Shown: piece by piece, positions 1-64,000 of the stretch
How the letters are laid out: each line of letters starts with the position of its first letter
Numbering within the stretch: the stretch's first letter is position 1
From: a virus
Strand: one strand, 5' to 3'
Length of the DNA stretch: 64,000 nucleotides
IMG/VR virus record: IMGVR_UViG_3300020185_000024
Coordinates: 1-64,000 of that record
The notes under the pieces: model-generated
The model's input: the letters and a program-made list of their open reading frames with translations, nothing else
The model's database searches: none
Told to the model about the DNA's origin: nothing
Position numbers and translations under genes: made by a program

Positions 1-291
1 ATTTAAAGAATTAATAAGATCATGAGAAACTCCAAATGCTAAACCTGAAGCGTACTTAGGAGTGCAATAAGGAGATTCTCCTAATATAACAACTCTAGTC
101 TCATTCCAAGAAGTATCTTTAAAAGCCTTAAATATATCAGGCTTTTTAGGATACACAATGGTTTGATTAGATCTAATATTAACTTGAGTTCCTATCTTAA
201 GAAATTCTTCAGTGTGAATAAACTCTTTGAGAGGTTCGTACCAAGTATTAAATTTCTCTCGGAATAATTCCTCCAATTGAGTTTGGTTCAT
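1..291 (-). CDS. Uracil-DNA glycosylase-like protein (C-terminus beyond window)
   Basis: This gene reads leftward and is cut off by the window edge, leaving 97 codons. The ATG at 291 lies 44 bp inside the end of the preceding gene. The segment FKAFKDTSWNETRVVILGE followed by SPY and SGLAFGV matches the N-terminal half of family 1 uracil-DNA glycosylases, which remove uracil from DNA in base-excision repair. The hallmark GQDPYH is GESPYC here: the general-base Asp is Ser and the His is Cys. It may be inactive, of altered specificity, or a decoy or inhibitor derived from the fold. The neighbouring FEN nuclease and replication genes support a DNA-metabolism role. The fold assignment is fairly secure; activity is doubtful. 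Confidence 0.7.
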   Translation of the reverse strand, partial: MNQTQLEELFREKFNTWYEPLKEFIHTEEFLKIGTQVNIRSNQTIVYPKKPDIFKAFKDTSWNETRVVILGESPYCTPKYASGLAFGVSHDLINSLN

Positions 292-1069
292 AATTATCTA
301 TTTTATATGCATTTAAAAATGTTTCTTCTTTTAATAGAGGAATGCTTAATAATTCAGCATTTTTAGGAAATTGATCTCTATCAACTCTGTCAAATAATTG
401 ATTTATTAAAGCTTCTCTTCTTTCTTTTGATTTATATAAAATTCCACCAGTAGAACCTGTAGAGGTAAAATTGTGAAATGATAATATTTGTTTTTTATAA
501 TCTTCTGTAAATTCAGAATATTTTCCATCTAGAAAATATTTATAATCTTCTTTATGTTGTTCTGGTATATCGAAAACGTAATTAATATGATAAGAATCTG
601 GTTCATATTCTCCTGAATACAAAGGATGCTTACTTATTAAATCTTCAAAATTACTAAACTCTGTACTTCCAGAAAATCTATAAGAAAGTATAATTTTGTC
701 ATAATTTTTATAAGTAGACTGACAAGCCAAATAACAATTTATATAGTTTTTATTATATAAATAGTCTTTTCTTACTCCTCCTAACATAGGAAGAATAAAT
801 ATATTAGATTTTGTATCTGGAGCTATAATTAAAGTGTAAATAACAGCTCCATAAGTAGTAGAAGTTTTTCGTATCTTATATATTTTGTAAGGAGATTTTT
901 TATGCATCCATAAATCTCCTATTTTAAATACTGCAGAACCTATATCTATAGCCACTATATCTCCTAGTTTAATTATAGGTTTTATTTCTTTTTTAGAATC
1001 TAGAATACTAAATTCTCTCTCGTTAGTTTTATTACAACTAAAACTGGCTATATTCTTTGTCATCTCCAT
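248..1069 (-). CDS. Hypothetical protein, 273 aa
   Basis: Soluble protein with no signal peptide or membrane segment. Residues 30-75 (KLGDIVAID, IGDLWMHKKSPYKIYKI) look like a small beta-barrel. The rest is mixed alpha/beta and ends with a charged helix (about 215-240). A second Met at residue 3 is an alternative start. The gene begins inside the end of the exonuclease gene (32-bp overlap) and ends 44 bp inside the UDG-like gene, so these three genes form one tightly packed unit. I do not recognise the family. The context suggests a role near replication or repair, but that is inference only. Confidence 0.75.
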   Translation of the reverse strand: MEMTKNIASFSCNKTNEREFSILDSKKEIKPIIKLGDIVAIDIGSAVFKIGDLWMHKKSPYKIYKIRKTSTTYGAVIYTLIIAPDTKSNIFILPMLGGVRKDYLYNKNYINCYLACQSTYKNYDKIILSYRFSGSTEFSNFEDLISKHPLYSGEYEPDSYHINYVFDIPEQHKEDYKYFLDGKYSEFTEDYKKQILSFHNFTSTGSTGGILYKSKERREALINQLFDRVDRDQFPKNAELLSIPLLKEETFLNAYKIDNYEPNSIGGIIPREI

Positions 1070-1814
1070 TAGAAGTTTTTAAATTTATAGTTTGAACTTT
1101 AGGTATAGACGGTACTAATCCTATTTCTCTTAACATGTCTTCGTCTGTTCTAAGTAAATATACTAATCTAAAATTTTCTTGAAATCTATAAACTCCTTGA
1201 GCTAATCCAAATTCTTCTATATAAACGTCTAAGGTAGCTCCAAAAATAGAACCTTGCGCTTTACTTAATAATTTATTTGCCTTAACTGTTCCTACTCCTG
1301 GAACTCCTTGAATATTATCAGTACTGTCTCCAGTTAAAGTTTGAGTAAATAAAAATTTACACGCTTCCGTTAAACTAGTAGTAGTAAATTTATTTTTACT
1401 GTAATCATAATGTTTACCTTCTACAGTTTCTCTAACATCTTTATCTGGACTGCAAATAATTATATCATAAGTATCTTCTAATTTTTTTTTAAAAAAAGCA
1501 ACGGCATCGTCTGCTTCTAATCTTTTATCTGAATAAGCTAAATATTTCTGTTTTAAATGCTGTCTTAAGGCATAAAATATAATAGGCTTATTTCCTTTCT
1601 TTCTATTTCCTTTGTACGGTCTAATAGTAGCTAAATCGTACCTAAAACAATTATTTTCTGTTATACATAATATATAAGTCTTTGATTTACATTTTTCGAG
1701 AATATCTATTATTCTAGAATCTATATCTGATATAGCTTCTTCTAACGAATTTGCTCCCATTGTATAATACAATAAGCTATCCGCATCTATAATACATAAT
1801 CTTTCTTTTTTCAT
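1038..1814 (-). CDS. 5'-3' exonuclease, FEN/PIN-like with H3TH
   Basis: Phage FEN-type nuclease that would remove RNA primers or degrade DNA from 5' ends using two metal ions. The acidic motifs appear in order: IIDADS at 8-13, YKGNRK at 67-72 (the arch/helical gateway lysine and arginine), EADD at 100-103, SPDKD at 122-126 and TGDSTDN at 161-167. They are followed by the helix-three-turn-helix GVPGVG at 170-175. At 258 aa it is close to T7 gp6 and the stand-alone PolI exonuclease-domain proteins. It lies downstream of the terminator at 1823-1853, so it is probably transcribed apart from the conjugation cassette, together with the two genes to its left. All catalytic residues appear present. 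Confidence 0.9.
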   Translation of the reverse strand: MKKERLCIIDADSLLYYTMGANSLEEAISDIDSRIIDILEKCKSKTYILCITENNCFRYDLATIRPYKGNRKKGNKPIIFYALRQHLKQKYLAYSDKRLEADDAVAFFKKKLEDTYDIIICSPDKDVRETVEGKHYDYSKNKFTTTSLTEACKFLFTQTLTGDSTDNIQGVPGVGTVKANKLLSKAQGSIFGATLDVYIEEFGLAQGVYRFQENFRLVYLLRTDEDMLREIGLVPSIPKVQTINLKTSNGDDKEYSQF

Positions 1815-1822
1815 TTTTGAGT

Positions 1823-1853
1823 TAAAAAAAAAAGAGAACTTTTATAGTCCTCC
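1823..1853 (-). terminator. Intrinsic terminator
   Basis: On the minus strand, GAGGAC (1852-1847) pairs with GTTCTC (1839-1834) around a 7-nt loop and is followed by ten T residues. It lies directly after the stop of the 323-aa gene and marks the end of the E1/E2/Ub/JAMM operon. Confidence 0.75.
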
Positions 1854-1870
1854 TTTTTTATATTAAATAT

Positions 1871-2842
1871 TTAATTGCATATATGCTTAAAAATGTCAGG
1901 ATGAGTCTCGACAAATTTATTTTTTTTCGCATTTATAAAATTACTTAAAATAGCTTTTTTAAATTCTTTTTGTTTATTTATAGGAATTTTTATATTCTCT
2001 GTAAACTTTTTTCCGTAAAATTCTCTCATTTCTTCTTCAGAATGCTCAATAACTTCTCCCCAGTCTAAATTTATAATTTTTTTAAGATCTTTTACTAATC
2101 TATAAGTACCGATATAATTTTTAATATATTCCATTAATTTAGAATCTTCTGTTAAATTTAAAACGTGAACTTTAAAAAATTTTAAAGATATAGGTCTATT
2201 CATTATATATGCTAATCTATAATAAGGAACATATTCTTTTTTTATTTCTAAATGAATAACAGGAATATAGATACTTTTATTATCTATAAAACATCTAACT
2301 AAAAAAACTCCATTTCCTATAAGAGCATGGTTAATATTATTGACCGAGGTTAAATTAATATAAGAAGATAATAAAGACTCAATAGATATTGATTCAGTTC
2401 TATTTAAATTAAAAATACTAGAATAATTACAAACAGAAGAATATAAATATTTTTTAATTTGTGTTTTTATAGAATTTTTAATAGGTAATTGATAATCTGA
2501 ACTTACATCGTAATTTAAATTCGAGTTTGTTAAATAATGACTAGAAAGTAAGACATCTTTTAAGTACTTAGGAAGTTCTCTATCTACATGATTTGTATAT
2601 TCCGCATTGATATTAAGACTTAATTTATTATTAATATCTTTAAAATAATATTCAAAATCTGAATAACTCCTTATAGAAAGATTATTTATTCCTAATAAAG
2701 GAGCATATCCTTCAGTACTCTTATTGCAAACTAAATATAAATTATTTAATATTCCTGAATAAATATTTAAAAATTTTGAATACATAAAGGAAATAGGATA
2801 TGAATCAAGATTAAAATTAATTTTTTCTACGTTTACTAACAT
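1871..2842 (-). CDS. Hypothetical protein in the ubiquitin-like cassette, 323 aa
   Basis: Last gene of the conjugation operon. It overlaps the E1-like gene by 26 bp and is followed by a terminator. Asn-, Tyr- and Ser-rich, with no membrane segment and few cysteines. The N-terminal half alternates short strands and helices, and the C-terminal third (about 240-323) is a charged helical region. PRTRC operons carry further proteins of unknown function (E and F) beside the E1/E2/Ub/JAB set. This protein could be the functional counterpart of one, but I see no diagnostic motif, so that is only a suggestion from position. Confidence 0.75.
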
Positions 2843-3515
2843 TTTCTACTGTATTTATTTGAACATTAAAAGAAGGGATTTCAAATTCCACCATAAATGG
2901 AACTTTTCTAATCTTTCTTTTTTTATTTTTATTAAATATTATATTAGTTACAATAGCAGTCATCATAGAGCCTATCATAGCTCCTGTTTGTGAAGTAGCT
3001 TTATAAGAGCATTCTTGTTCTTCGATATCTTCATCGTTAAATAACCAATTTTCATATTCTTCTTCTTGTCCAGGAACTACACAAAATATTTGAAATGTTT
3101 CTGCTTGCATTCTTCCGTCAATAAAAGCAATTCTATCATCTTGTAACGCTTTCCAAGCATTAAATAAGCATTTTCTAGCTTTCATATTATCAAAAGCAGA
3201 AAAAGTTAAAGGTAAAGCTTCGCCAGCTTCGTCAAGTTCTCCTAAAAAATGAACATTAGAATTATTACAAGTTTCATAAATTAAATCGCTTAACGCTTTA
3301 AACTTAGTTTTGTCTACATCAGAAGTTTTATAAAGTTGACCTCCCATATTATGTTCTTCAAGAATATCCATTTCATATACATAAATTTCATATCCTAATC
3401 TACCTAACATAATTCCTAACCAAGATCCAATACCTCCAGCACCACCTAAAACTACTTGCATTCCAGGTGTATGCCAAGGAGCATCTTTGAATCTATCAAA
3501 ATTTTGATTTTTCAT
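2817..3515 (-). CDS. E1-like/ThiF-family adenylyltransferase (PRTRC-type)
   Basis: Would adenylate the C-terminus of the ubiquitin-like protein encoded three genes upstream and pass it on as a thioester. The Rossmann ATP-binding loop GGAGGIGS is at 24-31. The acidic Mg/ATP site follows as [10 protein letters not shown] (47-56), and the family DN-x3-R signature is SAFDNMKAR at 106-114. A candidate catalytic cysteine is C169 in EQECSYK. The usual N-x-x-R-Q arginine is missing: the segment is NMGGQ (56-60). At 232 aa it is a minimal E1 without a UFD domain, as in PRTRC ThiF proteins. Its ATG overlaps the stop of the JAMM gene as TAATG, which implies translational coupling. Confidence 0.85.
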
Positions 3516-4963
3516 TAATTTATAATATTTTTATAATTAGGATATTGTTCTCCCCATTCTTTATACATTTTTTCTTCTATAGATTCTTCTTCTTCTATAA
3601 AGTTATTTAATATATTTTCAGATTCTTCTATTAAAACATCTGCTACAGCGTCTCCTAAAAAACTAGATATAGGGGCTAATTTTATATTTTTAGCGCACTC
3701 TTTATAAATAGCTGATTGCAAAGTAGTATTTTGATATTCTATGTCCAATGTGTAGAAAGCAGCTTCATAATACTCTTGTAAAAAAGTTTTAGAACCTTCT
3801 GCAAGTCTTTCAGCATCTTTCATAGTAAATTCAACTTGGCTTCCAGTGTAATCATTTTCAGCAGTTCTGCAACAATTCATTATAAAAACTTCTGAATCTC
3901 TTTCTAATAGCTTTATTAAAAAAGAATCATTTGGAATTTCTTCTTCGTTCCAAATGCACATAAATATAAACTTTTTCATTGCTATTTCTTCTTCTTCAGC
4001 AAATCTGTTATTTGCAGGTTTAGGAAAACTTATACTTTTTTGAGTATTTAAATTTTCAATTCCTTCTTTTGTTTTTTTTACGCCATTTTCTTTTTTGCTT
4101 TCTAGTGAGAAATTGTTCTTTGGAAGAACTCTTTTGTATGGAATACTCATTTGTTTTCCTATCTTGCTTTTTTGATTTTTTATTGTAGGATTTAAACTTT
4201 GATGATGATTTCCATTTATGTACGAAGGCTTGTAAATTTTCATATTGCTGACAGTTTTTGCCTTCTTGATTTCTGCCAGAGCATCTAAAAAATATTGATC
4301 TTTTACTTCTGATTGTCCTTTCCATTCAACATCTAAATCTAAAGTTACTAGCACATCTTTTGTAACTTCTATTTGTTGCTCTTTTAAAAAGAAGTTTTCT
4401 AACTTTTTAAACATTTTACTAGGGTAATACTTAACTTTTTCTGTAGTTGTTTCAGGAACCATGTATGCTATTTTAGCTACAGGTTTTTCATCAAAATTAA
4501 CAATTAAAGAAAGTAATAAACTATCTGTAGTAGCGCAATCTTCTAAAGCTCCCATGTCTGTTCCAGAAAAGAAAGCTCTCATATTATGATGAGTATGAAT
4601 TATTCCCATTTTAACTTTTCCTAATTGTTTAGGATATTTTTGAAAATATTTTACAGCTTCATCTCCTGTTTGAAATTCAGTATATGTAGCATTGCCTATA
4701 TCCATAGGAATCATATCTACTACTTCAGCTTTTATGCTAGAAGGATCGTCTATAGTTCCTTTTAATATTCTCCAAACTAGTCTTCCTGACCATTCTATAG
4801 GTCCCACTTCTTTGTGGAGATACCTAACTTTATTTATAAAGTCAATAGGAACTACTAATTTTCCTTTTTCTTTAAGTTCTATAATCTTATGTTTATGATT
4901 AACTACTTTTCTTTCGTTAATAGGAAGAGAAGTATCTCCTCTGTTATCTGTTATACTATTCAT
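3515..4963 (-). CDS. JAB/JAMM metalloprotease (PRTRC protein A-like) with C-terminal extension
   Basis: Zinc isopeptidase of the JAB/MPN family, expected to process or remove the ubiquitin-like modifier. The complete E-Xn-HxH-X7-S-X2-D signature is present: E57 in PIEWSG, H123 and H125 in IIHTH, S133 and D136 in SGTD. The JAB domain spans about 35-210. A Lys/Asn-rich, probably disordered linker follows (about 235-330), then an acidic helical domain of about 150 residues that I cannot assign. At 482 aa it is much longer than a bare JAB domain. It lies 2 bp after the E2-like gene and its stop overlaps the E1-like start. Confidence 0.88.
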
Positions 4964-4965
4964 TT

Positions 4966-6069
4966 TTAAAATTTTATTGAATTTTTGTCATAAAAATCTT
5001 CAATTGAATTAAAATACTTTATTGCTTCACGAATCATATAATAATTTATTATTTCTATTTTAGAATCGCTACTCGCTATATTTTTTTCTTTTATATCTTT
5101 TATATCTACACAAGTAAAATCTATTTTTTTTCCTTTAAATGTATAAGATCCTATTTCTAAGCATAACTTATTTGCTTTAGCTGTTAAAACTTTCTTTGAG
5201 CATTCTTCATTAACGCTATAATAACTATTAGAATTAGCTTTTTTATAAGCTATTAAACCAAAATGAAACTCTTTTTTAACTTTAGGTTTTATTTTAATAG
5301 CTAACTCCATTAATACTTCATCAGTAATATCAGAACTATAAGCATGCATATTAAAAGTTTTGCTTGCAGTTTTTAACTTAAATACTAGATTAAAAAAAGT
5401 TAATAATTCTTCCATTATTAAAAATATTAATGCTTGATGTATCTCACGAGTATGATATCTATCTGTGCTTAATAAATTGTTATTAGAATCTTCAGAATAC
5501 AGATAATTTTTTCTTTTATTTAAATAATAATAAGGAATTCCTTCATCGCTTTGCCAACTTACAAATTCTCTTAAATGAAATAAATAAGCTAATACATGAC
5601 TTAAACGCTTAGTTTTGTCTGACTCTTTTGAACTTCTATAAACTATATTGTTTATAGGACCAGATCCTGTACAAAATTTTTGCCATCCCCAATTATGATT
5701 TGAAATATTACTTGCTTTTTTTAAATGAGAATGAACATATCCAGATAATAAATTATACCAGCTAGCTGATAAAACCATTCCCTCTAAATCACTCATTAAC
5801 CTAAAATTGCTAAGATTTATTTTAAAACGTACTAGCAAATTATAAATAGTTGTTTTATTTTCTGAACCTAATTTTCCATTTTGAATAGTTATTTCAGGAA
5901 ATCGTATAGTAGTTATTAATTTGGTTCCTATAACTCTACATTCTACATTATCTTCTCCATAAGCGTTATTTGCTGCTAAAGTTACTTTAGAAATAAAATC
6001 TTTTTCACTTAATTCTTCAGATGTTTCTTGTTTTTCTACAACTTTCTTTTCTACTTTTTCTAAATTCAT
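4966..6069 (-). CDS. E2-like protein (prokaryotic E2 family D / PRTRC protein B-like)
   Basis: Candidate ubiquitin-conjugating enzyme, 367 aa. The stretch FPEITIQNG (57-65), a beta-strand block, GYVHSHL at 110-116 and KFCTGSGPI at 131-139 form the H-x-H plus Cys pattern I associate with the E2-D family of PRTRC operons. C133 would be the thioester cysteine and H113/H115 the conserved histidines. The N-terminal 20 residues are Glu/Lys-rich and probably disordered. A terminator (6083-6121) separates it from the small genes upstream, so readthrough or a local promoter must set its level relative to the Ub-like gene. The family assignment rests on motif and context only. Confidence 0.75.
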   Translation of the reverse strand: MNLEKVEKKVVEKQETSEELSEKDFISKVTLAANNAYGEDNVECRVIGTKLITTIRFPEITIQNGKLGSENKTTIYNLLVRFKINLSNFRLMSDLEGMVLSASWYNLLSGYVHSHLKKASNISNHNWGWQKFCTGSGPINNIVYRSSKESDKTKRLSHVLAYLFHLREFVSWQSDEGIPYYYLNKRKNYLYSEDSNNNLLSTDRYHTREIHQALIFLIMEELLTFFNLVFKLKTASKTFNMHAYSSDITDEVLMELAIKIKPKVKKEFHFGLIAYKKANSNSYYSVNEECSKKVLTAKANKLCLEIGSYTFKGKKIDFTCVDIKDIKEKNIASSDSKIEIINYYMIREAIKYFNSIEDFYDKNSIKF

Positions 6070-6082
6070 AATAAATATTTTT

Positions 6083-6121
6083 AATTAAAAAAAAAGAAAA
6101 GAGCCTAAGCCCTCTTCTTTT
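6083..6121 (-). terminator. Intrinsic terminator inside the conjugation cassette
   Basis: On the minus strand, AAGAG and CTCTT pair around GGCTTAGG, and the stem can be extended by flanking A/T pairs. A run of nine T follows. It lies between the 61-aa gene and the E2-like gene and could make the Ub-like protein more abundant than its enzymes. Confidence 0.7.
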
Positions 6122-6140
6122 TAAAATCTTGAATTAAAAA

Positions 6141-6326
6141 CTAAAATGCTTTTTTCATTTCTTCTTCTAATATTTTTTTACTTGTCTTAATTATTATATT
6201 TGATAATTTGTCAAGATCTTTATCAAATTCTTCTAACAATTCGTCTAAGGAAGAAAAATTTAGTTTTTTTTCTAATTCGTCTCTATTTATTGTCGTTTTA
6301 GTAGAATTTCTTTCTACTGTACTCAT
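6141..6326 (-). CDS. Small acidic helical protein in the Ub-like cassette, 61 aa
   Basis: Short protein predicted to be almost wholly helical: residues 15-60 are rich in Leu, Glu, Lys and Asp with heptad-like spacing. Its ATG overlaps the stop of the ubiquitin-like gene (TAATG), so the two are probably made in fixed proportion. No known family recognised. It could be a partner or adaptor of the modifier, but that is inferred only from coupling. Confidence 0.7.
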   Translation of the reverse strand: MSTVERNSTKTTINRDELEKKLNFSSLDELLEEFDKDLDKLSNIIIKTSKKILEEEMKKAF

Positions 6327-6571
6327 TAAATTCCAGATTTAACTTCCATAGGAGAAAGAAAGATAGTCAAATCGCCATCAGAAGGAGATTCTGGCAATAA
6401 AGCTTCATCAGCTTCTAAAGTACTACTGTTATGACTAACTACTGCTTTCATAGAGCTAATCTTATTTACTCGTGATGACAATGCTTGTTTAAGGTCTCCC
6501 CAAGTTGTAGCATCAGTGTTTACTTCAAAGTCAGTACCTGACTGTGTGTTATAAATTATAATAGTTCTCAT
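6326..6571 (-). CDS. Ubiquitin-like beta-grasp protein (PRTRC protein C-like)
   Basis: 81-aa protein with the strand-strand-helix pattern of a beta-grasp fold: MRTIIIYN (strand 1), TDFEVNTD (strand 2), TTWGDLKQALSSR (helix, about 23-35), SMKAVVSH (strand 3) and GDLTIFLSP (last strand, about 66-74), then a short tail ending EVKSGI. PRTRC C proteins share this size and the TIFL-P ending. The terminal G80-I81 could be trimmed by the JAMM protease to expose a glycine for activation; this is inference. It precedes E2-, JAMM- and E1-like genes in the same operon, which is the strongest support. Confidence 0.8.
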   Translation of the reverse strand: MRTIIIYNTQSGTDFEVNTDATTWGDLKQALSSRVNKISSMKAVVSHNSSTLEADEALLPESPSDGDLTIFLSPMEVKSGI

Positions 6572-6587
6572 ATTTTTATTTTTTTAT

Positions 6588-6968
6588 TTAGAGAATAAAT
6601 ATATATACCCCAGGATTTTCTTTATCCACATGGTATCCTTGGAAAGAAGGATTAATAAACTCCATTGAGTCATCCTCTAACCATTTAAATTCTTGCATCA
6701 TATCAAAAACTATTTGTGAAATATTAATATAATCGAATTTTCTTTTATCTTTTCTTACAAAATAAAGACTCAGCTTTAAAGGATATTCTTTTCCTTGAAT
6801 TTTAAGTTGAAATTCTTCTTTTTTGTTTTCATAAAAAGATTTAGTATTCTTTTTGTAAGTCATTACTGTCTTACTATTTATTAGCATTTTTCCAGTCCAT
6901 CTTTTACTATTTTTAGAAGAAGGAGTATTAAATGGAATAAATATAGCTTCATTAAATTTTAAGCTCAT
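6588..6968 (-). CDS. RusA-like Holliday-junction resolvase family protein
   Basis: 126 aa, the usual length for RusA. The N-terminus IPFNTPSSKNSKR resembles the PxPKxSxR region that binds the junction. KFDYINISQIVFDMM followed by WLEDDSMEF corresponds to the D-x-DN...DDS block that carries the catalytic aspartates. The second Asp of the D-x-D pair reads as Ile in DYIN, so activity needs confirmation. It would resolve branched replication or recombination intermediates before packaging. It lies 17 bp upstream of the Ub-like gene, and its ATG is 17 bp inside the primase gene. Confidence 0.7.
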   Translation of the reverse strand: MSLKFNEAIFIPFNTPSSKNSKRWTGKMLINSKTVMTYKKNTKSFYENKKEEFQLKIQGKEYPLKLSLYFVRKDKRKFDYINISQIVFDMMQEFKWLEDDSMEFINPSFQGYHVDKENPGVYIFIL

Positions 6969-7956
6969 TTTTTATTAGATTTATAGTTAACTTTTTTTCG
7001 TAAAGTTTACAATAGTCTGTAGGGTCTTTAGCCCCTTCCATGTTTTCTGGTACAATATAGTTTATGTTATAATATTCAGAATGTTGCTTTGCAAAATTAA
7101 TTCCAGCATCATCCCAATCGTAGAATATTACTAATCTTTTATATCTTTTTTTTAGTATATCTATAAATTTATCGCTAATCAATACTCCTTCAGCATTAGG
7201 AGCAATAGCAGGTATATGTAAGTTTTCAGCAAAAAACATACACTCTTTATTAGAAGAAGTTATTATTAATAATTCCCCTTTTTCAGGTATTATGTCGTAA
7301 CCGTGTATAGAGTTCATATTACAGTTTCCATACCATTTATTATCGTAAGAACCTTTTTCGGCATAAGGCTGATAAATTTTCTTACGAGAACCTACATGAA
7401 TACAATAAGCTAATTCTAAACACTTTACTCTAGTATTTTCAATCCAATAGTAATCTATAGGTACTACTTTAAATATGTTGCAAGTAGATTTAGAAATTCC
7501 ATATTGGTCCCAATACTTAGTATCTTTCCAATTCCAATTTCTATATCTTACTTTGATTTCATATTTTCTAGGTTTATCAATTACTTCAAGTTTTTTATTA
7601 TTTGGAGCTAAAAAACCTTTAGTAAACTTTTTTACATCTTTATAATTTCCTAATTTTAAATCGAAATCTACATCTACTACTCTTAGAGCTTCTATAAATG
7701 TATAATTGTATTTTTCCATTATAAATTGAAAACAATCTCCATGTTGTCCAGTTTTCAAATCTTTAAACCTTAAACCATTAGATGCTTGAAATACACCAAA
7801 AGAAGGATTCATATCTTTATTTCTTAAAGGAGATGAAAAAGTTTGATTTATTTTAAACTTTTCATCTATATAATAACTAAAAATATCATACTCAGATATT
7901 TTATTGAGTATATTTTCTTTTGTGAGTGTAGTTTGTGAATCTCTAGAGGCTATCAT
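6952..7956 (-). CDS. DnaG-type primase with Toprim domain
   Basis: 334 aa. The N-terminal region (about 38-95) has SSPLRNKDMNPSFGVF and GDCFQFIMEKYNYTFIEAL, matching the zinc-binding-domain fold of bacterial and phage primases but without the CHC2 cysteines. A linker with a long basic block (125-145) follows. The Toprim fold is visible as ELLIITSSNKE (228-238) and VIFYDWDDAG (276-285), whose DWDDAG is the metal-binding D-x-D motif. Synthesises RNA primers at the fork alongside the DnaB-like helicase and PolB encoded upstream. A terminator lies just before the gene, so a local promoter or readthrough must supply it. Confidence 0.85.
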   Translation of the reverse strand: MIASRDSQTTLTKENILNKISEYDIFSYYIDEKFKINQTFSSPLRNKDMNPSFGVFQASNGLRFKDLKTGQHGDCFQFIMEKYNYTFIEALRVVDVDFDLKLGNYKDVKKFTKGFLAPNNKKLEVIDKPRKYEIKVRYRNWNWKDTKYWDQYGISKSTCNIFKVVPIDYYWIENTRVKCLELAYCIHVGSRKKIYQPYAEKGSYDNKWYGNCNMNSIHGYDIIPEKGELLIITSSNKECMFFAENLHIPAIAPNAEGVLISDKFIDILKKRYKRLVIFYDWDDAGINFAKQHSEYYNINYIVPENMEGAKDPTDYCKLYEKKLTINLIKNELKI

Positions 7957-7962
7957 AAAAAA

Positions 7963-7992
7963 AAAGAAGGGAAGCTGTTAACTCCCCTTCTA
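7963..7992 (-). terminator. Intrinsic terminator
   Basis: On the minus strand, AGAAGGGGAG and CTTCCCTTCT pair around a TTAACAG loop and are followed by a long T run. It lies directly after the presumed ssDNA-binding protein gene, consistent with that gene being expressed above the primase. Confidence 0.85.
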
Positions 7993-8001
7993 ATTAATCA
8001 T

Positions 8002-8775
8002 TTAAAACAAGCCTGTAGTATTAACTTCTTGACCTGCTAGAGCAGGAGGATTAGCAGAAGCTGCTATAACTTCTTCAGTCCATTCTCCAAATTTCAAAGT
8101 AGGATCAAAATCAGCTTTAAATTGCTTAAAGTCATCTTTCAATGCAGTAAAAAATTGAGAATCTCTTTGAGGTTTAATTCTACCAAAATGATGAGTATAA
8201 ACTTCTTGATATTTATCATCTTTAACTCCTAAAAGACATCTAAGTTCATTATCAGCAAGAGCTGCGTGGGCATTTAATAAGCTAGATACGTCATTATTAA
8301 ACACTTCTACGTTTAATTGACAAGGATCTCCTGTTCTAACATTAAATAAAGCTCTTACAAAACTAGTAAGATTTTCTTCTCCGTAATAAGCTTCTCTTAC
8401 TTCTTCATTTTTATACCAATCATAAATTTCAGCAGGATTAGTTGCTCCCCATTGAAATCTACCTTCTTTGTTTATCCATTGGTATTTGTTACCATCTTTA
8501 TTTTGTCTTTTTTCATTCCGAACTAAAAACTCTGATTTAACAGATAATTTATATTCTTCATTTCTAAGCCAAAATACAATTTTATTGTGAACAGTACCAT
8601 TAATATTAATATTAGTGTACTCAGGTTCTTTTTTAATATAATCCATTCCTAACTCATGTAATTGAGTTAATGTAGGATTTATTGCTATTACTTTCATTGA
8701 AGTTATACCAGAATATAATTTTATTCCGTTATCTTCTACTACTGCTTCATTTGAGCTATTTGTTTGTATTCCCAT
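8002..8775 (-). CDS. Probable single-stranded DNA-binding protein
   Basis: 257 aa. The N-terminal half alternates beta-strands (ITSMKVIAINPT, NINGTVHNKIVFWL, EYKLSVKSEFLV) as an OB-fold would. The centre is acidic and aromatic, and the short C-terminal tail ends Gly-Leu-Phe, reminiscent of SSB tails that recruit partners. Its place between helicase/ATPase genes and primase, with a strong terminator of its own, fits a highly expressed SSB. I see no signature motif, so the call leans on position; another abundant replication-associated protein is possible. Confidence 0.45.
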   Translation of the reverse strand: MGIQTNSSNEAVVEDNGIKLYSGITSMKVIAINPTLTQLHELGMDYIKKEPEYTNININGTVHNKIVFWLRNEEYKLSVKSEFLVRNEKRQNKDGNKYQWINKEGRFQWGATNPAEIYDWYKNEEVREAYYGEENLTSFVRALFNVRTGDPCQLNVEVFNNDVSSLLNAHAALADNELRCLLGVKDDKYQEVYTHHFGRIKPQRDSQFFTALKDDFKQFKADFDPTLKFGEWTEEVIAASANPPALAGQEVNTTGLF

Positions 8776-8793
8776 TTATTTTTTTTATAATTT

Positions 8794-9135
8794 TTAATCG
8801 TTTGTAGAAGAACTCATAACTTGTTCAGCTACTTCTGTTATACTAAGACCTTCTACATCATTTTGTTCAGGAAGATTTAAATTTTCTTCTACTATAATAT
8901 TAGAAGAAAATCTATTCATTATTTCTTCTGAATCATCTACATAATCTACATAATATGCTTTTGATTTTGCTTTACTAACTATACCAAATCTAGAAAACGC
9001 TTCTTTAACTTCTGCAGTAGTAATTTTATACAACTCAGAAATTTCTTTCATTGTTCTACCACTACCTTTTAAATAAGCAATTTCAGATTTTTTTATTGTT
9101 TTGCATTCTGTTTCTACTTCTGTTTCTGTCGACAT
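8794..9135 (-). CDS. Small helix-turn-helix-like protein, 113 aa
   Basis: Residues 18-55 (EIAYLKGSGRTMKEISELYK, then TTAEVKEAFSRFGIV) have the length and spacing of a helix-turn-helix of the kind seen in phage regulators or small replication accessory proteins. The C-terminal 50 residues are acidic and probably flexible. It sits between the Sak4-like ATPase and the SSB candidate and is co-transcribed with them. It may bind DNA; no specific role is supported. Confidence 0.6.
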   Translation of the reverse strand: MSTETEVETECKTIKKSEIAYLKGSGRTMKEISELYKITTAEVKEAFSRFGIVSKAKSKAYYVDYVDDSEEIMNRFSSNIIVEENLNLPEQNDVEGLSITEVAEQVMSSSTND

Positions 9136-9146
9136 AAGTCAATTAT

Positions 9147-9920
9147 TTAATCTACAAAAATTCTGTCCCAATGGACAGACTTAATATTAGTACCTTCAGA
9201 CTCCGCTAACACGATATCCTGACCTCTTAAATGTTCGCTTCTGGCTCCAACACAAACGTTATTCTCTGAGGATTTAAAATTTAACATAGTGAACTCTTTA
9301 TCTCTATGTAAGTAACCTATAGCATCGCACCTAGACGCTAATATATTCTTAATTTTACCAGTTAAATCAATATCATTAACTGATACTTCTTTACCTTCTT
9401 TTTCTATTAATTTCTCTCTTAAGTGCCCTACATAAATAACTCTAGGAAAAGCTTTTTCAATAGCATCGCAAACTTTAAAGAAAGCTTGTCTTAGCCACCA
9501 ATATCCAGCTCCATTTGGAAGTTCCAATATAGACTTTCCTTCCTCATTTTTATCGAAATTTCTTCCCATTGGGGTGTTTTTATACATAGTTTTAGCTAAA
9601 GGTAAGCACATGTCTTCTAAAACAGAAACAGTATCTACTGCTCCGTACTTATATGGGCTACCTGCTTTAATTATGTCTTCTAATATAGAGTTTAATCCTG
9701 CTAAAGAATTATTAAGTTCTTTACTTTTAGGGTGATTTTTAACATCTACTTTTAATGCAGATATCATATCAGTACCACTTTCTAAATCTATGTTTAAACA
9801 GTTATCTAAATAAGATAACATAGTTGTTTTTCCTATCTTAGGAAGAGCATACATTAACAATGTCCTAGGACTTTGTCTAATTGCTGCAATCTTCTCTGTA
9901 GGTAGTTTAAATTCTGACAT
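9147..9920 (-). CDS. Sak4-like RecA-fold ATPase
   Basis: 257 aa. The P-loop is LPKIGKTT (26-33), with Ala where the first Gly of GxxxxGKT usually is. VDTVSVLEDM is the Walker B region, and VIYVGHLREK provides the sensor strand. This is the arrangement of phage Sak4/AAA_24 ATPases, which act in single-strand annealing and recombination-dependent replication, often with an SSB encoded nearby. The SSB candidate is indeed two genes downstream. It lies between the DnaB-like helicase gene and the HTH-like gene in the same transcript. Confidence 0.75.
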   Translation of the reverse strand: MSEFKLPTEKIAAIRQSPRTLLMYALPKIGKTTMLSYLDNCLNIDLESGTDMISALKVDVKNHPKSKELNNSLAGLNSILEDIIKAGSPYKYGAVDTVSVLEDMCLPLAKTMYKNTPMGRNFDKNEEGKSILELPNGAGYWWLRQAFFKVCDAIEKAFPRVIYVGHLREKLIEKEGKEVSVNDIDLTGKIKNILASRCDAIGYLHRDKEFTMLNFKSSENNVCVGARSEHLRGQDIVLAESEGTNIKSVHWDRIFVD

Positions 9921-9938
9921 TTAATAATATTATTAAAA

Positions 9939-11060
9939 TTATCTTTGGATATATCTATTAGAATTATCTTCTAGATTAGTTGCCCATACATAATGATCAA
10001 GTCTTTGCGTATGGTCATTAGGATTTAAGTACATCCTATCTGCTCTAGGTAATTCTCTCATCATACCATTTTCTCCTATAAAATTGTAACCTATACTAAA
10101 GTCATCAATACCATAAGAATTTTTTATTACTTTTAACCCTCTAAATCTGTTATATCCGCTATCAGTTATAAATTTAGGAATTTCGTAATTAGCATACTTT
10201 TCAACGCCTAATTTGTAAGGGTTAATTAATCCTATAACTATATCTGCGTTTTCATAAGTGTCTGCCGTTCCTTTAAAATCTTTTGGTTGTATATCTAATT
10301 CAGTTTTTTGTCCTCTATATGTATCTTCAATTGATCTATTTAATTGAGTTATATCTATAGGAACCATGTTGTAAAAATCTCTAAGTTCATCAGCCATATA
10401 ACTAGAATGTTTATCCAGTATTTGCTTATCTCCAAAATGACCACTTTCTCCTTTTACTTTACCAATATGGTCAGTAATATGAAAAACAATTTCATTTGGG
10501 TCATTAGGGATATATTTTTTATTATGAACTGTCACTTGTTCTATTCTTCCTCTTTGAAGCATATATTCTTTTGCGAACTTATATACTCCAGTTGGATTAG
10601 TAGAACCAGATATAAACTCCATGTGTTCAAATAATTCATCAAAATAACCAGCATAAGATCTGACTATTTCCCATAATCTAGGAGTCATATCATATAACTT
10701 ATTAGGCCATCCTAAAATAGTAGGAACATCTATAAGAATTTTATGGTCTTTATACATTTTGTACGCTACCCATTTAGCTCTTTTATGTTCTTCTCCTCTT
10801 TCCATAGACCTATAAATCCATTTAGGCTTAACTGATACAGTATCTCTATTGGCTAACCACCAATCAAAAGCTTCTAATACAAATATACTGTCTACAATTG
10901 CTGTTTTACCTGAGCCAGGCATTCCTCCAAAAAGAACATACATTCCTTTGGTAATACTTATTTCACCATTTAATTTAGCATGAGCTAAAGGAATGTGATT
11001 TTTTTGAGTTGCTGTTACTCTTGCTTTTTCGGCAAATTCTAAGTGTCTACTATTGCTCAT
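9939..11060 (-). CDS. DnaB-like replicative helicase (SF4)
   Basis: 373 aa, the RecA-like motor domain without a long N-terminal collar domain. Walker A is GMPGSGKT (46-53). The Walker B strand is IVFHITDHIG with D197. DITQLNRSIEDTYRGQK (236-252) corresponds to the DnaB Q-L-N-R block (motif H3), and GTADTYENADIVIGLINP to the D-A-D-x-V motif that follows. It would unwind the fork ahead of PolB. Its ATG overlaps the end of the gene upstream by one base. Confidence 0.85.
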   Translation of the reverse strand: MSNSRHLEFAEKARVTATQKNHIPLAHAKLNGEISITKGMYVLFGGMPGSGKTAIVDSIFVLEAFDWWLANRDTVSVKPKWIYRSMERGEEHKRAKWVAYKMYKDHKILIDVPTILGWPNKLYDMTPRLWEIVRSYAGYFDELFEHMEFISGSTNPTGVYKFAKEYMLQRGRIEQVTVHNKKYIPNDPNEIVFHITDHIGKVKGESGHFGDKQILDKHSSYMADELRDFYNMVPIDITQLNRSIEDTYRGQKTELDIQPKDFKGTADTYENADIVIGLINPYKLGVEKYANYEIPKFITDSGYNRFRGLKVIKNSYGIDDFSIGYNFIGENGMMRELPRADRMYLNPNDHTQRLDHYVWATNLEDNSNRYIQR

Positions 11061-11599
11061 TATAAATATTTTACATTAGATTGAACATTAGCATCTGCAC
11101 CACCTTCAACTTCTTCGCAAAAAGAAGCTAATCTAGATTTTTTCATTTTTTCTGAATCAGATTTAAAAATAAAATAATCTGCTTGTTGCAAAAATCTTAA
11201 ATCATCTACAGTACTAATATATAGTTCTGCAGCTTTTATTATAGTATCTTTATTAAATTGAGGATATAATTCTGTAAACTTTTTCATTTTCATTAAACAA
11301 CCTATAGAATCTCCCATAGCTCCAGGTTTAAGACCTTTAAATTGATCTCTGTATTCTTGAATCCAATCTTTAATATTAGATTCTTCTTCTATGAAAACTT
11401 CTTTTCCTAAAGCTCTAATAGATACAATCTGTAATTCTGGATCGTATTTAATAAATTGTTTTTGTTGAAGATGTAAAAGTTCTTCGTCAGTTGCATATTT
11501 GCGTTGCACATTATTTTTTGAAGCTGCAAATAATAACCAAAATTGATTAGGTGATATCTTGTATTTATCTAATATCTTTTTCTTCATTAAAACTTCCAT
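11060..11599 (-). CDS. Winged-helix-like protein upstream of the helicase (possible loader)
   Basis: The open frame extends to 11635, but that GTG lies inside a terminator hairpin. The ATG at 11599 (MEVLMKKKIL) or four codons later is the real start, preceded by an ATCTAAA leader. The result is about 179 aa. The N-terminal half (NQFWLLFAASKN to EELLHLQQKQFIKYD and ALGKEVF) looks like a winged helix. The C-terminal half is helical and ends with an acidic tail. Coupling to the DnaB-like gene suggests a loader or replication accessory protein; this is inference. Confidence 0.65.
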   Translation of the reverse strand: MEVLMKKKILDKYKISPNQFWLLFAASKNNVQRKYATDEELLHLQQKQFIKYDPELQIVSIRALGKEVFIEEESNIKDWIQEYRDQFKGLKPGAMGDSIGCLMKMKKFTELYPQFNKDTIIKAAELYISTVDDLRFLQQADYFIFKSDSEKMKKSRLASFCEEVEGGADANVQSNVKYL

Positions 11600-11620
11600 A
11601 ATTACGAAATTTAGATAAAT

Positions 11621-11651
11621 AAAAAAGGGGACCACAATAAAGTAGTCCCCG
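11621..11651 (-). terminator. Intrinsic terminator
   Basis: On the minus strand, GGGGACTAC and the T(A)GTGGTCCCC side pair around a short A/T loop, followed by six T. It lies after the 94-aa coiled-coil gene and shows that the GTG at 11635 cannot be the start of the next gene. Confidence 0.85.
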
Positions 11652-11674
11652 TCTTAAGGATTTTTTAAGCGTAC

Positions 11675-11959
11675 TTATGACAATCCGTGAAATACTTTCT
11701 CGCCTGAAAGAATTTCATATCTTTCAGTTATAGCGTTGTAATCTTCCATTGCAGAAATTAAATTTCCACTGTTAAATGGAACTGAATACCTTGCTTTTTC
11801 GACATTCATAGTAGCTTCTGCGACTTGTCCTTCAAGAGATAAAAGATCTCTTTGCAATTGTAAGTTTGCTTTTTTAGCAGCAGTTTCCATTGCTGCTTTG
11901 TTTTTAGATTTCTCGTCTTTCGAAATTACTGATAAATAGCTGTTTGTTGTATTTGCCAT
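11675..11959 (-). CDS. Small coiled-coil protein, 94 aa
   Basis: Nearly all helical: residues 12-60 are Lys/Ala/Glu/Leu-rich with heptad-like hydrophobic spacing, and a second helix spans about 65-85. It has its own promoter (TATATTTG on the minus strand at 12003-12010) and its own terminator, so it is a monocistronic and probably well expressed gene. Function unknown; size and composition would suit a structural or nucleoid-associated protein, but nothing specific supports that. Confidence 0.75.
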   Translation of the reverse strand: MANTTNSYLSVISKDEKSKNKAAMETAAKKANLQLQRDLLSLEGQVAEATMNVEKARYSVPFNSGNLISAMEDYNAITERYEILSGEKVFHGLS

Positions 11960-12002
11960 TTTTTAAAATTTTTAAAAATTTGTTTTTTGTTCAACTTTAC
12001 TA

Positions 12003-12010
12003 CAAATATA
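12003..12010 (-). promoter_or_regulatory. Bacteroidota-type -7 box (TATATTTG)
   Basis: Exact TAnnTTTG match on the minus strand, 43 nt upstream of the ATG of the 94-aa gene, within an A/T-rich stretch that has no gene. Confidence 0.6.
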
Positions 12011-12056
12011 ATAAAGTTAAACTTTATAATAATAATCTTTAATATCTTATGAAAAT

Positions 12057-12347
12057 TTAAACAGTTGGATTTAATGGTTCAGATAGAAAAGGTTTTCTTT
12101 TCTTTCTTTTAGTTATTGAAAATTCACTTGCTTTCAGATTTTCATTTTCTGGTTCTAATTCTACCATAGGCATAGCAGGCATAGCACTAATAGCTTCTTT
12201 AAGATCGTTTAAATAAGAAGATTTTTTTTCAGTAATAGCTGTTATAACTACTCTTTTTCTTCCAGTTTTAGGAACGCTTCTTTTTTGTTTAACTTTATTA
12301 GCTTGCATAGCTTTGCCCATAGCTACAATTTCATCTGCACTTGGCAT
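12057..12347 (-). CDS. Small basic protein, 96 aa
   Basis: Lys/Arg-rich ends flank a central Pro/Met segment (SAMPAMPMVELEPE). Two basic clusters (VKQKRSVPKTGRKRVV near 20-33 and KRKKRKPF near 82-89) would suit nucleic-acid or virion contacts. No membrane segment or recognised domain. It lies between the 52-aa gene and the 94-aa coiled-coil gene. Confidence 0.65.
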   Translation of the reverse strand: MPSADEIVAMGKAMQANKVKQKRSVPKTGRKRVVITAITEKKSSYLNDLKEAISAMPAMPMVELEPENENLKASEFSITKRKKRKPFLSEPLNPTV

Positions 12348-12371
12348 ATAAAAAATATTATAGAATAAAAG

Positions 12372-12530
12372 CTACAACTTAACCAAATAACTTGGGTAAT
12401 CATAACCATATCCTTGATATAATAATCGAAATTCTAATAATGTATTATCAAGTATTTGTTTATTTGATAACTTTATATTTTTTTTTCGTCTTATCTGTAT
12501 TTTGTTTTTATATTTATTTTTAGTAATCAT
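12372..12530 (-). CDS. Small basic protein, 52 aa
   Basis: ATG at 12528-12530, 11 bp inside the end of the secreted-protein gene, as is usual for coupled genes in this arm. The first 25 residues are strongly basic (MITKNKYKNK, RRKKNIK). The C-terminus is Tyr-rich (LLYQGYGYDYPSYLV). No homology recognised. The overlap and the lack of any other gene in this gap support it. Confidence 0.5.
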   Translation of the reverse strand: MITKNKYKNKIQIRRKKNIKLSNKQILDNTLLEFRLLYQGYGYDYPSYLVKL

Positions 12531-12804
12531 ATAAAAGGTTATAAAAACAATCTTGTTTTCTCACTCTATAAACTGGTCTATAAACAGGATTAGGTTCAAT
12601 AATATAGCTTTTAACTACATTTTTACCATTTCTAGTTTCATAGACAGGAGTTGAGATTACTCTATTAACATTTAAGTTATAAACAGGAGTAATTGGCTGT
12701 AGATGAACAGTTCTTACAAGTTTATAATTAACGTTAGTTTGAGATTTACTTATTATAGTCATACTTAACAATAAAGTAAAACTGTATAATATCTTTTTTT
12801 TCAT
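12520..12804 (-). CDS. Small exported protein with signal peptide, 94 aa
   Basis: Begins with a clear Sec signal peptide: MKKK, a hydrophobic core of about 15 residues (ILYSFTLLLSMTIIS), then polar SQTNVN with likely cleavage near residue 22. The mature part is rich in Val, Pro, Tyr and Arg with repeated PVY motifs (TPVYN, TPVYE, NPVYRPVYR) and one cysteine. It would act in the periplasm or at the outer membrane. An exported protein inside the replication arm could be a superinfection-exclusion or envelope-modifying factor; this is inference only. Confidence 0.7.
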   Translation of the reverse strand: MKKKILYSFTLLLSMTIISKSQTNVNYKLVRTVHLQPITPVYNLNVNRVISTPVYETRNGKNVVKSYIIEPNPVYRPVYRVRKQDCFYNLLYDY

Positions 12805-12805
12805 T

Positions 12806-13981
12806 TTATTTCATTTTTTTAATTAATTCTACATATTTATTATTTTTAAATACTTTTTTAAATTCGTATTTTTCAATATTAGTTGAATCTATAGCATCTA
12901 AAGCTTTAGACATCCATTCTTCCTCGATAGTGTCTTTAGAGCATAGTATTGTTATTTCTCCTATGTGCTCTTTTCTGTATCTAATTATTCTACCTATTCG
13001 TTGAATCATAGATAAAGGATTTGAATTAAAGGCTACTATAATAGCTCCGTCCATATTGGGTAAATCTTCTCCTTCATTTAAAGCTTGAACACATCCTAAA
13101 ACATTGATTTTTTCTGCTACAAATTTATCATAGTCTGAACTATTAGTTTTACTATGATAAGTATGTTTACATAAAGCTTCAATTTGTTTTATTCCTCCTC
13201 CAAAAACTAAATATCTTTTCTTTGGATCTATAGTTTTTAAAACGCCTTTTCCTACTTTTAATTTTGTAGGAATATTATGCAAGAATCTCATTCTTTCTAA
13301 TAATAGCATCTTAGGTGGAGTTACATCTCTGTCTCTATAACTAGCCAATCTTCTAGATCTATAGTTATAAGCGTCTCTCTCACTTTGATAAAATCTGTTT
13401 TTAGCATTTCCTGCTTGGACATTTTTTTCTCTAGTGTCTAAATCGTAATAGATTACTCTTAATTTAAAAGGAGATACTACACCATCTTCTAATGCTTTAT
13501 CTAAAGGATACTCATATATTACTGGAGCATATCTATTTAACATTTTAGATTTTTCTATGTCTCTAGGTAATGTAGCAGTAAGTCCTAATACTTTATCAAC
13601 TTGATTTTGCTTAAAGAATTGAGAATTAAGTTCAGTTATATGGTGAGCTTCATCTAAAATTACTAAATCAAAGTGTTCATCTTTAATTTTATTTATGCTC
13701 TTATAACAAGACATATTTATAAATTCAAGAAGTCCTTCTTTTTTCCATTTTTTAAATTCTTCTGGCCAACGATCATCTCTTAATTTAGTAGTTGGAACAG
13801 CTATTAGAACTTTAAAACTCTTTTTTTTACAAAAAGCTTCTTTGACATGTTCGCATAAATCTACTCCAACTTTTGTTTTACCTGCTCCAGTAGCTGCAGA
13901 TATAGTTCCTATATAATTATTAGAAACTATAACTCTTTGCATATCTTCTTGTACTTTTTGTTTTTTAACGTGAATATTCAT
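12806..13981 (-). CDS. SF2 helicase (DEAH type)
   Basis: 391 aa. The Walker A segment is ATGAGKT (30-36), followed by VLIAVPTTKL (motif Ia), LVILDEAHH (motif II, DEAH 110-113), LGLTATLPR (motif III, 132-140) and MIQRIGRIIRYR (motif VI with the arginine finger). This compact arrangement resembles T4 UvsW and the SF2 helicases of other large phages, which remodel branched DNA and R-loops during recombination-driven replication. It starts 1 bp after the PolB stop codon, so polymerase and helicase are made from the same transcript. Confidence 0.88.
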   Translation of the reverse strand: MNIHVKKQKVQEDMQRVIVSNNYIGTISAATGAGKTKVGVDLCEHVKEAFCKKKSFKVLIAVPTTKLRDDRWPEEFKKWKKEGLLEFINMSCYKSINKIKDEHFDLVILDEAHHITELNSQFFKQNQVDKVLGLTATLPRDIEKSKMLNRYAPVIYEYPLDKALEDGVVSPFKLRVIYYDLDTREKNVQAGNAKNRFYQSERDAYNYRSRRLASYRDRDVTPPKMLLLERMRFLHNIPTKLKVGKGVLKTIDPKKRYLVFGGGIKQIEALCKHTYHSKTNSSDYDKFVAEKINVLGCVQALNEGEDLPNMDGAIIVAFNSNPLSMIQRIGRIIRYRKEHIGEITILCSKDTIEEEWMSKALDAIDSTNIEKYEFKKVFKNNKYVELIKKMK

Positions 13982-13982
13982 T

Positions 13983-15902
13983 TTAAAATAGTTCTAATTG
14001 TTTAGGTTCCAGTACATCTATTATTTTTTGAGTAGCTGAAATGTAATAATTATAATTGATTTTATAGTCTTTTATATCTCTTTCTATATAATCATTTAAC
14101 AATTCTACATTGTATCCTGCACATAAATCATTAAGACTTCCTTTTTCTTTATGTTTCTTATAAAATTTAGATTGAGTTTTAGATACATAGTACCTATTTG
14201 TTTTTTGACAAGGAATTATTACTAATTCTGTTTTATCTTCATTTAAAGTATGAAATTCAGCTTTAAATTGACTTCCTATTTTCTGAGCCATACAAAAGTC
14301 GTAAACGTCTGTATGACCTTCTATAGTCTCTTTAATAGGCTTATTATTGATAAAATACTCATATAAAGCTAAAGAAACAATAGGTTTATCATAAGAGCAG
14401 GTATAATTCATACTAGCAAATGTAGATTCTACACTTAAATCTCTTACAAATGCTCCTTTTTCTTTGATTTTGTCATCTTCAGTTTGAATGCTATAATTAT
14501 TTACATCTCTAATGATACATTTTTTATAATTAGCAAATTCAAGAGGAATATTTACATATTCTTCAAATTCTTTGCAGATTTCATAGAATTTATCTATTTT
14601 ATCTACTGGAACTTTAGCAGTAGCTCCATCAGTATTAGCATAAAATATCTCAATACCTTCTAATTCCAATTCTTCAATTAACATTAAAAGGAATAATTGA
14701 CCATTTAATGTAACTGAATAACTAGATTTAGCGTCTTTTAACCAACCGTAATCAAAGTTAAGCTTACCATAAACTGAATTAATAACAATTTTTAAAGCAT
14801 CTGCTACAGTTTTATTACCTGCTGCCTTAGCTTCTAATCTTTCGTTTACTATTCTTTTAAATAAATTTAAAAACCTTTTAGATAAATGTTCTGGAAATAT
14901 ATTAAGATTGATCATTAAATTAGGATAATAACTACCAAAATCTAAGTCTATTATCTTGTGAGTATCAGTAGTCTCAACTACCATAGGCTTATTACTACTA
15001 TGCAATCCTCCTAATAGTATGTCATATTTACTATTATTGATTACTACAGTTCTTTTAAACTTATCTCCTAAATTCCAGGTAGTAGATTTAATAGAGTTTA
15101 ATAACTCATTTAAAATCTTACCTTTAAATACTACTTGATTTGAGATACAATCCTTTAAATCTATACTAGATCTTTCAGTTTTTATATCTTTAAATTGCTT
15201 ATAATATTTGCCAGTCTCTTGTTCCCAAAGTTTTTTCATTAAAACATCTCCGACACCAGACCTACTTTTACTTAAAACATTTACTTCATAAGCTTCTCCT
15301 ACTGAAAATCTTATTTTAATTTCACTGCTTACTATTTCTGCTAATCTTTTAGTAGCATCTACATCATTAAGATTGTAACTTAATATTTCTTCTACTTCTT
15401 CTAATTTAACAGGTTCATCAAAAGGTTTAGGTAAATCTTGAACTTTGTGCCATCTCATAGCAATACATGCTTGCTTTAATGTAACATAATTCTTATCAAA
15501 TGCCATTAAAGACATTAAATCTAAAGATTTATAAGGAGAGTTATTAGGAAATAACAATTTCTTAAGTTTCTTACTGTTGTAAATACTATTACCCTTTCTC
15601 TGACTTCCTATAATATCTTTACTTAGTTCATATAATTCATCTGTAATAATATATGCGCTTTTATTTCTAAGTATTCTTTGATTTTCTAAAATATAGTTAG
15701 TTATAATGTCATCGTATTTAGAATTGTTATAACCAACTAAAAATAAGACTTCATTTTGTATAAATTCTACAAAATCTTTTATCTCATTTACATCTTCATG
15801 AACATAAAATACTCTAATTTCTTCAGAATTTCTATCTCTAAAAGTAGAACTAAAAAAATTAGGAAATACTTCATGATCATGGACCCATACTCTTTTTTCC
15901 AT
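13983..15902 (-). CDS. Family B DNA polymerase with 3'-5' exonuclease
   Basis: 639 aa. Exonuclease motifs: ExoI VHDHEVF with D9/E11, ExoII GYNNSKYDD, ExoIII YNLNDVDA. Polymerase motifs: A is DLDFGSYYPNLM (about 320), B is KIVINSVYGKL (about 370) and C is YANTDG (about 420), followed by NYSIQ and DDKIKEKGAF as the K-x-Y-like region. It is smaller than cellular PolB and similar to phage enzymes. The ATG lies only 2 nt after the 3' end of the tRNA-like gene, so removal of that RNA would leave an essentially leaderless polymerase message. Replicates the genome with the helicase and primase of this arm. Confidence 0.92.
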   Translation of the reverse strand: MEKRVWVHDHEVFPNFFSSTFRDRNSEEIRVFYVHEDVNEIKDFVEFIQNEVLFLVGYNNSKYDDIITNYILENQRILRNKSAYIITDELYELSKDIIGSQRKGNSIYNSKKLKKLLFPNNSPYKSLDLMSLMAFDKNYVTLKQACIAMRWHKVQDLPKPFDEPVKLEEVEEILSYNLNDVDATKRLAEIVSSEIKIRFSVGEAYEVNVLSKSRSGVGDVLMKKLWEQETGKYYKQFKDIKTERSSIDLKDCISNQVVFKGKILNELLNSIKSTTWNLGDKFKRTVVINNSKYDILLGGLHSSNKPMVVETTDTHKIIDLDFGSYYPNLMINLNIFPEHLSKRFLNLFKRIVNERLEAKAAGNKTVADALKIVINSVYGKLNFDYGWLKDAKSSYSVTLNGQLFLLMLIEELELEGIEIFYANTDGATAKVPVDKIDKFYEICKEFEEYVNIPLEFANYKKCIIRDVNNYSIQTEDDKIKEKGAFVRDLSVESTFASMNYTCSYDKPIVSLALYEYFINNKPIKETIEGHTDVYDFCMAQKIGSQFKAEFHTLNEDKTELVIIPCQKTNRYYVSKTQSKFYKKHKEKGSLNDLCAGYNVELLNDYIERDIKDYKINYNYYISATQKIIDVLEPKQLELF

Positions 15903-15904
15903 AG

Positions 15905-16000
15905 AGGTTATTGCAAGACTCGAACTTGCGACTTCGTGTGTATTAAATGGTTTACCTTAGCTTACCAACCACAATGCTCTACCAACTGAGCTAAATAACC
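15905..16000 (-). tRNA. tRNA-like gene with expanded anticodon loop (possibly Thr-GGU)
   Basis: Minus strand. The acceptor stem GGTTATT/AATAACC is perfect. The D arm is GCTC-AGTTGGTA-GAGC, and the T arm is GCAAG-TTCGAGT-CTTGC. TTGTG pairs with CACGA as an anticodon stem, but the loop is 31 nt instead of 7. The loop starts GTTGGTAA, which contains the TTGGTAA usual for tRNA-Thr(GGU). The 3' CCA is not encoded. The 24 extra bases may be an insertion, a cryptic intron or decay. The gene is transcribed just ahead of PolB. Confidence 0.6.
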
Positions 16001-16067
16001 AAATTGCTGCATCCCATCATCTAATTCTTCTTAAAAGAATCCTCGATAGAATATTTAGCAGCTAGTT

Positions 16068-16343
16068 TTATTTTTTAGGTTTTTCACCTAAAATAGCTTG
16101 AAGATTAGTTCTAATAACAGCATTTTGTTCTTGAGTAATTCTCAATTCTTCTCTTTCTTTAGCTTTAGCTTTAGCTAATTTTTCTAAATTGACAATTTCA
16201 TCAGTCAAACCTCTGTTAAAAGTTTCTATTTCTTTCTCTACAGTATTAATTTGATTAATACCTTCAGTAATAAAGGATACTATTTCTTTACTCTTCTTTA
16301 TTAAAGAATCTTTATCTGTTTTTTTCTTATTTTCAAAGATCAT
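16068..16343 (-). CDS. Coiled-coil protein, 91 aa
   Basis: Charged helical protein. Residues 8-75 run with Leu/Ile/Val at heptad-like positions (SKEIVSFITEGINQINTVEK and the KLAKAKAKEREELRI stretch). No membrane segment. It overlaps the upstream 115-aa gene by 11 bp and precedes the tRNA-like gene. Function unknown. Confidence 0.65.
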   Translation of the reverse strand: MIFENKKKTDKDSLIKKSKEIVSFITEGINQINTVEKEIETFNRGLTDEIVNLEKLAKAKAKEREELRITQEQNAVIRTNLQAILGEKPKK

Positions 16344-16680
16344 TTTTATCTGTTTTTTTTACTGTTCCTAATCCAGGAACAATAAAATTAGTATAATGAT
16401 CGCTTTTATTTGTAAATCCTGAAATACTATTTCTCATTTTTTCTCTATATTCTTTTTTAAGAAGTTTTAGATTCTGCTTTTGAGCTGCAGTTTTTTTAAA
16501 TTCTGATTGATTTTTTATCAGCGTCTTAGGCCATAATCCATCATTAATCATCATGCTTACTCTTAAAACTCTTCCTTGAGTTTCATGGTCAAACGCCATA
16601 GGAATATGTTTGTTTTTTTCATATCCCATTATTATTCTGTCAGCGTAGTATTCGTTTATATTACGAGTTAGATATCCCAT
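16333..16680 (-). CDS. Hypothetical basic protein, 115 aa
   Basis: Lys/Arg/Asn-rich with a helical centre (about 65-85, QKQNLKLLKKEYREKMRN) and a C-terminal VPGLGTVKK segment. Its ATG lies 20 bp inside the preceding 71-aa gene and its end overlaps the coiled-coil gene, so the three are coupled. No family recognised. Confidence 0.65.
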   Translation of the reverse strand: MGYLTRNINEYYADRIIMGYEKNKHIPMAFDHETQGRVLRVSMMINDGLWPKTLIKNQSEFKKTAAQKQNLKLLKKEYREKMRNSISGFTNKSDHYTNFIVPGLGTVKKTDKNDL

Positions 16681-22603: not shown

Positions 22604-23608
22604 CTAATCTAAAATCTTTTCTTTTTTATTATTCTTAAGGATAATCGAATCATTGATTTCCTGAATAATTCCGTAAGTGTTGTTAAATGATTTATAGAAG
22701 CTTAATGCATGAATAGATATGCATTCTCCTATATTCATTTGTTTAGAATGTAAAACTGTACTTAACATGTTAGCATTAAATATGTTTAACCATTCTTTAG
22801 CAACTTTATCTTGTTCTAAAATGTGACTATTTGCATTTACCCATTCTTTAAGAGTTTTGCAAAAATTAATAATACATTTGTTTATAATTGAAGTTGTTAC
22901 TTTATAGTAACTGCTTTCAATTTTATCCCATACTAATTCTTCTTGGGTCACATCGTACTTAGCTAACTTCTCGCCACATTCTTTTTGAAGTTTAGGATTT
23001 ACAAAAGCTAACTTAAAAGCTAAATCATCTTCTTGATAATCACTTTCATTAATAACATTAGATTCAAATACTATTGCATTAGCATTTTTAAGAATAATAT
23101 TATTAGGTTCAGTTACGAACTTATCTTTAAAGTTTTTAAAGAAATGTTTATTTCTAACTAAAGAATTTTCTGTTAGAATAGGTTTTTCTTTAATGATTAT
23201 TAGTTCTTCTTTGATTAATAATCTCATAAATTCGTCGTCTTCTTCTTCGATAATGTTTAAATTTGTAACATTATTAGGACTTTTGCAGACTTTGAATTTA
23301 ACAGTGTCTCCTATGTTTAGGCTATAGTTATTATTATAGTGTTCTATCATAGGGTTAATTAAAGTGTTTGTAGCTAGGGTTGATAAGTCGTCAGCACATT
23401 GTCCAACATGTTCTTTACTACAATTAAGTACTAACGCAACAATATCATCATTAACACTAAGCATTAACAGTTGATACAACGTAATAGCCTTACCATACTT
23501 GATTTCAATTAAGTCTTTAGCTTCAACATGCTCATAATTTATATTATCTAGCATAGACAATTGACTTAATAATGCAGTATCTCTAAACTGGTCTTCTAAA
23601 TTATTCAT
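22604..23608 (-). CDS. Hypothetical protein, 334 aa
   Basis: Soluble, mostly helical protein with acidic patches (NIIEEEDDEF near 115-125). NYNNNYSLNIGDTVKFKVCKS (about 87-107) looks like a small beta-barrel. Cysteines are scattered without a metal motif. Monocistronic: the repeated promoter/leader element lies upstream and a terminator downstream. No family recognised. Confidence 0.7.
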   Translation of the reverse strand: MNNLEDQFRDTALLSQLSMLDNINYEHVEAKDLIEIKYGKAITLYQLLMLSVNDDIVALVLNCSKEHVGQCADDLSTLATNTLINPMIEHYNNNYSLNIGDTVKFKVCKSPNNVTNLNIIEEEDDEFMRLLIKEELIIIKEKPILTENSLVRNKHFFKNFKDKFVTEPNNIILKNANAIVFESNVINESDYQEDDLAFKLAFVNPKLQKECGEKLAKYDVTQEELVWDKIESSYYKVTTSIINKCIINFCKTLKEWVNANSHILEQDKVAKEWLNIFNANMLSTVLHSKQMNIGECISIHALSFYKSFNNTYGIIQEINDSIILKNNKKEKILD

Positions 23609-23616
23609 AATTTCTT

Positions 23617-23706
23617 TTTTTTAGATTAAACGAAAATGCGAATAAAAAGCTTAAAAAGCTTTTCTACTCAATATATAAAAAGAGGTGTGTAAACTTCAGA
23701 GAAATA
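23617..23706 (-). promoter_or_regulatory. Repeated promoter, hairpin and leader element (334-aa gene)
   Basis: Minus strand order: ATTTCTCTGAAGTTTAC, 17-nt spacing, TTATATATTG (box near 23669-23678), hairpin AAAAGCTT-TTT-AAGCTTTT, then GTTTAATCTAAAAA ending just before the ATG region. Shares its layout with the elements at 24738, 25121 and 25395. Confidence 0.6.
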
Positions 23707-24071
23707 AAGGAGATAGAAGGAGGGAGATTGGCAGATTGCCAACAGAGAAAGAAAGAACCAAAGAAAGAGACTTTGACTCTATTTCTGGCTTAAGGTTTCT
23801 TTCTTATGAATAATAAGAATGCTCAAAGCTAACTTTTCTCAAAATACAAACCAAATATTCTCTGCTAAATTTTGTTAACTAATAAGATAATGTTTATACC
23901 TTAAAAGCATTAACAGGTGAAAGATAACAATTAAGCTACCTCTCACCTTTTAATTTCTAATCTATCAAACCTAACCCATTAGGCAAAAATGAGAAATCCT
24001 ATAAATAGCCACTAAACGGCAATTAGTGGCAAAATATAGTTACGCATAACGTATTTGTATAAACAGTCGTT
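23707..24071. other. Gene-free stretch with hairpins
   Basis: 365 nt without a supported ORF. Three hairpins are visible: TTGGCA-GAT-TGCCAA (23729-23743), AGGTGA...TCACCT (near 23915-23948) and GCCACTA...TAGTGGC (24008-24030). The last could end transcription of the 140-aa gene. Nothing else seen. Confidence 0.4.
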
Positions 24072-24494
24072 TTAATGCCGTTCATACCCATCAGAAGGCT
24101 CTCTATCTCTAATAGAATACTTTTTCTCTTCAAAATAGTCTATCAGGTCCCAATGACCTTTTAACCACGTCATCATAGTAAAATAAATACAATCGTAAAA
24201 TTCTACTTCTCCTATATCTTCTATAGAATCTCCTTCGTTTAGGTGCTTAGTTATATCACATCTTAAAGTTTCCCAACAGCCACCTCTTCTTGTGCCATAT
24301 TCCTTAGGTCTGTTAAAAACTTCTGCCCAGCTATCACCTCCCCATTCTAAATTAATATTAAAGGGAGCACTAAAGCCATCATCTCCAGGATTAGTTTTAA
24401 ATACCTTACGAGCATGATTATGTTGCAATTCATAATAAGGAATTACATTACCTTTTTCATCTAATATTTCAAACGTTAATTTTTCAGTTTTCAT
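24072..24494 (-). CDS. Hypothetical protein, 140 aa
   Basis: The frame continues to 24521, but the ATG at 24494 (MKTEKLTFEIL) directly follows the conserved leader and is the likely start. The product has acidic and aromatic character, with WGGDSWAEVFNRP and YFTMMTWLKGHWDLIDYF segments and no membrane span. Unknown function. The conserved leader and a long 5' hairpin suggest regulated expression with the other accessory genes. Confidence 0.65.
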   Translation of the reverse strand: MKTEKLTFEILDEKGNVIPYYELQHNHARKVFKTNPGDDGFSAPFNINLEWGGDSWAEVFNRPKEYGTRRGGCWETLRCDITKHLNEGDSIEDIGEVEFYDCIYFTMMTWLKGHWDLIDYFEEKKYSIRDREPSDGYERH

Positions 24495-24585
24495 TACAAT
24501 TAAATTTTTTAGATTAAACAATTAAGTAACAGCGAACACATACCCTTTTGCGAAAAAGTGCACTATTAAAAATACAAGTATGTGT
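24495..24585 (-). promoter_or_regulatory. Leader with long 5' hairpin (140-aa gene)
   Basis: Minus strand. GAACACATAC (near 24579) pairs with GTATGTGTTC (near 24534), a perfect 10-bp stem with a large loop, then TTGTTTAATCTAAAAAATTT leads to the ATG. The promoter-like CTATATATTG box is not clear here. Confidence 0.5.
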
Positions 24586-24620
24586 TCTCTTCTGCTACTG
24601 TTTGTGAAATTCCAATCTCA

Positions 24621-24737
24621 CTATCTTTTGAGTTTTCTACTCATTCTTTTACCTGCTTCATAGTCACTCCCAACTATAAAACCAACTAATAACCCTAGAA
24701 ATAAAGCTATCATCCCAACAATTAAAATGGTATCCAT
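24621..24737 (-). CDS. Small membrane protein, 38 aa
   Basis: MDTILIVGMIALFLGLLVGF continues into IVGSDYEAGKRMSRKLKR and a TAG stop. One hydrophobic segment spans about 3-23 with a basic C-terminus, so the N-terminus probably faces the periplasm. It is preceded by the repeated promoter/hairpin/leader element in variant form, which makes it a real gene despite its size. Function unknown. Confidence 0.65.
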   Translation of the reverse strand: MDTILIVGMIALFLGLLVGFIVGSDYEAGKRMSRKLKR

Positions 24738-24822
24738 TTTCTTATCTTTTTTGATTAGACATTTAGAAGAACAAAGTTCTTCCTCTCAAAACATAGAAAG
24801 AGGAGAGTAGTTTTCAGAAAAA
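24738..24822 (-). promoter_or_regulatory. Repeated promoter, hairpin and leader element (38-aa gene)
   Basis: Minus strand. ATTTTTCTGA, 17-nt spacing, CTATGTTTTG (24796-24787), perfect hairpin GAAGAAC-TTT-GTTCTTC, then GTCTAATCAAAAAAG before the ATG. It differs from the others at the last leader bases. Confidence 0.6.
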
Positions 24823-24862
24823 TAAAAAAGATAAAACCCCCACCCGAAGGTGAGGATTGATA

Positions 24863-25120
24863 TTAGAGTGTTTCAAGAACGTTGATTTCAACCCTATTGT
24901 GGAGCATTTTGAATATGTCTCCAGTATCAGGCGAAGTACATTCGCTGATAATAGTAGTTTTTGAAGAATCAAAGTTAGTAGCTACAGGGCCTCTAACTGC
25001 ACCGCAGGTAAAGTATCTCTTTTCAGAGTTCTCTCTCTTAGAGATTGTCAATGTAGTAACTCCTTGCTCTACTTTTAGCTGTGCTATAGTCTGAGCTTGA
25101 CCGAAGATTAAATTATTCAT
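24863..25120 (-). CDS. Hypothetical protein, 85 aa
   Basis: Beta-rich small protein (LKVEQGVTTLTISKRENSEK, YFTCGAVRGPVATNF) with two cysteines and no membrane segment. Its own promoter/leader element lies directly upstream. No family recognised. Confidence 0.65.
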   Translation of the reverse strand: MNNLIFGQAQTIAQLKVEQGVTTLTISKRENSEKRYFTCGAVRGPVATNFDSSKTTIISECTSPDTGDIFKMLHNRVEINVLETL

Positions 25121-25190
25121 GATAATAGATTTTTAGATTAGGTGAATATCCACCAATATATAGAACAAGGTTCATAAACCTCAGAAAAAT
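25121..25190 (-). promoter_or_regulatory. Repeated promoter, hairpin and leader element (85-aa gene)
   Basis: Minus strand. ATTTTTCTGA, 17-nt spacing, CTATATATTG (25163-25154), hairpin GGTG-GATATT-CACC, then TAATCTAAAAATC before the ATG. One of the two best-matching copies; the other is at 25395. Confidence 0.65.
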
Positions 25191-25214
25191 AAGAGAGATT
25201 AAATCTCTCCTTTC

Positions 25215-25394
25215 TCATTCTAAACCTTTTTCAAAGCCTATTTGCCAACCATCATCATAGCCTTGATTATAGCCTTGATAGCGAGCATCTTCAATAGTGT
25301 TATCATAAGCATCCATTGTCATGTTGCCTAATATGCATACTCCTATACCTAGTACAAAGTACACTATAGCTATTGCTATTTCTTTTCTCTTCAT
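25215..25394 (-). CDS. Small membrane protein with GY-rich tail, 59 aa
   Basis: The frame extends to 25439, but the ATG at 25394 (MKRKEIAIAIVYF) follows the conserved leader and is preferred. One membrane segment spans about 5-24. A polar tail with repeated glycine-aromatic pairs follows (RYQGYNQGYDDGWQIGFEKG), which might stack or insert in an assembly. The N-terminus should be cytoplasmic by charge. Function unknown. Confidence 0.6.
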   Translation of the reverse strand: MKRKEIAIAIVYFVLGIGVCILGNMTMDAYDNTIEDARYQGYNQGYDDGWQIGFEKGLE

Positions 25395-25510
25395 CGTTAT
25401 TGTATTTAGATTAAACAATTCTTTAATATATAAAAGCAAGTATAAACATTCCTCAGGGAAGGAGTCAACCTCCCCAATATATAGAACCAGGCATAATCAT
25501 TAGAGAAATA
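25395..25510 (-). promoter_or_regulatory. Repeated promoter, hairpin and leader element (59-aa gene)
   Basis: Minus strand. ATTTCTCTAATG, GTTCTATATATTGG (box 25484-25475), hairpin GGGGAG...CTCC, then TTTAATCTAAATAC before the ATG. Spacing between the first block and the box is about 2 nt shorter than in the other copies. Confidence 0.6.
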
Positions 25511-25717
25511 ATAGAGATAAGAACTACCCCAGATCAAATCTTGGTTCATACATTTTCATTTAGTTTTAAGTGGGGGGTATGTTCCCCAAGTTTTTGATAG
25601 GGGGGAGTAGTTTTTAGTACCTCCACATACAATTCCTCGACATTAATTTTTCAAAAAAAAAATAAAAAATTTTTTGTCGCAAATATTTACTAAAATGTGA
25701 CAGAACTTTATAAACGG
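25511..25717. other. Gene-free stretch at the end of the 101-aa gene's transcript
   Basis: About 200 nt with no ORF. Contains G-runs (gggggg near 25574 and 25602) and a long A/T block (25654-25677, A10 then T6), which may mark a bent or easily melted site. Nothing further identified. Confidence 0.35.
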
Positions 25718-25750
25718 AAGAAGCCCCTACAAATTAATGCAGAGGCTTCC
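25716..25750 (-). terminator. Terminator-like hairpin after the 101-aa gene
   Basis: On the minus strand, GAAGCCTC and GGGGCTTC pair (one G-U) around TGCATTAATTTGTA and are followed by TTCCGTTT. The T run is imperfect, so efficiency is uncertain. Confidence 0.5.
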
Positions 25751-25782
25751 AACGGTAAACAGACGACAGTCCTAAGGCGAAT

Positions 25783-26088
25783 TTATCCCTCAGTAAGACT
25801 TAAGTTAAACGTTTTATCTTGTTCATATATAGCAAGCATTCCTGCCATTACTATATCATGTAGAGCATTTTCACATGCTTCATTCATAGCTTTATCTGCA
25901 TCATCATCATAAAAGACCACCTCTTGCCTAGATATATGTCTTTCACCTGATTCTACAATTACTATAGCCATATCAGTAGATATTGTCTTTTTTATTGAGA
26001 ATCTATCTTCAATTCCTGAGAACATTATACGAGAAGCTTCAAAATTTTCTACATACTCTGTTAATTGTTTTGTGTATTTTCCTTCCAT
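25783..26088 (-). CDS. Hypothetical protein, 101 aa
   Basis: Acidic, mixed alpha/beta protein (GIEDRFSIKKTISTDMAIVI, VESGERHISRQEVVFYDD) with a helical C-terminal half. It forms an operon with the 21-aa and 66-aa genes, the first genes transcribed leftward from the divergent promoter, so it is probably expressed early. Function unknown. Confidence 0.65.
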   Translation of the reverse strand: MEGKYTKQLTEYVENFEASRIMFSGIEDRFSIKKTISTDMAIVIVESGERHISRQEVVFYDDDADKAMNEACENALHDIVMAGMLAIYEQDKTFNLSLTEG

Positions 26089-26089
26089 C

Positions 26090-26155
26090 TTATTTATTAT
26101 TTAATTGTTTTAATTCTTCTTTAAGCCTCTTAAGAAAAGTTTCTTCTCCACTCAT
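26090..26155 (-). CDS. Very small helical peptide, 21 aa
   Basis: ATG at 26155 overlaps the last base of the 66-aa gene, and the stop lies 1 nt before the next ATG. The product begins MSGEETFLKRLKEELKQ and continues as one amphipathic helix. Perfect fit into the gap supports translation. Confidence 0.45.
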   Translation of the reverse strand: MSGEETFLKRLKEELKQLNNK

Positions 26156-26355
26156 TACTTATTTTTTAATTGTTCTGCATATTTGTTCCTAAAACTTAAC
26201 ACTCCAATATCCTTAACTTCAGTAGAATATGTAAATATTTGTTCAATTATTGTAGTTCCTACAGTAAATAATGAATGGTCATCTCTTAACTCTCGAAAGC
26301 TCATATTTTTGTTGCAAGCTTCTATTGCTTTTAGTAGTTTATCTTTTTCTTCCAT
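26155..26355 (-). CDS. Hypothetical protein, 66 aa, first leftward gene
   Basis: Charged helical protein (MEEKDKLLKAIEACNKNMSF) with a short strand region, one Cys and no membrane segment. The TATATTTG box ends about 5 nt before the ATG, so the transcript should be leaderless. Its position at the divergent junction suggests an early or regulatory gene; no HTH is evident. Confidence 0.6.
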   Translation of the reverse strand: MEEKDKLLKAIEACNKNMSFRELRDDHSLFTVGTTIIEQIFTYSTEVKDIGVLSFRNKYAEQLKNK

Positions 26356-26360
26356 AAGAA

Positions 26361-26390
26361 CAAATATAATAAAAATATTTTATATATTTG
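26361..26390. promoter_or_regulatory. Divergent leaderless promoters at the arm junction
   Basis: Two TATATTTG boxes face away from each other: minus strand at 26368-26361 toward the ATG at 26355, and plus strand at 26383-26390 toward the ATG at 26396. Each lies only 5 nt from its start codon. The 14 nt between them are A/T only. Confidence 0.65.
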
Positions 26391-26395
26391 TAACT

Positions 26396-26698
26396 ATGGA
26401 ACAAAAATTAATACCTATAACAGAATTAATAATGTTAGCTAACGATACATTCGTATTTAGAAAATGTTATTTTGATGCTAACACTATATGGAAGTTTAGA
26501 GAAATATTAGTGGAGAACTATAGTAAAGAAGAATTTGTAACGCTTATCGTGCCTGCAGGAGATGCAGACGCAGAGACAGTGGTTGTAGAGTCTATCGAAA
26601 AGATAAGAAGTCTTATGAAAGAGGCTAACGTAATGGAAGTAAAACATAAATATGAAAGAAATAACAAACGCAATGACGGTGATTGGAGAGATAGCTAA
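26396..26698 (+). CDS. Hypothetical protein, 100 aa, first rightward gene
   Basis: The open frame begins earlier (26183), but the ATG at 26396 follows the TATATTTG box and is the real start. Mixed alpha/beta protein with a helical middle (ANTIWKFREILVENYSKEEF) and a basic C-terminus (KHKYERNNKRNDGDWRDS). It overlaps the next gene by 47 bp. Probably early or regulatory; no domain recognised. Confidence 0.6.
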   Translation: MEQKLIPITELIMLANDTFVFRKCYFDANTIWKFREILVENYSKEEFVTLIVPAGDADAETVVVESIEKIRSLMKEANVMEVKHKYERNNKRNDGDWRDS

Positions 26699-26903
26699 CT
26701 CACCTGAAGCTAAAGTGTTTATTAAAACAAATGAACATGGTGCAGCTAACTTACTATTTGAAATGGAAGAAAGTAAAGTAATGTACAAAGAACTTAAAAG
26801 TAAATCTCCTTACGTTAAAAGGGGCCTTTTCTTGAACCGATTAGTAGAAATACTAATAAAAGGTAGCGATAGCAGTTATAAGTTAATCCATGTAAAACCA
26901 TAA
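26652..26903 (+). CDS. Hypothetical protein, 83 aa
   Basis: The start at 26652 overlaps the previous gene by 47 bp; the Met at residue 8 (26673) is an alternative. Mixed alpha/beta protein (TVIGEIANSPEAKVFIKTNE, a helix at about 36-50, then GLFLNRLVEILIKG). Coupled with the zinc-ribbon gene that follows. Function unknown. Confidence 0.6.
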   Translation: MKEITNAMTVIGEIANSPEAKVFIKTNEHGAANLLFEMEESKVMYKELKSKSPYVKRGLFLNRLVEILIKGSDSSYKLIHVKP

Positions 26904-26905
26904 AG

Positions 26906-27109
26906 ATGGCAAGCGATAATATTTTAACAATATTGAAAAGTTGGGGTAATGTGATATACACTAATCCTACGATAGAAAAAGAAGCCGAGAGAAAGCTGAT
27001 TATTTGTAATACCTGCTCTTATAGAGAAGGATATAAATGTGGAGCATGTGGTTGCCCTCTTATAGCTAAATCTAGAGGGAATAGCAAGTGTCCTAAGAAC
27101 AAATGGTAA
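26906..27109 (+). CDS. Zinc-ribbon protein, 67 aa
   Basis: Contains CNTCSYREGYKCGACGCPL (34-52) followed by AKSRGNSKCPKNKW. This is the widespread phage small zinc-ribbon family with C-x2-C...C-x2-C-x-C and terminal C-P-x-x-K-W. The first 30 residues are a helix that may bind a partner. The role of this family is not established; DNA or protein binding is likely. Its stop overlaps the next ATG (TAATG). Confidence 0.75.
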   Translation: MASDNILTILKSWGNVIYTNPTIEKEAERKLIICNTCSYREGYKCGACGCPLIAKSRGNSKCPKNKW

Positions 27110-27276
27110 TGATAGGAGCAATACCTCTAGATGAGGCAGTAGAAACGATTAAAAAGTATGTTAAGGCAAGGAAAGGAGTAGAGCTTTCAGAAAATATATA
27201 TTATTTTGGTTATCAATATGAGATGACAGGTCATATGTATAGAATAGCTAAAAAATGGTTAGACGATAACAAATGA
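27109..27276 (+). CDS. Hypothetical protein, 55 aa
   Basis: Starts on the TAATG overlap with the zinc-ribbon gene. Sequence MIGAIPLDEAVETIKKYVKA, then YYFGYQYEMTGHMYRIAKKW, resembles a small helical domain. Its stop overlaps the start of the next tiny gene by 4 bp. Coupling on both sides supports it; function unknown. Confidence 0.6.
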   Translation: MIGAIPLDEAVETIKKYVKARKGVELSENIYYFGYQYEMTGHMYRIAKKWLDDNK

Positions 27277-27347
27277 TAGCAGTATTAATAATAATGGCAG
27301 CTTCTACTGTATATGTAGCATTTATGAAAATGATTGATAAGGAGTGA
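27273..27347 (+). CDS. Very small membrane peptide, 24 aa
   Basis: ATGA overlap with the preceding gene. Hydrophobic MIAVLIIMAASTVYVAFM followed by KMIDKE makes a single membrane helix with a charged end. Could be a phage membrane peptide or a translated spacer. Confidence 0.4.
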   Translation: MIAVLIIMAASTVYVAFMKMIDKE

Positions 27348-27503
27348 ACAAAGAAAAAGAGAAGCAGAAAAAGAAATAGTATCTTATTATATAATACCTT
27401 TTCTGCATGGACCACGCAAAGCTAATCTTTTTTACTATACAAAAAACTTTTTAACAATATTTTTTTAATTTTTTTATTCGGAATAATTTTATATATTTGT
27501 TAA
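27348..27503 (+). promoter_or_regulatory. Intergenic region with TATATTTG promoter
   Basis: No ORF. The box TATATTTG at 27492-27499 ends 4 nt before the ATG at 27504, implying a leaderless message for the start of the virion arm. An A/T-rich tract precedes it. Confidence 0.6.
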
Positions 27504-28259
27504 ATGGAACATGTAATATGGACAGGGCAAGAAGGAGCTACACAATTTGAAGAAGCTATTGATCAACATCTTCAGCAAAACACTTTTCAACAAACTATGA
27601 CAGCTACAACAAGAACAGTTAGATTTAGTCCTCAAGATTCAATCCCAGCAGGATCAGGATCAGAATTAATAGAAGATATGGAAAATACTAATAGTAGATG
27701 GTATAGTCAAGAACTACTTAACGCTTACAATAATTATCTTCATAATAATATAGGATTCTCTAGAGAAACAACTAATGATTCTTTTGGATGGGCGACAGAA
27801 ACAAATGCTGATCAAGCAGTAGAATACTTAAGAGAGTCTGAACAAAAACTAAAGCTTACAAAAGACTTTTTAGAAGGAAAAAGAAAACTACTAGATGTGA
27901 AAGAAAATAAATACACTATAAAAGATATAATTCCTAATTACGATAACTTTGTAGCAGAATTAAAAATTAAACTAAAAAAAGAAGCTGAGGAACGTAAACT
28001 TAAAGGAAACATTAAAGCTAATCCTTCTTCTAAAAGAGTACTAAAAGAATTATCGGATGAAGAAGAGCGTGCAATAAAAGCTTCAAAAAGAAAAGGAGAC
28101 TTAGCATGGAAAAGAGCGCCAAGTCAAATATCAGACACTGTTATAGCAACAGGAATGGCAACAATGGCTACTCAAAACTTAAACAATGCTCCTACAAGTA
28201 GAAATGAGCAATTAAAACAACAATGGATAAATTTTCAACAAAGAAATGCACGAACTTAA
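27504..28259 (+). CDS. Hypothetical protein, 251 aa, start of the virion arm
   Basis: Gln/Asn-rich N-terminal third with low complexity (FEEAIDQHLQQNTFQQTM), then a Lys/Glu-rich helical region (about 110-180) and a Thr/Ala/Gln-rich tail. No membrane segment. First gene of a long rightward operon leading to the packaging genes, behind a leaderless promoter. Possibly a regulator or assembly factor; not recognised. Confidence 0.7.
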   Translation: MEHVIWTGQEGATQFEEAIDQHLQQNTFQQTMTATTRTVRFSPQDSIPAGSGSELIEDMENTNSRWYSQELLNAYNNYLHNNIGFSRETTNDSFGWATETNADQAVEYLRESEQKLKLTKDFLEGKRKLLDVKENKYTIKDIIPNYDNFVAELKIKLKKEAEERKLKGNIKANPSSKRVLKELSDEEERAIKASKRKGDLAWKRAPSQISDTVIATGMATMATQNLNNAPTSRNEQLKQQWINFQQRNART

Positions 28260-28467
28260 TAATATAGATTACTTAAAAGATCTAGAAATAGAACAACCTG
28301 AAGTAATATTACAAATATTTAGTTCCGATGGAGAACTAAAAGATACCTATGTAGGGTACACGGCAATTGAAGACTATATTGATAGTCAAGAATGGAAAAT
28401 AAAAAAAGAAGAATATAATGAAGCAAAAAGTAATAACAATAAAGAGTCCTCTGAGGAGGTTTTTTAG
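28246..28467 (+). CDS. Small acidic protein, 73 aa
   Basis: Acidic protein (EIEQPEVILQIFSSDGELKD, then YTAIEDYIDSQEWKIKKEEY) with a Ser/Glu tail. Overlaps the neighbours on both sides (14 bp and 50 bp). Function unknown. Confidence 0.6.
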   Translation: MHELNNIDYLKDLEIEQPEVILQIFSSDGELKDTYVGYTAIEDYIDSQEWKIKKEEYNEAKSNNNKESSEEVF

Positions 28468-28804
28468 AGAATACCTTGAGGCAAAAAAAGCTATTCATAA
28501 ATTACCTAATCACGAAGCCTCTTTATTAGCAGAGCTAATGTACCATTATCATATTCTTAAGCAAGCTATGCCTGTAGACAAGTATAGATGGAAAGTGTTA
28601 TTTGATTATGATACTAAAATGGAAATGAGAAATTACTTAGGTATTTCAGGACAAGCATTAGAAAACAAATTGACAATGCTCAGAAGAAAAGGATTTCTAG
28701 TAGACAATAAACTGTCTCCAACTTATATTTTAGATCCAGAAAATAGCTTTATGTTAGTATATAAATGGGATATAGATGCAGAAAACTCTGAACCAGATAC
28801 TTAG
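28418..28804 (+). CDS. Winged-helix DNA-binding protein, 128 aa
   Basis: Residues 30-110 form a helix-rich winged helix: ASLLAELMYHYHILKQ, then KMEMRNYLGISGQALENK as the recognition helix region, LTMLRRKGFLVDNKLSP as the wing, and SFMLVYKW. It resembles the RepL-like small wHTH proteins often found in crAss-like phages near the packaging genes. It could control late transcription or replication initiation. The first 12 residues overlap the previous gene. Confidence 0.6.
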   Translation: MKQKVITIKSPLRRFFREYLEAKKAIHKLPNHEASLLAELMYHYHILKQAMPVDKYRWKVLFDYDTKMEMRNYLGISGQALENKLTMLRRKGFLVDNKLSPTYILDPENSFMLVYKWDIDAENSEPDT

Positions 28805-29030
28805 AGATTTAAATCAAAAGTATAACGTTCCTCAAAAAGTAATTTTAGCTATAGGAGAATCTCCGTTTAAATTTACAAGAGAACAATTAAAAGATAACGA
28901 TATTGAAAAAGAAAAGGAATTTAAAAATTTTAGGTATCCTTACTTAGGACAATTATGTACTACTTCTGAAAGAATAGTAGCAATAAGAAAAACAATAAAA
29001 AAGAAGAATGAACACAGAAGAGGCAAATAA
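28776..29030 (+). CDS. Hypothetical protein, 84 aa
   Basis: Basic, helical (MQKTLNQILRDLNQKYNVPQ, then REQLKDNDIEKEKEFKNFRY) with a Lys/Arg-rich end. Overlaps both neighbours, as throughout this operon. Small assembly or packaging partner is possible; unknown. Confidence 0.6.
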   Translation: MQKTLNQILRDLNQKYNVPQKVILAIGESPFKFTREQLKDNDIEKEKEFKNFRYPYLGQLCTTSERIVAIRKTIKKKNEHRRGK

Positions 29031-29382
29031 GCTTTATACAGAAGGCGGAATACAATACGAAGAAGTAACTACTCCAGATGGAAAGCAGTTGAAAGTTAGA
29101 TATGATGATTCTTCTAAAAGATTAGAAGAAGATGAGGAAACTTTTCAAGAATATAAGTTTAGACAAAAAGCTTTGAAACGTTTTAAAAAGTCTAGAAACA
29201 AAGGATTTTTACATTGGCATAGAGAATGGGGCCCAATGACCGAAGCTAAAAAAAATAAAGTAAGACAGTATATGGGGGCAGACGATGAGACTAAAGAAAA
29301 GATTCTAGCCCAAGCTGAAAACATGAGCAAAGAAGCAGTTATTGCAAAACAAATAATGAAAAACAATGAGCAAATCGGATAA
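29008..29382 (+). CDS. Hypothetical charged protein, 124 aa
   Basis: Highly charged helical protein (RYDDSSKRLEEDEETFQEYK, then RQKALKRFKKSRNKGFLHWH) with a Trp/His patch and a helical C-terminus. Overlaps the GroES-like gene by 17 bp. Unknown function. Confidence 0.6.
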   Translation: MNTEEANKLYTEGGIQYEEVTTPDGKQLKVRYDDSSKRLEEDEETFQEYKFRQKALKRFKKSRNKGFLHWHREWGPMTEAKKNKVRQYMGADDETKEKILAQAENMSKEAVIAKQIMKNNEQIG

Positions 29383-29731
29383 TAAATTACCTTTTAAGGT
29401 ACTAGGAAGAAAAGTAGTAGTAGCCAATCCTATGACAAATTTTAATACTAATTTAATTATAGGAGAAAAAGAAAGAAGAGCTATGGCTGAAGAACAAATA
29501 AAGAACTTAGCTAAGACTGAAGTTCTTCAAGTAGGTGAAGCTATTGAGCATATTAAACTAGGAGATATGATATGCATTAAACAACTCAGTAGAGGACGTT
29601 ATGAAATCATAGAAATACCTAAAGTAAAAGAAGAAGCTTCTATAATTGAAACAGAAGACTCTAAAGAGAGCTCAGGACCAGAATTATATTTTGTTTTTGA
29701 TGAAATGGATGTACTAGCTATCTATGAGTAA
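29366..29731 (+). CDS. GroES-like co-chaperonin
   Basis: 121 aa. GRKVVVANP (14-22) corresponds to strand 1 of the GroES barrel. LAKTEVLQVGEAIEHIKLGDMICI (48-71) matches the GEV-x-x-VG...VGD-x-V core, and FVFDEMDVLAIYE (about 109-121) matches the E-x-DILAI C-terminal strand. The expected mobile loop region (about 25-45) is charged and lacks the usual GG-I/V-L motif. Phage co-chaperonins such as T4 gp31 adapt host GroEL to fold the capsid protein; the position upstream of packaging and capsid genes fits this. Confidence 0.7.
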   Translation: MSKSDNKLPFKVLGRKVVVANPMTNFNTNLIIGEKERRAMAEEQIKNLAKTEVLQVGEAIEHIKLGDMICIKQLSRGRYEIIEIPKVKEEASIIETEDSKESSGPELYFVFDEMDVLAIYE

Positions 29732-30032
29732 GATTGGAAAAATATATAAAGGAAGTCAGCTACAACGGTTGGCTTCCTTTTTAGGTAGTGCTCCAAGATT
29801 ATACAGGAGTAAAACGTTATTAATAGAAGTATTAGCTGTAGGAGATTTTGAATTTAGACATGTTCTCGATAGAGGAAAATATAAACTTATATCTAATCCT
29901 AAACTAAAAAAGGAAAACTCTTTAAAAGCAGAAAAAGAACTGAAAAACGAAGAAAAGAAATATAAAAGTATATTTATTTCTTCTTTTGAAGATAAAAACA
30001 AGCCAGGCTATTACGATAGAAAATTAAAATAA
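29724..30032 (+). CDS. Hypothetical basic protein, 102 aa
   Basis: N-terminal half beta-rich (SKTLLIEVLAVGDFEFRHVL, DRGKYKLISNP), reminiscent of a degenerate repeat of the GroES-like gene before it (VLAVGD versus VLQVGE). C-terminal half is Lys-rich and flexible. It overlaps its neighbours by 8 and 1 bp. Function unknown; a diverged paralog of the GroES-like protein is possible. Confidence 0.6.
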   Translation: MSKIGKIYKGSQLQRLASFLGSAPRLYRSKTLLIEVLAVGDFEFRHVLDRGKYKLISNPKLKKENSLKAEKELKNEEKKYKSIFISSFEDKNKPGYYDRKLK

Positions 30033-30589
30033 TGGAATTATTTGAAGTAGACCAAAACAACAATGTAACTTTTTCACCTGAAGCATTAACTTTAGCTCCA
30101 TTTAAGAAGTTATGGACCAGAGATAGAAATAGATTAAAGAAGAATGCTATAGAGCAAATGTCTTATATTTATTTCATGTGTGATTATAAATCAGACTATA
30201 ACAACATAAGAGACTTGCAAGAAAGAAGCGAAATAGTTAAAGAAGCTTGTGTTTCAGATATAAAAGGATTTAAGGAAGATTCTGATATTAAAGCTGCTAT
30301 GAAATTTTATACAGATAGATCTAGAACAGTTTCTATGAGTTTATTAGAAAACGCTAGAGATGCTGTAGACAGACTCTCGATCTTTCTAGCTACTATAGAT
30401 TTTTCAGAACTAGATAATAAAGGAGGACTTAAGTTCAATCCTAAACAAATATCTGATACTATAGCTACTTTAGGAAAACAAGTAGATTCTTTAGCTGCAT
30501 TAGAAGAACAAGTTAAAAAAGAAATATCAGCTAAGAGCGAGTTACTTAAAGGCGGAAAAGAAAAATCAATACTAGAAGACGGAGCTTAA
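30032..30589 (+). CDS. Candidate terminase small subunit, 185 aa
   Basis: Helical protein directly upstream of TerL, sharing one base of overlap. PFKKLWTRDRNRLKKNAIEQ (about 23-42) and MSYIYFMCDYKSDYNNIRDL form a basic N-terminal helical domain; the C-terminal half is a long coiled coil (about 100-165) that could drive ring assembly. Small terminases are too diverse for motif recognition, so this rests on position, size and helical content. Confidence 0.5.
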   Translation: MELFEVDQNNNVTFSPEALTLAPFKKLWTRDRNRLKKNAIEQMSYIYFMCDYKSDYNNIRDLQERSEIVKEACVSDIKGFKEDSDIKAAMKFYTDRSRTVSMSLLENARDAVDRLSIFLATIDFSELDNKGGLKFNPKQISDTIATLGKQVDSLAALEEQVKKEISAKSELLKGGKEKSILEDGA

Positions 30590-32877
30590 TGAAACATAAA
30601 TTATTCAATCAATTACAAAGCCAATTATCTGATGAACTTCTCTCTGAATTTGACGGAGCTACCATCAGTGATATTTATGAGGCAATAGAGCAAATACCGT
30701 TAGTAGATACTCTCACAAATCCAAATAGAAGAAAGATAGCAGATGTAGAGAAAGACTCTGAAGGAAAGCTGATAGTAGATATAACCAATCTACATATTTT
30801 AGAAGACATGCCGTACTTTAGAAAAGCTGCTGCTCACTTTGAAGAATTTGGAACATATACTAACCTATATCCTAATAAAAATCCTAATTCAGAATATATA
30901 AAGTTCTGGAGAGAAGAAGCTAGAAGATGTAGAGAAGGTTATATTAGAGAATCTGACGGTGAATGGATACCTGGAGACTTTTATTTTTATCTTAATTATT
31001 CTCCTATTATGGTAACTGTTGCTATAGAAGGAAACACTACAGAACTAGGAGACTTTGAAGAAGCAGATAGAATAGAAGGATTTCCTTTCATCTATGATGG
31101 CGATTATATGTATTATCATTATCTGGACCAAGCTAGAAGAAAAGGACATCATGGATTTGTACTTAAGTCTAGGGGTAAAGGATTCTCGTTTAAAGGTGGT
31201 TCAGGATTAGCTAAAAGAGCTATACTAGGAGAAAACACTAAATCTCAAAAGAACGTAAAAGCATTTGCTTTAGCAAACGAAAAAGAATACCTTATAAAAG
31301 ATGGGGTAATGAACAAGTTTGTAGACGTTATAGACTTCTTAGGTACTAATACTCCTTGGCCTAGAAGAAGAGAACTTAAAGATTCTATAGGAAATATGCA
31401 CTGGAAGTTAGGATATAAAGATCCTCTTACAGGTATAGAAAAAGGAATTAAGAATGAGATAATGGGAGTTACCCTTAAAGATGATCCTCAGAAAGCAAGG
31501 GGTAAAAGGGGAACTTATCTTATTTGGGAAGAGGTAGGAAAATTTAAAGCTTTTATAAAGGCTTGGGGTATTGCTAGACCTTCAGTAGAAGACGGTAATT
31601 TTGCATTTGGTACTATGATTGCTTATGGTACTGGTGGTACAGAAGGAGCTGATTTTGAAGGTGCTGAACAAGCTTTCTATAATCCTGGAGGACACAATAT
31701 ATATGGACTTAAGAATATTTTCGATAAAAATGCTTCTACGGCACTATGTTCATTTTTCTTTCCAGAATACTTAAATAGATCTGGATGTTATGATGAAAAC
31801 GGTAACTCTGATGTTGTAAAAGCATTATTACAATTATTCTCAGCAAGAAATAAAATTAGATTTGGTACTTCAGATTCTAATATATTAATCCAAGAAAGAG
31901 CAGAGAGACCTATTACTCCTCAGGAAGCTATTATGCGTAAGGAAGGTTCTATTTTTCCTGTACTTGATTTAAAAGATTTATTAGCTAACATAGAACCCAA
32001 TAGGTCTTCTTTTATTGCCCCTCACTATGTAGGTAGACTTTCTAATACTGCAGAAGGAAATATTTCTTGGAAACCTGACCCTAATGTAAACATATTAAGA
32101 AATTATCCTATAGATAAGTCCGTATCTAAAGTAGGAGGAATTGAAATATTTGAACAACCTGTAAATGGTCCTAGAGGAGTACCTCCTCATGGAGTTTATA
32201 TTGCAGGTACTGACCCTGTAGATGATGACCACTCTAGTACAGATTCTGTATGCTGTACTTATATCATGAATGTAATGACAGATAGGATAGTAGCAGAGTA
32301 TACTTCTAGAGAACATACAGCAGAAGAATATTACGAGAATACTTTAAGATTGCTTAAGTATTACAATGCCCAGTGTAACTATGAAAATGACAAGAAAGGT
32401 ATGTTTGCTTACTTTAAGAAAAAGCATGCTTTACACTATCTTGTAGATACTCCAGAAATACTTAGAGATATGGATATGGTTAAAGGAATTAATCACGGAA
32501 ATAAATCTAAAGGTACTAACTCAGGTAAAAGAATTAATGAATGGGGTAGAAGACTGGCGGCAGACTGGATGTTATCTCCAGCTTATGATACAGATCCTGA
32601 AGCAGAAACTGTAATGAATATGTTTAAGATTCGTTCTATAGGACTTATAAAAGAAGCTATTGCTTGGAACATGGATGGAAACTTTGACAGAATATCTGCA
32701 ATAGGCATGTTAATGATACTTAGAGAAGAAAGAATAAATAGAGTGCCCACCTATGAAGAAAAACCTAAAAGTGATATGGGAGATGAATTTTTTAATAAAT
32801 GGTTTCAAAAACATTCTGGAGCTGCTGTTCCTACAAGGAATGGTCAAGCACTAGGAGGAAAATTTAACCTATTATGA
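30589..32877 (+). CDS. terL: Terminase large subunit
   Basis: 762 aa, long for a TerL but typical of crAss-like phages. The ATPase has an unusual P-loop-like segment KSRGKGFSFKGG (193-204), and the Walker B strand YLIWEEVGKF has the catalytic Glu pair (314-315). The RNase H-like nuclease starts with IAGTDPVDDD (about 537-546), whose Asp residues bind metal. It packages DNA into procapsids through the portal encoded next. An N-terminal extension of about 160 residues is of unknown role. Confidence 0.9.
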   Translation: MKHKLFNQLQSQLSDELLSEFDGATISDIYEAIEQIPLVDTLTNPNRRKIADVEKDSEGKLIVDITNLHILEDMPYFRKAAAHFEEFGTYTNLYPNKNPNSEYIKFWREEARRCREGYIRESDGEWIPGDFYFYLNYSPIMVTVAIEGNTTELGDFEEADRIEGFPFIYDGDYMYYHYLDQARRKGHHGFVLKSRGKGFSFKGGSGLAKRAILGENTKSQKNVKAFALANEKEYLIKDGVMNKFVDVIDFLGTNTPWPRRRELKDSIGNMHWKLGYKDPLTGIEKGIKNEIMGVTLKDDPQKARGKRGTYLIWEEVGKFKAFIKAWGIARPSVEDGNFAFGTMIAYGTGGTEGADFEGAEQAFYNPGGHNIYGLKNIFDKNASTALCSFFFPEYLNRSGCYDENGNSDVVKALLQLFSARNKIRFGTSDSNILIQERAERPITPQEAIMRKEGSIFPVLDLKDLLANIEPNRSSFIAPHYVGRLSNTAEGNISWKPDPNVNILRNYPIDKSVSKVGGIEIFEQPVNGPRGVPPHGVYIAGTDPVDDDHSSTDSVCCTYIMNVMTDRIVAEYTSREHTAEEYYENTLRLLKYYNAQCNYENDKKGMFAYFKKKHALHYLVDTPEILRDMDMVKGINHGNKSKGTNSGKRINEWGRRLAADWMLSPAYDTDPEAETVMNMFKIRSIGLIKEAIAWNMDGNFDRISAIGMLMILREERINRVPTYEEKPKSDMGDEFFNKWFQKHSGAAVPTRNGQALGGKFNLL

Positions 32878-32972
32878 TAATAAAATATAACCTAACTCAT
32901 AATAAATAAAGCACTCTGATACATTAATGTTAATTATAATATAGATAAGTTTGTCAGCTTAGATAATAAATT
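32878..32972 (+). promoter_or_regulatory. Intergenic region with TAAGTTTG promoter
   Basis: Short A/T-rich gap after TerL. TAAGTTTG at 32946-32953 fits TAnnTTTG, 19 nt before the portal ATG. Probably a late promoter for the portal and scaffold genes. Confidence 0.5.
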
Positions 32973-35375
32973 ATGACACTTCCACTTTCCTCAAATAATC
33001 ATCAGTTTCCTTCTCAAAGAAAATCTATTGCTCAAAAAACAGAGACATGGGCTAAAGCATGCATAGACGCTGCTCAACAACATTCTCTTTATACCAATGA
33101 AGGATTTAGACAATCCTACCAAAACAAAAAGACTAATTACAACTTGTATTCTAACGTACTTGATCAGGAAGATGTAGAAAAAGTATGTAATCCTTTTGGA
33201 TTAAGCGGAATGGCTATACCAGCTAAAATGCAAAACTATCCTATATCAGCTCCTAAAATAGACTTATTAGTAGGAGAAGAACTTAAACGAAAGTTTGACT
33301 GGAAAGTAAGAGTATCTAATGACGATGCTATATCTTCTAAAGAATTGCAAAAATCTAAAAAGATAAAAGACTATATCAAACAGCTCATTGAAGAAACTCC
33401 AGAAGAAGAAATGGAACATGAGCTTAAAGGTTATATGAAATACTTAAACTATGAGTGGCAAGACTTCAGAGAAGAAGCAGGCAGCAAACTCTTAAACCAT
33501 ATTTATAAACGACAAAATCTAAAAAGAAAATTTAATAAAGCTTTTAAAGATGCTTGCATATCAGGAGAAGAAGTTGGATTATGGGATATAGTAGCAGGAG
33601 AACCTGTTTGCGAAATTGTAAACCCACTTAAGATTCATACTGTAAGATCAGGAGAAAGTCCTTATTTTGAAGATGCTGATATTATAGTTATAGATACTTA
33701 CATGTCCCCTGGACAAGTAGTAGATCAATATTGGGATGTTTTAAATGCTAGTCAAGTAAAAGAAATAGAAAGTGGATTTACAACGTCTTCTGCAGGAGGA
33801 GGAAAAAGAGGATTTAACGACTTAGGAGATAGTCCAGATTTAGCACTAAGGTTAGACTCTAATATAGATACTACTCAATTAGAAAAAGATATAAGTTTTG
33901 GAGCACCAATAGACCAGGATGGGAACATACGAGTTCTAAGAGTATATTGGAGATCAATGAGAAAAATGCAATGGGTAACAACCATTAATGATTGGGGAGA
34001 AGAAGAAAAAGAATTAAGAGATGAAAACGATATTGTTGATAAAACTTTAGGCGAAACTTCAAAAACTATTTGGATATCTGAATGGTGGGAAGGTCACAAG
34101 ATTGGCGGAAAAGCTAACGCTAAAGACAAAGGTGGAATTTATACTCGTCTTCAACCAAAGAAACTTCAATATAGAAATATACAAAACCCTAGCAGATGCC
34201 ATCCTGGTATTGTAGGAACTCTACACAATACTAATGATAGTAAAGTAGTAGCTCCTATGGATATGATGAAACCATATCAGTATATGTACAATGTTCTTAT
34301 GTACAATACAGAAATAATGATTGCTAAAAACTGGGGTAAGATTATGCGCTTACCTATGCATGAAAAGCCAGACGGATGGCAGACAGAGCAATGGTTAGCT
34401 TTTGCTAAATCAATGAATGCTCTTCCTTATGACGCTTTCCAAGAAAGCACTAAAGGAGCATCTCAAGGTAAATTAGCAGGAGCAATGAACCAAAGTTCTC
34501 CAATGATTGACATGGAAATGGGAAACTCTATTCAGCTTTATATGAATATGATGGACCATATTAAAAATGAAATGGGAGAAATAGTAGGAGTATCTAGGGC
34601 CAGACAAGGTCAGATATCTTCTAAAGAAGCTGTAGGTAATGTTCAAAGAGAGATTATTCAAACCTCTCATATAACTGAATGGTTATTTGCAGCACACGAT
34701 GACTGGAAACTCAGAATGTTAACAATAGGTTTAGAAACAGCTAAAATAGCTGTAAAAGATAATCCTAAAAAATATCAAGATGTCCTAGGAGACATGTCCA
34801 CGCTAATATATCAATTTGGTGACAATGATTCTCTTGAAGCAGATTTTGATATTTTTATTTCTGATTCTAACAGAGATACTGGACTTTATGAAATGATGAA
34901 AGAACTTGCTCACGCAGGTATTCAGAATGATAAAATGAACTTCTCTACACTAATGTCTATATACATGGACGATAGTTTAGGTTCTATTAGACGTAAAATA
35001 GAAGCTTCTGAAAAAGAATCTGAACAAAGGCAGGAACAAGCAAGAAAAGAAGAACTACAAGTACGGCAACAGAACATAGAGCAAACGGCAGCAGATTCTG
35101 AAGCTTTAAGAGAATGGGAAAAAGAGAAAATTTATCTGCAAGAAAGTACTAAGCTAGAAATAGCAGGAATTAATCAAGAAAGAAACGAAGATGATGGAGG
35201 TAAATCTCTTTTAGAATTAGAGAAGCTAAGAGAGACAGCGGCAAAGAATGCTGCAGACATCAAATTCAAATATGATCAATTAAGAGAAACATCTAATAAA
35301 AACTCTAAAGATCATGAAATTAAAAGAAAACAATTGGCTATACAGAGACAACGACCAGCAGCTTCTTCTAGGTAA
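32973..35375 (+). CDS. Portal protein
   Basis: 800 aa, the size of crAss-like portals. Landmarks are the N-terminal clip/stem region (PAKMQNYPISAPKIDLLVGE, a typical portal segment), ASGEE-like turns around VGLWDIVAGEPVCEIVNP, and YQYMYNVLMYNTEIMIAKNW followed by a long helical stem. EIVGVSRARQGQISSKEAVG (about 535-555) matches the conserved tunnel-loop block of P22-like portals. The C-terminal 150 residues are a Gln/Glu/Lys coiled coil, possibly the barrel. Forms the dodecameric DNA channel. Separated from the next gene by 100 nt. Confidence 0.85.
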   Translation: MTLPLSSNNHQFPSQRKSIAQKTETWAKACIDAAQQHSLYTNEGFRQSYQNKKTNYNLYSNVLDQEDVEKVCNPFGLSGMAIPAKMQNYPISAPKIDLLVGEELKRKFDWKVRVSNDDAISSKELQKSKKIKDYIKQLIEETPEEEMEHELKGYMKYLNYEWQDFREEAGSKLLNHIYKRQNLKRKFNKAFKDACISGEEVGLWDIVAGEPVCEIVNPLKIHTVRSGESPYFEDADIIVIDTYMSPGQVVDQYWDVLNASQVKEIESGFTTSSAGGGKRGFNDLGDSPDLALRLDSNIDTTQLEKDISFGAPIDQDGNIRVLRVYWRSMRKMQWVTTINDWGEEEKELRDENDIVDKTLGETSKTIWISEWWEGHKIGGKANAKDKGGIYTRLQPKKLQYRNIQNPSRCHPGIVGTLHNTNDSKVVAPMDMMKPYQYMYNVLMYNTEIMIAKNWGKIMRLPMHEKPDGWQTEQWLAFAKSMNALPYDAFQESTKGASQGKLAGAMNQSSPMIDMEMGNSIQLYMNMMDHIKNEMGEIVGVSRARQGQISSKEAVGNVQREIIQTSHITEWLFAAHDDWKLRMLTIGLETAKIAVKDNPKKYQDVLGDMSTLIYQFGDNDSLEADFDIFISDSNRDTGLYEMMKELAHAGIQNDKMNFSTLMSIYMDDSLGSIRRKIEASEKESEQRQEQARKEELQVRQQNIEQTAADSEALREWEKEKIYLQESTKLEIAGINQERNEDDGGKSLLELEKLRETAAKNAADIKFKYDQLRETSNKNSKDHEIKRKQLAIQRQRPAASSR

Positions 35376-35479
35376 GAAAAAGCTATAGTAGAGGTATAAA
35401 TTTTTATGCTATTTGCTCAACAATCGTTATATCAAGTTAGTTAATTTGTTTATTTGTATTACAAAGGAAAAGAAGAAAA

Positions 35480-36706
35480 ATGGATGAACTGTTTATGAAT
35501 GCAGATATGGAAGATTCTCCAGAAGTGGAAATTGAAATAAATGCAGAAGGTGTTATTGAAGAAACACCAGAAGAAAGACCAGAAGAAAAAACTGACGACA
35601 AATCAAATGTTCTTAATCAAGACAAAAAAACTGAAAATACTGAAAATTTAATTGACCTAACTGAGTTGGGAATTGAAGTTGCTGAAAAACCAGAAGATGA
35701 TGATTCTGACAAAATTGATCCTTTAGCTGATCCAAAAGAAAAAAAGTCTCCCTCATCAGAAGAAATAACAGAACTAGGTGATAAAAAACCTAAATCAGAT
35801 TCTGAACAGCCTTCTTTATTTAATTCCTTTGCCTCAATTCTAGCTGATGAGGGAGTTCTTTTAACTGACGAAGTTGAAAAAATTACTGACGCTAAAACTT
35901 TTTTAGAAGCAATTAAAACTACAGTAAAGCAAAATGAGTTCTCTGACTTAAATGATAAACAGAAGAAAGCCTTAGAAGCTTTTAGAGCAGGAGTACCTGC
36001 AGAAGAGTATGTTGAATCAGCTAACCAAATAGAAATCTTAGATAGCATCAAAGAAGAACATATTAACGGTGAAACAGAAGAGAGTTTAAAACTTAGAAAA
36101 GATCTCATTGTAGAAAATATGATGAGAAAAGGCTTTACAGAAACAAAAGCTGAAAAATATGCTGAAATGCATGTTGATGCAGGTTCTGATAAAGAAGAAG
36201 CTTTAGATGCTCATACCTCTTTAAAAGCTATAGCAAGTATAGATGTTGAAAAAAGACTTGCTGATAAAGTAGAAAAAGAAAAAAAAGCAGCAGAAAAAAA
36301 AGCAGCCTTTCAAGAAGAGCTTAAAAAATCAGTAGAAACAGTAGATATTATACCTGGAATGAAACTTAACTCTAGTCTTAGAGAAAAGGTTTATGAAAGT
36401 ATGACAACTCCTGCAGTAACTACTAAAGATGGTAGAGCTTATGATGCAGTTATGACTAACTGGACAAAAGATCAAAGTTATAAAATGAAAGTTCACGCTT
36501 TACATGTTATAACAAAAGGTTTTACAGATTTCACTCCTTTATATGGAGGAAAGCAAAAAAGTCAATCTGCTATTGATAGGTTAGACCAATTAGCTAGCGA
36601 AGGAAATATCTTAGTTAGAGGTAATACTGCAAGCAATAAACCAAAAGAAAATTTAGGAAAGGTTAAAAGCTTTTTAGATAGCTTACCTGACCCAAACAAT
36701 TATTAA
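35480..36706 (+). CDS. Scaffold-like acidic protein, 408 aa
   Basis: Located between portal and capsid genes. The first 120 residues are acidic and disordered (EETPEERPEEKTDDKSN and similar runs). A helical middle follows, with a Lys-rich coiled coil at about 255-285 (KRLADKVEKEKKAAEKKAAF) and a more ordered C-terminus. This matches internal scaffolding proteins, which bind the capsid protein through their C-terminus and leave before DNA entry. No protease gene is recognised nearby, so removal may not need cleavage. Confidence 0.6.
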   Translation: MDELFMNADMEDSPEVEIEINAEGVIEETPEERPEEKTDDKSNVLNQDKKTENTENLIDLTELGIEVAEKPEDDDSDKIDPLADPKEKKSPSSEEITELGDKKPKSDSEQPSLFNSFASILADEGVLLTDEVEKITDAKTFLEAIKTTVKQNEFSDLNDKQKKALEAFRAGVPAEEYVESANQIEILDSIKEEHINGETEESLKLRKDLIVENMMRKGFTETKAEKYAEMHVDAGSDKEEALDAHTSLKAIASIDVEKRLADKVEKEKKAAEKKAAFQEELKKSVETVDIIPGMKLNSSLREKVYESMTTPAVTTKDGRAYDAVMTNWTKDQSYKMKVHALHVITKGFTDFTPLYGGKQKSQSAIDRLDQLASEGNILVRGNTASNKPKENLGKVKSFLDSLPDPNNY

Positions 36707-36733
36707 TAAGAAACAATATAAAAACTATATAAA

Positions 36734-38209
36734 ATGGCAATGATTTCCCCATTACAAATGACAGATGCAACTAACTGGAAAGGTCTTACGACTGAAAACC
36801 ATCTAGGTGCATTGTGGGCACAAAGTCCACAAAAAATGGAGAGTTACATTACTAAGATCTTGCAAAAGAACTTTGGTAATAACATCGAGTCTGTTTTAGC
36901 TAAATATCCAACTAAGTATTTTGAGGATGATACCGACTATACTTGGCAATTGGAATCACAAGCTGTACAAAATGTACCTCTTGTTGAAGCTAGAATTAAC
37001 GGTGTTGCAGTAACTTCCGCAGATAAACCAGGATACGGACTTACAGAATTTGAGTTGGTATTTGGCATTGATTGGTTCGATGACACTGAAAAAATCGTAG
37101 GTGAGAAGAATGAACTTTACCCAGTAAGAATAGTATCTGAAGGCACGCCTGAAGGAACTAACTTTGTGTATAAAGCTCAAATGTATACTTCTGATCCTAA
37201 GTTTTTCATGCCAGCAGAAGAGCTTGCTAAAGGCAAGAAATTCTCAATTGAGTATGCTCCAGTAGAACGAACTATGTCTCAAAAAGGACGTAAACCACAC
37301 TACAAGTCTAACATTACAATGAAGAATTCTTTCTCTCAAATCAGAATGGAAAAGAAAACTCCAGGTAATATGAAGTCTCGTAAGTTGGGTACAGTTATTT
37401 TAGGAGATAACGGTGAAAAAATGGCAACTTGGCTTGAATATGAATCTTTAAAGTTCATGAAAGAGTTCAAGGATGACATTAACCGACTATTGTACTTTGG
37501 TACTTCTAACAGAGGTAAAGACGGTAACTACGCAACCAAAGGCAAATCAGGTTATCCTATCGTAGAAGGTTCTGGAATTAGAGAGCAAATGCAATCTAGT
37601 AACACTTCCTACTATACAACTTTCTCAATCAAAGAATTGTCTAGCCGACTTTTAGATTTATCTGAAGGCAAGCTTGCAGGCGATGAAAGAGAATTTGTTC
37701 TACGAACAGGAGAACGAGGTGCTGTACAATTCCATGAAGCTCTTGAAGGACACACTCAGTTGTTTACTCCTTTACAGAACACTGATAGAATGTACAAAAC
37801 AACTATGAAGAACATTAAGATGGGTTATGGCTACGGTGGTCAGTTCATTGAGTATATGGGTCCAAATGGCATCAAAGTTTCTTTGAGCATTGATTCTATG
37901 TACGATGACAGAAACCGTAACAAGGTAATGCATCCTAATGGAGGAGTAGCAGAATCATACAGATATGATATCTTTGATATCGGAACTACTGATGGTGCAC
38001 CTAACATTCAAAAAGTAGGTGTTAAAGGGCAACCTGAGATCATCCACAAATACATTCCAGGACTAAGAAATCCTTTTGATCCAGATGGCAAAATTACTGC
38101 TATCGGAACTGCAGAAGATTCTTGGGAAGAGCATAAAATGTTCATTGGCGGAGTATGTGTGAAAGATCCTTCTAGGACTGCATCCTTTATTCCAGCAATA
38201 TTAGCATAA
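36734..38209 (+). CDS. Major capsid protein (crAss-like, HK97 fold expected)
   Basis: 491 aa, followed by a strong terminator and with well-biased codons (frequent GGT, AAC, CTT), both signs of very high expression. Sequence landmarks resemble crAss-like capsid proteins: GALWAQSPQKMESYITKILQ near the N-terminus, then TMKNSFSQIRMEKKTPGN, a central KFMKEFKDDINRLLYFGTSN helix and GYGYGGQFIEYMGPNG near the A domain. Assigned by position after portal and scaffold and by general resemblance; the fold itself is inferred. Confidence 0.85.
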   Translation: MAMISPLQMTDATNWKGLTTENHLGALWAQSPQKMESYITKILQKNFGNNIESVLAKYPTKYFEDDTDYTWQLESQAVQNVPLVEARINGVAVTSADKPGYGLTEFELVFGIDWFDDTEKIVGEKNELYPVRIVSEGTPEGTNFVYKAQMYTSDPKFFMPAEELAKGKKFSIEYAPVERTMSQKGRKPHYKSNITMKNSFSQIRMEKKTPGNMKSRKLGTVILGDNGEKMATWLEYESLKFMKEFKDDINRLLYFGTSNRGKDGNYATKGKSGYPIVEGSGIREQMQSSNTSYYTTFSIKELSSRLLDLSEGKLAGDEREFVLRTGERGAVQFHEALEGHTQLFTPLQNTDRMYKTTMKNIKMGYGYGGQFIEYMGPNGIKVSLSIDSMYDDRNRNKVMHPNGGVAESYRYDIFDIGTTDGAPNIQKVGVKGQPEIIHKYIPGLRNPFDPDGKITAIGTAEDSWEEHKMFIGGVCVKDPSRTASFIPAILA

Positions 38210-38218
38210 TAAGAGTTA

Positions 38219-38255
38219 AGGAGGAAGATTAAGTTCTTCCTCCACTCTTTTTTTA
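38219..38255 (+). terminator. Intrinsic terminator after the capsid gene
   Basis: GGAGGAAGA (38220-38228) pairs perfectly with TCTTCCTCC (38234-38242), then ACTC and a run of seven T. Confidence 0.9.
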
Positions 38256-38273
38256 TTTATTTAAATTTTATTA

Positions 38274-39164
38274 ATGGCAACAAAAGAATTAAAGAAGAAA
38301 GAATTTACGTTACCTAATAAAAAGGTAACAATTATCCCTATCATGAGGGCTAGAGGTCCTATCAAGGATGAAAAACATGAAGCGTTCTTTTTATTTGGAA
38401 ATGCAACTATAGACGTTTGCGTACCTATGGATAGAATGGGAAACTTAATTGACCCATTATCTCCAGAGGAGAGAGAATATTTTGAAGATAAATCTAGATC
38501 AGGAATGCCTTTTAATGTAGGCGAATTATCTATTTATAATAAGCCAGCAGAAAACTACTGGACTACTTTTAGAATCAAGCTTTCAAAAGATGAGAGAGTT
38601 TTAAATCTATCTAATCCTAAAGATTATTTAGAATATAAAGTATTACTGTCTAATAAAGAATTGGTAGCTCCTTCAGGAGATGTCCAATATGATAAAATGA
38701 CTTACAAGTTTGCTTTAATTTCAGAAGACTTTGCTCAGAAAACTAACTTAAATGAAGCTGATCAAAATGAGAGAGCTTGGACTAAGTTTGGTGAAATTAG
38801 AAACAATAGAGCTTATATGTCAAACTTCCTTAAGATTTATGGAAGAATGCCATCTGAAGATTCTAACGATGACTTCTTAAGAAATGAGATTACTAAGATC
38901 ATTAAAGAAGATATCAAAAGTTTCTTAAGCATAACAGAGGATGATATGTTTGAGGATAAAATTCTTATCCACAGAGCAGTAAGAGCAGGAGCTATTAAGA
39001 TATCAAAAGGTAATTACATACTTCCAGGTGGAGATAAAATGTGTGAGCCAGGAGATAAAGCAGATATAGTAAATGCTATTAAATTCCTCAAAGATCCTGA
39101 AAATCAAGAAGTATATGCTACTGTAAGAGAGCGTATAGAAATTGCAGAAGGAAAAACAAAATAA
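38274..39164 (+). CDS. Conserved virion-module protein, 296 aa
   Basis: Soluble alpha/beta protein directly after the capsid gene. The N-terminal half is beta-rich (KKVTIIPIMRARGPIKDEKH, FFLFGNATIDVCVPMDRMGN) and the C-terminal half is helical and acidic. crAss-like phages carry a conserved gene of this size here, thought to act in head assembly or at the capsid surface. I cannot give a more specific role. Confidence 0.6.
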   Translation: MATKELKKKEFTLPNKKVTIIPIMRARGPIKDEKHEAFFLFGNATIDVCVPMDRMGNLIDPLSPEEREYFEDKSRSGMPFNVGELSIYNKPAENYWTTFRIKLSKDERVLNLSNPKDYLEYKVLLSNKELVAPSGDVQYDKMTYKFALISEDFAQKTNLNEADQNERAWTKFGEIRNNRAYMSNFLKIYGRMPSEDSNDDFLRNEITKIIKEDIKSFLSITEDDMFEDKILIHRAVRAGAIKISKGNYILPGGDKMCEPGDKADIVNAIKFLKDPENQEVYATVRERIEIAEGKTK

Positions 39165-39167
39165 TAA

Positions 39168-39911
39168 ATGACAGCAACTGAAATTAATAATGAGTTCCTA
39201 TTAGCATACGATAAATTAATGGGGCCTTCAGCTCCAGGGTTAGATGCTTATGAAATCTCAGTATTATTAACTAAAGGTGCTGAAAGAAAAATAAAACAAG
39301 TTTATAACCCTCTTGGTAACAAATACCAGGAGGGGTATGAACAAAGTGAGAAAAGGAAAAAGGAATTAGCTCCTTTAACTAAGACAGCTAATCTTACTCC
39401 TAAGACTTACGATAGTTCTTTGAATTTACCAAATGGTAGGTTTGTAGATTTACCTGAAGATTTTATGTGGGCAACCACAGAAGAAGTTACAGTATCATCT
39501 GCAGACGCATGTATTGACAACACGAGAATAGAAGTTAAACCTATTACTCATGATGGATACAATAAGAATAAAAGAAATCCTTTTAAAAAGCCTAGTGACA
39601 AACTAGTATGGAGAATGGATTATGGTTGGGACAATATTACTCAGCAACATGAGCTTATAGAAGCAAATTCTTATGATATTACTAAGTACCATTTAAGATA
39701 TATTAAGAGACCTAAGCCTATCATTGTATCTGATTTAACTATCTTGCCTGGTAGTTTATCTATAGAAGGATACTCTACAATTCAAGCAATTGAATACAAT
39801 GATGTATTTATAAGAGAGATAATAGATGAGGCTGTGCTAATAGGACTAGAAGTGTTCCAAGAACAACGACTACAAACAGCAGCACAACTAAATCAACAAA
39901 AAACTGAATAA
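39168..39911 (+). CDS. Candidate head-tail connector (neck) protein, 247 aa
   Basis: N-terminal helical region (NNEFLLAYDKLMGPSAPGLD, then YEISVLLTKGAERKIKQV), a beta-rich middle (LPNGRFVDLPEDFMWATTEE) and a helical C-terminus. This helix-bundle plus beta insertion pattern resembles adaptor proteins such as gp4/gp6-type connectors that dock under the portal. It starts 3 nt after the previous gene. Moderate confidence; an alternative is another capsid-associated protein. Confidence 0.5.
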   Translation: MTATEINNEFLLAYDKLMGPSAPGLDAYEISVLLTKGAERKIKQVYNPLGNKYQEGYEQSEKRKKELAPLTKTANLTPKTYDSSLNLPNGRFVDLPEDFMWATTEEVTVSSADACIDNTRIEVKPITHDGYNKNKRNPFKKPSDKLVWRMDYGWDNITQQHELIEANSYDITKYHLRYIKRPKPIIVSDLTILPGSLSIEGYSTIQAIEYNDVFIREIIDEAVLIGLEVFQEQRLQTAAQLNQQKTE

Positions 39912-39941
39912 CAATATTTATTAATTTAATTTTAAAATAAA

Positions 39942-41198
39942 ATGGCAACATTTTCACAAAACAACATTCAATGGTTACTATTAGGTAATGACACAAGTAC
40001 AAACGGAGCTAGTAGAGCTGCAGGGATTAATTCCTTAGCTTCTGGTGAAGTAGGAGTATTTGGGGCATACGGAGATAAACTAACTAGCGCAAATGACGCA
40101 GGTCTTCGATTTATGGTAGCTCAAGAAAACGGAAATTCTCCTGTTACTTCTGAGATCATAGATCCTACAACAGTAACAAAACTTAAAAAAGTCGTTGGTG
40201 CTGCTGCAGCTCAACAAGTAGACGTAATTGGATTTAATGGAACTTCTGGTTCTATTAATGTAATTGCAGATAACGTTTATATGGCTAACGTAAACTTAAA
40301 CCAAAGTTTAGTTTCAAATCACGGTGGACAATACCTTAAACATGCAGTTTACAAATCTCCTTCAACAGGAGCAACTCAGCTTGGTATTGCAAGCGGTTTA
40401 ACTGATTCATTCATTAAAAATTTCAGCAAAGAAGCAAGTAAAATTGTAAAAGCTGAACGTTTATGCGATGAAGCAGGTACTGCTTTAGGTACAGGTACTG
40501 CAACTTCAGCAACAGTAGTAGCTACCAATGGTAGTAAAGTTGTTACTGGATGGGCAGATGTAGACGATGCTACAACTAACGCAGCTATGGAAGTAGGAGG
40601 TCTTTTAAGATTTGGTACTGCCACAACTGATCCAGTTTATGTAATTGCTTCTATTGATGCTATTAATGATACTCTTACTTTAGATGTTCCTTATCAAGGA
40701 ACAACTGAAACTTTTAATGACACTGGTTTAGAAACAATTCCTGCTGCAACTGCTGTTGCTTCTGAAATGGGAGTTAAAGTAACTGGCATAGCTGGAGAAT
40801 TTGACACTGGTAAAATGCATTACTACCCAGGAACTTCTTGGACTATGACATTGAGAGATTTTGGTACTACTACTCTTACTAATTCTGTTGGACAAGATAA
40901 CGGAAAAGGTACTTATGAGCAAGTAGCTGAATTGGAATTCTTCCTTCAAGGAAATGGTGGAAACACTATGCGAGCTCCAGAACCACATGTCTTTACTCGT
41001 AGAGCTAAAGCTGTTGAAGGTGCTTTATACAACTTGTATGAAATCACTTACACAACTAAAGAAGAACGAGGATACGGTGCTATTCATGCTCCTAAACAGT
41101 TGACTATTGCTGCAATTTCTACTAATGGTGGATGGGCAGATGATCCAATTACAGGTTTGCAAGCAACAATTGAAAAGCTTACTGGATTATCATTCTAA
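39942..41198 (+). CDS. Abundant structural protein, 418 aa (decoration or tube candidate)
   Basis: Ala/Thr/Gly/Val-rich with beta-rich blocks and Ig-like stretches (SATVVATNGSKVVTGWADVD, then GLLRFGTATTDPVYVIASID). Codon bias is like the capsid gene, and a strong terminator follows, so it is probably produced in many copies. Two readings are possible: a capsid decoration protein, or a tail-tube-like protein. Crassviruses are podoviruses with a short tail, which favours decoration, but the composition does not exclude a tube. Confidence 0.6.
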   Translation: MATFSQNNIQWLLLGNDTSTNGASRAAGINSLASGEVGVFGAYGDKLTSANDAGLRFMVAQENGNSPVTSEIIDPTTVTKLKKVVGAAAAQQVDVIGFNGTSGSINVIADNVYMANVNLNQSLVSNHGGQYLKHAVYKSPSTGATQLGIASGLTDSFIKNFSKEASKIVKAERLCDEAGTALGTGTATSATVVATNGSKVVTGWADVDDATTNAAMEVGGLLRFGTATTDPVYVIASIDAINDTLTLDVPYQGTTETFNDTGLETIPAATAVASEMGVKVTGIAGEFDTGKMHYYPGTSWTMTLRDFGTTTLTNSVGQDNGKGTYEQVAELEFFLQGNGGNTMRAPEPHVFTRRAKAVEGALYNLYEITYTTKEERGYGAIHAPKQLTIAAISTNGGWADDPITGLQATIEKLTGLSF

Positions 41199-41209
41199 GA
41201 TATAAATCA

Positions 41210-41242
41210 TAAAAGGAGGGGTTAATTCTCCTCCTTTTTTTT
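41210..41242 (+). terminator. Intrinsic terminator after the 418-aa gene
   Basis: AAAAGGAGG and CCTCCTTTT pair around GGTTAATTCT-like bases and are followed by a T8 run. Confidence 0.9.
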
Positions 41243-41270
41243 ACTTTTTTTCTTTATTTATTATTTCTCT

Positions 41271-41834
41271 ATGGCTTTTGAACCAAAAATATCTGTATGT
41301 TATCACAATTGTAATGAAGTTAAAATAACTGACATTACTGGAGTTTATAATGTGGATTCCAATGCTACTGCATGGAATACTCCAAATCCTGCATCTTCAG
41401 ATGCTACTAAGATTGAACTTGTAATTGATGGAGTAATATACGATGTTACTGATGATGCTCCAGGAGAAATAAATGGAGAATTTACTTATACCATAGCAGA
41501 CTTAGTTCTAGCTGATGGTTATCATACTTTTGAATATAAAGTATATTACACTGAAGGCGTAGGAGTTGACGCTGTAGCTAAAAACACTTCTTACACACTT
41601 ACAGAATTTATTACATGTTCAGCAAGATGCTGTGTAGATAAAATGTGGTTAAGAGTAGCTGACAATCACTGTAATTGCGATAAAGGAGATTTAATGCAAA
41701 AAGCAATAGAAGCTGAAGCATTACTCAAAGCAGCACAAACATCTGCTGCAGCTTGTGGAAATGAAACCCAAGCTAACTTGTTACTTGATTCAGTAACTAA
41801 TTTATGTGCATTTGAAGAATGCAATTGTAACTAA
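41271..41834 (+). CDS. Cysteine-rich Ig-like virion protein, 187 aa
   Basis: An N-terminal beta-sandwich-like part (about 1-125), then a cysteine cluster CSARCCVDKMWLRVADNHCNC (about 121-141), a helix with QKAIEAEALLKAAQTSA, and a C-terminal CAFEECNCN. Up to ten cysteines are unusual for this phage and could bind metal or form disulfides outside the cell. First gene of the tail/adhesin cluster. Confidence 0.65.
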   Translation: MAFEPKISVCYHNCNEVKITDITGVYNVDSNATAWNTPNPASSDATKIELVIDGVIYDVTDDAPGEINGEFTYTIADLVLADGYHTFEYKVYYTEGVGVDAVAKNTSYTLTEFITCSARCCVDKMWLRVADNHCNCDKGDLMQKAIEAEALLKAAQTSAAACGNETQANLLLDSVTNLCAFEECNCN

Positions 41835-41846
41835 AAACTTTAAAAA

Positions 41847-43166
41847 ATGGCAAACGAAACTCAAAATCAAATACTTAATTCTTCTAGAAGAATAGAAAAC
41901 TTATTAGGTGGAACAGGAAATGATGGAGGTGTATCTAGTGAAAAAACTCTAAAAACTCTAGCTACCGAATCCACTCTAATTTCATTATTAAATCACACAA
42001 TAGATACTCAAGATATTGAAGTATTATTAGTAAGAGATACAGGAGCATCTGATAAAGTAGTGCAACAAATAAGAGAGTACACTCAACCATCAGGTCCTTG
42101 GGTAACTTCTTACGAAGATGTGTCTGGAAATGCTTATACTCCAGCAGGGCCATTAGAATATTTAGATCCTTCAGCAGTATTAAACTTAATGCTAGCAGAA
42201 GAGTTAAGTCAAGGAATAGCTATAAGTTCTCAAATTAATTTGTTAACTTCTATTTTAAATAAAATAATTGCTGCACCTGCTACTGAAGCTAAACAAGATA
42301 CGTTAATTACAGCTCTAGGGTCATTACTTACAGAACTTCAAGCAAAAGCAGACTTGACGGAAACTCAGCCAGTAAGTGCTGCAGCTTTACCACTACCAAC
42401 TGGTGCTTCAACTGAAGCAAAACAAGATACTGGCAATACTAGCCTAGGAACAATCGCTGGAGACACTACAAGTATCGATGCTAAGTTACCAGCTCAAGGA
42501 GCAGCTTTAACAGCCGCTTCAACGCCTGTAAACATTGCTAGTGATCAAATTGTGCCAGTAAGTGCATCAAGTTTACCACTGCCAAGTGGAGCTGCAACAG
42601 AAACTACTCAAGCTACTTTAGCTACTCAAGCTACTTTATCTCTTTTAGAGAATAAAGATTTTGCTACACAAAGTACTTTACAAGGAGTTTCTAACACTAA
42701 TAATAATATTAGTGATAAATCAAATATTATTGCAGCAGCTACACAAAGTATGGATGTAAACACTGCTAATATTCAAACTAATGGAGTTACAACTTCACAA
42801 AAAGTTACTTCAATAGATAATAAAACTCCTGCATTAGGACAAGCTGCAATGTCTCAATCAGTACCAGTCACTATAGCTAGTAACCAATCTAATGTTCCTG
42901 TAGCTATTCAAACCACTGCTAGGACTTTTTCAGCAGTTAATGTAGGAATAGGAGTAACGTTTACAGCCCCTGCTGGATGTAAATATATTAAAATATTTGG
43001 CAATGCTCATAATATGCCTGGTATAGTTGCTGTAAATGGGTGGCCAGTAGACCTTTCTAATAAATCTTATTTTGTGGAAATAACAGCTCCAGCAGGTTGT
43101 ACCATTACTGGATTAGTTTTAAATGGTATAGCAACAGGAAACGTTATTGTTCACTATTTAGTTTAA
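41847..43166 (+). CDS. Tail or fibre protein with repetitive beta-helix-like middle, 439 aa
   Basis: The middle region repeats variations of PVSAAALPLPTGASTEAKQD and PVSASSLPLPSGAATETTQA, and later AMSQSVPVTIASNQSNVPV: short coiled-coil or beta-prism segments common in phage trimeric tail proteins. The C-terminus is a globular beta domain (TARTFSAVNVGIGVTFTAPA). No enzymatic motif. Probably a virion surface or linker protein. Confidence 0.6.
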   Translation: MANETQNQILNSSRRIENLLGGTGNDGGVSSEKTLKTLATESTLISLLNHTIDTQDIEVLLVRDTGASDKVVQQIREYTQPSGPWVTSYEDVSGNAYTPAGPLEYLDPSAVLNLMLAEELSQGIAISSQINLLTSILNKIIAAPATEAKQDTLITALGSLLTELQAKADLTETQPVSAAALPLPTGASTEAKQDTGNTSLGTIAGDTTSIDAKLPAQGAALTAASTPVNIASDQIVPVSASSLPLPSGAATETTQATLATQATLSLLENKDFATQSTLQGVSNTNNNISDKSNIIAAATQSMDVNTANIQTNGVTTSQKVTSIDNKTPALGQAAMSQSVPVTIASNQSNVPVAIQTTARTFSAVNVGIGVTFTAPAGCKYIKIFGNAHNMPGIVAVNGWPVDLSNKSYFVEITAPAGCTITGLVLNGIATGNVIVHYLV

Positions 43167-43184
43167 TATATTTAAAATTTTCTT

Positions 43185-44240
43185 ATGACATGTAAATCAT
43201 GTAAAAGTGCAACGTGTAATGGAGCTTGTAAAAGCATTACATTACCTGCTACTCTAAATAAAGGTGCAACTGGGGCTAATGGAGCTGACGGAGCTTCTGC
43301 ATTTATGTATATAGGTTACGCAACCTCTAATACTGGTGCTGACTTTGCTACTGCTCCTTTTGCTTCTGCTAATTGGGTATCCTTTAAAAACACAACAGTA
43401 GCTTCTACAAACGATGTAAATTTACATGCAGGCAACTGGATAGAACTAGAGTGTCCTTGTACTTCCAGCAATGGAGAAGATGGTACTAATGGAGTAGGAA
43501 TTTCTCAAATAGAACTTACTGACGGAGATGGTTCTCCAGGAACTACTGATACTTATACTATAACTTATTCAGATGCTACTACTTCTACATTTACTGTAAC
43601 TAATGGTGCAAATGGAGAATCAGGAGCAGCAGGAACAAGTCAACAAATTCTTTATGGAACAATTGCTCCTGGAGATATTTTAGGTGAAGATGGAGATTCT
43701 TATATAGATACTATAACTGGTAATCTTTATAGCAAAGCTGCAGGAGCTTGGACTTTAGAAACAAATTTAAAAGGTCCTACAGGAGCTACAGGAGCAACAG
43801 GTCCAGCAGGCCCAGCAGGAACAGCAGCAAATAATAAGTATGCTGCAATAATGATATCCTCAGATAAGACTATAAATACAACTACTGTAGCAACTCCTAT
43901 AGAAGAATGGGAAACATCTGAAGCAAGCGGATACTCAGTTAGCCTTAATGACGGAACTCTTACAGTAAACGAAAATGTTACAACTATTGTTGAATTTAAT
44001 ATAGCATTTACAAGTGGATCAAGTGAAGAGTTTACTTTTACAATATATAAAAATGGAACTACGATTACTAATTTACTTGTTTTTGCAAGTACAGGTTCAA
44101 GTTCAGCCAAGTCAGGTAAAGCAAGTTTGAGATTTCCAATTACTTTAATAAATGGAGATAGTTTAGTCATTAAGGTAGCTTCAAATAGTACAGCAACTTT
44201 AGTAATTAAAAACGCAACATTTATAATAGAAGGAAAATAA
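43185..44240 (+). CDS. Collagen-like fibre protein with C1q/TNF-like head, 351 aa
   Basis: Begins with a Cys-rich leader (CKSCKSATCNGACKS). A central collagen-like run, GPTGATGATGPAGPAG (about 200-216), follows. The C-terminal 130 residues (ISSDKTINTTTVATPIEEWE to ATLVIKNATFIIEGK) have the strand pattern of a C1q/TNF-like trimer head, often a receptor- or glycan-binding tip. Forms a trimeric fibre, probably at the capsid surface or tail. It starts 18 nt after the previous gene. Confidence 0.7.
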   Translation: MTCKSCKSATCNGACKSITLPATLNKGATGANGADGASAFMYIGYATSNTGADFATAPFASANWVSFKNTTVASTNDVNLHAGNWIELECPCTSSNGEDGTNGVGISQIELTDGDGSPGTTDTYTITYSDATTSTFTVTNGANGESGAAGTSQQILYGTIAPGDILGEDGDSYIDTITGNLYSKAAGAWTLETNLKGPTGATGATGPAGPAGTAANNKYAAIMISSDKTINTTTVATPIEEWETSEASGYSVSLNDGTLTVNENVTTIVEFNIAFTSGSSEEFTFTIYKNGTTITNLLVFASTGSSSAKSGKASLRFPITLINGDSLVIKVASNSTATLVIKNATFIIEGK

Positions 44241-44241
44241 T

Positions 44242-44979
44242 ATGGCATCTACTATTACCACAAGTTCGGATACTTTTTACGAAAATATAAATGCTCCAGG
44301 AGTTGTTGACTTTACTAGAAATATAACCATAAGTATTAACGGATCAGCCACATTTAACGCTTCTAAAGCAGCTAGTAATTTATATGCAACTAATGTTCCT
44401 TTAGGTTGGACATTAGCAGCGAGTGCTGGAAGCAATGTAACTAAAGAAATACTTGTAACTTTTTCTGGCACTGCAAATGATCACGATGCTGCAGACAGTA
44501 TTTCTAATTTAGGATTATATCTTCCTTTAACAGGAAGCAATGGACCTACTTACACTGTTCAAGATGGCTTAGATGATTGGGAAAAAACAGACTTTAATGT
44601 AATATTTTATGGAGGAGCAGCCCCAGATCCAGACCCAGACCCAGATCCAGATCCAGATCCAGATCCAGATCCAGATCCTCCAGTCGAAATTATTGAAAAT
44701 TTTGTTAGTAAATTTAAAACTTATGTATTAGATTTGCAATGTAAGCATGCTTCTTTAGGAGAAAAAATAAGTAAAGGATATCATTATGGTAAATTCTGCG
44801 AAAACAAAAATAAAGACTTTATACAATTAAGTTACATAATAGATATACTTTCTAGACATAATTCTAGATTAGAAGAACTCAATAAAGAATTAGACAGTAC
44901 TTTTGATCATTATTGCTTAAAAGATACTGAATTACTTAAACTAGTAGATTACGCATACTACACAATTAAAAAATACTAA
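44242..44979 (+). CDS. Adhesin-like protein with (DP)9 linker, 245 aa
   Basis: An N-terminal beta domain (about 1-125, SSDTFYENINAPGVVDFTRN and following) is joined to a helical C-terminal domain (about 150-245) by nine Asp-Pro repeats. The repeat gives a stiff acidic spacer. The C-terminal helices (FVSKFKTYVLDLQCKHASLG) may dock on the tail. Virion protein by context. Confidence 0.6.
   Translation: MASTITTSSDTFYENINAPGVVDFTRNITISINGSATFNASKAASNLYATNVPLGWTLAASAGSNVTKEILVTFSGTANDHDAADSISNLGLYLPLTGSNGPTYTVQDGLDDWEKTDFNVIFYGGAAPDPDPDPDPDPDPDPDPDPPVEIIENFVSKFKTYVLDLQCKHASLGEKISKGYHYGKFCENKNKDFIQLSYIIDILSRHNSRLEELNKELDSTFDHYCLKDTELLKLVDYAYYTIKKY
44623..44676 (+). repeat. Tandem CCAGAY repeat encoding (Pro-Asp)9
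   Basis: 54 nt made of nine copies of CCAGAT/CCAGAC in frame. Slippage here would change linker length in 2-residue steps without a frameshift. Confidence 0.9.
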
Positions 44980-46175
44980 TGTCAGGAACTAGAATAATAT
45001 CTAATATAGAAGCTTTAAAAGAAATAACTAAAGCAGAAACCCTTGATTTAGTAATCATAGGTAAAAGAAGTACTTCTAATACAGATGGTAAAAAGTATGA
45101 TCCTAAGTCCATAACTATAGAAAAGTTTATGGAGCTTGTTAATTCAGGCACTAACATACTATTAGATGAAGATGATTTTGCTTCTGACTCTAATTCTAAA
45201 GCACCAACTCAACAATCAACTAAAGCTTATATAGCATCACAATTAGCGTCTGGAGGATTTACTCTTTTAGATGATGATACTATGTCAGCAGCGTCGAGAA
45301 CCCAAGCAGCCACTCAAGGTTCGATAAAAGTATACATTGATAACAGTGTAACTTTTACGAATCCTGTAGGAGAAACTACTGTTAGAAACACATTTGGAGA
45401 TATTAAATCTGGAGTAACTAATATAAACGGATTAACCTATCAAGAAATATTTGAAAATATGTTTTTTCCTTATTCCTTACCTTCATTCTCTAGTTTTACT
45501 TTAAATGGAATAAGTACTGTTCAAGAAATAGGAGCAAGCATAGGTCAAAATCAAACATTTACTTGGGGATACAATAACTCAGGAAATATAAGTACTGCTT
45601 CTAATGCTATAGCACTATCTAATTATATAGGAACTTATTTACCAGCAACTTTTGGCGTACCTAAAACTACTACTAGTCAAGCAGTTAGTTTTAATAGCGT
45701 CATAACTTCAAGTACTCCTGGAGATACTGTAGGTTTTACAGTAACAGGACTAAACACTAAAAACACTACATTTAGTAGAAATTATGTTATGGGATTTTAT
45801 GGAAGAGTTATATGGGGTACTCACGCAAGCCCAGTAATAAATACTGGTCAAGCTGCAGCTTTAACAGCTAGTCAAAATGACTTAACTAAAAATATGACTA
45901 ACTCTACTGGTAATGACATAGTAGGAAGTCGATTAACTTTTAATCCTTCAGGTTCTGAATACAGTTATTTACTGATACCTACAGGAGTTCAAATGCCAAA
46001 CGATATTAGAAATTCTACTTTATCTAGTATAGCTAATAGCTTTGACATGTATCAAAATTTATCTGGACAAACAGATATAGTTATAAACACAGCAACAGGA
46101 ATTAATGTTACTTATAAAGTATTTAGAAGTCAAAATGCTTCTAGTGGAGCAAGCACCTGTATAATATCTAACTAA
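44979..46175 (+). CDS. Tail-fibre/baseplate-like protein, 398 aa
   Basis: Ser/Thr/Asn-rich beta protein. N-terminal part with ISNIEALKEITKAETLDLVI and a STKAYIASQLASGG segment found in trimeric phage fibres. The C-terminal half (about 150-398) looks like a beta-sandwich (LPSFSSFTLNGISTVQEIGA and following). No enzyme motif. Starts on the last base of the preceding gene. Confidence 0.55.
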   Translation: MSGTRIISNIEALKEITKAETLDLVIIGKRSTSNTDGKKYDPKSITIEKFMELVNSGTNILLDEDDFASDSNSKAPTQQSTKAYIASQLASGGFTLLDDDTMSAASRTQAATQGSIKVYIDNSVTFTNPVGETTVRNTFGDIKSGVTNINGLTYQEIFENMFFPYSLPSFSSFTLNGISTVQEIGASIGQNQTFTWGYNNSGNISTASNAIALSNYIGTYLPATFGVPKTTTSQAVSFNSVITSSTPGDTVGFTVTGLNTKNTTFSRNYVMGFYGRVIWGTHASPVINTGQAAALTASQNDLTKNMTNSTGNDIVGSRLTFNPSGSEYSYLLIPTGVQMPNDIRNSTLSSIANSFDMYQNLSGQTDIVINTATGINVTYKVFRSQNASSGASTCIISN

Positions 46176-47737
46176 TGGGAATTAAAATAACATCAAATTT
46201 TGAAAGAAACGCTTCTAGCGACACTTATTCTTTAATGGATATTCTTACAGTAAAAGGAGGATTCTCTTCTTTTGCTAATATGGCAACATTAAACAGTGGA
46301 TTACCTTTACCTGTTAGAACAGATAATATGGTAGTCTATACAGCAGACAATCAAAGCTTTTATGAATTAACTACTAATCCTAGTACAGATGTGACTACTC
46401 CTTCAGATTGGACTATCTTAACTGTAGGAGTCTCTGGAGGAGTAACTATAAAAGGAACTGTATGGAATGCTTCAGCTAACACTGGTCCAATACTAAATGA
46501 CAATTCAGGAACTGACGGAGACTTTTATATATGCGGAACTGCAGGAACAGTTAGCGACCCTAATATAGCAGTAGCTAACGGAGAAACTTTTATAGTAGGA
46601 GACTGGATTATATTTGATGGAACTAACTGGAGAAGGTTAGTTCAATCAGGAAATGCAGGAGATTGGAATACTTTAGCAAATAAACCAGCTACTTTTCCTC
46701 CTGATGTTCATATTCATACAATTGCAGACTTAGATGCAGCAGCACAAGCATTAATCAATGGAAAAGAAGATCTTACAAATAAAGTTCAAACTTTAACTGA
46801 TGTAAATGCTAATAAGACTTCTACATCTATGTATCCTTCATTAAATGCTTTAGTAGATTATATAGCTCAAGAAATTACTGCAGCAGGAACTGGTGGCGGT
46901 GGAACTACAGATCATAATCTTCTTACTACCTTACAAGGAGGAAATACTAACGAATATTATCATTTTGACGCTAGTCAGCATAGCAAATTACTTGCTTTGA
47001 TATACACAGCACCTACAATTAGATTTAATGGCTCTACGGCTCTTAAATTAACTTCTACTGTAGAAACAGGAAATAATATTACAACAGCTGCTTCAAGTAC
47101 TTTAATTACTACCACATTTACAGAATTAGCTAATATTACACCTGCTACTACTTGGGAAAAGAAAGAAACTCAGACAGGATCTTTTGGTGCAACTAGTACA
47201 ACAGCTCCTACATTTACTTCAGCTTATAGCGGAGTACCTGGAAATGGTATAACTAAAGTTTCTGAAGGGAGGATATATGAAGTCACTTCTTCAGGTTCAG
47301 GCAATGCTTTAGTAAGTCCAACAGTTTACACTTATGTTCAAACTATGTATAGAGTATATTATTTTATGGCAGATAGTACTACAGATTTTACAGATCCTGG
47401 AAACACTGTCGCATTGCAGAATTTTTTAAATACTGCTAAAGGAAATGCTAATGTTCCTAATCAAGTATATCATGAACTTAGGTCTGCCAAGAAAACAGGC
47501 AAAGTAACATTCACAGAACCAGGAACAGGTGCTGTACATATATATACAGTACATCCAGACGCTTACGGAACTCAAGTATTTGATAATGCTACATTTCCTG
47601 GAAATAATTATACTACAGTAAGTTCTACATTCAGTTATAATAATAATGGAACTACTACTACATATAGAATAACTAGACTTAGTGGAACTAGTGCTCCATT
47701 AGCTATTAACGGAAGCATAGAAATAAACTTTAAATAA
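46175..47737 (+). CDS. Fibre-like protein, 520 aa
   Basis: N-terminal region resembles the next gene (SDTYSLMDILTVKGGFSSFA versus GNNVSLLDSKEIKGGLHYIK), suggesting related attachment domains. A VTIKGTVWNASANTGPILND block, typical of phage fibre repeats, and a GDWIIFDGTNWRRL turn follow. The C-terminal half is a beta domain. Probably a trimeric receptor-binding fibre component. Confidence 0.6.
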   Translation: MGIKITSNFERNASSDTYSLMDILTVKGGFSSFANMATLNSGLPLPVRTDNMVVYTADNQSFYELTTNPSTDVTTPSDWTILTVGVSGGVTIKGTVWNASANTGPILNDNSGTDGDFYICGTAGTVSDPNIAVANGETFIVGDWIIFDGTNWRRLVQSGNAGDWNTLANKPATFPPDVHIHTIADLDAAAQALINGKEDLTNKVQTLTDVNANKTSTSMYPSLNALVDYIAQEITAAGTGGGGTTDHNLLTTLQGGNTNEYYHFDASQHSKLLALIYTAPTIRFNGSTALKLTSTVETGNNITTAASSTLITTTFTELANITPATTWEKKETQTGSFGATSTTAPTFTSAYSGVPGNGITKVSEGRIYEVTSSGSGNALVSPTVYTYVQTMYRVYYFMADSTTDFTDPGNTVALQNFLNTAKGNANVPNQVYHELRSAKKTGKVTFTEPGTGAVHIYTVHPDAYGTQVFDNATFPGNNYTTVSSTFSYNNNGTTTTYRITRLSGTSAPLAINGSIEINFK

Positions 47738-49980
47738 TGGCATATCCAAACAAAACTACTGGAGCTAAACCTTCAGGTCAAATTAATTTACTTCAATCTT
47801 TACAAGTTGCTTCTTATGGTAATAATGTATCTTTATTAGACTCTAAAGAGATTAAAGGAGGACTTCACTATATTAAGCATATTGGAGACTTAACTGATAC
47901 AGATTGGGATGGTATAATGCCTTCTAGAAAGCAAGATGGTATGATGGCTTATGTTCATTATGAGAATGATGGAACCACTCTTAGAGATAAATACTATAAG
48001 CTTAAACCAGGAACTGCAGGAACTACAATTACTGATTGGGAAGAACTTTCATTTGGTGGAAGTACTCTAGTTATTAACAATATACAAACTGTAGCTGATA
48101 TTGCAGCAAGAGATGCTTTAACTGGAATGGTTAATGGAGATGTAACTCATGTTACAGATGCTTCTGCAGATGCAGCAGTACCTAGTGGTGGAGCTTCTTA
48201 TATATACGATGGTTCTACTTGGACTAGAATATTAGGAGCAAATGGTATTAATCCATCAGATGTAGCTTCAAATACTGCAGCCAGACATCAAAAAAACGAA
48301 GATACAGCTCTAGATGCTTCTGGATTGAATATAACTGCCAGTTTAATTAATACTCATATTAATGATATTAATCAACATGCTCCTATTAATGATTTAGCAG
48401 GACTTACTAATACTAATGAATTATGGTCAGCAGATAAAATACAAACAGAGTTAAATGTAATTATAGCAGATACAAATGCTAACAGTTCAGATGTCGCCAC
48501 TTTATCTGCAGCATTATCTAATAAGGTAGACAAAATCACAGGATACTCTTTAATAGAAGATGCTGAAAAAACTAAAATACATACTAGAAATAAAGATACA
48601 GCAATTAAAGTATCCGACTTTCCAGACTTAGATGGAAGTGGAGCAGCTATAACAAACATACCTGAACTAAGACAAGTATTTTCTGCCAATTTAGATATAG
48701 GAACTATTGTAACTTATGTAGATGCTTCAACAGATAAAGAAGTCAAATATATACTTACTGCTAATAATTCTACAGATAATGGAGGATCTACAATAAGACC
48801 TGTAGATTATGCTACCTCTACTAATGAAAAAGTATGGGAAGTAATAGGATTAGGAATATATGGTATTAATGATATTGCAGATGTAGATGTTTCTGGCATA
48901 GGAGTAGGAAATATTTTAGTATGGAACGGTACTGAATTTGTAATAGGCGGTGGATTTAGTGTAACAGACATAGATGATTTATCAGATGTAGATACTACAA
49001 CTACAACTCCTAATACTGGAGAATTTCTTAAATGGGACGGTAGTAACTGGGTTCCTGCTATAATACCTACTATAAATGCTATAGATGATATAGGAGATGT
49101 TGACACTACTTCTGCTGTACCTAGCGTTGGTGAATTTCTTAAGTGGGACGGAACTAATTGGGTACCTGCTGCAATAATAGAAGCTAGCGGAAGTGTTGAC
49201 GAACACAGCGATGTAGACACTACTACTTCTGCACCAACTACAGGGGAATTTCTTAAATGGAATGGTAGCAATTGGATACCTGCGGCAATAGTAGAGGCTA
49301 ATGGTACTATTGACAGTCATAGTGATGTAGATTTATCTACTCCTCCTGGAAATGGTCAAATATTATTATATAATTCTAGTACTGGAAAATGGTTGCCAAG
49401 TCCTGTTCCTTTTACTATTACTGAAATTAGTGATTTAACAGATGTAGATACTAGTGGTGCAGTTTCTGGAGAATTTTTAAAATGGGATGGTATAAATTGG
49501 ATACCTGATGCAATACCTACTATCAACACTATAAATGATATTGGAGATGCAACTATTACAGCAGCTACTACTGGAGATATTATTCAATGGAATGGTTCTG
49601 CTTGGGTTAATATACCTTTACCTTCTAGTAATCCTACTAGTGTTGTAGCATCTGCTGTACTAAGCACATTTGTAGTAAGTAGTCACACAACATTTGATTT
49701 AAGTGGTGCTAATCTTGCTCATAAAGTTATTGAAGTAAATATGGACGAAGCTTTTAGTGGAAACTTAACATTTACTAATGGAGTTAAAGGTACTAAGTAT
49801 ACTATAAGATTAACTACGGCTACTACAGCTTTTTCTCCTACAATAAATTTAGCAGCTACAACAAAAGTAAGAAGTGCTACAGCTTTAATTGCTCCTAACA
49901 ATAGTGATTGGACACATGAATATCATGTAGAGTTTGACGGTACTAACTATTGGGTAACACCAGAATATGACCAAAACTAA
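47737..49980 (+). CDS. Fibre protein with GEFLKWDG repeats, 747 aa
   Basis: An N-terminal attachment-like domain (GGLHYIKHIGDLTDTDWDGI, a DDA-type block with YIYDGSTWTRI), then a coiled stretch, then from about residue 385 repeats of a unit with consensus DDIGDVDTT...GEFLKWDGxNWVPA. The C-terminal domain (about 635-747) is beta-rich. Repeats of W-D-G type are common in phage fibres and often form a beta-helical shaft. Likely host-range determinant; recombination between repeats would shorten the shaft. Confidence 0.65.
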   Translation: MAYPNKTTGAKPSGQINLLQSLQVASYGNNVSLLDSKEIKGGLHYIKHIGDLTDTDWDGIMPSRKQDGMMAYVHYENDGTTLRDKYYKLKPGTAGTTITDWEELSFGGSTLVINNIQTVADIAARDALTGMVNGDVTHVTDASADAAVPSGGASYIYDGSTWTRILGANGINPSDVASNTAARHQKNEDTALDASGLNITASLINTHINDINQHAPINDLAGLTNTNELWSADKIQTELNVIIADTNANSSDVATLSAALSNKVDKITGYSLIEDAEKTKIHTRNKDTAIKVSDFPDLDGSGAAITNIPELRQVFSANLDIGTIVTYVDASTDKEVKYILTANNSTDNGGSTIRPVDYATSTNEKVWEVIGLGIYGINDIADVDVSGIGVGNILVWNGTEFVIGGGFSVTDIDDLSDVDTTTTTPNTGEFLKWDGSNWVPAIIPTINAIDDIGDVDTTSAVPSVGEFLKWDGTNWVPAAIIEASGSVDEHSDVDTTTSAPTTGEFLKWNGSNWIPAAIVEANGTIDSHSDVDLSTPPGNGQILLYNSSTGKWLPSPVPFTITEISDLTDVDTSGAVSGEFLKWDGINWIPDAIPTINTINDIGDATITAATTGDIIQWNGSAWVNIPLPSSNPTSVVASAVLSTFVVSSHTTFDLSGANLAHKVIEVNMDEAFSGNLTFTNGVKGTKYTIRLTTATTAFSPTINLAATTKVRSATALIAPNNSDWTHEYHVEFDGTNYWVTPEYDQN
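48960..49575 (+). repeat. Tandem shaft repeats (about 108-120 nt units)
   Basis: Repeats around GGAGAATTTCTTAAATGGGA (starting near 49018) recur near 49130, 49246 and 49469, each encoding GEFLKWDG/NGxNW. A degenerate unit lacking this core lies between the last two, and a shortened unit follows. Divergence at third positions shows the array is not newly duplicated. Confidence 0.75.
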
Positions 49981-52505
49981 TGGTAGAAAAAGCACCTATA
50001 TATAAAGCACCTAATGGCGCAAAAGTTATTCAACATGTTGGCTCTATTTATGGAGATACTTTGTTAGATGACATTACTGTACCTAGTCAAAATGGTAGAG
50101 TAGTACAACCTGGAAGGTGTGTAAAGGGAGATGTAGGTAATGCTACTGATATTCAAATAAATCTTTCTAGCTCTACAACAGATGCTATTTGGATAGGCGA
50201 AATCTATCAAAAAGTTGTATTTTTTGCAGACTCATCTCAGACTCACAACTATATACTTAATATAGAGTCATCTGCCAGTGCACCCGCTAGAGTTTACTAT
50301 AGAGGTACTGACGGAGTAATGGCATGTAGAGTTCTTGGTGTTACAAAAAGTATAAGTGACACAGTCAATTTAGATGAATGGAACACTTTTGAATTTTGGT
50401 TTAGTAATACAGAAGCTATTGTTGTGATAAATAGTGGAACTCCAGAAGTAATAGGTACTCATACCACTACAGCTAATTATAATTTTCATATTTTTAATAA
50501 TACTTTATTAGCTTATAAAAGTAACTACACTCCTGCTAAAGTATCAGAATACTTAGTTAGGAATGTAACATTAGGCATAGATTTAATTCATTGGGTTTTT
50601 GATGAAGGGAATGGAGATACTATACATAGTATTGTAGATAATGGATTAGGAACAAATGATGTAACTGGAACTATAATGAATAGGCAATCCGATACTTGGG
50701 TAGAAGATGGAACTATATCTAGTAGTTATGTTAATGATAATGGTTATACGGATAATCTAGGAATAATAGTCCCTGCTGCTTTAAATTCAAGTACGCTAGA
50801 TGCTTTAGGGAATACTCTTGAATATTCTGGCAAAACTTCTTATACGCCTAAAATAGTTAATCAACCTTGTTTAACTTCTGATGGTACACAAACATTATCA
50901 TTTACAAATTTAACAGGTATAAACATAGTTTCTTATGAGGGAACTTCTATTGCTAGTAAAAGTGGAAATACAATTACACTAACTCCTGGTACAATATATA
51001 ATTTAATTTTAGATGATGGTACTCTACTACCTTTACAAGAAAGTGATGGACGCACAGCTTATGCAATAGGTGGTACAGCAGGAAATGCAACTATTATTAA
51101 TTACTTAGCTACTAATTGGACAGATAACACGCAAGATAGTTATGCTAGAAATGCTTTATTAGGCTATAATAATATGTCTTCTTCTGGTAAACTATTTACT
51201 GATTTTACAAATGATTTAGGAGGTGTAGATTACGCTAGTGGTAGTGCTTTAACTCTTTCGCATGACGTTATAAATGGACTACTTAGATTAGAAAATTCAG
51301 ATGTTAATTCTTATTTATATTTAAAGCCTAATAGTAGTATTGCTTCAAGTGGCCCGTCTAGGTGGGTATTTAAAATTAAATTTACAACTGGTAGAGGGAA
51401 TGGTAGTTTTAAATTACTTGCTGCAAATACTAGCTCTTACGCAATAACATTAAATTATACAGATGGGGTTTGGATGGAGTTTGATATTAATCCCCCATTT
51501 ACTTATATAAATACTACCCAATGGAGAATAGAGCCAGTAGGAGGGATGTTGGTTGGAGATGTAATTGAAATGGATTATTGGTATATTGCCAATATTGGTA
51601 AAGTTTCAGTAAAAACTTCAAATGTTTATGAAGATGCTTTAGGTAATACAGCTTCTCACCCTAATCCTGGAGGTAGAAAACTTTTAGAAGGAATAGATTT
51701 AAAACTTAATCCTAATAATGCTCCTGCTTTAGTTCAGGCAGGTATTACCGACACTACCATTATAGGAAGTGAATATGGTAAAAATAATAATATCATAAAT
51801 GGTGAAAATATTTCAAGAGACATTATAGTATATGATAATCCTCCAGATTTTCCTAGAAATTACTGGGATGAATTTAGTTTTAAGGGTGGCTTAGTCTATC
51901 CAAATACATCAGGAACTTATACTAAAATGGCAACTAACTTCATTAATGGTTCTGATTGGTCATTTTCTGGTTGGTTTATTTTTTCTTCTATTTCGGGAGT
52001 ACGTTTAATTGGAAGCAGTTTTGGTTCTTCATTTGTTTTTTTAACAAACGCTTCTATATTAAGAGTAAATCAAGCTGGAGCAAGTGACTTATCTTTTTCA
52101 GTATCTATTCCCTTAGACACTAAAGTTCATATTGGAATAAGTGTTATTGGATTACAAACTAAAGTTTATGTTAATTCAGTAGAAAGTTCTACTGGTGCTT
52201 TAACTGCCACAGATAGCGCTCAAAATTCTTTTGATAGATTTGGGGCAACGAATAGTGGAGTAGCTCAACAAATTAATGGAGTTCAATCTGAAACTGCTTT
52301 TTGGAATACTGGTTTATCCCAAGACGAGTTCAAATATCTTTTTAATAAAGGAAGAGGAAGGTACTCAAATAAAATAAAAGAAGGTAATCTTGTACATTGG
52401 TGGGATTTTAATAGCTTGAAAACACCTACAACTGTAGAAGATTTAAAAGGTATTAATACTTTAACTTTAAAATCTTTTCCTACTGAAAAAATAGTAAACT
52501 TTTAA
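49980..52505 (+). CDS. LamG-domain adhesin-like protein, 841 aa
   Basis: At least two jelly-roll regions. At about 50-230 (TDAIWIGEIYQKVVFFADSS and ISDTVNLDEWNTFEFWFSNT) there is one. At about 655-830 (GSDWSFSGWFIFSSISGVRL to QSETAFWNTGLSQDEFKYLF and HWWDFN) there is a clear LamG/concanavalin-like domain, as in glycan-binding virion proteins. The centre has immunoglobulin-like strands. Probably binds host capsule or surface polysaccharide. Starts on the last base of the previous gene. Confidence 0.65.
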   Translation: MVEKAPIYKAPNGAKVIQHVGSIYGDTLLDDITVPSQNGRVVQPGRCVKGDVGNATDIQINLSSSTTDAIWIGEIYQKVVFFADSSQTHNYILNIESSASAPARVYYRGTDGVMACRVLGVTKSISDTVNLDEWNTFEFWFSNTEAIVVINSGTPEVIGTHTTTANYNFHIFNNTLLAYKSNYTPAKVSEYLVRNVTLGIDLIHWVFDEGNGDTIHSIVDNGLGTNDVTGTIMNRQSDTWVEDGTISSSYVNDNGYTDNLGIIVPAALNSSTLDALGNTLEYSGKTSYTPKIVNQPCLTSDGTQTLSFTNLTGINIVSYEGTSIASKSGNTITLTPGTIYNLILDDGTLLPLQESDGRTAYAIGGTAGNATIINYLATNWTDNTQDSYARNALLGYNNMSSSGKLFTDFTNDLGGVDYASGSALTLSHDVINGLLRLENSDVNSYLYLKPNSSIASSGPSRWVFKIKFTTGRGNGSFKLLAANTSSYAITLNYTDGVWMEFDINPPFTYINTTQWRIEPVGGMLVGDVIEMDYWYIANIGKVSVKTSNVYEDALGNTASHPNPGGRKLLEGIDLKLNPNNAPALVQAGITDTTIIGSEYGKNNNIINGENISRDIIVYDNPPDFPRNYWDEFSFKGGLVYPNTSGTYTKMATNFINGSDWSFSGWFIFSSISGVRLIGSSFGSSFVFLTNASILRVNQAGASDLSFSVSIPLDTKVHIGISVIGLQTKVYVNSVESSTGALTATDSAQNSFDRFGATNSGVAQQINGVQSETAFWNTGLSQDEFKYLFNKGRGRYSNKIKEGNLVHWWDFNSLKTPTTVEDLKGINTLTLKSFPTEKIVNF

Positions 52506-52507
52506 CA

Positions 52508-53053
52508 ATGAAAGCAATAATACATACACAAAACATAGCATCTCTAATGACATCAGAGGTTGTGAAAGACCAACTTCTTTTTGGACTTATTCTTAATTTA
52601 ATAGGGGCTCAGACTAATGGTGGTTTACCTAAAGAACATATTCCTGGAAAATTAGTATTTCCTAACATAGATAATAATGACTGCCCTTTAAGTTATTATA
52701 AAACATTTTATAATGAAGATAAAGTAACTATGAGCGAGTATCCTTTGTTCATATATGCTCCAATAGCATTTTTAGAAACAAATGTATTTACAGGTTTACC
52801 TAATGCTACTACATTTGATGAAAATGATAATGAAGTTTCAGTTAAATGGAAAGATTGGAGAGCTGATGAACATTATACTCAACCTTTATATAAAAATGAA
52901 ACTCATTGTATTATAAGCTGTCAGTCTTTTGGTAAATACTTAACAGAAGCTGAAGTAGCAAATATTATTTCCAATGAAGAAAATTCTGGAATAGAGCTAT
53001 TAGGAATAAACGAACTTAATGCTAAACTTAATTTATTTATAGAAGAAGAATGA
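52508..53053 (+). CDS. Hypothetical protein, 181 aa
   Basis: Soluble alpha/beta protein. MKAIIHTQNIASLMTSEVVK and DQLLFGLILNLIGAQTNGGL suggest an N-terminal strand and helix; WKDWRADEHYTQPLYKNETH and the acidic end follow. Overlaps the YiiX-like gene by 4 bp. Could be a fibre chaperone or a small tail component; not recognised. Confidence 0.6.
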   Translation: MKAIIHTQNIASLMTSEVVKDQLLFGLILNLIGAQTNGGLPKEHIPGKLVFPNIDNNDCPLSYYKTFYNEDKVTMSEYPLFIYAPIAFLETNVFTGLPNATTFDENDNEVSVKWKDWRADEHYTQPLYKNETHCIISCQSFGKYLTEAEVANIISNEENSGIELLGINELNAKLNLFIEEE

Positions 53054-53550
53054 AACTATCAGAAATAGAAAATAACATCCGACATGGAGACATCATATTA
53101 ATAAGAAAGAACAGGTTCATAAGCAAAGCTATTTGTACTTGGACCAATTCTTTCTTTAGTCATGTAGGCGTAATAGTCAAACATGGAGATAAATGGTTTA
53201 TAGTAGATTCTAATGAGAAAGGAGTAGATATAGATCCTTTGGTTCGCAGACTTGAAACTACAGAAGCAGTTAGCATATTGAGACCTAAAGCTTCAAAAGT
53301 TAAAATCAATAAAGCAGTTAAAGAACTAGAGAAGTTTACAGATACTAAAACTCCCTATGATTTTTTATTGTTTTTAAGAATTGCTATAGAAACAGCTATA
53401 AAAGTGAAACTAAATTTTAACACTAAAGGTTTTACTTGTTCAGAGTTCTCAGCATTATATCTATCTTTGTTGTCTTTTAATCACGGGTTAAAAGAAAATT
53501 GTATACCTCAAGAGTTTGCAAAAGTATCACAACTTAAAAAAATAATATAA
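53050..53550 (+). CDS. YiiX-like permuted NlpC/P60 papain-fold hydrolase
   Basis: 166 aa. RHGDIILIRKNRFISKAICT then FFSHVGVIVKHGDKWFIVDS (with H38), and GFTCSEFSALYL with C130 late in the chain. His before Cys is the permuted order of YiiX/YaeF-type NlpC/P60 proteins. Substrates could be peptidoglycan peptides or lipid amides. It heads the lysis region, so a cell-wall role is likely, but no signal peptide is visible. Ends on TAATG with the next small gene. Confidence 0.7.
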   Translation: MKLSEIENNIRHGDIILIRKNRFISKAICTWTNSFFSHVGVIVKHGDKWFIVDSNEKGVDIDPLVRRLETTEAVSILRPKASKVKINKAVKELEKFTDTKTPYDFLLFLRIAIETAIKVKLNFNTKGFTCSEFSALYLSLLSFNHGLKENCIPQEFAKVSQLKKII

Positions 53551-53663
53551 TGAGTAGACTAAAAGAGCTAAAAGCAACAGAAAATGCTTATACTGATAGC
53601 AATTATATAGAAAGTAAAAATGATAAATATTACTTAAGTACCGCAAGAATTTTAAAACAATAA
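53550..53663 (+). CDS. Small protein, 37 aa
   Basis: Starts on the TAATG overlap with the YiiX-like gene and ends on a TAATG overlap with the next gene. Sequence begins MSRLKELKATENAYTDSNYI; helical start and polar end. Double coupling supports translation. Confidence 0.55.
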   Translation: MSRLKELKATENAYTDSNYIESKNDKYYLSTARILKQ

Positions 53664-54034
53664 TGATGAATTTACTATTTTTTTCTCTTGAACAAATTGT
53701 AGAAGCTGTATCTACTATAGGTTTATCTGCAACTTTAATATTATTGTTAGTAGGAGGATTAATACTCGGCATATGGAAAAGTGTTCCTATACTATATGAC
53801 AGAATAATCAACAAACAAGTAGAAACTGACGAAAAACAAAATTTGACAATTAAAGAGCTAGAAGAAAAAGTCATAGCTATTCAAATAGAAACTCAAAGCA
53901 TATTAAAAGATATAGCCTCTAATAAAGATATTTCTGATGAAAAACATACTTCTTTGATCACTAGGTTAATAGCTTTAGAGTTAGCAGTTACTAAATTGAC
54001 TGATTACATATTAACAGCTTCTTTAAATAAATAA
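53663..54034 (+). CDS. Holin-like membrane protein with coiled coil, 123 aa
   Basis: One N-terminal membrane segment (about 17-40, VSTIGLSATLILLLVGGLIL) preceded by a short periplasmic stretch, then a long charged coiled coil (48-120) ending in a less polar stretch. Resembles single-TM holin/XhlA-type proteins rather than multi-span holins. Its place between the YiiX-like and M15 peptidase genes supports a role in lysis. An alternative is a tail-associated tether. Confidence 0.55.
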   Translation: MMNLLFFSLEQIVEAVSTIGLSATLILLLVGGLILGIWKSVPILYDRIINKQVETDEKQNLTIKELEEKVIAIQIETQSILKDIASNKDISDEKHTSLITRLIALELAVTKLTDYILTASLNK

Positions 54035-54038
54035 ACCT

Positions 54039-54488
54039 ATGAAAGAATTATCTTTACATGAAAAGGTAGACTTCATTATAAAACAAGATGTTTTAAAAAG
54101 AGTAGCACCTATATCAGAAAAAGAACAATTAGAATTAATTGATAAACTTTGCGATGGATATAGCGTTATAGATGTTAGCTGGACAGGACCATCTTATAGT
54201 ATAGACCAAAAACTTTCTTTATCTTTTTATGAAAATATAGGCTACACAAAAGAAGACATTGAATCTTATCAAAATGGAACTTTTGATAGAGCAGATAAAA
54301 AAGCTTTAAATACTCTAGCATTTGATTTAAAATATACTTTAATGAATAATAAAGTAAGTAAAGGAAATTTAAATGTTAAAAGAGAAAATGAAAATAAAAT
54401 AGCACATGTAATGTATAAATATTGTCCTATTAAAGTAGATAGTCGAGGAAGAGTAACTAAAATTATAGGAGTCCAATATATATTGTAA
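54039..54488 (+). CDS. Hypothetical protein in the lysis region, 149 aa
   Basis: Soluble helical protein (MKELSLHEKVDFIIKQDVLK, then EKEQLELIDKLCDGYSVIDV) with SWTGPSYSIDQKLSLSFYEN in the middle and a basic C-terminal half. Unknown; it might be an endolysin regulator by context only. Confidence 0.6.
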   Translation: MKELSLHEKVDFIIKQDVLKRVAPISEKEQLELIDKLCDGYSVIDVSWTGPSYSIDQKLSLSFYENIGYTKEDIESYQNGTFDRADKKALNTLAFDLKYTLMNNKVSKGNLNVKRENENKIAHVMYKYCPIKVDSRGRVTKIIGVQYIL

Positions 54489-54489
54489 T

Positions 54490-54957
54490 ATGAAACTAAG
54501 TAAAAACTTATCATTAAAAGAAGTAATTAAATCTAACACCGCTACTAAATACGGCATAGATAATAACCCAACTGCAGAGCATTTAGATGCTTTAAAAAAT
54601 ATTGCTATTAATGGTTTTCAACCTTTAAGAGAAGGATTAGGAATGCCAATATTTGTATCTTCAGGATATAGATCTCAAGCATTAAATGATAGAATTGGAG
54701 GAAGTAGTACTTCTCAACATTCTAAAGGAGAAGCTTTAGATGTAGATGCTGACGTATATGGTATAATTACCAACAAAGAAATATTTGATTACATATATGC
54801 TAACATAGACTTTGATCAATTAATCTGGGAATACGGAAATGATAAAGAACCAGATTGGGTACATTTTTCTATGAAGCTAAAAGGCAAAAATAGAAAAGAA
54901 GTTCTTAAGGTTAAAAAAGTAAAAGGTAAAAGCATATACAGTCACTTTAAGCCATAA
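54490..54957 (+). CDS. Endolysin, peptidase M15 family
   Basis: 155 aa L-Ala-D-Glu endopeptidase/D,D-carboxypeptidase-type zinc peptidase. The zinc site is readable: SSTSQHSKGEALDVDA supplies H77 and D84, and DWVHFS supplies H125. PIFVSSGYRSQALND (53-67) is the family block that precedes them. The first 30 residues match the usual Peptidase_M15_3 start (LSLKEVIKSNTATKYGIDN). No signal peptide, so it needs the holin-like protein for export. Cuts the peptide stems of peptidoglycan at lysis. Confidence 0.88.
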   Translation: MKLSKNLSLKEVIKSNTATKYGIDNNPTAEHLDALKNIAINGFQPLREGLGMPIFVSSGYRSQALNDRIGGSSTSQHSKGEALDVDADVYGIITNKEIFDYIYANIDFDQLIWEYGNDKEPDWVHFSMKLKGKNRKEVLKVKKVKGKSIYSHFKP

Positions 54958-54961
54958 ATAA

Positions 54962-55606
54962 ATGATAAATTTAGATTTAGGAAATGTAATTAAAGCTTTA
55001 CTTCCAGTTGGATTAGGAGCATTATTAATGTTCTTATTAATGCAAACTTGTAATAGCAATAAAGAAAATGTTGTAATATCTTCAGATAGTACGCTAACCA
55101 TAATTTCAGATACTATTATAAACATAGATTCTATAATAACTTCTGTAAATAATCCAACTATCATTGATACATTACATGATACAAATTATGTAGATCGTTG
55201 GTTAAAACCTGAAAGTATCCATGACACAATTAAAGATAGCATCTTTATTCGTATTCCTGTTTTGGTATATTCTGATACCATTAGAACAAACAGTAATAAT
55301 ACCTTATGGTATAAAGCTATTGTGGAAGGAGAACTTAGAAAAATAGATTTAGGAGCTATTATTTCAGATACTATTATCAGAGATACAGTTAAAATTGTAA
55401 TTAACAATATCGAAGATAAAACAGACTTATATATAGGAGCAAGACTCAGATATGATTTTATAGGCAGTAATATAGACCAGATAACTATTCCTTTAGATTT
55501 AAATTTAAAGAACAGCAAATGGTCTTTCAATGTTTCACCTGGCTATAATATTGCAAATCAAGGATTTACATTAGGCGGAGGAGCTTCTTATAAGCTAGGC
55601 AAGTAA
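54962..55606 (+). CDS. Spanin-like membrane/outer-membrane protein, 214 aa
   Basis: One inner-membrane segment (about 11-28, KALLPVGLGALLMFLLM) is followed by Cys30. Then comes a Ser/Thr/Ile/Asp-rich beta region with repeated DT/DTI motifs (SDTIINIDSIITSV, IIDTLHDTNY, ISDTIIRDTVK). The end looks like outer-membrane beta strands (YIGARLRYDFIGSNIDQITI, WSFNVSPGYNIANQGFTLGG) closing with GGGASYKLGK. Such a protein could link inner and outer membrane like a unimolecular spanin. Position right after the endolysin supports it. Confidence 0.55.
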   Translation: MINLDLGNVIKALLPVGLGALLMFLLMQTCNSNKENVVISSDSTLTIISDTIINIDSIITSVNNPTIIDTLHDTNYVDRWLKPESIHDTIKDSIFIRIPVLVYSDTIRTNSNNTLWYKAIVEGELRKIDLGAIISDTIIRDTVKIVINNIEDKTDLYIGARLRYDFIGSNIDQITIPLDLNLKNSKWSFNVSPGYNIANQGFTLGGGASYKLGK

Positions 55607-55621
55607 ATAAGTATTTTTTAC

Positions 55622-55629
55622 TACCTTTG
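55622..55629 (+). promoter_or_regulatory. Bacteroidota-type -7 box (TACCTTTG)
   Basis: Exact TAnnTTTG match 25 nt before the metallophosphatase ATG, in the only real gap of this region. Confidence 0.6.
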
Positions 55630-55654
55630 TTATATTATTAATTAAAACTAAAAT

Positions 55655-56572
55655 ATGAATTTAGAGCAAGTAATAAGGAAAATGGAAGTCAATAAAAGTT
55701 ATTTAGAAAATGGCGCAGGTTATTTATCTAAAAAATTTAATTGTCGACCTGACATAATCAAAGAAGCAAAACAAATAATAAGAAATAAAAGAAAGACTCC
55801 AGAAATTAACGAAGATTTATTTAAAGAATTTTTAGAATATGCTAACGCTAAAAAGAAAGATCAACCTAAAAAGAAAAAGAAACAAAAACAATTGCCTCAG
55901 CCTTATCAAGGAGGAGATATAGATAACGTGTTAGTAATAGGAGACTTGCATGAACCATTTTGTTTAGAAGGTTATTTACAACATTGTAGACATGTACAAG
56001 AAGAATTAAACTGTGGAACAGTTATATTCATAGGAGATGTAATAGATAATCATTTCTCTAGTTATCATGAATCAGATCCTGATGGATTTGCTGCAGGTCA
56101 AGAACTAGACAGAGCTATAGATAAAATAGCAGATTGGCATAATGTATTTCCCAATTCTACAGTTCTCATAGGTAATCACGATAGACTAGTATATAGAAAA
56201 GCTACCACAGCAGGAGTATCTAGAAAATGGGTGAGAGACTTAGATGAAGTATTGGAAACACCTACTTGGACTTTTGTAGAAGAAGTTAATCTTCATGGTA
56301 ACAATTACAATCATGGAGAAGGCGGTACAGCAAGAAATAGAATGAAAGTAGAACATCAGTCGCAGATACAAGGACATTTACATTCTCAAGCTTATGTAGA
56401 ATTTTCTGTAGGACCAGATACTAGAATATTTGGAATGCAAGTAGGATGTGGAATAGATAGAAAATCTTACGCTATGGCTTATGGGAAAAACTTTAAAAAG
56501 CCTATTATATCTTGTGGCGCAGTCTTAAATAAAGGACAACACCCGATAGTAATACCAATGAACTTAAAATAA
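55655..56572 (+). CDS. Calcineurin-like metallophosphoesterase with N-terminal HTH-like region
   Basis: 305 aa. The metal-binding motifs appear in order: GDLH (96-99), GDVID (127-131), GNHD (173-176), NHGEGG and GHLHS near 261-266. All residues needed for two metals are present. The first 45 residues look like a helix-turn-helix, and a Lys-rich linker (67-80) precedes the catalytic domain. Genes of this type sit in the same place in crAss-like genomes, just before the tail genes. Its substrate (nucleotide, nucleic acid or protein phosphate) is unknown. Confidence 0.85.
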   Translation: MNLEQVIRKMEVNKSYLENGAGYLSKKFNCRPDIIKEAKQIIRNKRKTPEINEDLFKEFLEYANAKKKDQPKKKKKQKQLPQPYQGGDIDNVLVIGDLHEPFCLEGYLQHCRHVQEELNCGTVIFIGDVIDNHFSSYHESDPDGFAAGQELDRAIDKIADWHNVFPNSTVLIGNHDRLVYRKATTAGVSRKWVRDLDEVLETPTWTFVEEVNLHGNNYNHGEGGTARNRMKVEHQSQIQGHLHSQAYVEFSVGPDTRIFGMQVGCGIDRKSYAMAYGKNFKKPIISCGAVLNKGQHPIVIPMNLK

Positions 56573-56578
56573 AAAACA

Positions 56579-57283
56579 ATGAGTGATATCACACCTAACA
56601 AGATTATATTTGCTACTAGAGAAGACATTAGGAGTTTATCTGATGATTCTAATATAGATGATAGAAACATTCTATTTGAATGGAACAATCAAAGAGCATT
56701 ATACCTTAGAAGAAGTCTAGATGCTAATAGCAGAATAATAGACGAAACCCTTATTCAAGATTTAGGCTGTGTGGAATTAGAATTAGCTCCTGCAGAATCT
56801 TGTTGTGATTTTGATAGCACTTGTAAAATAATAAGAACAAAGAAAGAAATTCCTGCTCCACTTTCACTAAGAGGTGCTACAGGATTAACCAGGATAGGCT
56901 CTATAGATAAATTTTATAGAAACTATTCTATAGTAACTTACGAGAAAGCTTTATACTCAGGCAATGGAAGAGCTTCTCAACTTGCTGTATATGGTTTTTA
57001 CTTAAATGGTAGAGTGCATTTAGTATCTAAGAACCCATCATTGTACAGACAAAAATGGATTAATATCAGAGGACTATTTGAAAATCCAGAAGATATCAGC
57101 TCATTTACCACCTGTGATGGAGATCCATGTTTTACATGGGACAGTCCATATCCTATTACAGCAGATATGGTGGCTATATTAAAACCAGAAGTAGTTAAAA
57201 TATTATTACAGAGATATTCTGTTCCTACTGACAGTTCTAATAATTCTAATGATGACACAGGTAAAGTAGTAGCAGGTAGATAA
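56579..57283 (+). CDS. Neck/tail-module protein, 234 aa
   Basis: Beta-rich protein with a pair of Cys (AESCCDFDSTCK, about 73-84) and a LRGATGLTRIGSIDKFYRNY segment in the middle. The C-terminal 20 residues are Ser/Asn/Asp-rich and disordered. It lies between the metallophosphatase and the IHF-like protein, a conserved order in crAss-like phages. Probably a component of the portal-tail ring stack; the exact ring cannot be named. Confidence 0.6.
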   Translation: MSDITPNKIIFATREDIRSLSDDSNIDDRNILFEWNNQRALYLRRSLDANSRIIDETLIQDLGCVELELAPAESCCDFDSTCKIIRTKKEIPAPLSLRGATGLTRIGSIDKFYRNYSIVTYEKALYSGNGRASQLAVYGFYLNGRVHLVSKNPSLYRQKWINIRGLFENPEDISSFTTCDGDPCFTWDSPYPITADMVAILKPEVVKILLQRYSVPTDSSNNSNDDTGKVVAGR

Positions 57284-57292
57284 AAATAAAGA

Positions 57293-57799
57293 ATGAGAAT
57301 AATATCAGATTACGGAATAAGAGATTATTATAAATACTATGATAAAAACTATTGCGAACAAAAAACGTTTAACGCTTATAATGTAGGAGAAAAACTATAT
57401 AAAGAAATATTAAGAGCTTTCCTAAAAGAAGTAGGAGAACATATGATACAAAACAACTTAGAATTTAAAATGCCTTCTAGGTTAGGAGTACTATCAGTTA
57501 AAAAGTTTAAGCCTTCTTTTAAGACAGACGGAAATGGAAAACTAATTACTAGGTTTCCTATAGATTGGAAATCTACAAATGACTTATGGGCTAAGAAACC
57601 AGAACTAAGAAAAAAGAAATTCATTTATCATTTTAATCTTCATACTGACGAATACAGATATAAGTTTAAATACGATAAGCGAACAGCAAACTATCCTTGT
57701 AAAAATGTTTACATGTTTAAGTTTGCAAGACCTTTAAAAAGAGAATTAGCAGCTAACCTTAAGAATCCTAAATTCAAAGGAGACTTTTTTAAATTATAA
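57293..57799 (+). CDS. IHF-subunit-like protein of the tail module, 168 aa
   Basis: Residues 25-100 follow the HU/IHF order: helices (AYNVGEKLYKEILRAFLKEV), then FKMPSRLGVLSVKKFKP, the beta-arm-like G-x-L-x-V-x-x-F-x-P segment. The remainder is basic. crAss-like phages encode such an IHF-like protein just before the tail tubular gene; it appears to serve in the virion rather than as a nucleoid protein. The whole protein is Lys/Arg-rich and could contact DNA in the neck. Confidence 0.65.
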   Translation: MRIISDYGIRDYYKYYDKNYCEQKTFNAYNVGEKLYKEILRAFLKEVGEHMIQNNLEFKMPSRLGVLSVKKFKPSFKTDGNGKLITRFPIDWKSTNDLWAKKPELRKKKFIYHFNLHTDEYRYKFKYDKRTANYPCKNVYMFKFARPLKRELAANLKNPKFKGDFFKL

Positions 57800-57801
57800 T
57801 T

Positions 57802-58512
57802 ATGCATAACGGAAATTTCATACCTTTAGCTTCTACAATAGAAAAACTATTTAGAGATAACGATTACACCCAAGAAGTAGAACCATATGAAATATATGAA
57901 TGGGCCTACGAAGTATTGGACTATATTGGAGCACCTGAAACTTATAAACCTGCCTTTCATGATATTGTAGTATCTAAGTCTAGAGGAAATCTTCCGTGTA
58001 ATACAAAACAAATACAAGCTACTTTATGGGTTGATAAAAAACTACCTATGAGATATGCTGGAGATTTAATGCATAACTATTATCATTGCGAAAACTCAGA
58101 AGATACTACTTGTGACTCAGATGCAACTTATACAGTTACTAATGGTTACATATTCACTTCATTTAAAGAAGGTACTGTTAGAATGGCTACTTTAGATTAT
58201 TATGCTGATGAAGATGGCGGGCCATTAATTCCAGATGACTATAAAGTAATAAGAGCTGTGTCTGACTTTGTTAGATATAAAATTGATTATAAGCTTTGGA
58301 GAAAAGGAAAACTCAATGGAGATGTATTCCAATATTCAGAAAGAGAGTATTTACATAGCATAGGAGCAGCTAAAACAAGACTTGCTATAGGAACTTATGA
58401 TCAAATGAGATCTATAGCTAATAACAGCTTAAGATTAATTCCTAAGCTTAATGATTGGGAAACCTTTTTCAAACATACAGGCTCACAAGAAAAAAGAAAT
58501 AATTTAACTTAA
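57802..58512 (+). CDS. Tail tubular protein (P22 gp4-like adaptor)
   Basis: 236 aa. Helix-rich start (IEKLFRDNDYTQEVEPYEIY, then EWAYEVLDYIGAPETY), a beta insertion (SRGNLPCNTKQIQATLWVDK), and a helical C-terminus with IPDDYKVIRAVSDFVRYKID and RLAIGTYDQMRSIANNSLRL. This matches the helical-bundle adaptors that seal the portal in podoviruses. It lies 2 nt downstream of the IHF-like gene and 1 nt upstream of the stabilization-like gene. Confidence 0.7.
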   Translation: MHNGNFIPLASTIEKLFRDNDYTQEVEPYEIYEWAYEVLDYIGAPETYKPAFHDIVVSKSRGNLPCNTKQIQATLWVDKKLPMRYAGDLMHNYYHCENSEDTTCDSDATYTVTNGYIFTSFKEGTVRMATLDYYADEDGGPLIPDDYKVIRAVSDFVRYKIDYKLWRKGKLNGDVFQYSEREYLHSIGAAKTRLAIGTYDQMRSIANNSLRLIPKLNDWETFFKHTGSQEKRNNLT

Positions 58513-58513
58513 T

Positions 58514-64000: not shown

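Follow-up and report, generated by a model that had tools for sequence, protein, structure and literature searches.

Ubiquitin-like conjugation in bacteria is known mainly from anti-phage defence (CBASS, Bil) or from mobile cassettes whose job is unknown (PRTRC). The locus described here raises the question of what such a set of genes does in a phage. The sequence was taken from IMG/VR record IMGVR_UViG_3300020185_000024, positions 1 to 64,000; this stretch of 64,000 nucleotides is called the window, and its coordinates are used throughout. The virus is a crAss-like phage, belonging to a group which is abundant in the human gut.

Gene content of the cassette

Five ORFs on the minus strand at positions 2817-6571 were identified as a cassette encoding a ubiquitin-like modifier (Ubl) and a small protein coupled to it, followed by an E2-like protein, a protease of the JAMM/JAB type and an E1. 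All five had been named in a preliminary description of this DNA, and the ORF list places each of them where that description had put it. Its claim of a phage-borne E1/E2/Ubl/JAB set within the replication arm was also borne out: upstream are genes for a RusA-like resolvase (6588-6968, minus strand; Pfam RusA, phrog_1682) and a DNA primase (6952-7956, minus strand; phrog_12622, 8e-41), and downstream is a gene for a 5'-3' exonuclease/FEN (1038-1814, minus strand; phrog_107, 9e-56). The set is real and chance is excluded, because the order Ubl-E2-JAB-E1 recurs in 83 of the 83 phage loci with enough sequence, a count which leaves out four more loci cut at a contig edge.

The Ubl gene (6326-6571, minus strand) encodes a precursor of 81 aa ending in VKSG-I. 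The AlphaFold2 model has the ubiquitin fold (pLDDT 88), with a TM of about 0.7 to ubiquitin, NEDD8 and Bacteroides BfUbb and Z scores of 9-10; ISG15 was also matched. The beta-grasp protein recognised earlier is thus modelled as one ubiquitin-fold domain. Relatives in the PDB were also sought by sequence profile, which gave nothing above noise. A KSG-like motif is conserved near the end of the Ubl; its Gly is present in 73 of 73 distinct proteins and is C-terminal in none, being followed by one residue in 15 of them and by 24-252 residues in 53. The non-terminal position of this Gly is new here and, as the residue is never C-terminal in the 73 proteins, predicts maturation by the JAB protease. 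In the window, maturation is predicted after G80 with removal of Ile81.

The small coupled gene, h61 (6141-6326, minus strand), encodes a helical protein of 61 aa and its start overlaps the Ubl stop (TAATG). Small ORFs are found at this position in most phages with a short Ubl, while the sequence of h61 is window-specific. In other phages the Ubl carries a C-terminal extension, of which h61 is a possible detached counterpart; the assignment was not adopted, the similarity to the extensions being marginal. A SAP/HeH nature of the extension was likewise rejected, Pfam SAP being matched at E 0.05-0.2 only. In cr106_1 the Ubl ends in KSGKF and is followed by an HNH gene and then by an ORF matching the Ubl extension of crAss001, which in Gp79 measures 135 aa. 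In cr116_1, which is without the module, the extension domain is a separate ORF near the primase (15.6 bits; best of 2000 shuffles 11.4), so that the Ubl seems to be fused to a replication-arm protein. Ubiquitin itself is made fused to ribosomal proteins. A jumbo phage (228,725 bp) with an E1 and an E2-like HPH...CLG protein has an upstream ORF of 141 aa ending in ASGG. Based upon its position, size and GG end this ORF is a candidate Ubl whose end is already SGG; no profile match to the Ubl family was obtained for it, and no Prok-JAB was detectable in the 228,725 bp searched.

The E2-like protein (4966-6069, minus strand) has 367 aa and carries the invariant pattern HxH...FCxG...ES..G.P, the invariant columns being H113, H115, C133, G135, S174, G177 and P179. 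H115 and C133 are present in 75 of 75 aligned homologues (one gapped), and the H-x-H (H113-S-H115) and FC (C133) of the preliminary description stand, with the candidate Cys invariant. The profile search which that description had proposed gave no Pfam match for this protein or for the Ubl, and no PHROG or NCBIfam model of known function matched the E2-like protein. Foldseek alone gave no significant match for it. With a second structural aligner its ten best chains were all E2, UEV or RWD, with Z scores of only 5-6. Based on fold and motif, the protein is tentatively identified as E2-like with C133 as the candidate catalytic residue. Its C-terminal half is divergent and without a recognised fold.

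The predicted JAB/JAMM isopeptidase (3515-4963, minus strand; 482 aa) matched Pfam Prok-JAB at E 0.0022, below the cut-off. Residues E57, H123, H125, S133 and D136 are invariant in 79 of 79 homologues and fit the E...HxHx7SxxD zinc pattern of JAMM/JAB metalloproteases, in agreement with the earlier report of all zinc ligands; the C-terminal tail is long and variable. The E1 (2817-3515, minus strand; 232 aa) is a single-domain activating enzyme, matching Pfam ThiF above the cut-off (6e-14) and phrog_15670 (1e-60). It had been described as a minimal E1 with GxGGxGS and a candidate Cys, and that residue, C169 in the crossover loop, is invariant in 77 of 77 homologues; D50, K71 and D109 are also present.

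A fifth gene beside the four of the pathway, gpX (1871-2842, minus strand; 323 aa), overlaps the end of the E1 gene and is the positional equivalent of crAss001 Gp75. It lies within the interval of the preliminary description (1871-6571), which left it undescribed. The gene is fast-evolving. Of the downstream genes examined, 66 belong to a single gpX family, which crAss001 Gp75 joins via profile; membership of the window gpX was unsupported (E 1.6).

A predicted conjugation pathway

The cassette probably constitutes a self-contained pathway, used by the phage, for attaching a ubiquitin-like modifier and taking it off again. From the gene content and order, the conserved residues, the modelled Ubl fold and the non-terminal Gly we infer its chemical steps and the kind of target. 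The Ubl would be synthesised in precursor form, to be cut by the JAB protease after the Gly of K-S-G, with loss of Ile81 in the window. The one-domain E1 would adenylate Gly80 and form a thioester at Cys169, from which the Ubl would pass to Cys133 of the E2-like protein. As no E3 was recognised, the target may be chosen by the divergent C-terminal half of the E2-like protein, with or without gpX. An early-infection target would then receive the Ubl on a lysine, from which the JAB protease would be able to remove it. The chemical prediction is specific: with JAB cleavage at the Gly of KSG, an S-G remnant of +144.05 Da would be left on the lysine after trypsin.

Distribution among phages and role in infection

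E1-bearing loci in IMG/VR numbered 305, and carriers of the cassette include the cultured phages crAss001, DAC15 and Flavobacterium FpV4. A complete predicted pathway here belongs to phages, in a lineage which includes cultured gut phages, and the presence of the same set in laboratory-grown phages makes the phage use of ubiquitin-like tagging directly testable. Homologous proteins have already been deposited as crAss001 Gp75-Gp79 and as PHROGs 15670, 15310, 15560, 16107/21448 and 15446, yet without description as a ubiquitin-like pathway; their labels are "thiamine biosynthesis protein", "metalloprotease domain" or hypothetical, and the PHROGs are all labelled as of unknown function.

Phages with and without the cassette could not be counted in IMG/VR by means of baits, the primase giving none and Sak4 one locus, and named phages were afterwards compared by tblastn for its presence or absence. 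The cassette is patchy across the order and is all-or-none as a set. In Steigviridae/Asinivirinae the slot between the primase and UDG genes, compared in only a handful of genomes, holds either the Ubl module, rIIA-rIIB, or an ATP-grasp/COOH-NH2 ligase/GATase (amidoligase) cassette; cr116_1 and cr108_1 are among the genomes with one of the latter two. The three cassettes are unrelated, and the slot is identified as a site of their apparent exchange.

This exchange gives a slight lean to host takeover or counter-defence, the reading we favour and hold to be plausible though short of probable. The Ubl would be placed on host defence or housekeeping proteins, inactivating or redirecting them, or the set would titrate Ub-like defence of the host (CBASS, Bil). 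The patchy, all-or-none occurrence fits such a role, and so, by analogy, may the shared slot, as rIIA/B of T4 counters RexAB (PMC8594841, PMC9391042). Position and order, however, are stable over 35-50% E1 identity, unlike those of a fast-turnover anti-defence locus. In addition, a DNA primase lies upstream of the cassette in 78 of 78 testable loci, and this constant association suits a replication role at least equally well.

The main rival is accordingly regulation of the replisome, which is possible but somewhat doubtful. A reversible Ubl on a phage protein of DNA replication or recombination (primase, Sak4, helicase or exonuclease) would time or localise DNA replication, for which the modification of PCNA by SUMO and ubiquitin is a precedent. 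Besides the primase, a replicative helicase is found in 69 loci and a PD-(D/E)XK exonuclease in 55; the free-standing extension domain near the primase of cr116_1 points the same way, as does the scarcity of E1 and JAB matches outside phages of this kind. On the other hand, Suoliviridae and some Asinivirinae have a homologous primase and terminase without the module, so their replisome works without it, and the slot is exchangeable with the rIIA-rIIB and amidoligase cassettes. On the boldest reading, which is plausible though short of probable, crAss-like phages would have an intrinsic viral Ubl system with a precursor modifier matured by the viral JAB after KSG. The modifier would in some phages be fused to a replication-arm protein that can also stand apart; the system would tag host or phage proteins early in infection and would be functionally interchangeable with the rIIA-rIIB and amidoligase cassettes.

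A host-derived cassette was considered and rejected. Searched by tblastn, 72,556 plasmids gave no match to the phage E1. Three candidates came from a pattern scan, which detects close relatives only, over 84,980 bacterial and archaeal genomes; one of them, on a MAG contig of 3.7 kb, is a close relative and is followed by a gpX homologue.

Relation to PRTRC, Bil and CBASS

The cassette had been described as of the PRTRC kind. Gene order and the homology of E1 and JAB uphold this in part: the relative order C-B-A-ThiF at PRTRC plasmid loci L093-L095, L097 and L098 corresponds to that of the 83 phage loci, and profile-profile comparison related the E1 to PRTRC ThiF (97.6%) and the JAB protease to PRTRC A (95.8%). 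Both systems have Ubl, E2-like, JAB and E1 genes, a single-domain E1 with a crossover-loop Cys and an FCxG-type active site in the E2-like protein, the invariant Cys of the phage E2-like protein aligning with the FCxG Cys of PRTRC B.

The PRTRC models themselves, proposed earlier as a check, do not carry the assignment. TIGR03737 (PRTRC B; E<=0.01) and TIGR03738 (PRTRC C) found nothing in eight phage genomes, while the control plasmid was found at 2.4e-35 and 1.7e-15, respectively; TIGR03734 (PRTRC ParB) was likewise silent in the eight genomes, which may be fragments (control 1.3e-117). The E1 scored 23.5 bits against TIGR03736 (ThiF-family; cut-off 144.75) and the JAB protease 11.3 bits against TIGR03735 (PRTRC A; E 0.18, cut-off 101.8). 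Profile comparisons of the E2-like protein with PRTRC B (E 0.055) and of the Ubl with PRTRC C were not significant. Further differences are that no E or F gene was recognised near the phage cassette, that the phage E2-like protein has a conserved HxH before the Cys, that the phage Ubl always continues beyond the Gly, at which the PRTRC C proteins seen mostly stop, and that the carriers are phages here and plasmids there. Membership of PRTRC is ruled out by the HMM cut-offs and the absence of ParB, B and C; judged from sequence, the phage cassette is kin to PRTRC through gene order and E1/JAB homology. PRTRC-like systems thereby gain a tractable phage-host model.

Transfer of a true PRTRC system from plasmid to phage, where it would do its plasmid-maintenance job, is unlikely. 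The shared order, the E1 and JAB homology and the aligned E2 Cys speak for it, but the silent ParB, B and C models, the low ThiF and A scores, the non-significant E2/B and Ubl/C similarities and the lack of an E1 match among the plasmids speak against. A sulfur carrier pathway of the ThiS/ThiF or QbsE/QbsD/CysO type, with a Ubl thiocarboxylate feeding nucleotide or cofactor thiolation and the JAB protease trimming only, is very unlikely: ThiF families are the best NCBIfam matches of the E1, MccB and UBA5 are among its best PDB sequence matches and QbsD is a known case of a JAB trimming a sulfur carrier, but ThiF similarity is common to E1s generally, the set never lacks a separate E2-like protein, whose Cys is invariant, and no ThiG, cysteine synthase or rhodanese was found among the scanned neighbours.

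PRTRC, a ParB-related and ThiF-related cassette, is probably row 6d of Iyer et al. 2006, in whose E2-like protein the classical upstream His is missing and a His on the C-terminal side of the Cys is absolutely conserved (PMC1779556). The phage protein differs, with H113 and H115 invariant upstream of C133 and no invariant His after it.

The features defining Bil and CBASS are absent from the phage cassette. Bil (BilABCD) is likewise a four-gene Ubl/E2/JAB/E1 set, and pre-processing of the modifier by JAB, predicted here, has been reported for it (review PMC11354881). However, BilA has two Ubl domains whereas the phage Ubl is one beta-grasp domain of 81 aa, and BilD comprises inactive and active adenylation domains plus a Cys domain (PMC11354881) whereas the phage E1 is a single ThiF domain of 232 aa. 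The CEHH motif of BilB is absent, neither a Glu nor a His being invariant directly after C133, and Bil is a bacterial anti-phage defence whereas this cassette is phage-borne. CBASS Cap2/Cap3 shares a JAB and a distant E1 similarity (PADLOC E1-E2 models, E 5e-5; Cap2 in the PDB, E 2e-5). Cap2, however, combines E2 and E1 in one fused protein and has the CD-NTase itself as its substrate, whereas the phage E1 and E2 are separate ORFs and the cassette has a dedicated Ubl. Among the six cassette proteins scanned with PADLOC only the E1 domain was matched, and no CD-NTase was found. In the open-licence literature no paper linked crAss-like or PRTRC phages with ubiquitin-like conjugation. Many of the text matches to "PRTRC" there were to the plasmid name pRtrCIAT899.

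Composition of the cassette and its phage

The five open reading frames named in the preliminary description were all present on the minus strand (2817-6571): a ubiquitin-like protein (Ubl, 6326-6571), a 61-aa helical protein (6141-6326), an E2-like protein (4966-6069), JAB (3515-4963) and E1 (2817-3515). A sixth, gpX (323 aa, 1871-2842, minus strand), lies inside the interval then described. The parent IMG/VR virus record is 90,666 bp, of which the window covers 64 kb. PHROGs for terminase, major head protein, DNA polymerase, helicase and Sak4 were identified, the terminase shares 41-45% identity with those of crAss001, cr111_1 and DAC17, and the phage is assigned by sequence to the crAss-like phages near Steigviridae. 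A 273-aa ORF downstream of FEN (248-1069, minus strand) had no family match. ARAGORN reported a tRNA-like gene at 15904-16000 (minus strand), two bases ahead of the DNA polymerase ORF; its anticodon has four bases (ggta), its identity is unclear and it may be spurious.

E1 matched Pfam ThiF (6e-14) and JAB matched Prok-JAB below threshold, while no Pfam family was matched by the E2-like and Ubl proteins. E1 was assigned to phrog_15670 (1e-60), JAB to phrog_16107 and 21448, Ubl to phrog_15560 and, via the crAss001 and FpV4 counterparts, the E2-like protein to phrog_15310 and the gene after E1 to phrog_15446; all are labelled "unknown function". One deposited crAss-like phage protein (bajarodcaudo virus 1) is already named "E1 enzyme family protein".

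Residues D50, K71, D109, R114 and C169 of E1 were invariant in 77 of 77 homologues, and E57, H123, H125, S133 and D136 of JAB in 79 of 79. In the E2-like protein H115, C133 and G135 were kept in all 75 aligned homologues (one gapped) and S174, G177 and P179 in 76 of 76; H113 was substituted in 14. Such conservation of catalytic residues is what would be expected of a working cascade. The Ubl model is a beta-grasp (pLDDT 88) resembling ubiquitin, NEDD8, SUMO, ISG15 and BfUbb (TM about 0.7, Z 9-10). Confidence in the E2-like model is limited to the core (about residues 21-60, 71-110 and 131-170), for which Foldseek alone gave nothing significant; with a second-look aligner, ranks one to ten were all E2s, UEV or RWD (Z 5.1-5.9, rmsd 3.2-5.3). 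The elements follow the E2 order (helix, four strands, HxH loop, Cys, helix), and an E2 fold is likely.

The gene after E1 in most cases overlaps or directly adjoins E1. In 66 of the loci it belongs to a single divergent family, in which crAss001 Gp75 was placed by profile. Window gpX shares the position, its similarity to this family not being significant (E 1.6). gpX could be an adaptor or a target.

Recurrence and relation to known systems

By tblastn, 78 phage records matched E1, among them 29 from Flavobacterium phages, 29 from Bacteroides phages and 12 from uncultured crAss-like phages, and 74 matched JAB; as judged by organism counts, the JAB list is the E1 list minus the Xanthomonas and Erwinia jumbo phages. 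IMG/VR held 305 E1-bearing loci. Profile searches of the 80 best of these plus crAss001, FpV4, DAC15 and cr106_1 found the order Ubl-E2-JAB-E1 in all 83 loci with enough sequence, and the four loci without the full order all stop at a contig edge. Where at least 3.5 kb precede Ubl, a DNA primase homologue was found (78 of 78 loci), normally just upstream, and helicase and exonuclease homologues are common.

The cassette had been described as of the PRTRC kind. In plasmid PRTRC loci the order is E-C-F-B-A-ThiF, usually after ParB, and therefore the four genes common to both systems stand in the phage order. Profile comparison linked E1 with ThiF (97.6%) and JAB with A (95.8%), every other pair scoring about 1% or less; the best E2/B alignment spans ten residues on the active-site Cys (FCTGS/FCSGN). 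That much of the earlier reading held. The PRTRC B and C models, and that of ParB, matched nothing in eight phage genomes and did detect the control plasmid. Because ThiF and A are homologous by profile yet B, C and ParB found no match, the phage system is regarded as kin of PRTRC and not a member. Bil differs from it in a two-domain Ubl, a multi-domain E1 and a CEHH motif in E2 (PMC11354881), and CBASS in an E2-E1 fusion without Ubl.

Ubl tails and proposed maturation

All 73 distinct Ubls that were aligned have the Gly of a K-S-G-like motif, and in none is this Gly the last residue; it is followed by one residue in 15 proteins, by two to five residues in 5 and by 24-252 in 53. Long tails are acidic or helical, and often close with E-rich stretches and G-F/Y. 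The Ubl of cr106_1 terminates in KSGKF and is followed by an HNH endonuclease gene and a 130-aa ORF similar to the extension of crAss001 Gp79, the endonuclease gene thus separating Ubl from detached extension (4629-5832 of that locus). In cr116_1 the corresponding position holds an 82-aa ORF (10120-10368) that matches the Ubl model in its extension part, at 15.6 bits against 11.4 bits for the best of 2000 shuffles; the cr116_1 stretch examined contains no Ubl, E2, JAB or E1. These detached and standalone ORFs make the extension look like a separable protein fused to a cleavable Ubl. Ubiquitin-ribosomal fusions are a parallel.

The Xanthomonas jumbo phage PhiXhv-15 encodes an E1 by profile (E 1e-31; locus 2817-6696), an 892-aa protein whose HPH...CLG aligns with the family HSH...FCxG, and an upstream 141-aa ORF with the C-terminus ASGG; no Prok-JAB was found across its 228,725 bp. 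The tail being present with JAB, and a free GG where no JAB was found, suggests that JAB matures the Ubl precursor. The 892-aa protein has Cys-rich ends, and the locus of Erwinia phage Ep032 is near-identical. Some PRTRC C proteins (L093, L094 and L097) have residues past the terminal KG (e.g. GAKGAHA), about 50 of them in L097; maturation may also occur in PRTRC C proteins carrying tails.

Genome slot and possible role

In a comparison covering only about a dozen genomes, the interval from primase to uracil-DNA glycosylase in Steigviridae/Asinivirinae held the ubiquitin-like cassette in crAss001, DAC15 and cr106_1, an ATP-grasp/COOH-NH2 ligase/amidotransferase (GATase; amidoligase) cassette in the Asinivirinae cr108_1 and phi14:2, and rIIA-rIIB in a third member, cr116_1. 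Four Suoliviridae had DNA-metabolism genes after primase and no cassette. The interval is interpreted as a cassette-exchange site. The ubiquitin-like cassette appears dispensable and exchangeable, and so would have no obligatory replication function in the order.

A role in host takeover or counter-defence is, in our judgement, close to an even prospect. We lean towards it over regulation of the replisome, a somewhat less likely though still plausible role, because T4 rIIA/B counteracts RexAB exclusion (PMC8594841, PMC9391042). Takeover or counter-defence and replisome regulation need not exclude each other. The primase (7959-9550) and rIIA (10428-13634) of cr116_1 are each split in two, with endonuclease genes inside or next to them, and are perhaps intron- or HNH-interrupted genes.

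Follow-up and report, generated by a model that had tools for sequence, protein, structure and literature searches.

The DNA analysed here (the window, 64 kb) is the start of a 90,666-base virus record belonging to a crAss-like phage. The terminase, portal, major head protein and DNA polymerase of this phage have PHROGs matches, and the nearest known terminases are those of gut crAss-like phages. IMG/VR record L006/L048 represents the same virus (99.99% identity), and searching known phages for near-identical sequence with a 20-kb part of the window returned no match. Gene layout diverges at a hub at ~25.5–26.4 kb, from which minus-strand genes extend leftward and plus-strand genes rightward. 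In the region, Rfam identified just one group I intron and one tRNA, with no match for the leaders described below, and ARAGORN applied to trial joins of tmRNA-like halves gave no gene. All features below lie on the minus strand unless marked otherwise.

Several genes left of the hub are preceded by the same series of elements. Gene 25215 (25215–25394, read from the ATG at 25394) is small, encoding a 59-aa product with a hydrophobic segment, and its start region comprises a degenerate upstream box ATTTCTCTAA (25500–25509), a downstream box CTATATATTG (25475–25484) at a spacing of 15, a hairpin GGGAGGTTGACTCCTTCC (25457–25474; z -0.1, stability not above that of shuffles) and a leader TAATCTAAAT (25404–25413). 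It is followed by a terminator-like hairpin (25191–25211) whose T-run overlaps the next upstream box. That box, ATTTTTCTGA (25181–25190), opens the unit of gene 24863 (24863–25120), which encodes an 85-aa ortholog of crAss001 gp1 and cr128_1 gp10; its downstream box is again CTATATATTG (25154–25163), with hairpin GGTGGATATTCACC (25141–25154; z -1.4), leader TAATCTAAAA (25131–25140) and, after the gene, another terminator-like hairpin (24835–24858). The third unit consists of upstream box ATTTTTCTGA (24814–24823), downstream box CTATGTTTTG (24787–24796), hairpin GGAAGAACTTTGTTCTTCT with an 8-bp stem and a 3-nt loop (24765–24783; z -2.3), leader TAATCAAAAA (24748–24757) and gene 24621 (24621–24737), encoding 38 aa with a hydrophobic segment. 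No terminator was found between this gene and gene 24072 (24072–24494; 140 aa, no family match), which is preceded by an intercistronic long-stem structure without boxes (24517–24620; z -3.4) and by leader TAATCTAAAA (24507–24516). The unit of gene 22604 (22604–23608; 334 aa, no clear family match) begins downstream of a terminator-like hairpin (23754–23780) and contains upstream box ATTTCTCTGA (23696–23705), downstream box TTATATATTG (23669–23678), hairpin GAAAAGCTT-TTT-AAGCTTTTT (23644–23664; z -1.7) and leader TAATCTAAAA (23619–23628). Farther left, gene 16879 carries the same leader TAATCTAAAA (17126–17135) behind a perfect host-type -7 box TATATTTG (17141–17148), with a hairpin upstream of that box (17153–17176; z -2.4).

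Units 25215, 24863, 24621 and 22604 thus share one order on the minus strand, namely ATTT.TCT[GA]A, 15–17 nt, YTATRTWTTG, hairpin, TAATC[TA]AAA and ATG, and all four complete modules are confined to 25.5–23.6 kb. The succession of both boxes, gap, TAATC[TA]AAA and ATG occurs four times in the 90.7-kb genome and in none of 100 dinucleotide shuffles, a generous figure given that the full-order pattern was composed after the sites had been seen. Taken separately, the box pair ATTTNTCTGA-N17-CTATATATTG with up to three mismatches was found at three sites, all minus (25190–25154, 24823–24787 and 23705–23669; shuffle mean 0.24, with 0 of 100 shuffles reaching three), the fourth pair (25509–25475) being the degenerate one. 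TAATC[TA]AAA with an ATG 8–14 nt further on is present in six copies (shuffle mean 1.4, maximum 6), leading to ATGs at 25394, 25120, 24737, 24494, 23608 and 17115, and five copies are intergenic where 0.7 were expected. Singly, and with one mismatch allowed, neither TTTAATCTAAA nor TATATATTG is more frequent than chance. It is the combination and position of the elements that matter, not the single boxes, and the repeated module is genuine, a family of start regions clustered within a short stretch.

The repeated order that an earlier note on this DNA described at these four genes is in part upheld by the shuffles, but its consensus needs several corrections. The spacer is not uniformly ~17 nt, as unit 25215 has 15 and also the leader TAATCTAAAT; the downstream box and the leader vary in unit 24621 (CTATGTTTTG and TAATCAAAAA), as does the downstream box in unit 22604 (TTATATATTG); and the 'GTn' ahead of the leader is missing at 24863 (CACCTAATC). 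The same note assigned leader and hairpin, with weaker or other boxes, to 24072 and 16879; both do have the leader and a hairpin, but 24072 has no boxes and the box at 16879 is of host type.

The distribution of terminators bears directly on the function of the boxes. Terminator-like hairpins are enriched in the region (15 vs 3.4) and directly precede the boxes of units 24863, 24621 and 22604 (at 25211, 24858 and 23780, respectively), such that every boxed unit comes after a terminator-like hairpin or the hub. Gene 24072 is the sole leader gene of the run without boxes and also the sole one without a preceding terminator. Within the genome itself, this agreement between boxes and terminators, including a gene that has neither, argues most strongly for the boxes being promoters. 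Counting against a promoter reading, terminator T-tracts extend into part of the upstream box, and some of the likeness between upstream boxes could arise from this overlap. The hairpins before the leaders do not themselves resemble intrinsic terminators; the scan marks the hairpins upstream of the boxes instead. The former could alternatively serve for processing, or mark boundaries, within longer polycistronic early mRNAs, with the boxes incidental, as structured intercistronic elements precede leaders without recognisable boxes in the relatives L072 and L037, and likewise at 24072. We consider this unlikely, given that the boxed units are separated by terminator-like sites and that the order of the boxes is far beyond chance.

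The -7 consensus of the host sigma factor, sigma-ABfr, is TAnnTTTG (T-12, A-11, T-8, T-7, T-6 and G-5; PMC6847099). The module resembles Bacteroidetes sigma-ABfr promoters (-33 TTTG, -7 TAnnTTTG) in having two boxes at similar spacing and a downstream box ending in TTG, but differs in that all four module boxes (YTATRTWTTG) depart from the -7 consensus, with TA one base further upstream, and in that ATTTnTCTGA or ATTTCTCTAA stands at the distance of the -33 TTTG, which is absent. A sigma-70 promoter scan gave no more matches than in shuffles. The boxes might nonetheless be a variant host promoter, either for sigma-ABfr with a 9-base rather than 8-base -7 element or for an alternative host sigma factor, since YTATRTWTTG is like TAnnTTTG plus one extra base and Flavobacteria have several sigma-A motif variants as well as alternative sigma motifs (PMC9723704). 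Against this, TATATATTG aligned at G-5 fails three of the six nearly invariant host positions, and perfect TATATTTG elements are found at other genes of the same genome, at five intergenic sites (26383+, 27492+, 26361-, 17141- and 12003-). On this evidence a variant host promoter appears rather unlikely.

The boxes were not found in L072, L037, phi14:2 or gut relatives, and relatives sought via terminase, DNA polymerase and the 24863 protein showed the leader and hairpin layout but no boxes. Two closer records, L007 and L018, are 70–90% identical and end before the hub. Composite searches of viral contigs, using boxes plus leader or the box pair, recovered the same virus only (two near-identical records) plus scattered matches, which mostly look like chance occurrences inside coding sequence. 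A single case in L045, where TATATATTG, a hairpin-like repeat, TTTAATCTAAAA and ATG follow one another, may be real. The recognition sequence could have drifted among viruses so diverged. The absence from relatives weakens the proposal of a phage-specific promoter class, which is otherwise favoured by the consistent departure from the host -7, the adjoining terminators, the position ahead of an ortholog from the early end of crAss001 and the phage's own virion RNA polymerase. From the sequence evidence, such a class is supported as the likeliest reading of the boxes.

A hairpin is present at each site, with no common sequence and with individually modest z-scores (from -0.1 to -3.4). Compared with 39 ordinary starts from this phage, the module hairpins are only slightly more stable (p = 0.075; p = 0.063 for all four phages), and their stems cannot be aligned across phages. 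The hairpin-plus-leader layout recurs with other sequences in L072, L037 and phi14:2; hairpins or long closed stems precede leaders in L072 (mean z -2.9) and phi14:2 (mean z -1.9), and in L037 the structures ahead of leaders were unremarkable by this measure (mean z -0.4). If transcription started 4–5 nt after the box, as with the host enzyme, the stems of 24621 and 22604 would lie near the 5' end and the hairpins of 24863 and 25215 would be cut, which leaves a role as 5' shield or spacer possible. The suggestion that these hairpins shield mRNA 5' ends is accordingly compatible with their position in the first two units, but inapplicable at 16879, whose hairpin precedes the -7 box and so would be absent from a transcript starting at that promoter.

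Hairpins can also act as promoter DNA, as in phage N4, in which early hairpin promoters are the targets of a T7-like virion polymerase. The module shares with these promoters the early genes, a virion polymerase (here the putative reader) and inverted repeats beside the start, but differs in having no common stem or loop sequence, in the polymerase family (6vr4 rather than T7-like) and in the placement of the repeats after the box. The hairpins could be N4-like promoters, or palindromic operators that overlap the start and bind a phage regulator, and in favour of this the inverted repeats stand directly at or after the box, two of them (24621 and 22604) have 3-nt loops, and the crAss transcription programme has been likened to that of N4 (PMC10136315). 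Stems without a common sequence are, however, unlike either operators or N4 promoters, the enzyme is of the 6vr4 type, and the palindrome at 16879 is upstream of the -7 box; we therefore regard DNA-level action of the hairpins as improbable.

The leader has a clearer counterpart. AAAA occupies positions -14 to -11 in five of the six leaders, and TAAA in the sixth, matching the A-run of the Bacteroidetes initiation region that lacks a Shine-Dalgarno (SD) sequence; A-6 occurs in five of six and A-3 in four of six, A being common throughout this genome. Reporters in F. johnsoniae revealed that translation increases with A at -14 to -11, -6 and -3 (PMC6847099), and 258 gene starts from Bacteroidota loci show an excess of A at -13 to -11 and -3. 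The phage leaders are like the F. johnsoniae SD-independent initiation region in their A at -14 to -11 and in lacking a Shine-Dalgarno, and perhaps in their mostly A-3/A-6; they differ in adding a conserved TAATC directly upstream. One could argue that the leader is simply the common host translation start and that the likeness between units reflects AT-rich composition, A-rich -14 to -11 being general in Bacteroidetes and A being enriched at -13 to -11 in the 258 starts. This is hard to reconcile with the rarity of TTTAATCTAAAA-N8-12-ATG in 148 Bacteroidota genomes (43 matches vs 23 for the reversed pattern, ~1.9-fold, with controls summed by hand) and its several copies in this 90-kb phage, or with the 21/24 match in phi14:2, and we give the idea little credence. 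As a standard host leader, TAATCTAAAA was rejected on the same ~1.9-fold figure for its TAATC part and retained for its A-run. Matches to another pattern were mostly from Bacteroidota; that pattern contained the host -7 box and was not used as evidence.

A host-type box at 17141 precedes the same leader, indicating that the leader is not bound to one promoter class. Given its presence without boxes (24072) and behind a host-type promoter (16879), it is best read as an SD-independent initiation region. The earlier interpretation of conserved flanks and changing hairpins as an RNA module is thus half supported, in that TAATCTAAAA is best understood as a Bacteroidetes translation initiation region plus a phage-specific TAATC.

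The early region of Cellulophaga phage phi14:2 (Crassvirales; g111–g114, g001–g006) has an orthologous virion RNA polymerase, the same hub position, small genes each following a hairpin, a TAATC leader at its first gene and a CCCCC..GGGG..CCCC hub element. It differs in that no ATTTnTCTGA/YTATRTWTTG pair was found and most of its leaders are of the TTAAC type rather than TAATCTAAAA. The leader of the first hub gene reads TAATCTTAAACATCTAATATCATG in phi14:2 (g111) and TAATCTAAAAATCTATTATCATG at 24863, where the match covers TAATCTAAAA plus the next 13 nt; 21 of 24 positions agree, a score reached by one of 200 shuffled hubs, and no homology was detected between the g111 and 24863 products. In the crAss001 early region (gp1 onward), the 24863 ortholog gp1 likewise sits at the hub and the hub element can be aligned, but the leader is ATTAACAATTTAACA, the boxes of the window are absent, and one hub promoter region was seen instead of repeated boxed units. 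Other crAss-like phages have different repeated leaders at the same place, ATTAACCTTAAAACTAT in L072, TTAACACTAAAAAAC in L037 and ATTAACAATTTAACA in gut phages. The comparison of leaders suggests that early-gene translation starts persist among crAss-like phages even when the gene behind them has changed.

Of the early start region, only the hub element itself is retained in all these phages. It lies ahead of the first early gene, consists of a T-tract and then CCCCC..GGGG-N4-6-CCCC, and was found in the window (25655–25552; here CCCCCC..GGGG-N6-CCCCCC), phi14:2, crAss001 and seven relatives, with its position conserved in phi14:2, crAss001 and gut relatives. Its GGGG could form a stem with either flanking C-run; covariation is weak, with a double change in one of six predicted pairs and an unfavourable covariation term (+0.36). 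As a general signal for the polymerase or for regulation, the hub element may be the better candidate.

The 24863 product is 31–37% identical to proteins of L037, cr128_1 and L079, a family that includes crAss001 gp1, and gp1 sits at the early end of its genome. Genes at that genome end are expressed from 0–10 min in crAss001, gp1 itself not being named in the part of the source considered (PMC8375218). The phage also encodes an ortholog of the crAss-like virion RNA polymerase, a 2092-aa protein that matches 6vr4 (E 1.5e-258) and is 33% identical to that of phi14:2 (gp66 type), whose virion polymerase performs rifampicin-resistant early transcription (PMC10136315). Given the orthology to gp1, the timing at that end of the crAss001 genome and this phi14:2-type polymerase, early expression of the units is probable, with the virion polymerase as a candidate for reading their boxes. 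Judged by sequence, the module units are most likely tandem early transcription units. We infer that the virion polymerase reads the boxes, and we likewise infer their promoter function, the transcription start and the hairpin role.

Taken together, we think it probable, if well short of certain, that an early promoter, a hairpin and a translation leader together make up the start region of each of these tandem early units, which lie in the left arm by the divergence hub. Under this model, the promoter class ATTTnTCTGA, ~17 nt, YTATRTWTTG, distinct from that of the host, would most likely be read either by the virion RNA polymerase that the phage injects or by a host polymerase in modified form, and the transcript would carry a short stem-loop of free sequence at or near its 5' end. 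The stem-loop would most likely prevent the 5' end and upstream region from being degraded or from base-pairing with the start region, and the TAATCTAAAA leader would serve as a Shine-Dalgarno-free ribosome landing site via its A-run at -14 to -11. What is new here is the promoter boxes, the translation signal being ordinary and the role of the hairpins putative.

No description of the start signal of the crAss-like virion polymerase was found in the literature searched, the primary phi14:2 paper lying outside that search, and the word 'promoter' is absent from the Crassvirales review. A more specific proposal, which we put forward tentatively and consider unlikely as it stands, is that ATTTnTCTGA-N17-YTATRTWTTG is the promoter of the crAss-like virion RNA polymerase and that a 5'-terminal stem-loop of free sequence is required in early transcripts. 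If true, this would set out how promoters and leaders are built for the polymerase of these abundant phages. Crass-like phages bring an unusual RNA polymerase into the cell, and the layout of the module offers a testable candidate for the start signal of this particle-carried enzyme, with four bounded start regions that can serve as templates for testing in vitro.

Perfect copies of the host -7 box (Bacteroidetes sigma-ABfr), TATATTTG, are present on the plus strand at 26383-26396 and 27492-27504 and on the minus strand at 26361-26355, at genes of the hub where the minus- and plus-strand genes diverge. Because the box ends only 4-5 nt before the ATG at these three sites, hub-gene transcripts starting from it may be leaderless, in contrast to those of the boxed units, the minus-strand start regions of probable early genes, with two likely promoter boxes, a hairpin and a leader. 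The hub also contains a minus-strand element (25655-25552) comprising a T-tract and CCCCC..GGGG..CCCC, whose location is conserved in crAss-like phages, phi14:2 and crAss001 among them, and which is a possible alternative pairing switch. Phage tikkala (L083) encodes two copies of the gp1 ortholog (3261-3521 and 4001-4261), and the second copy is preceded by a duplicate of the hub element's 3' part.

A putative tmRNA-like gene lies at 21306-20066 on the minus strand, with a 5' end of GGGCCTGACTGG..GACAGG and a 3' end of ..CCAGGTCCA that can form a 7-bp acceptor stem. It looks like a tmRNA gene split in two by the group I intron within it (Rfam match, 20780-20564); ARAGORN recognised no gene in trial joins of the halves. 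The corresponding genome part of phi14:2 carries an intact tmRNA. ARAGORN also reported a minus-strand tRNA at 15904-16000 with a 4-base anticodon; 31 nt are inserted within its anticodon arm or close to it. A comparable anomaly occurs in crAss001, where tRNA-OTHER (taat) spans 101478-101568.

Long gene-free stretches adjoin the early units on the minus strand at 19.4-20.1 kb and 17.1-17.4 kb. In the related loci L072 (480-3000) and L037 (4000-5300), closed stems built on the pattern ACTCTCATCC ... CCTTGTGAGAGT recur within long regions devoid of coding sequence, and a non-coding stretch of the window (~22520-22420) has its own version, TAAACTCTTATCC ... CCTTGTAAGAGTTTA. Together these stems possibly represent a structured-RNA family in crAss-like early regions.
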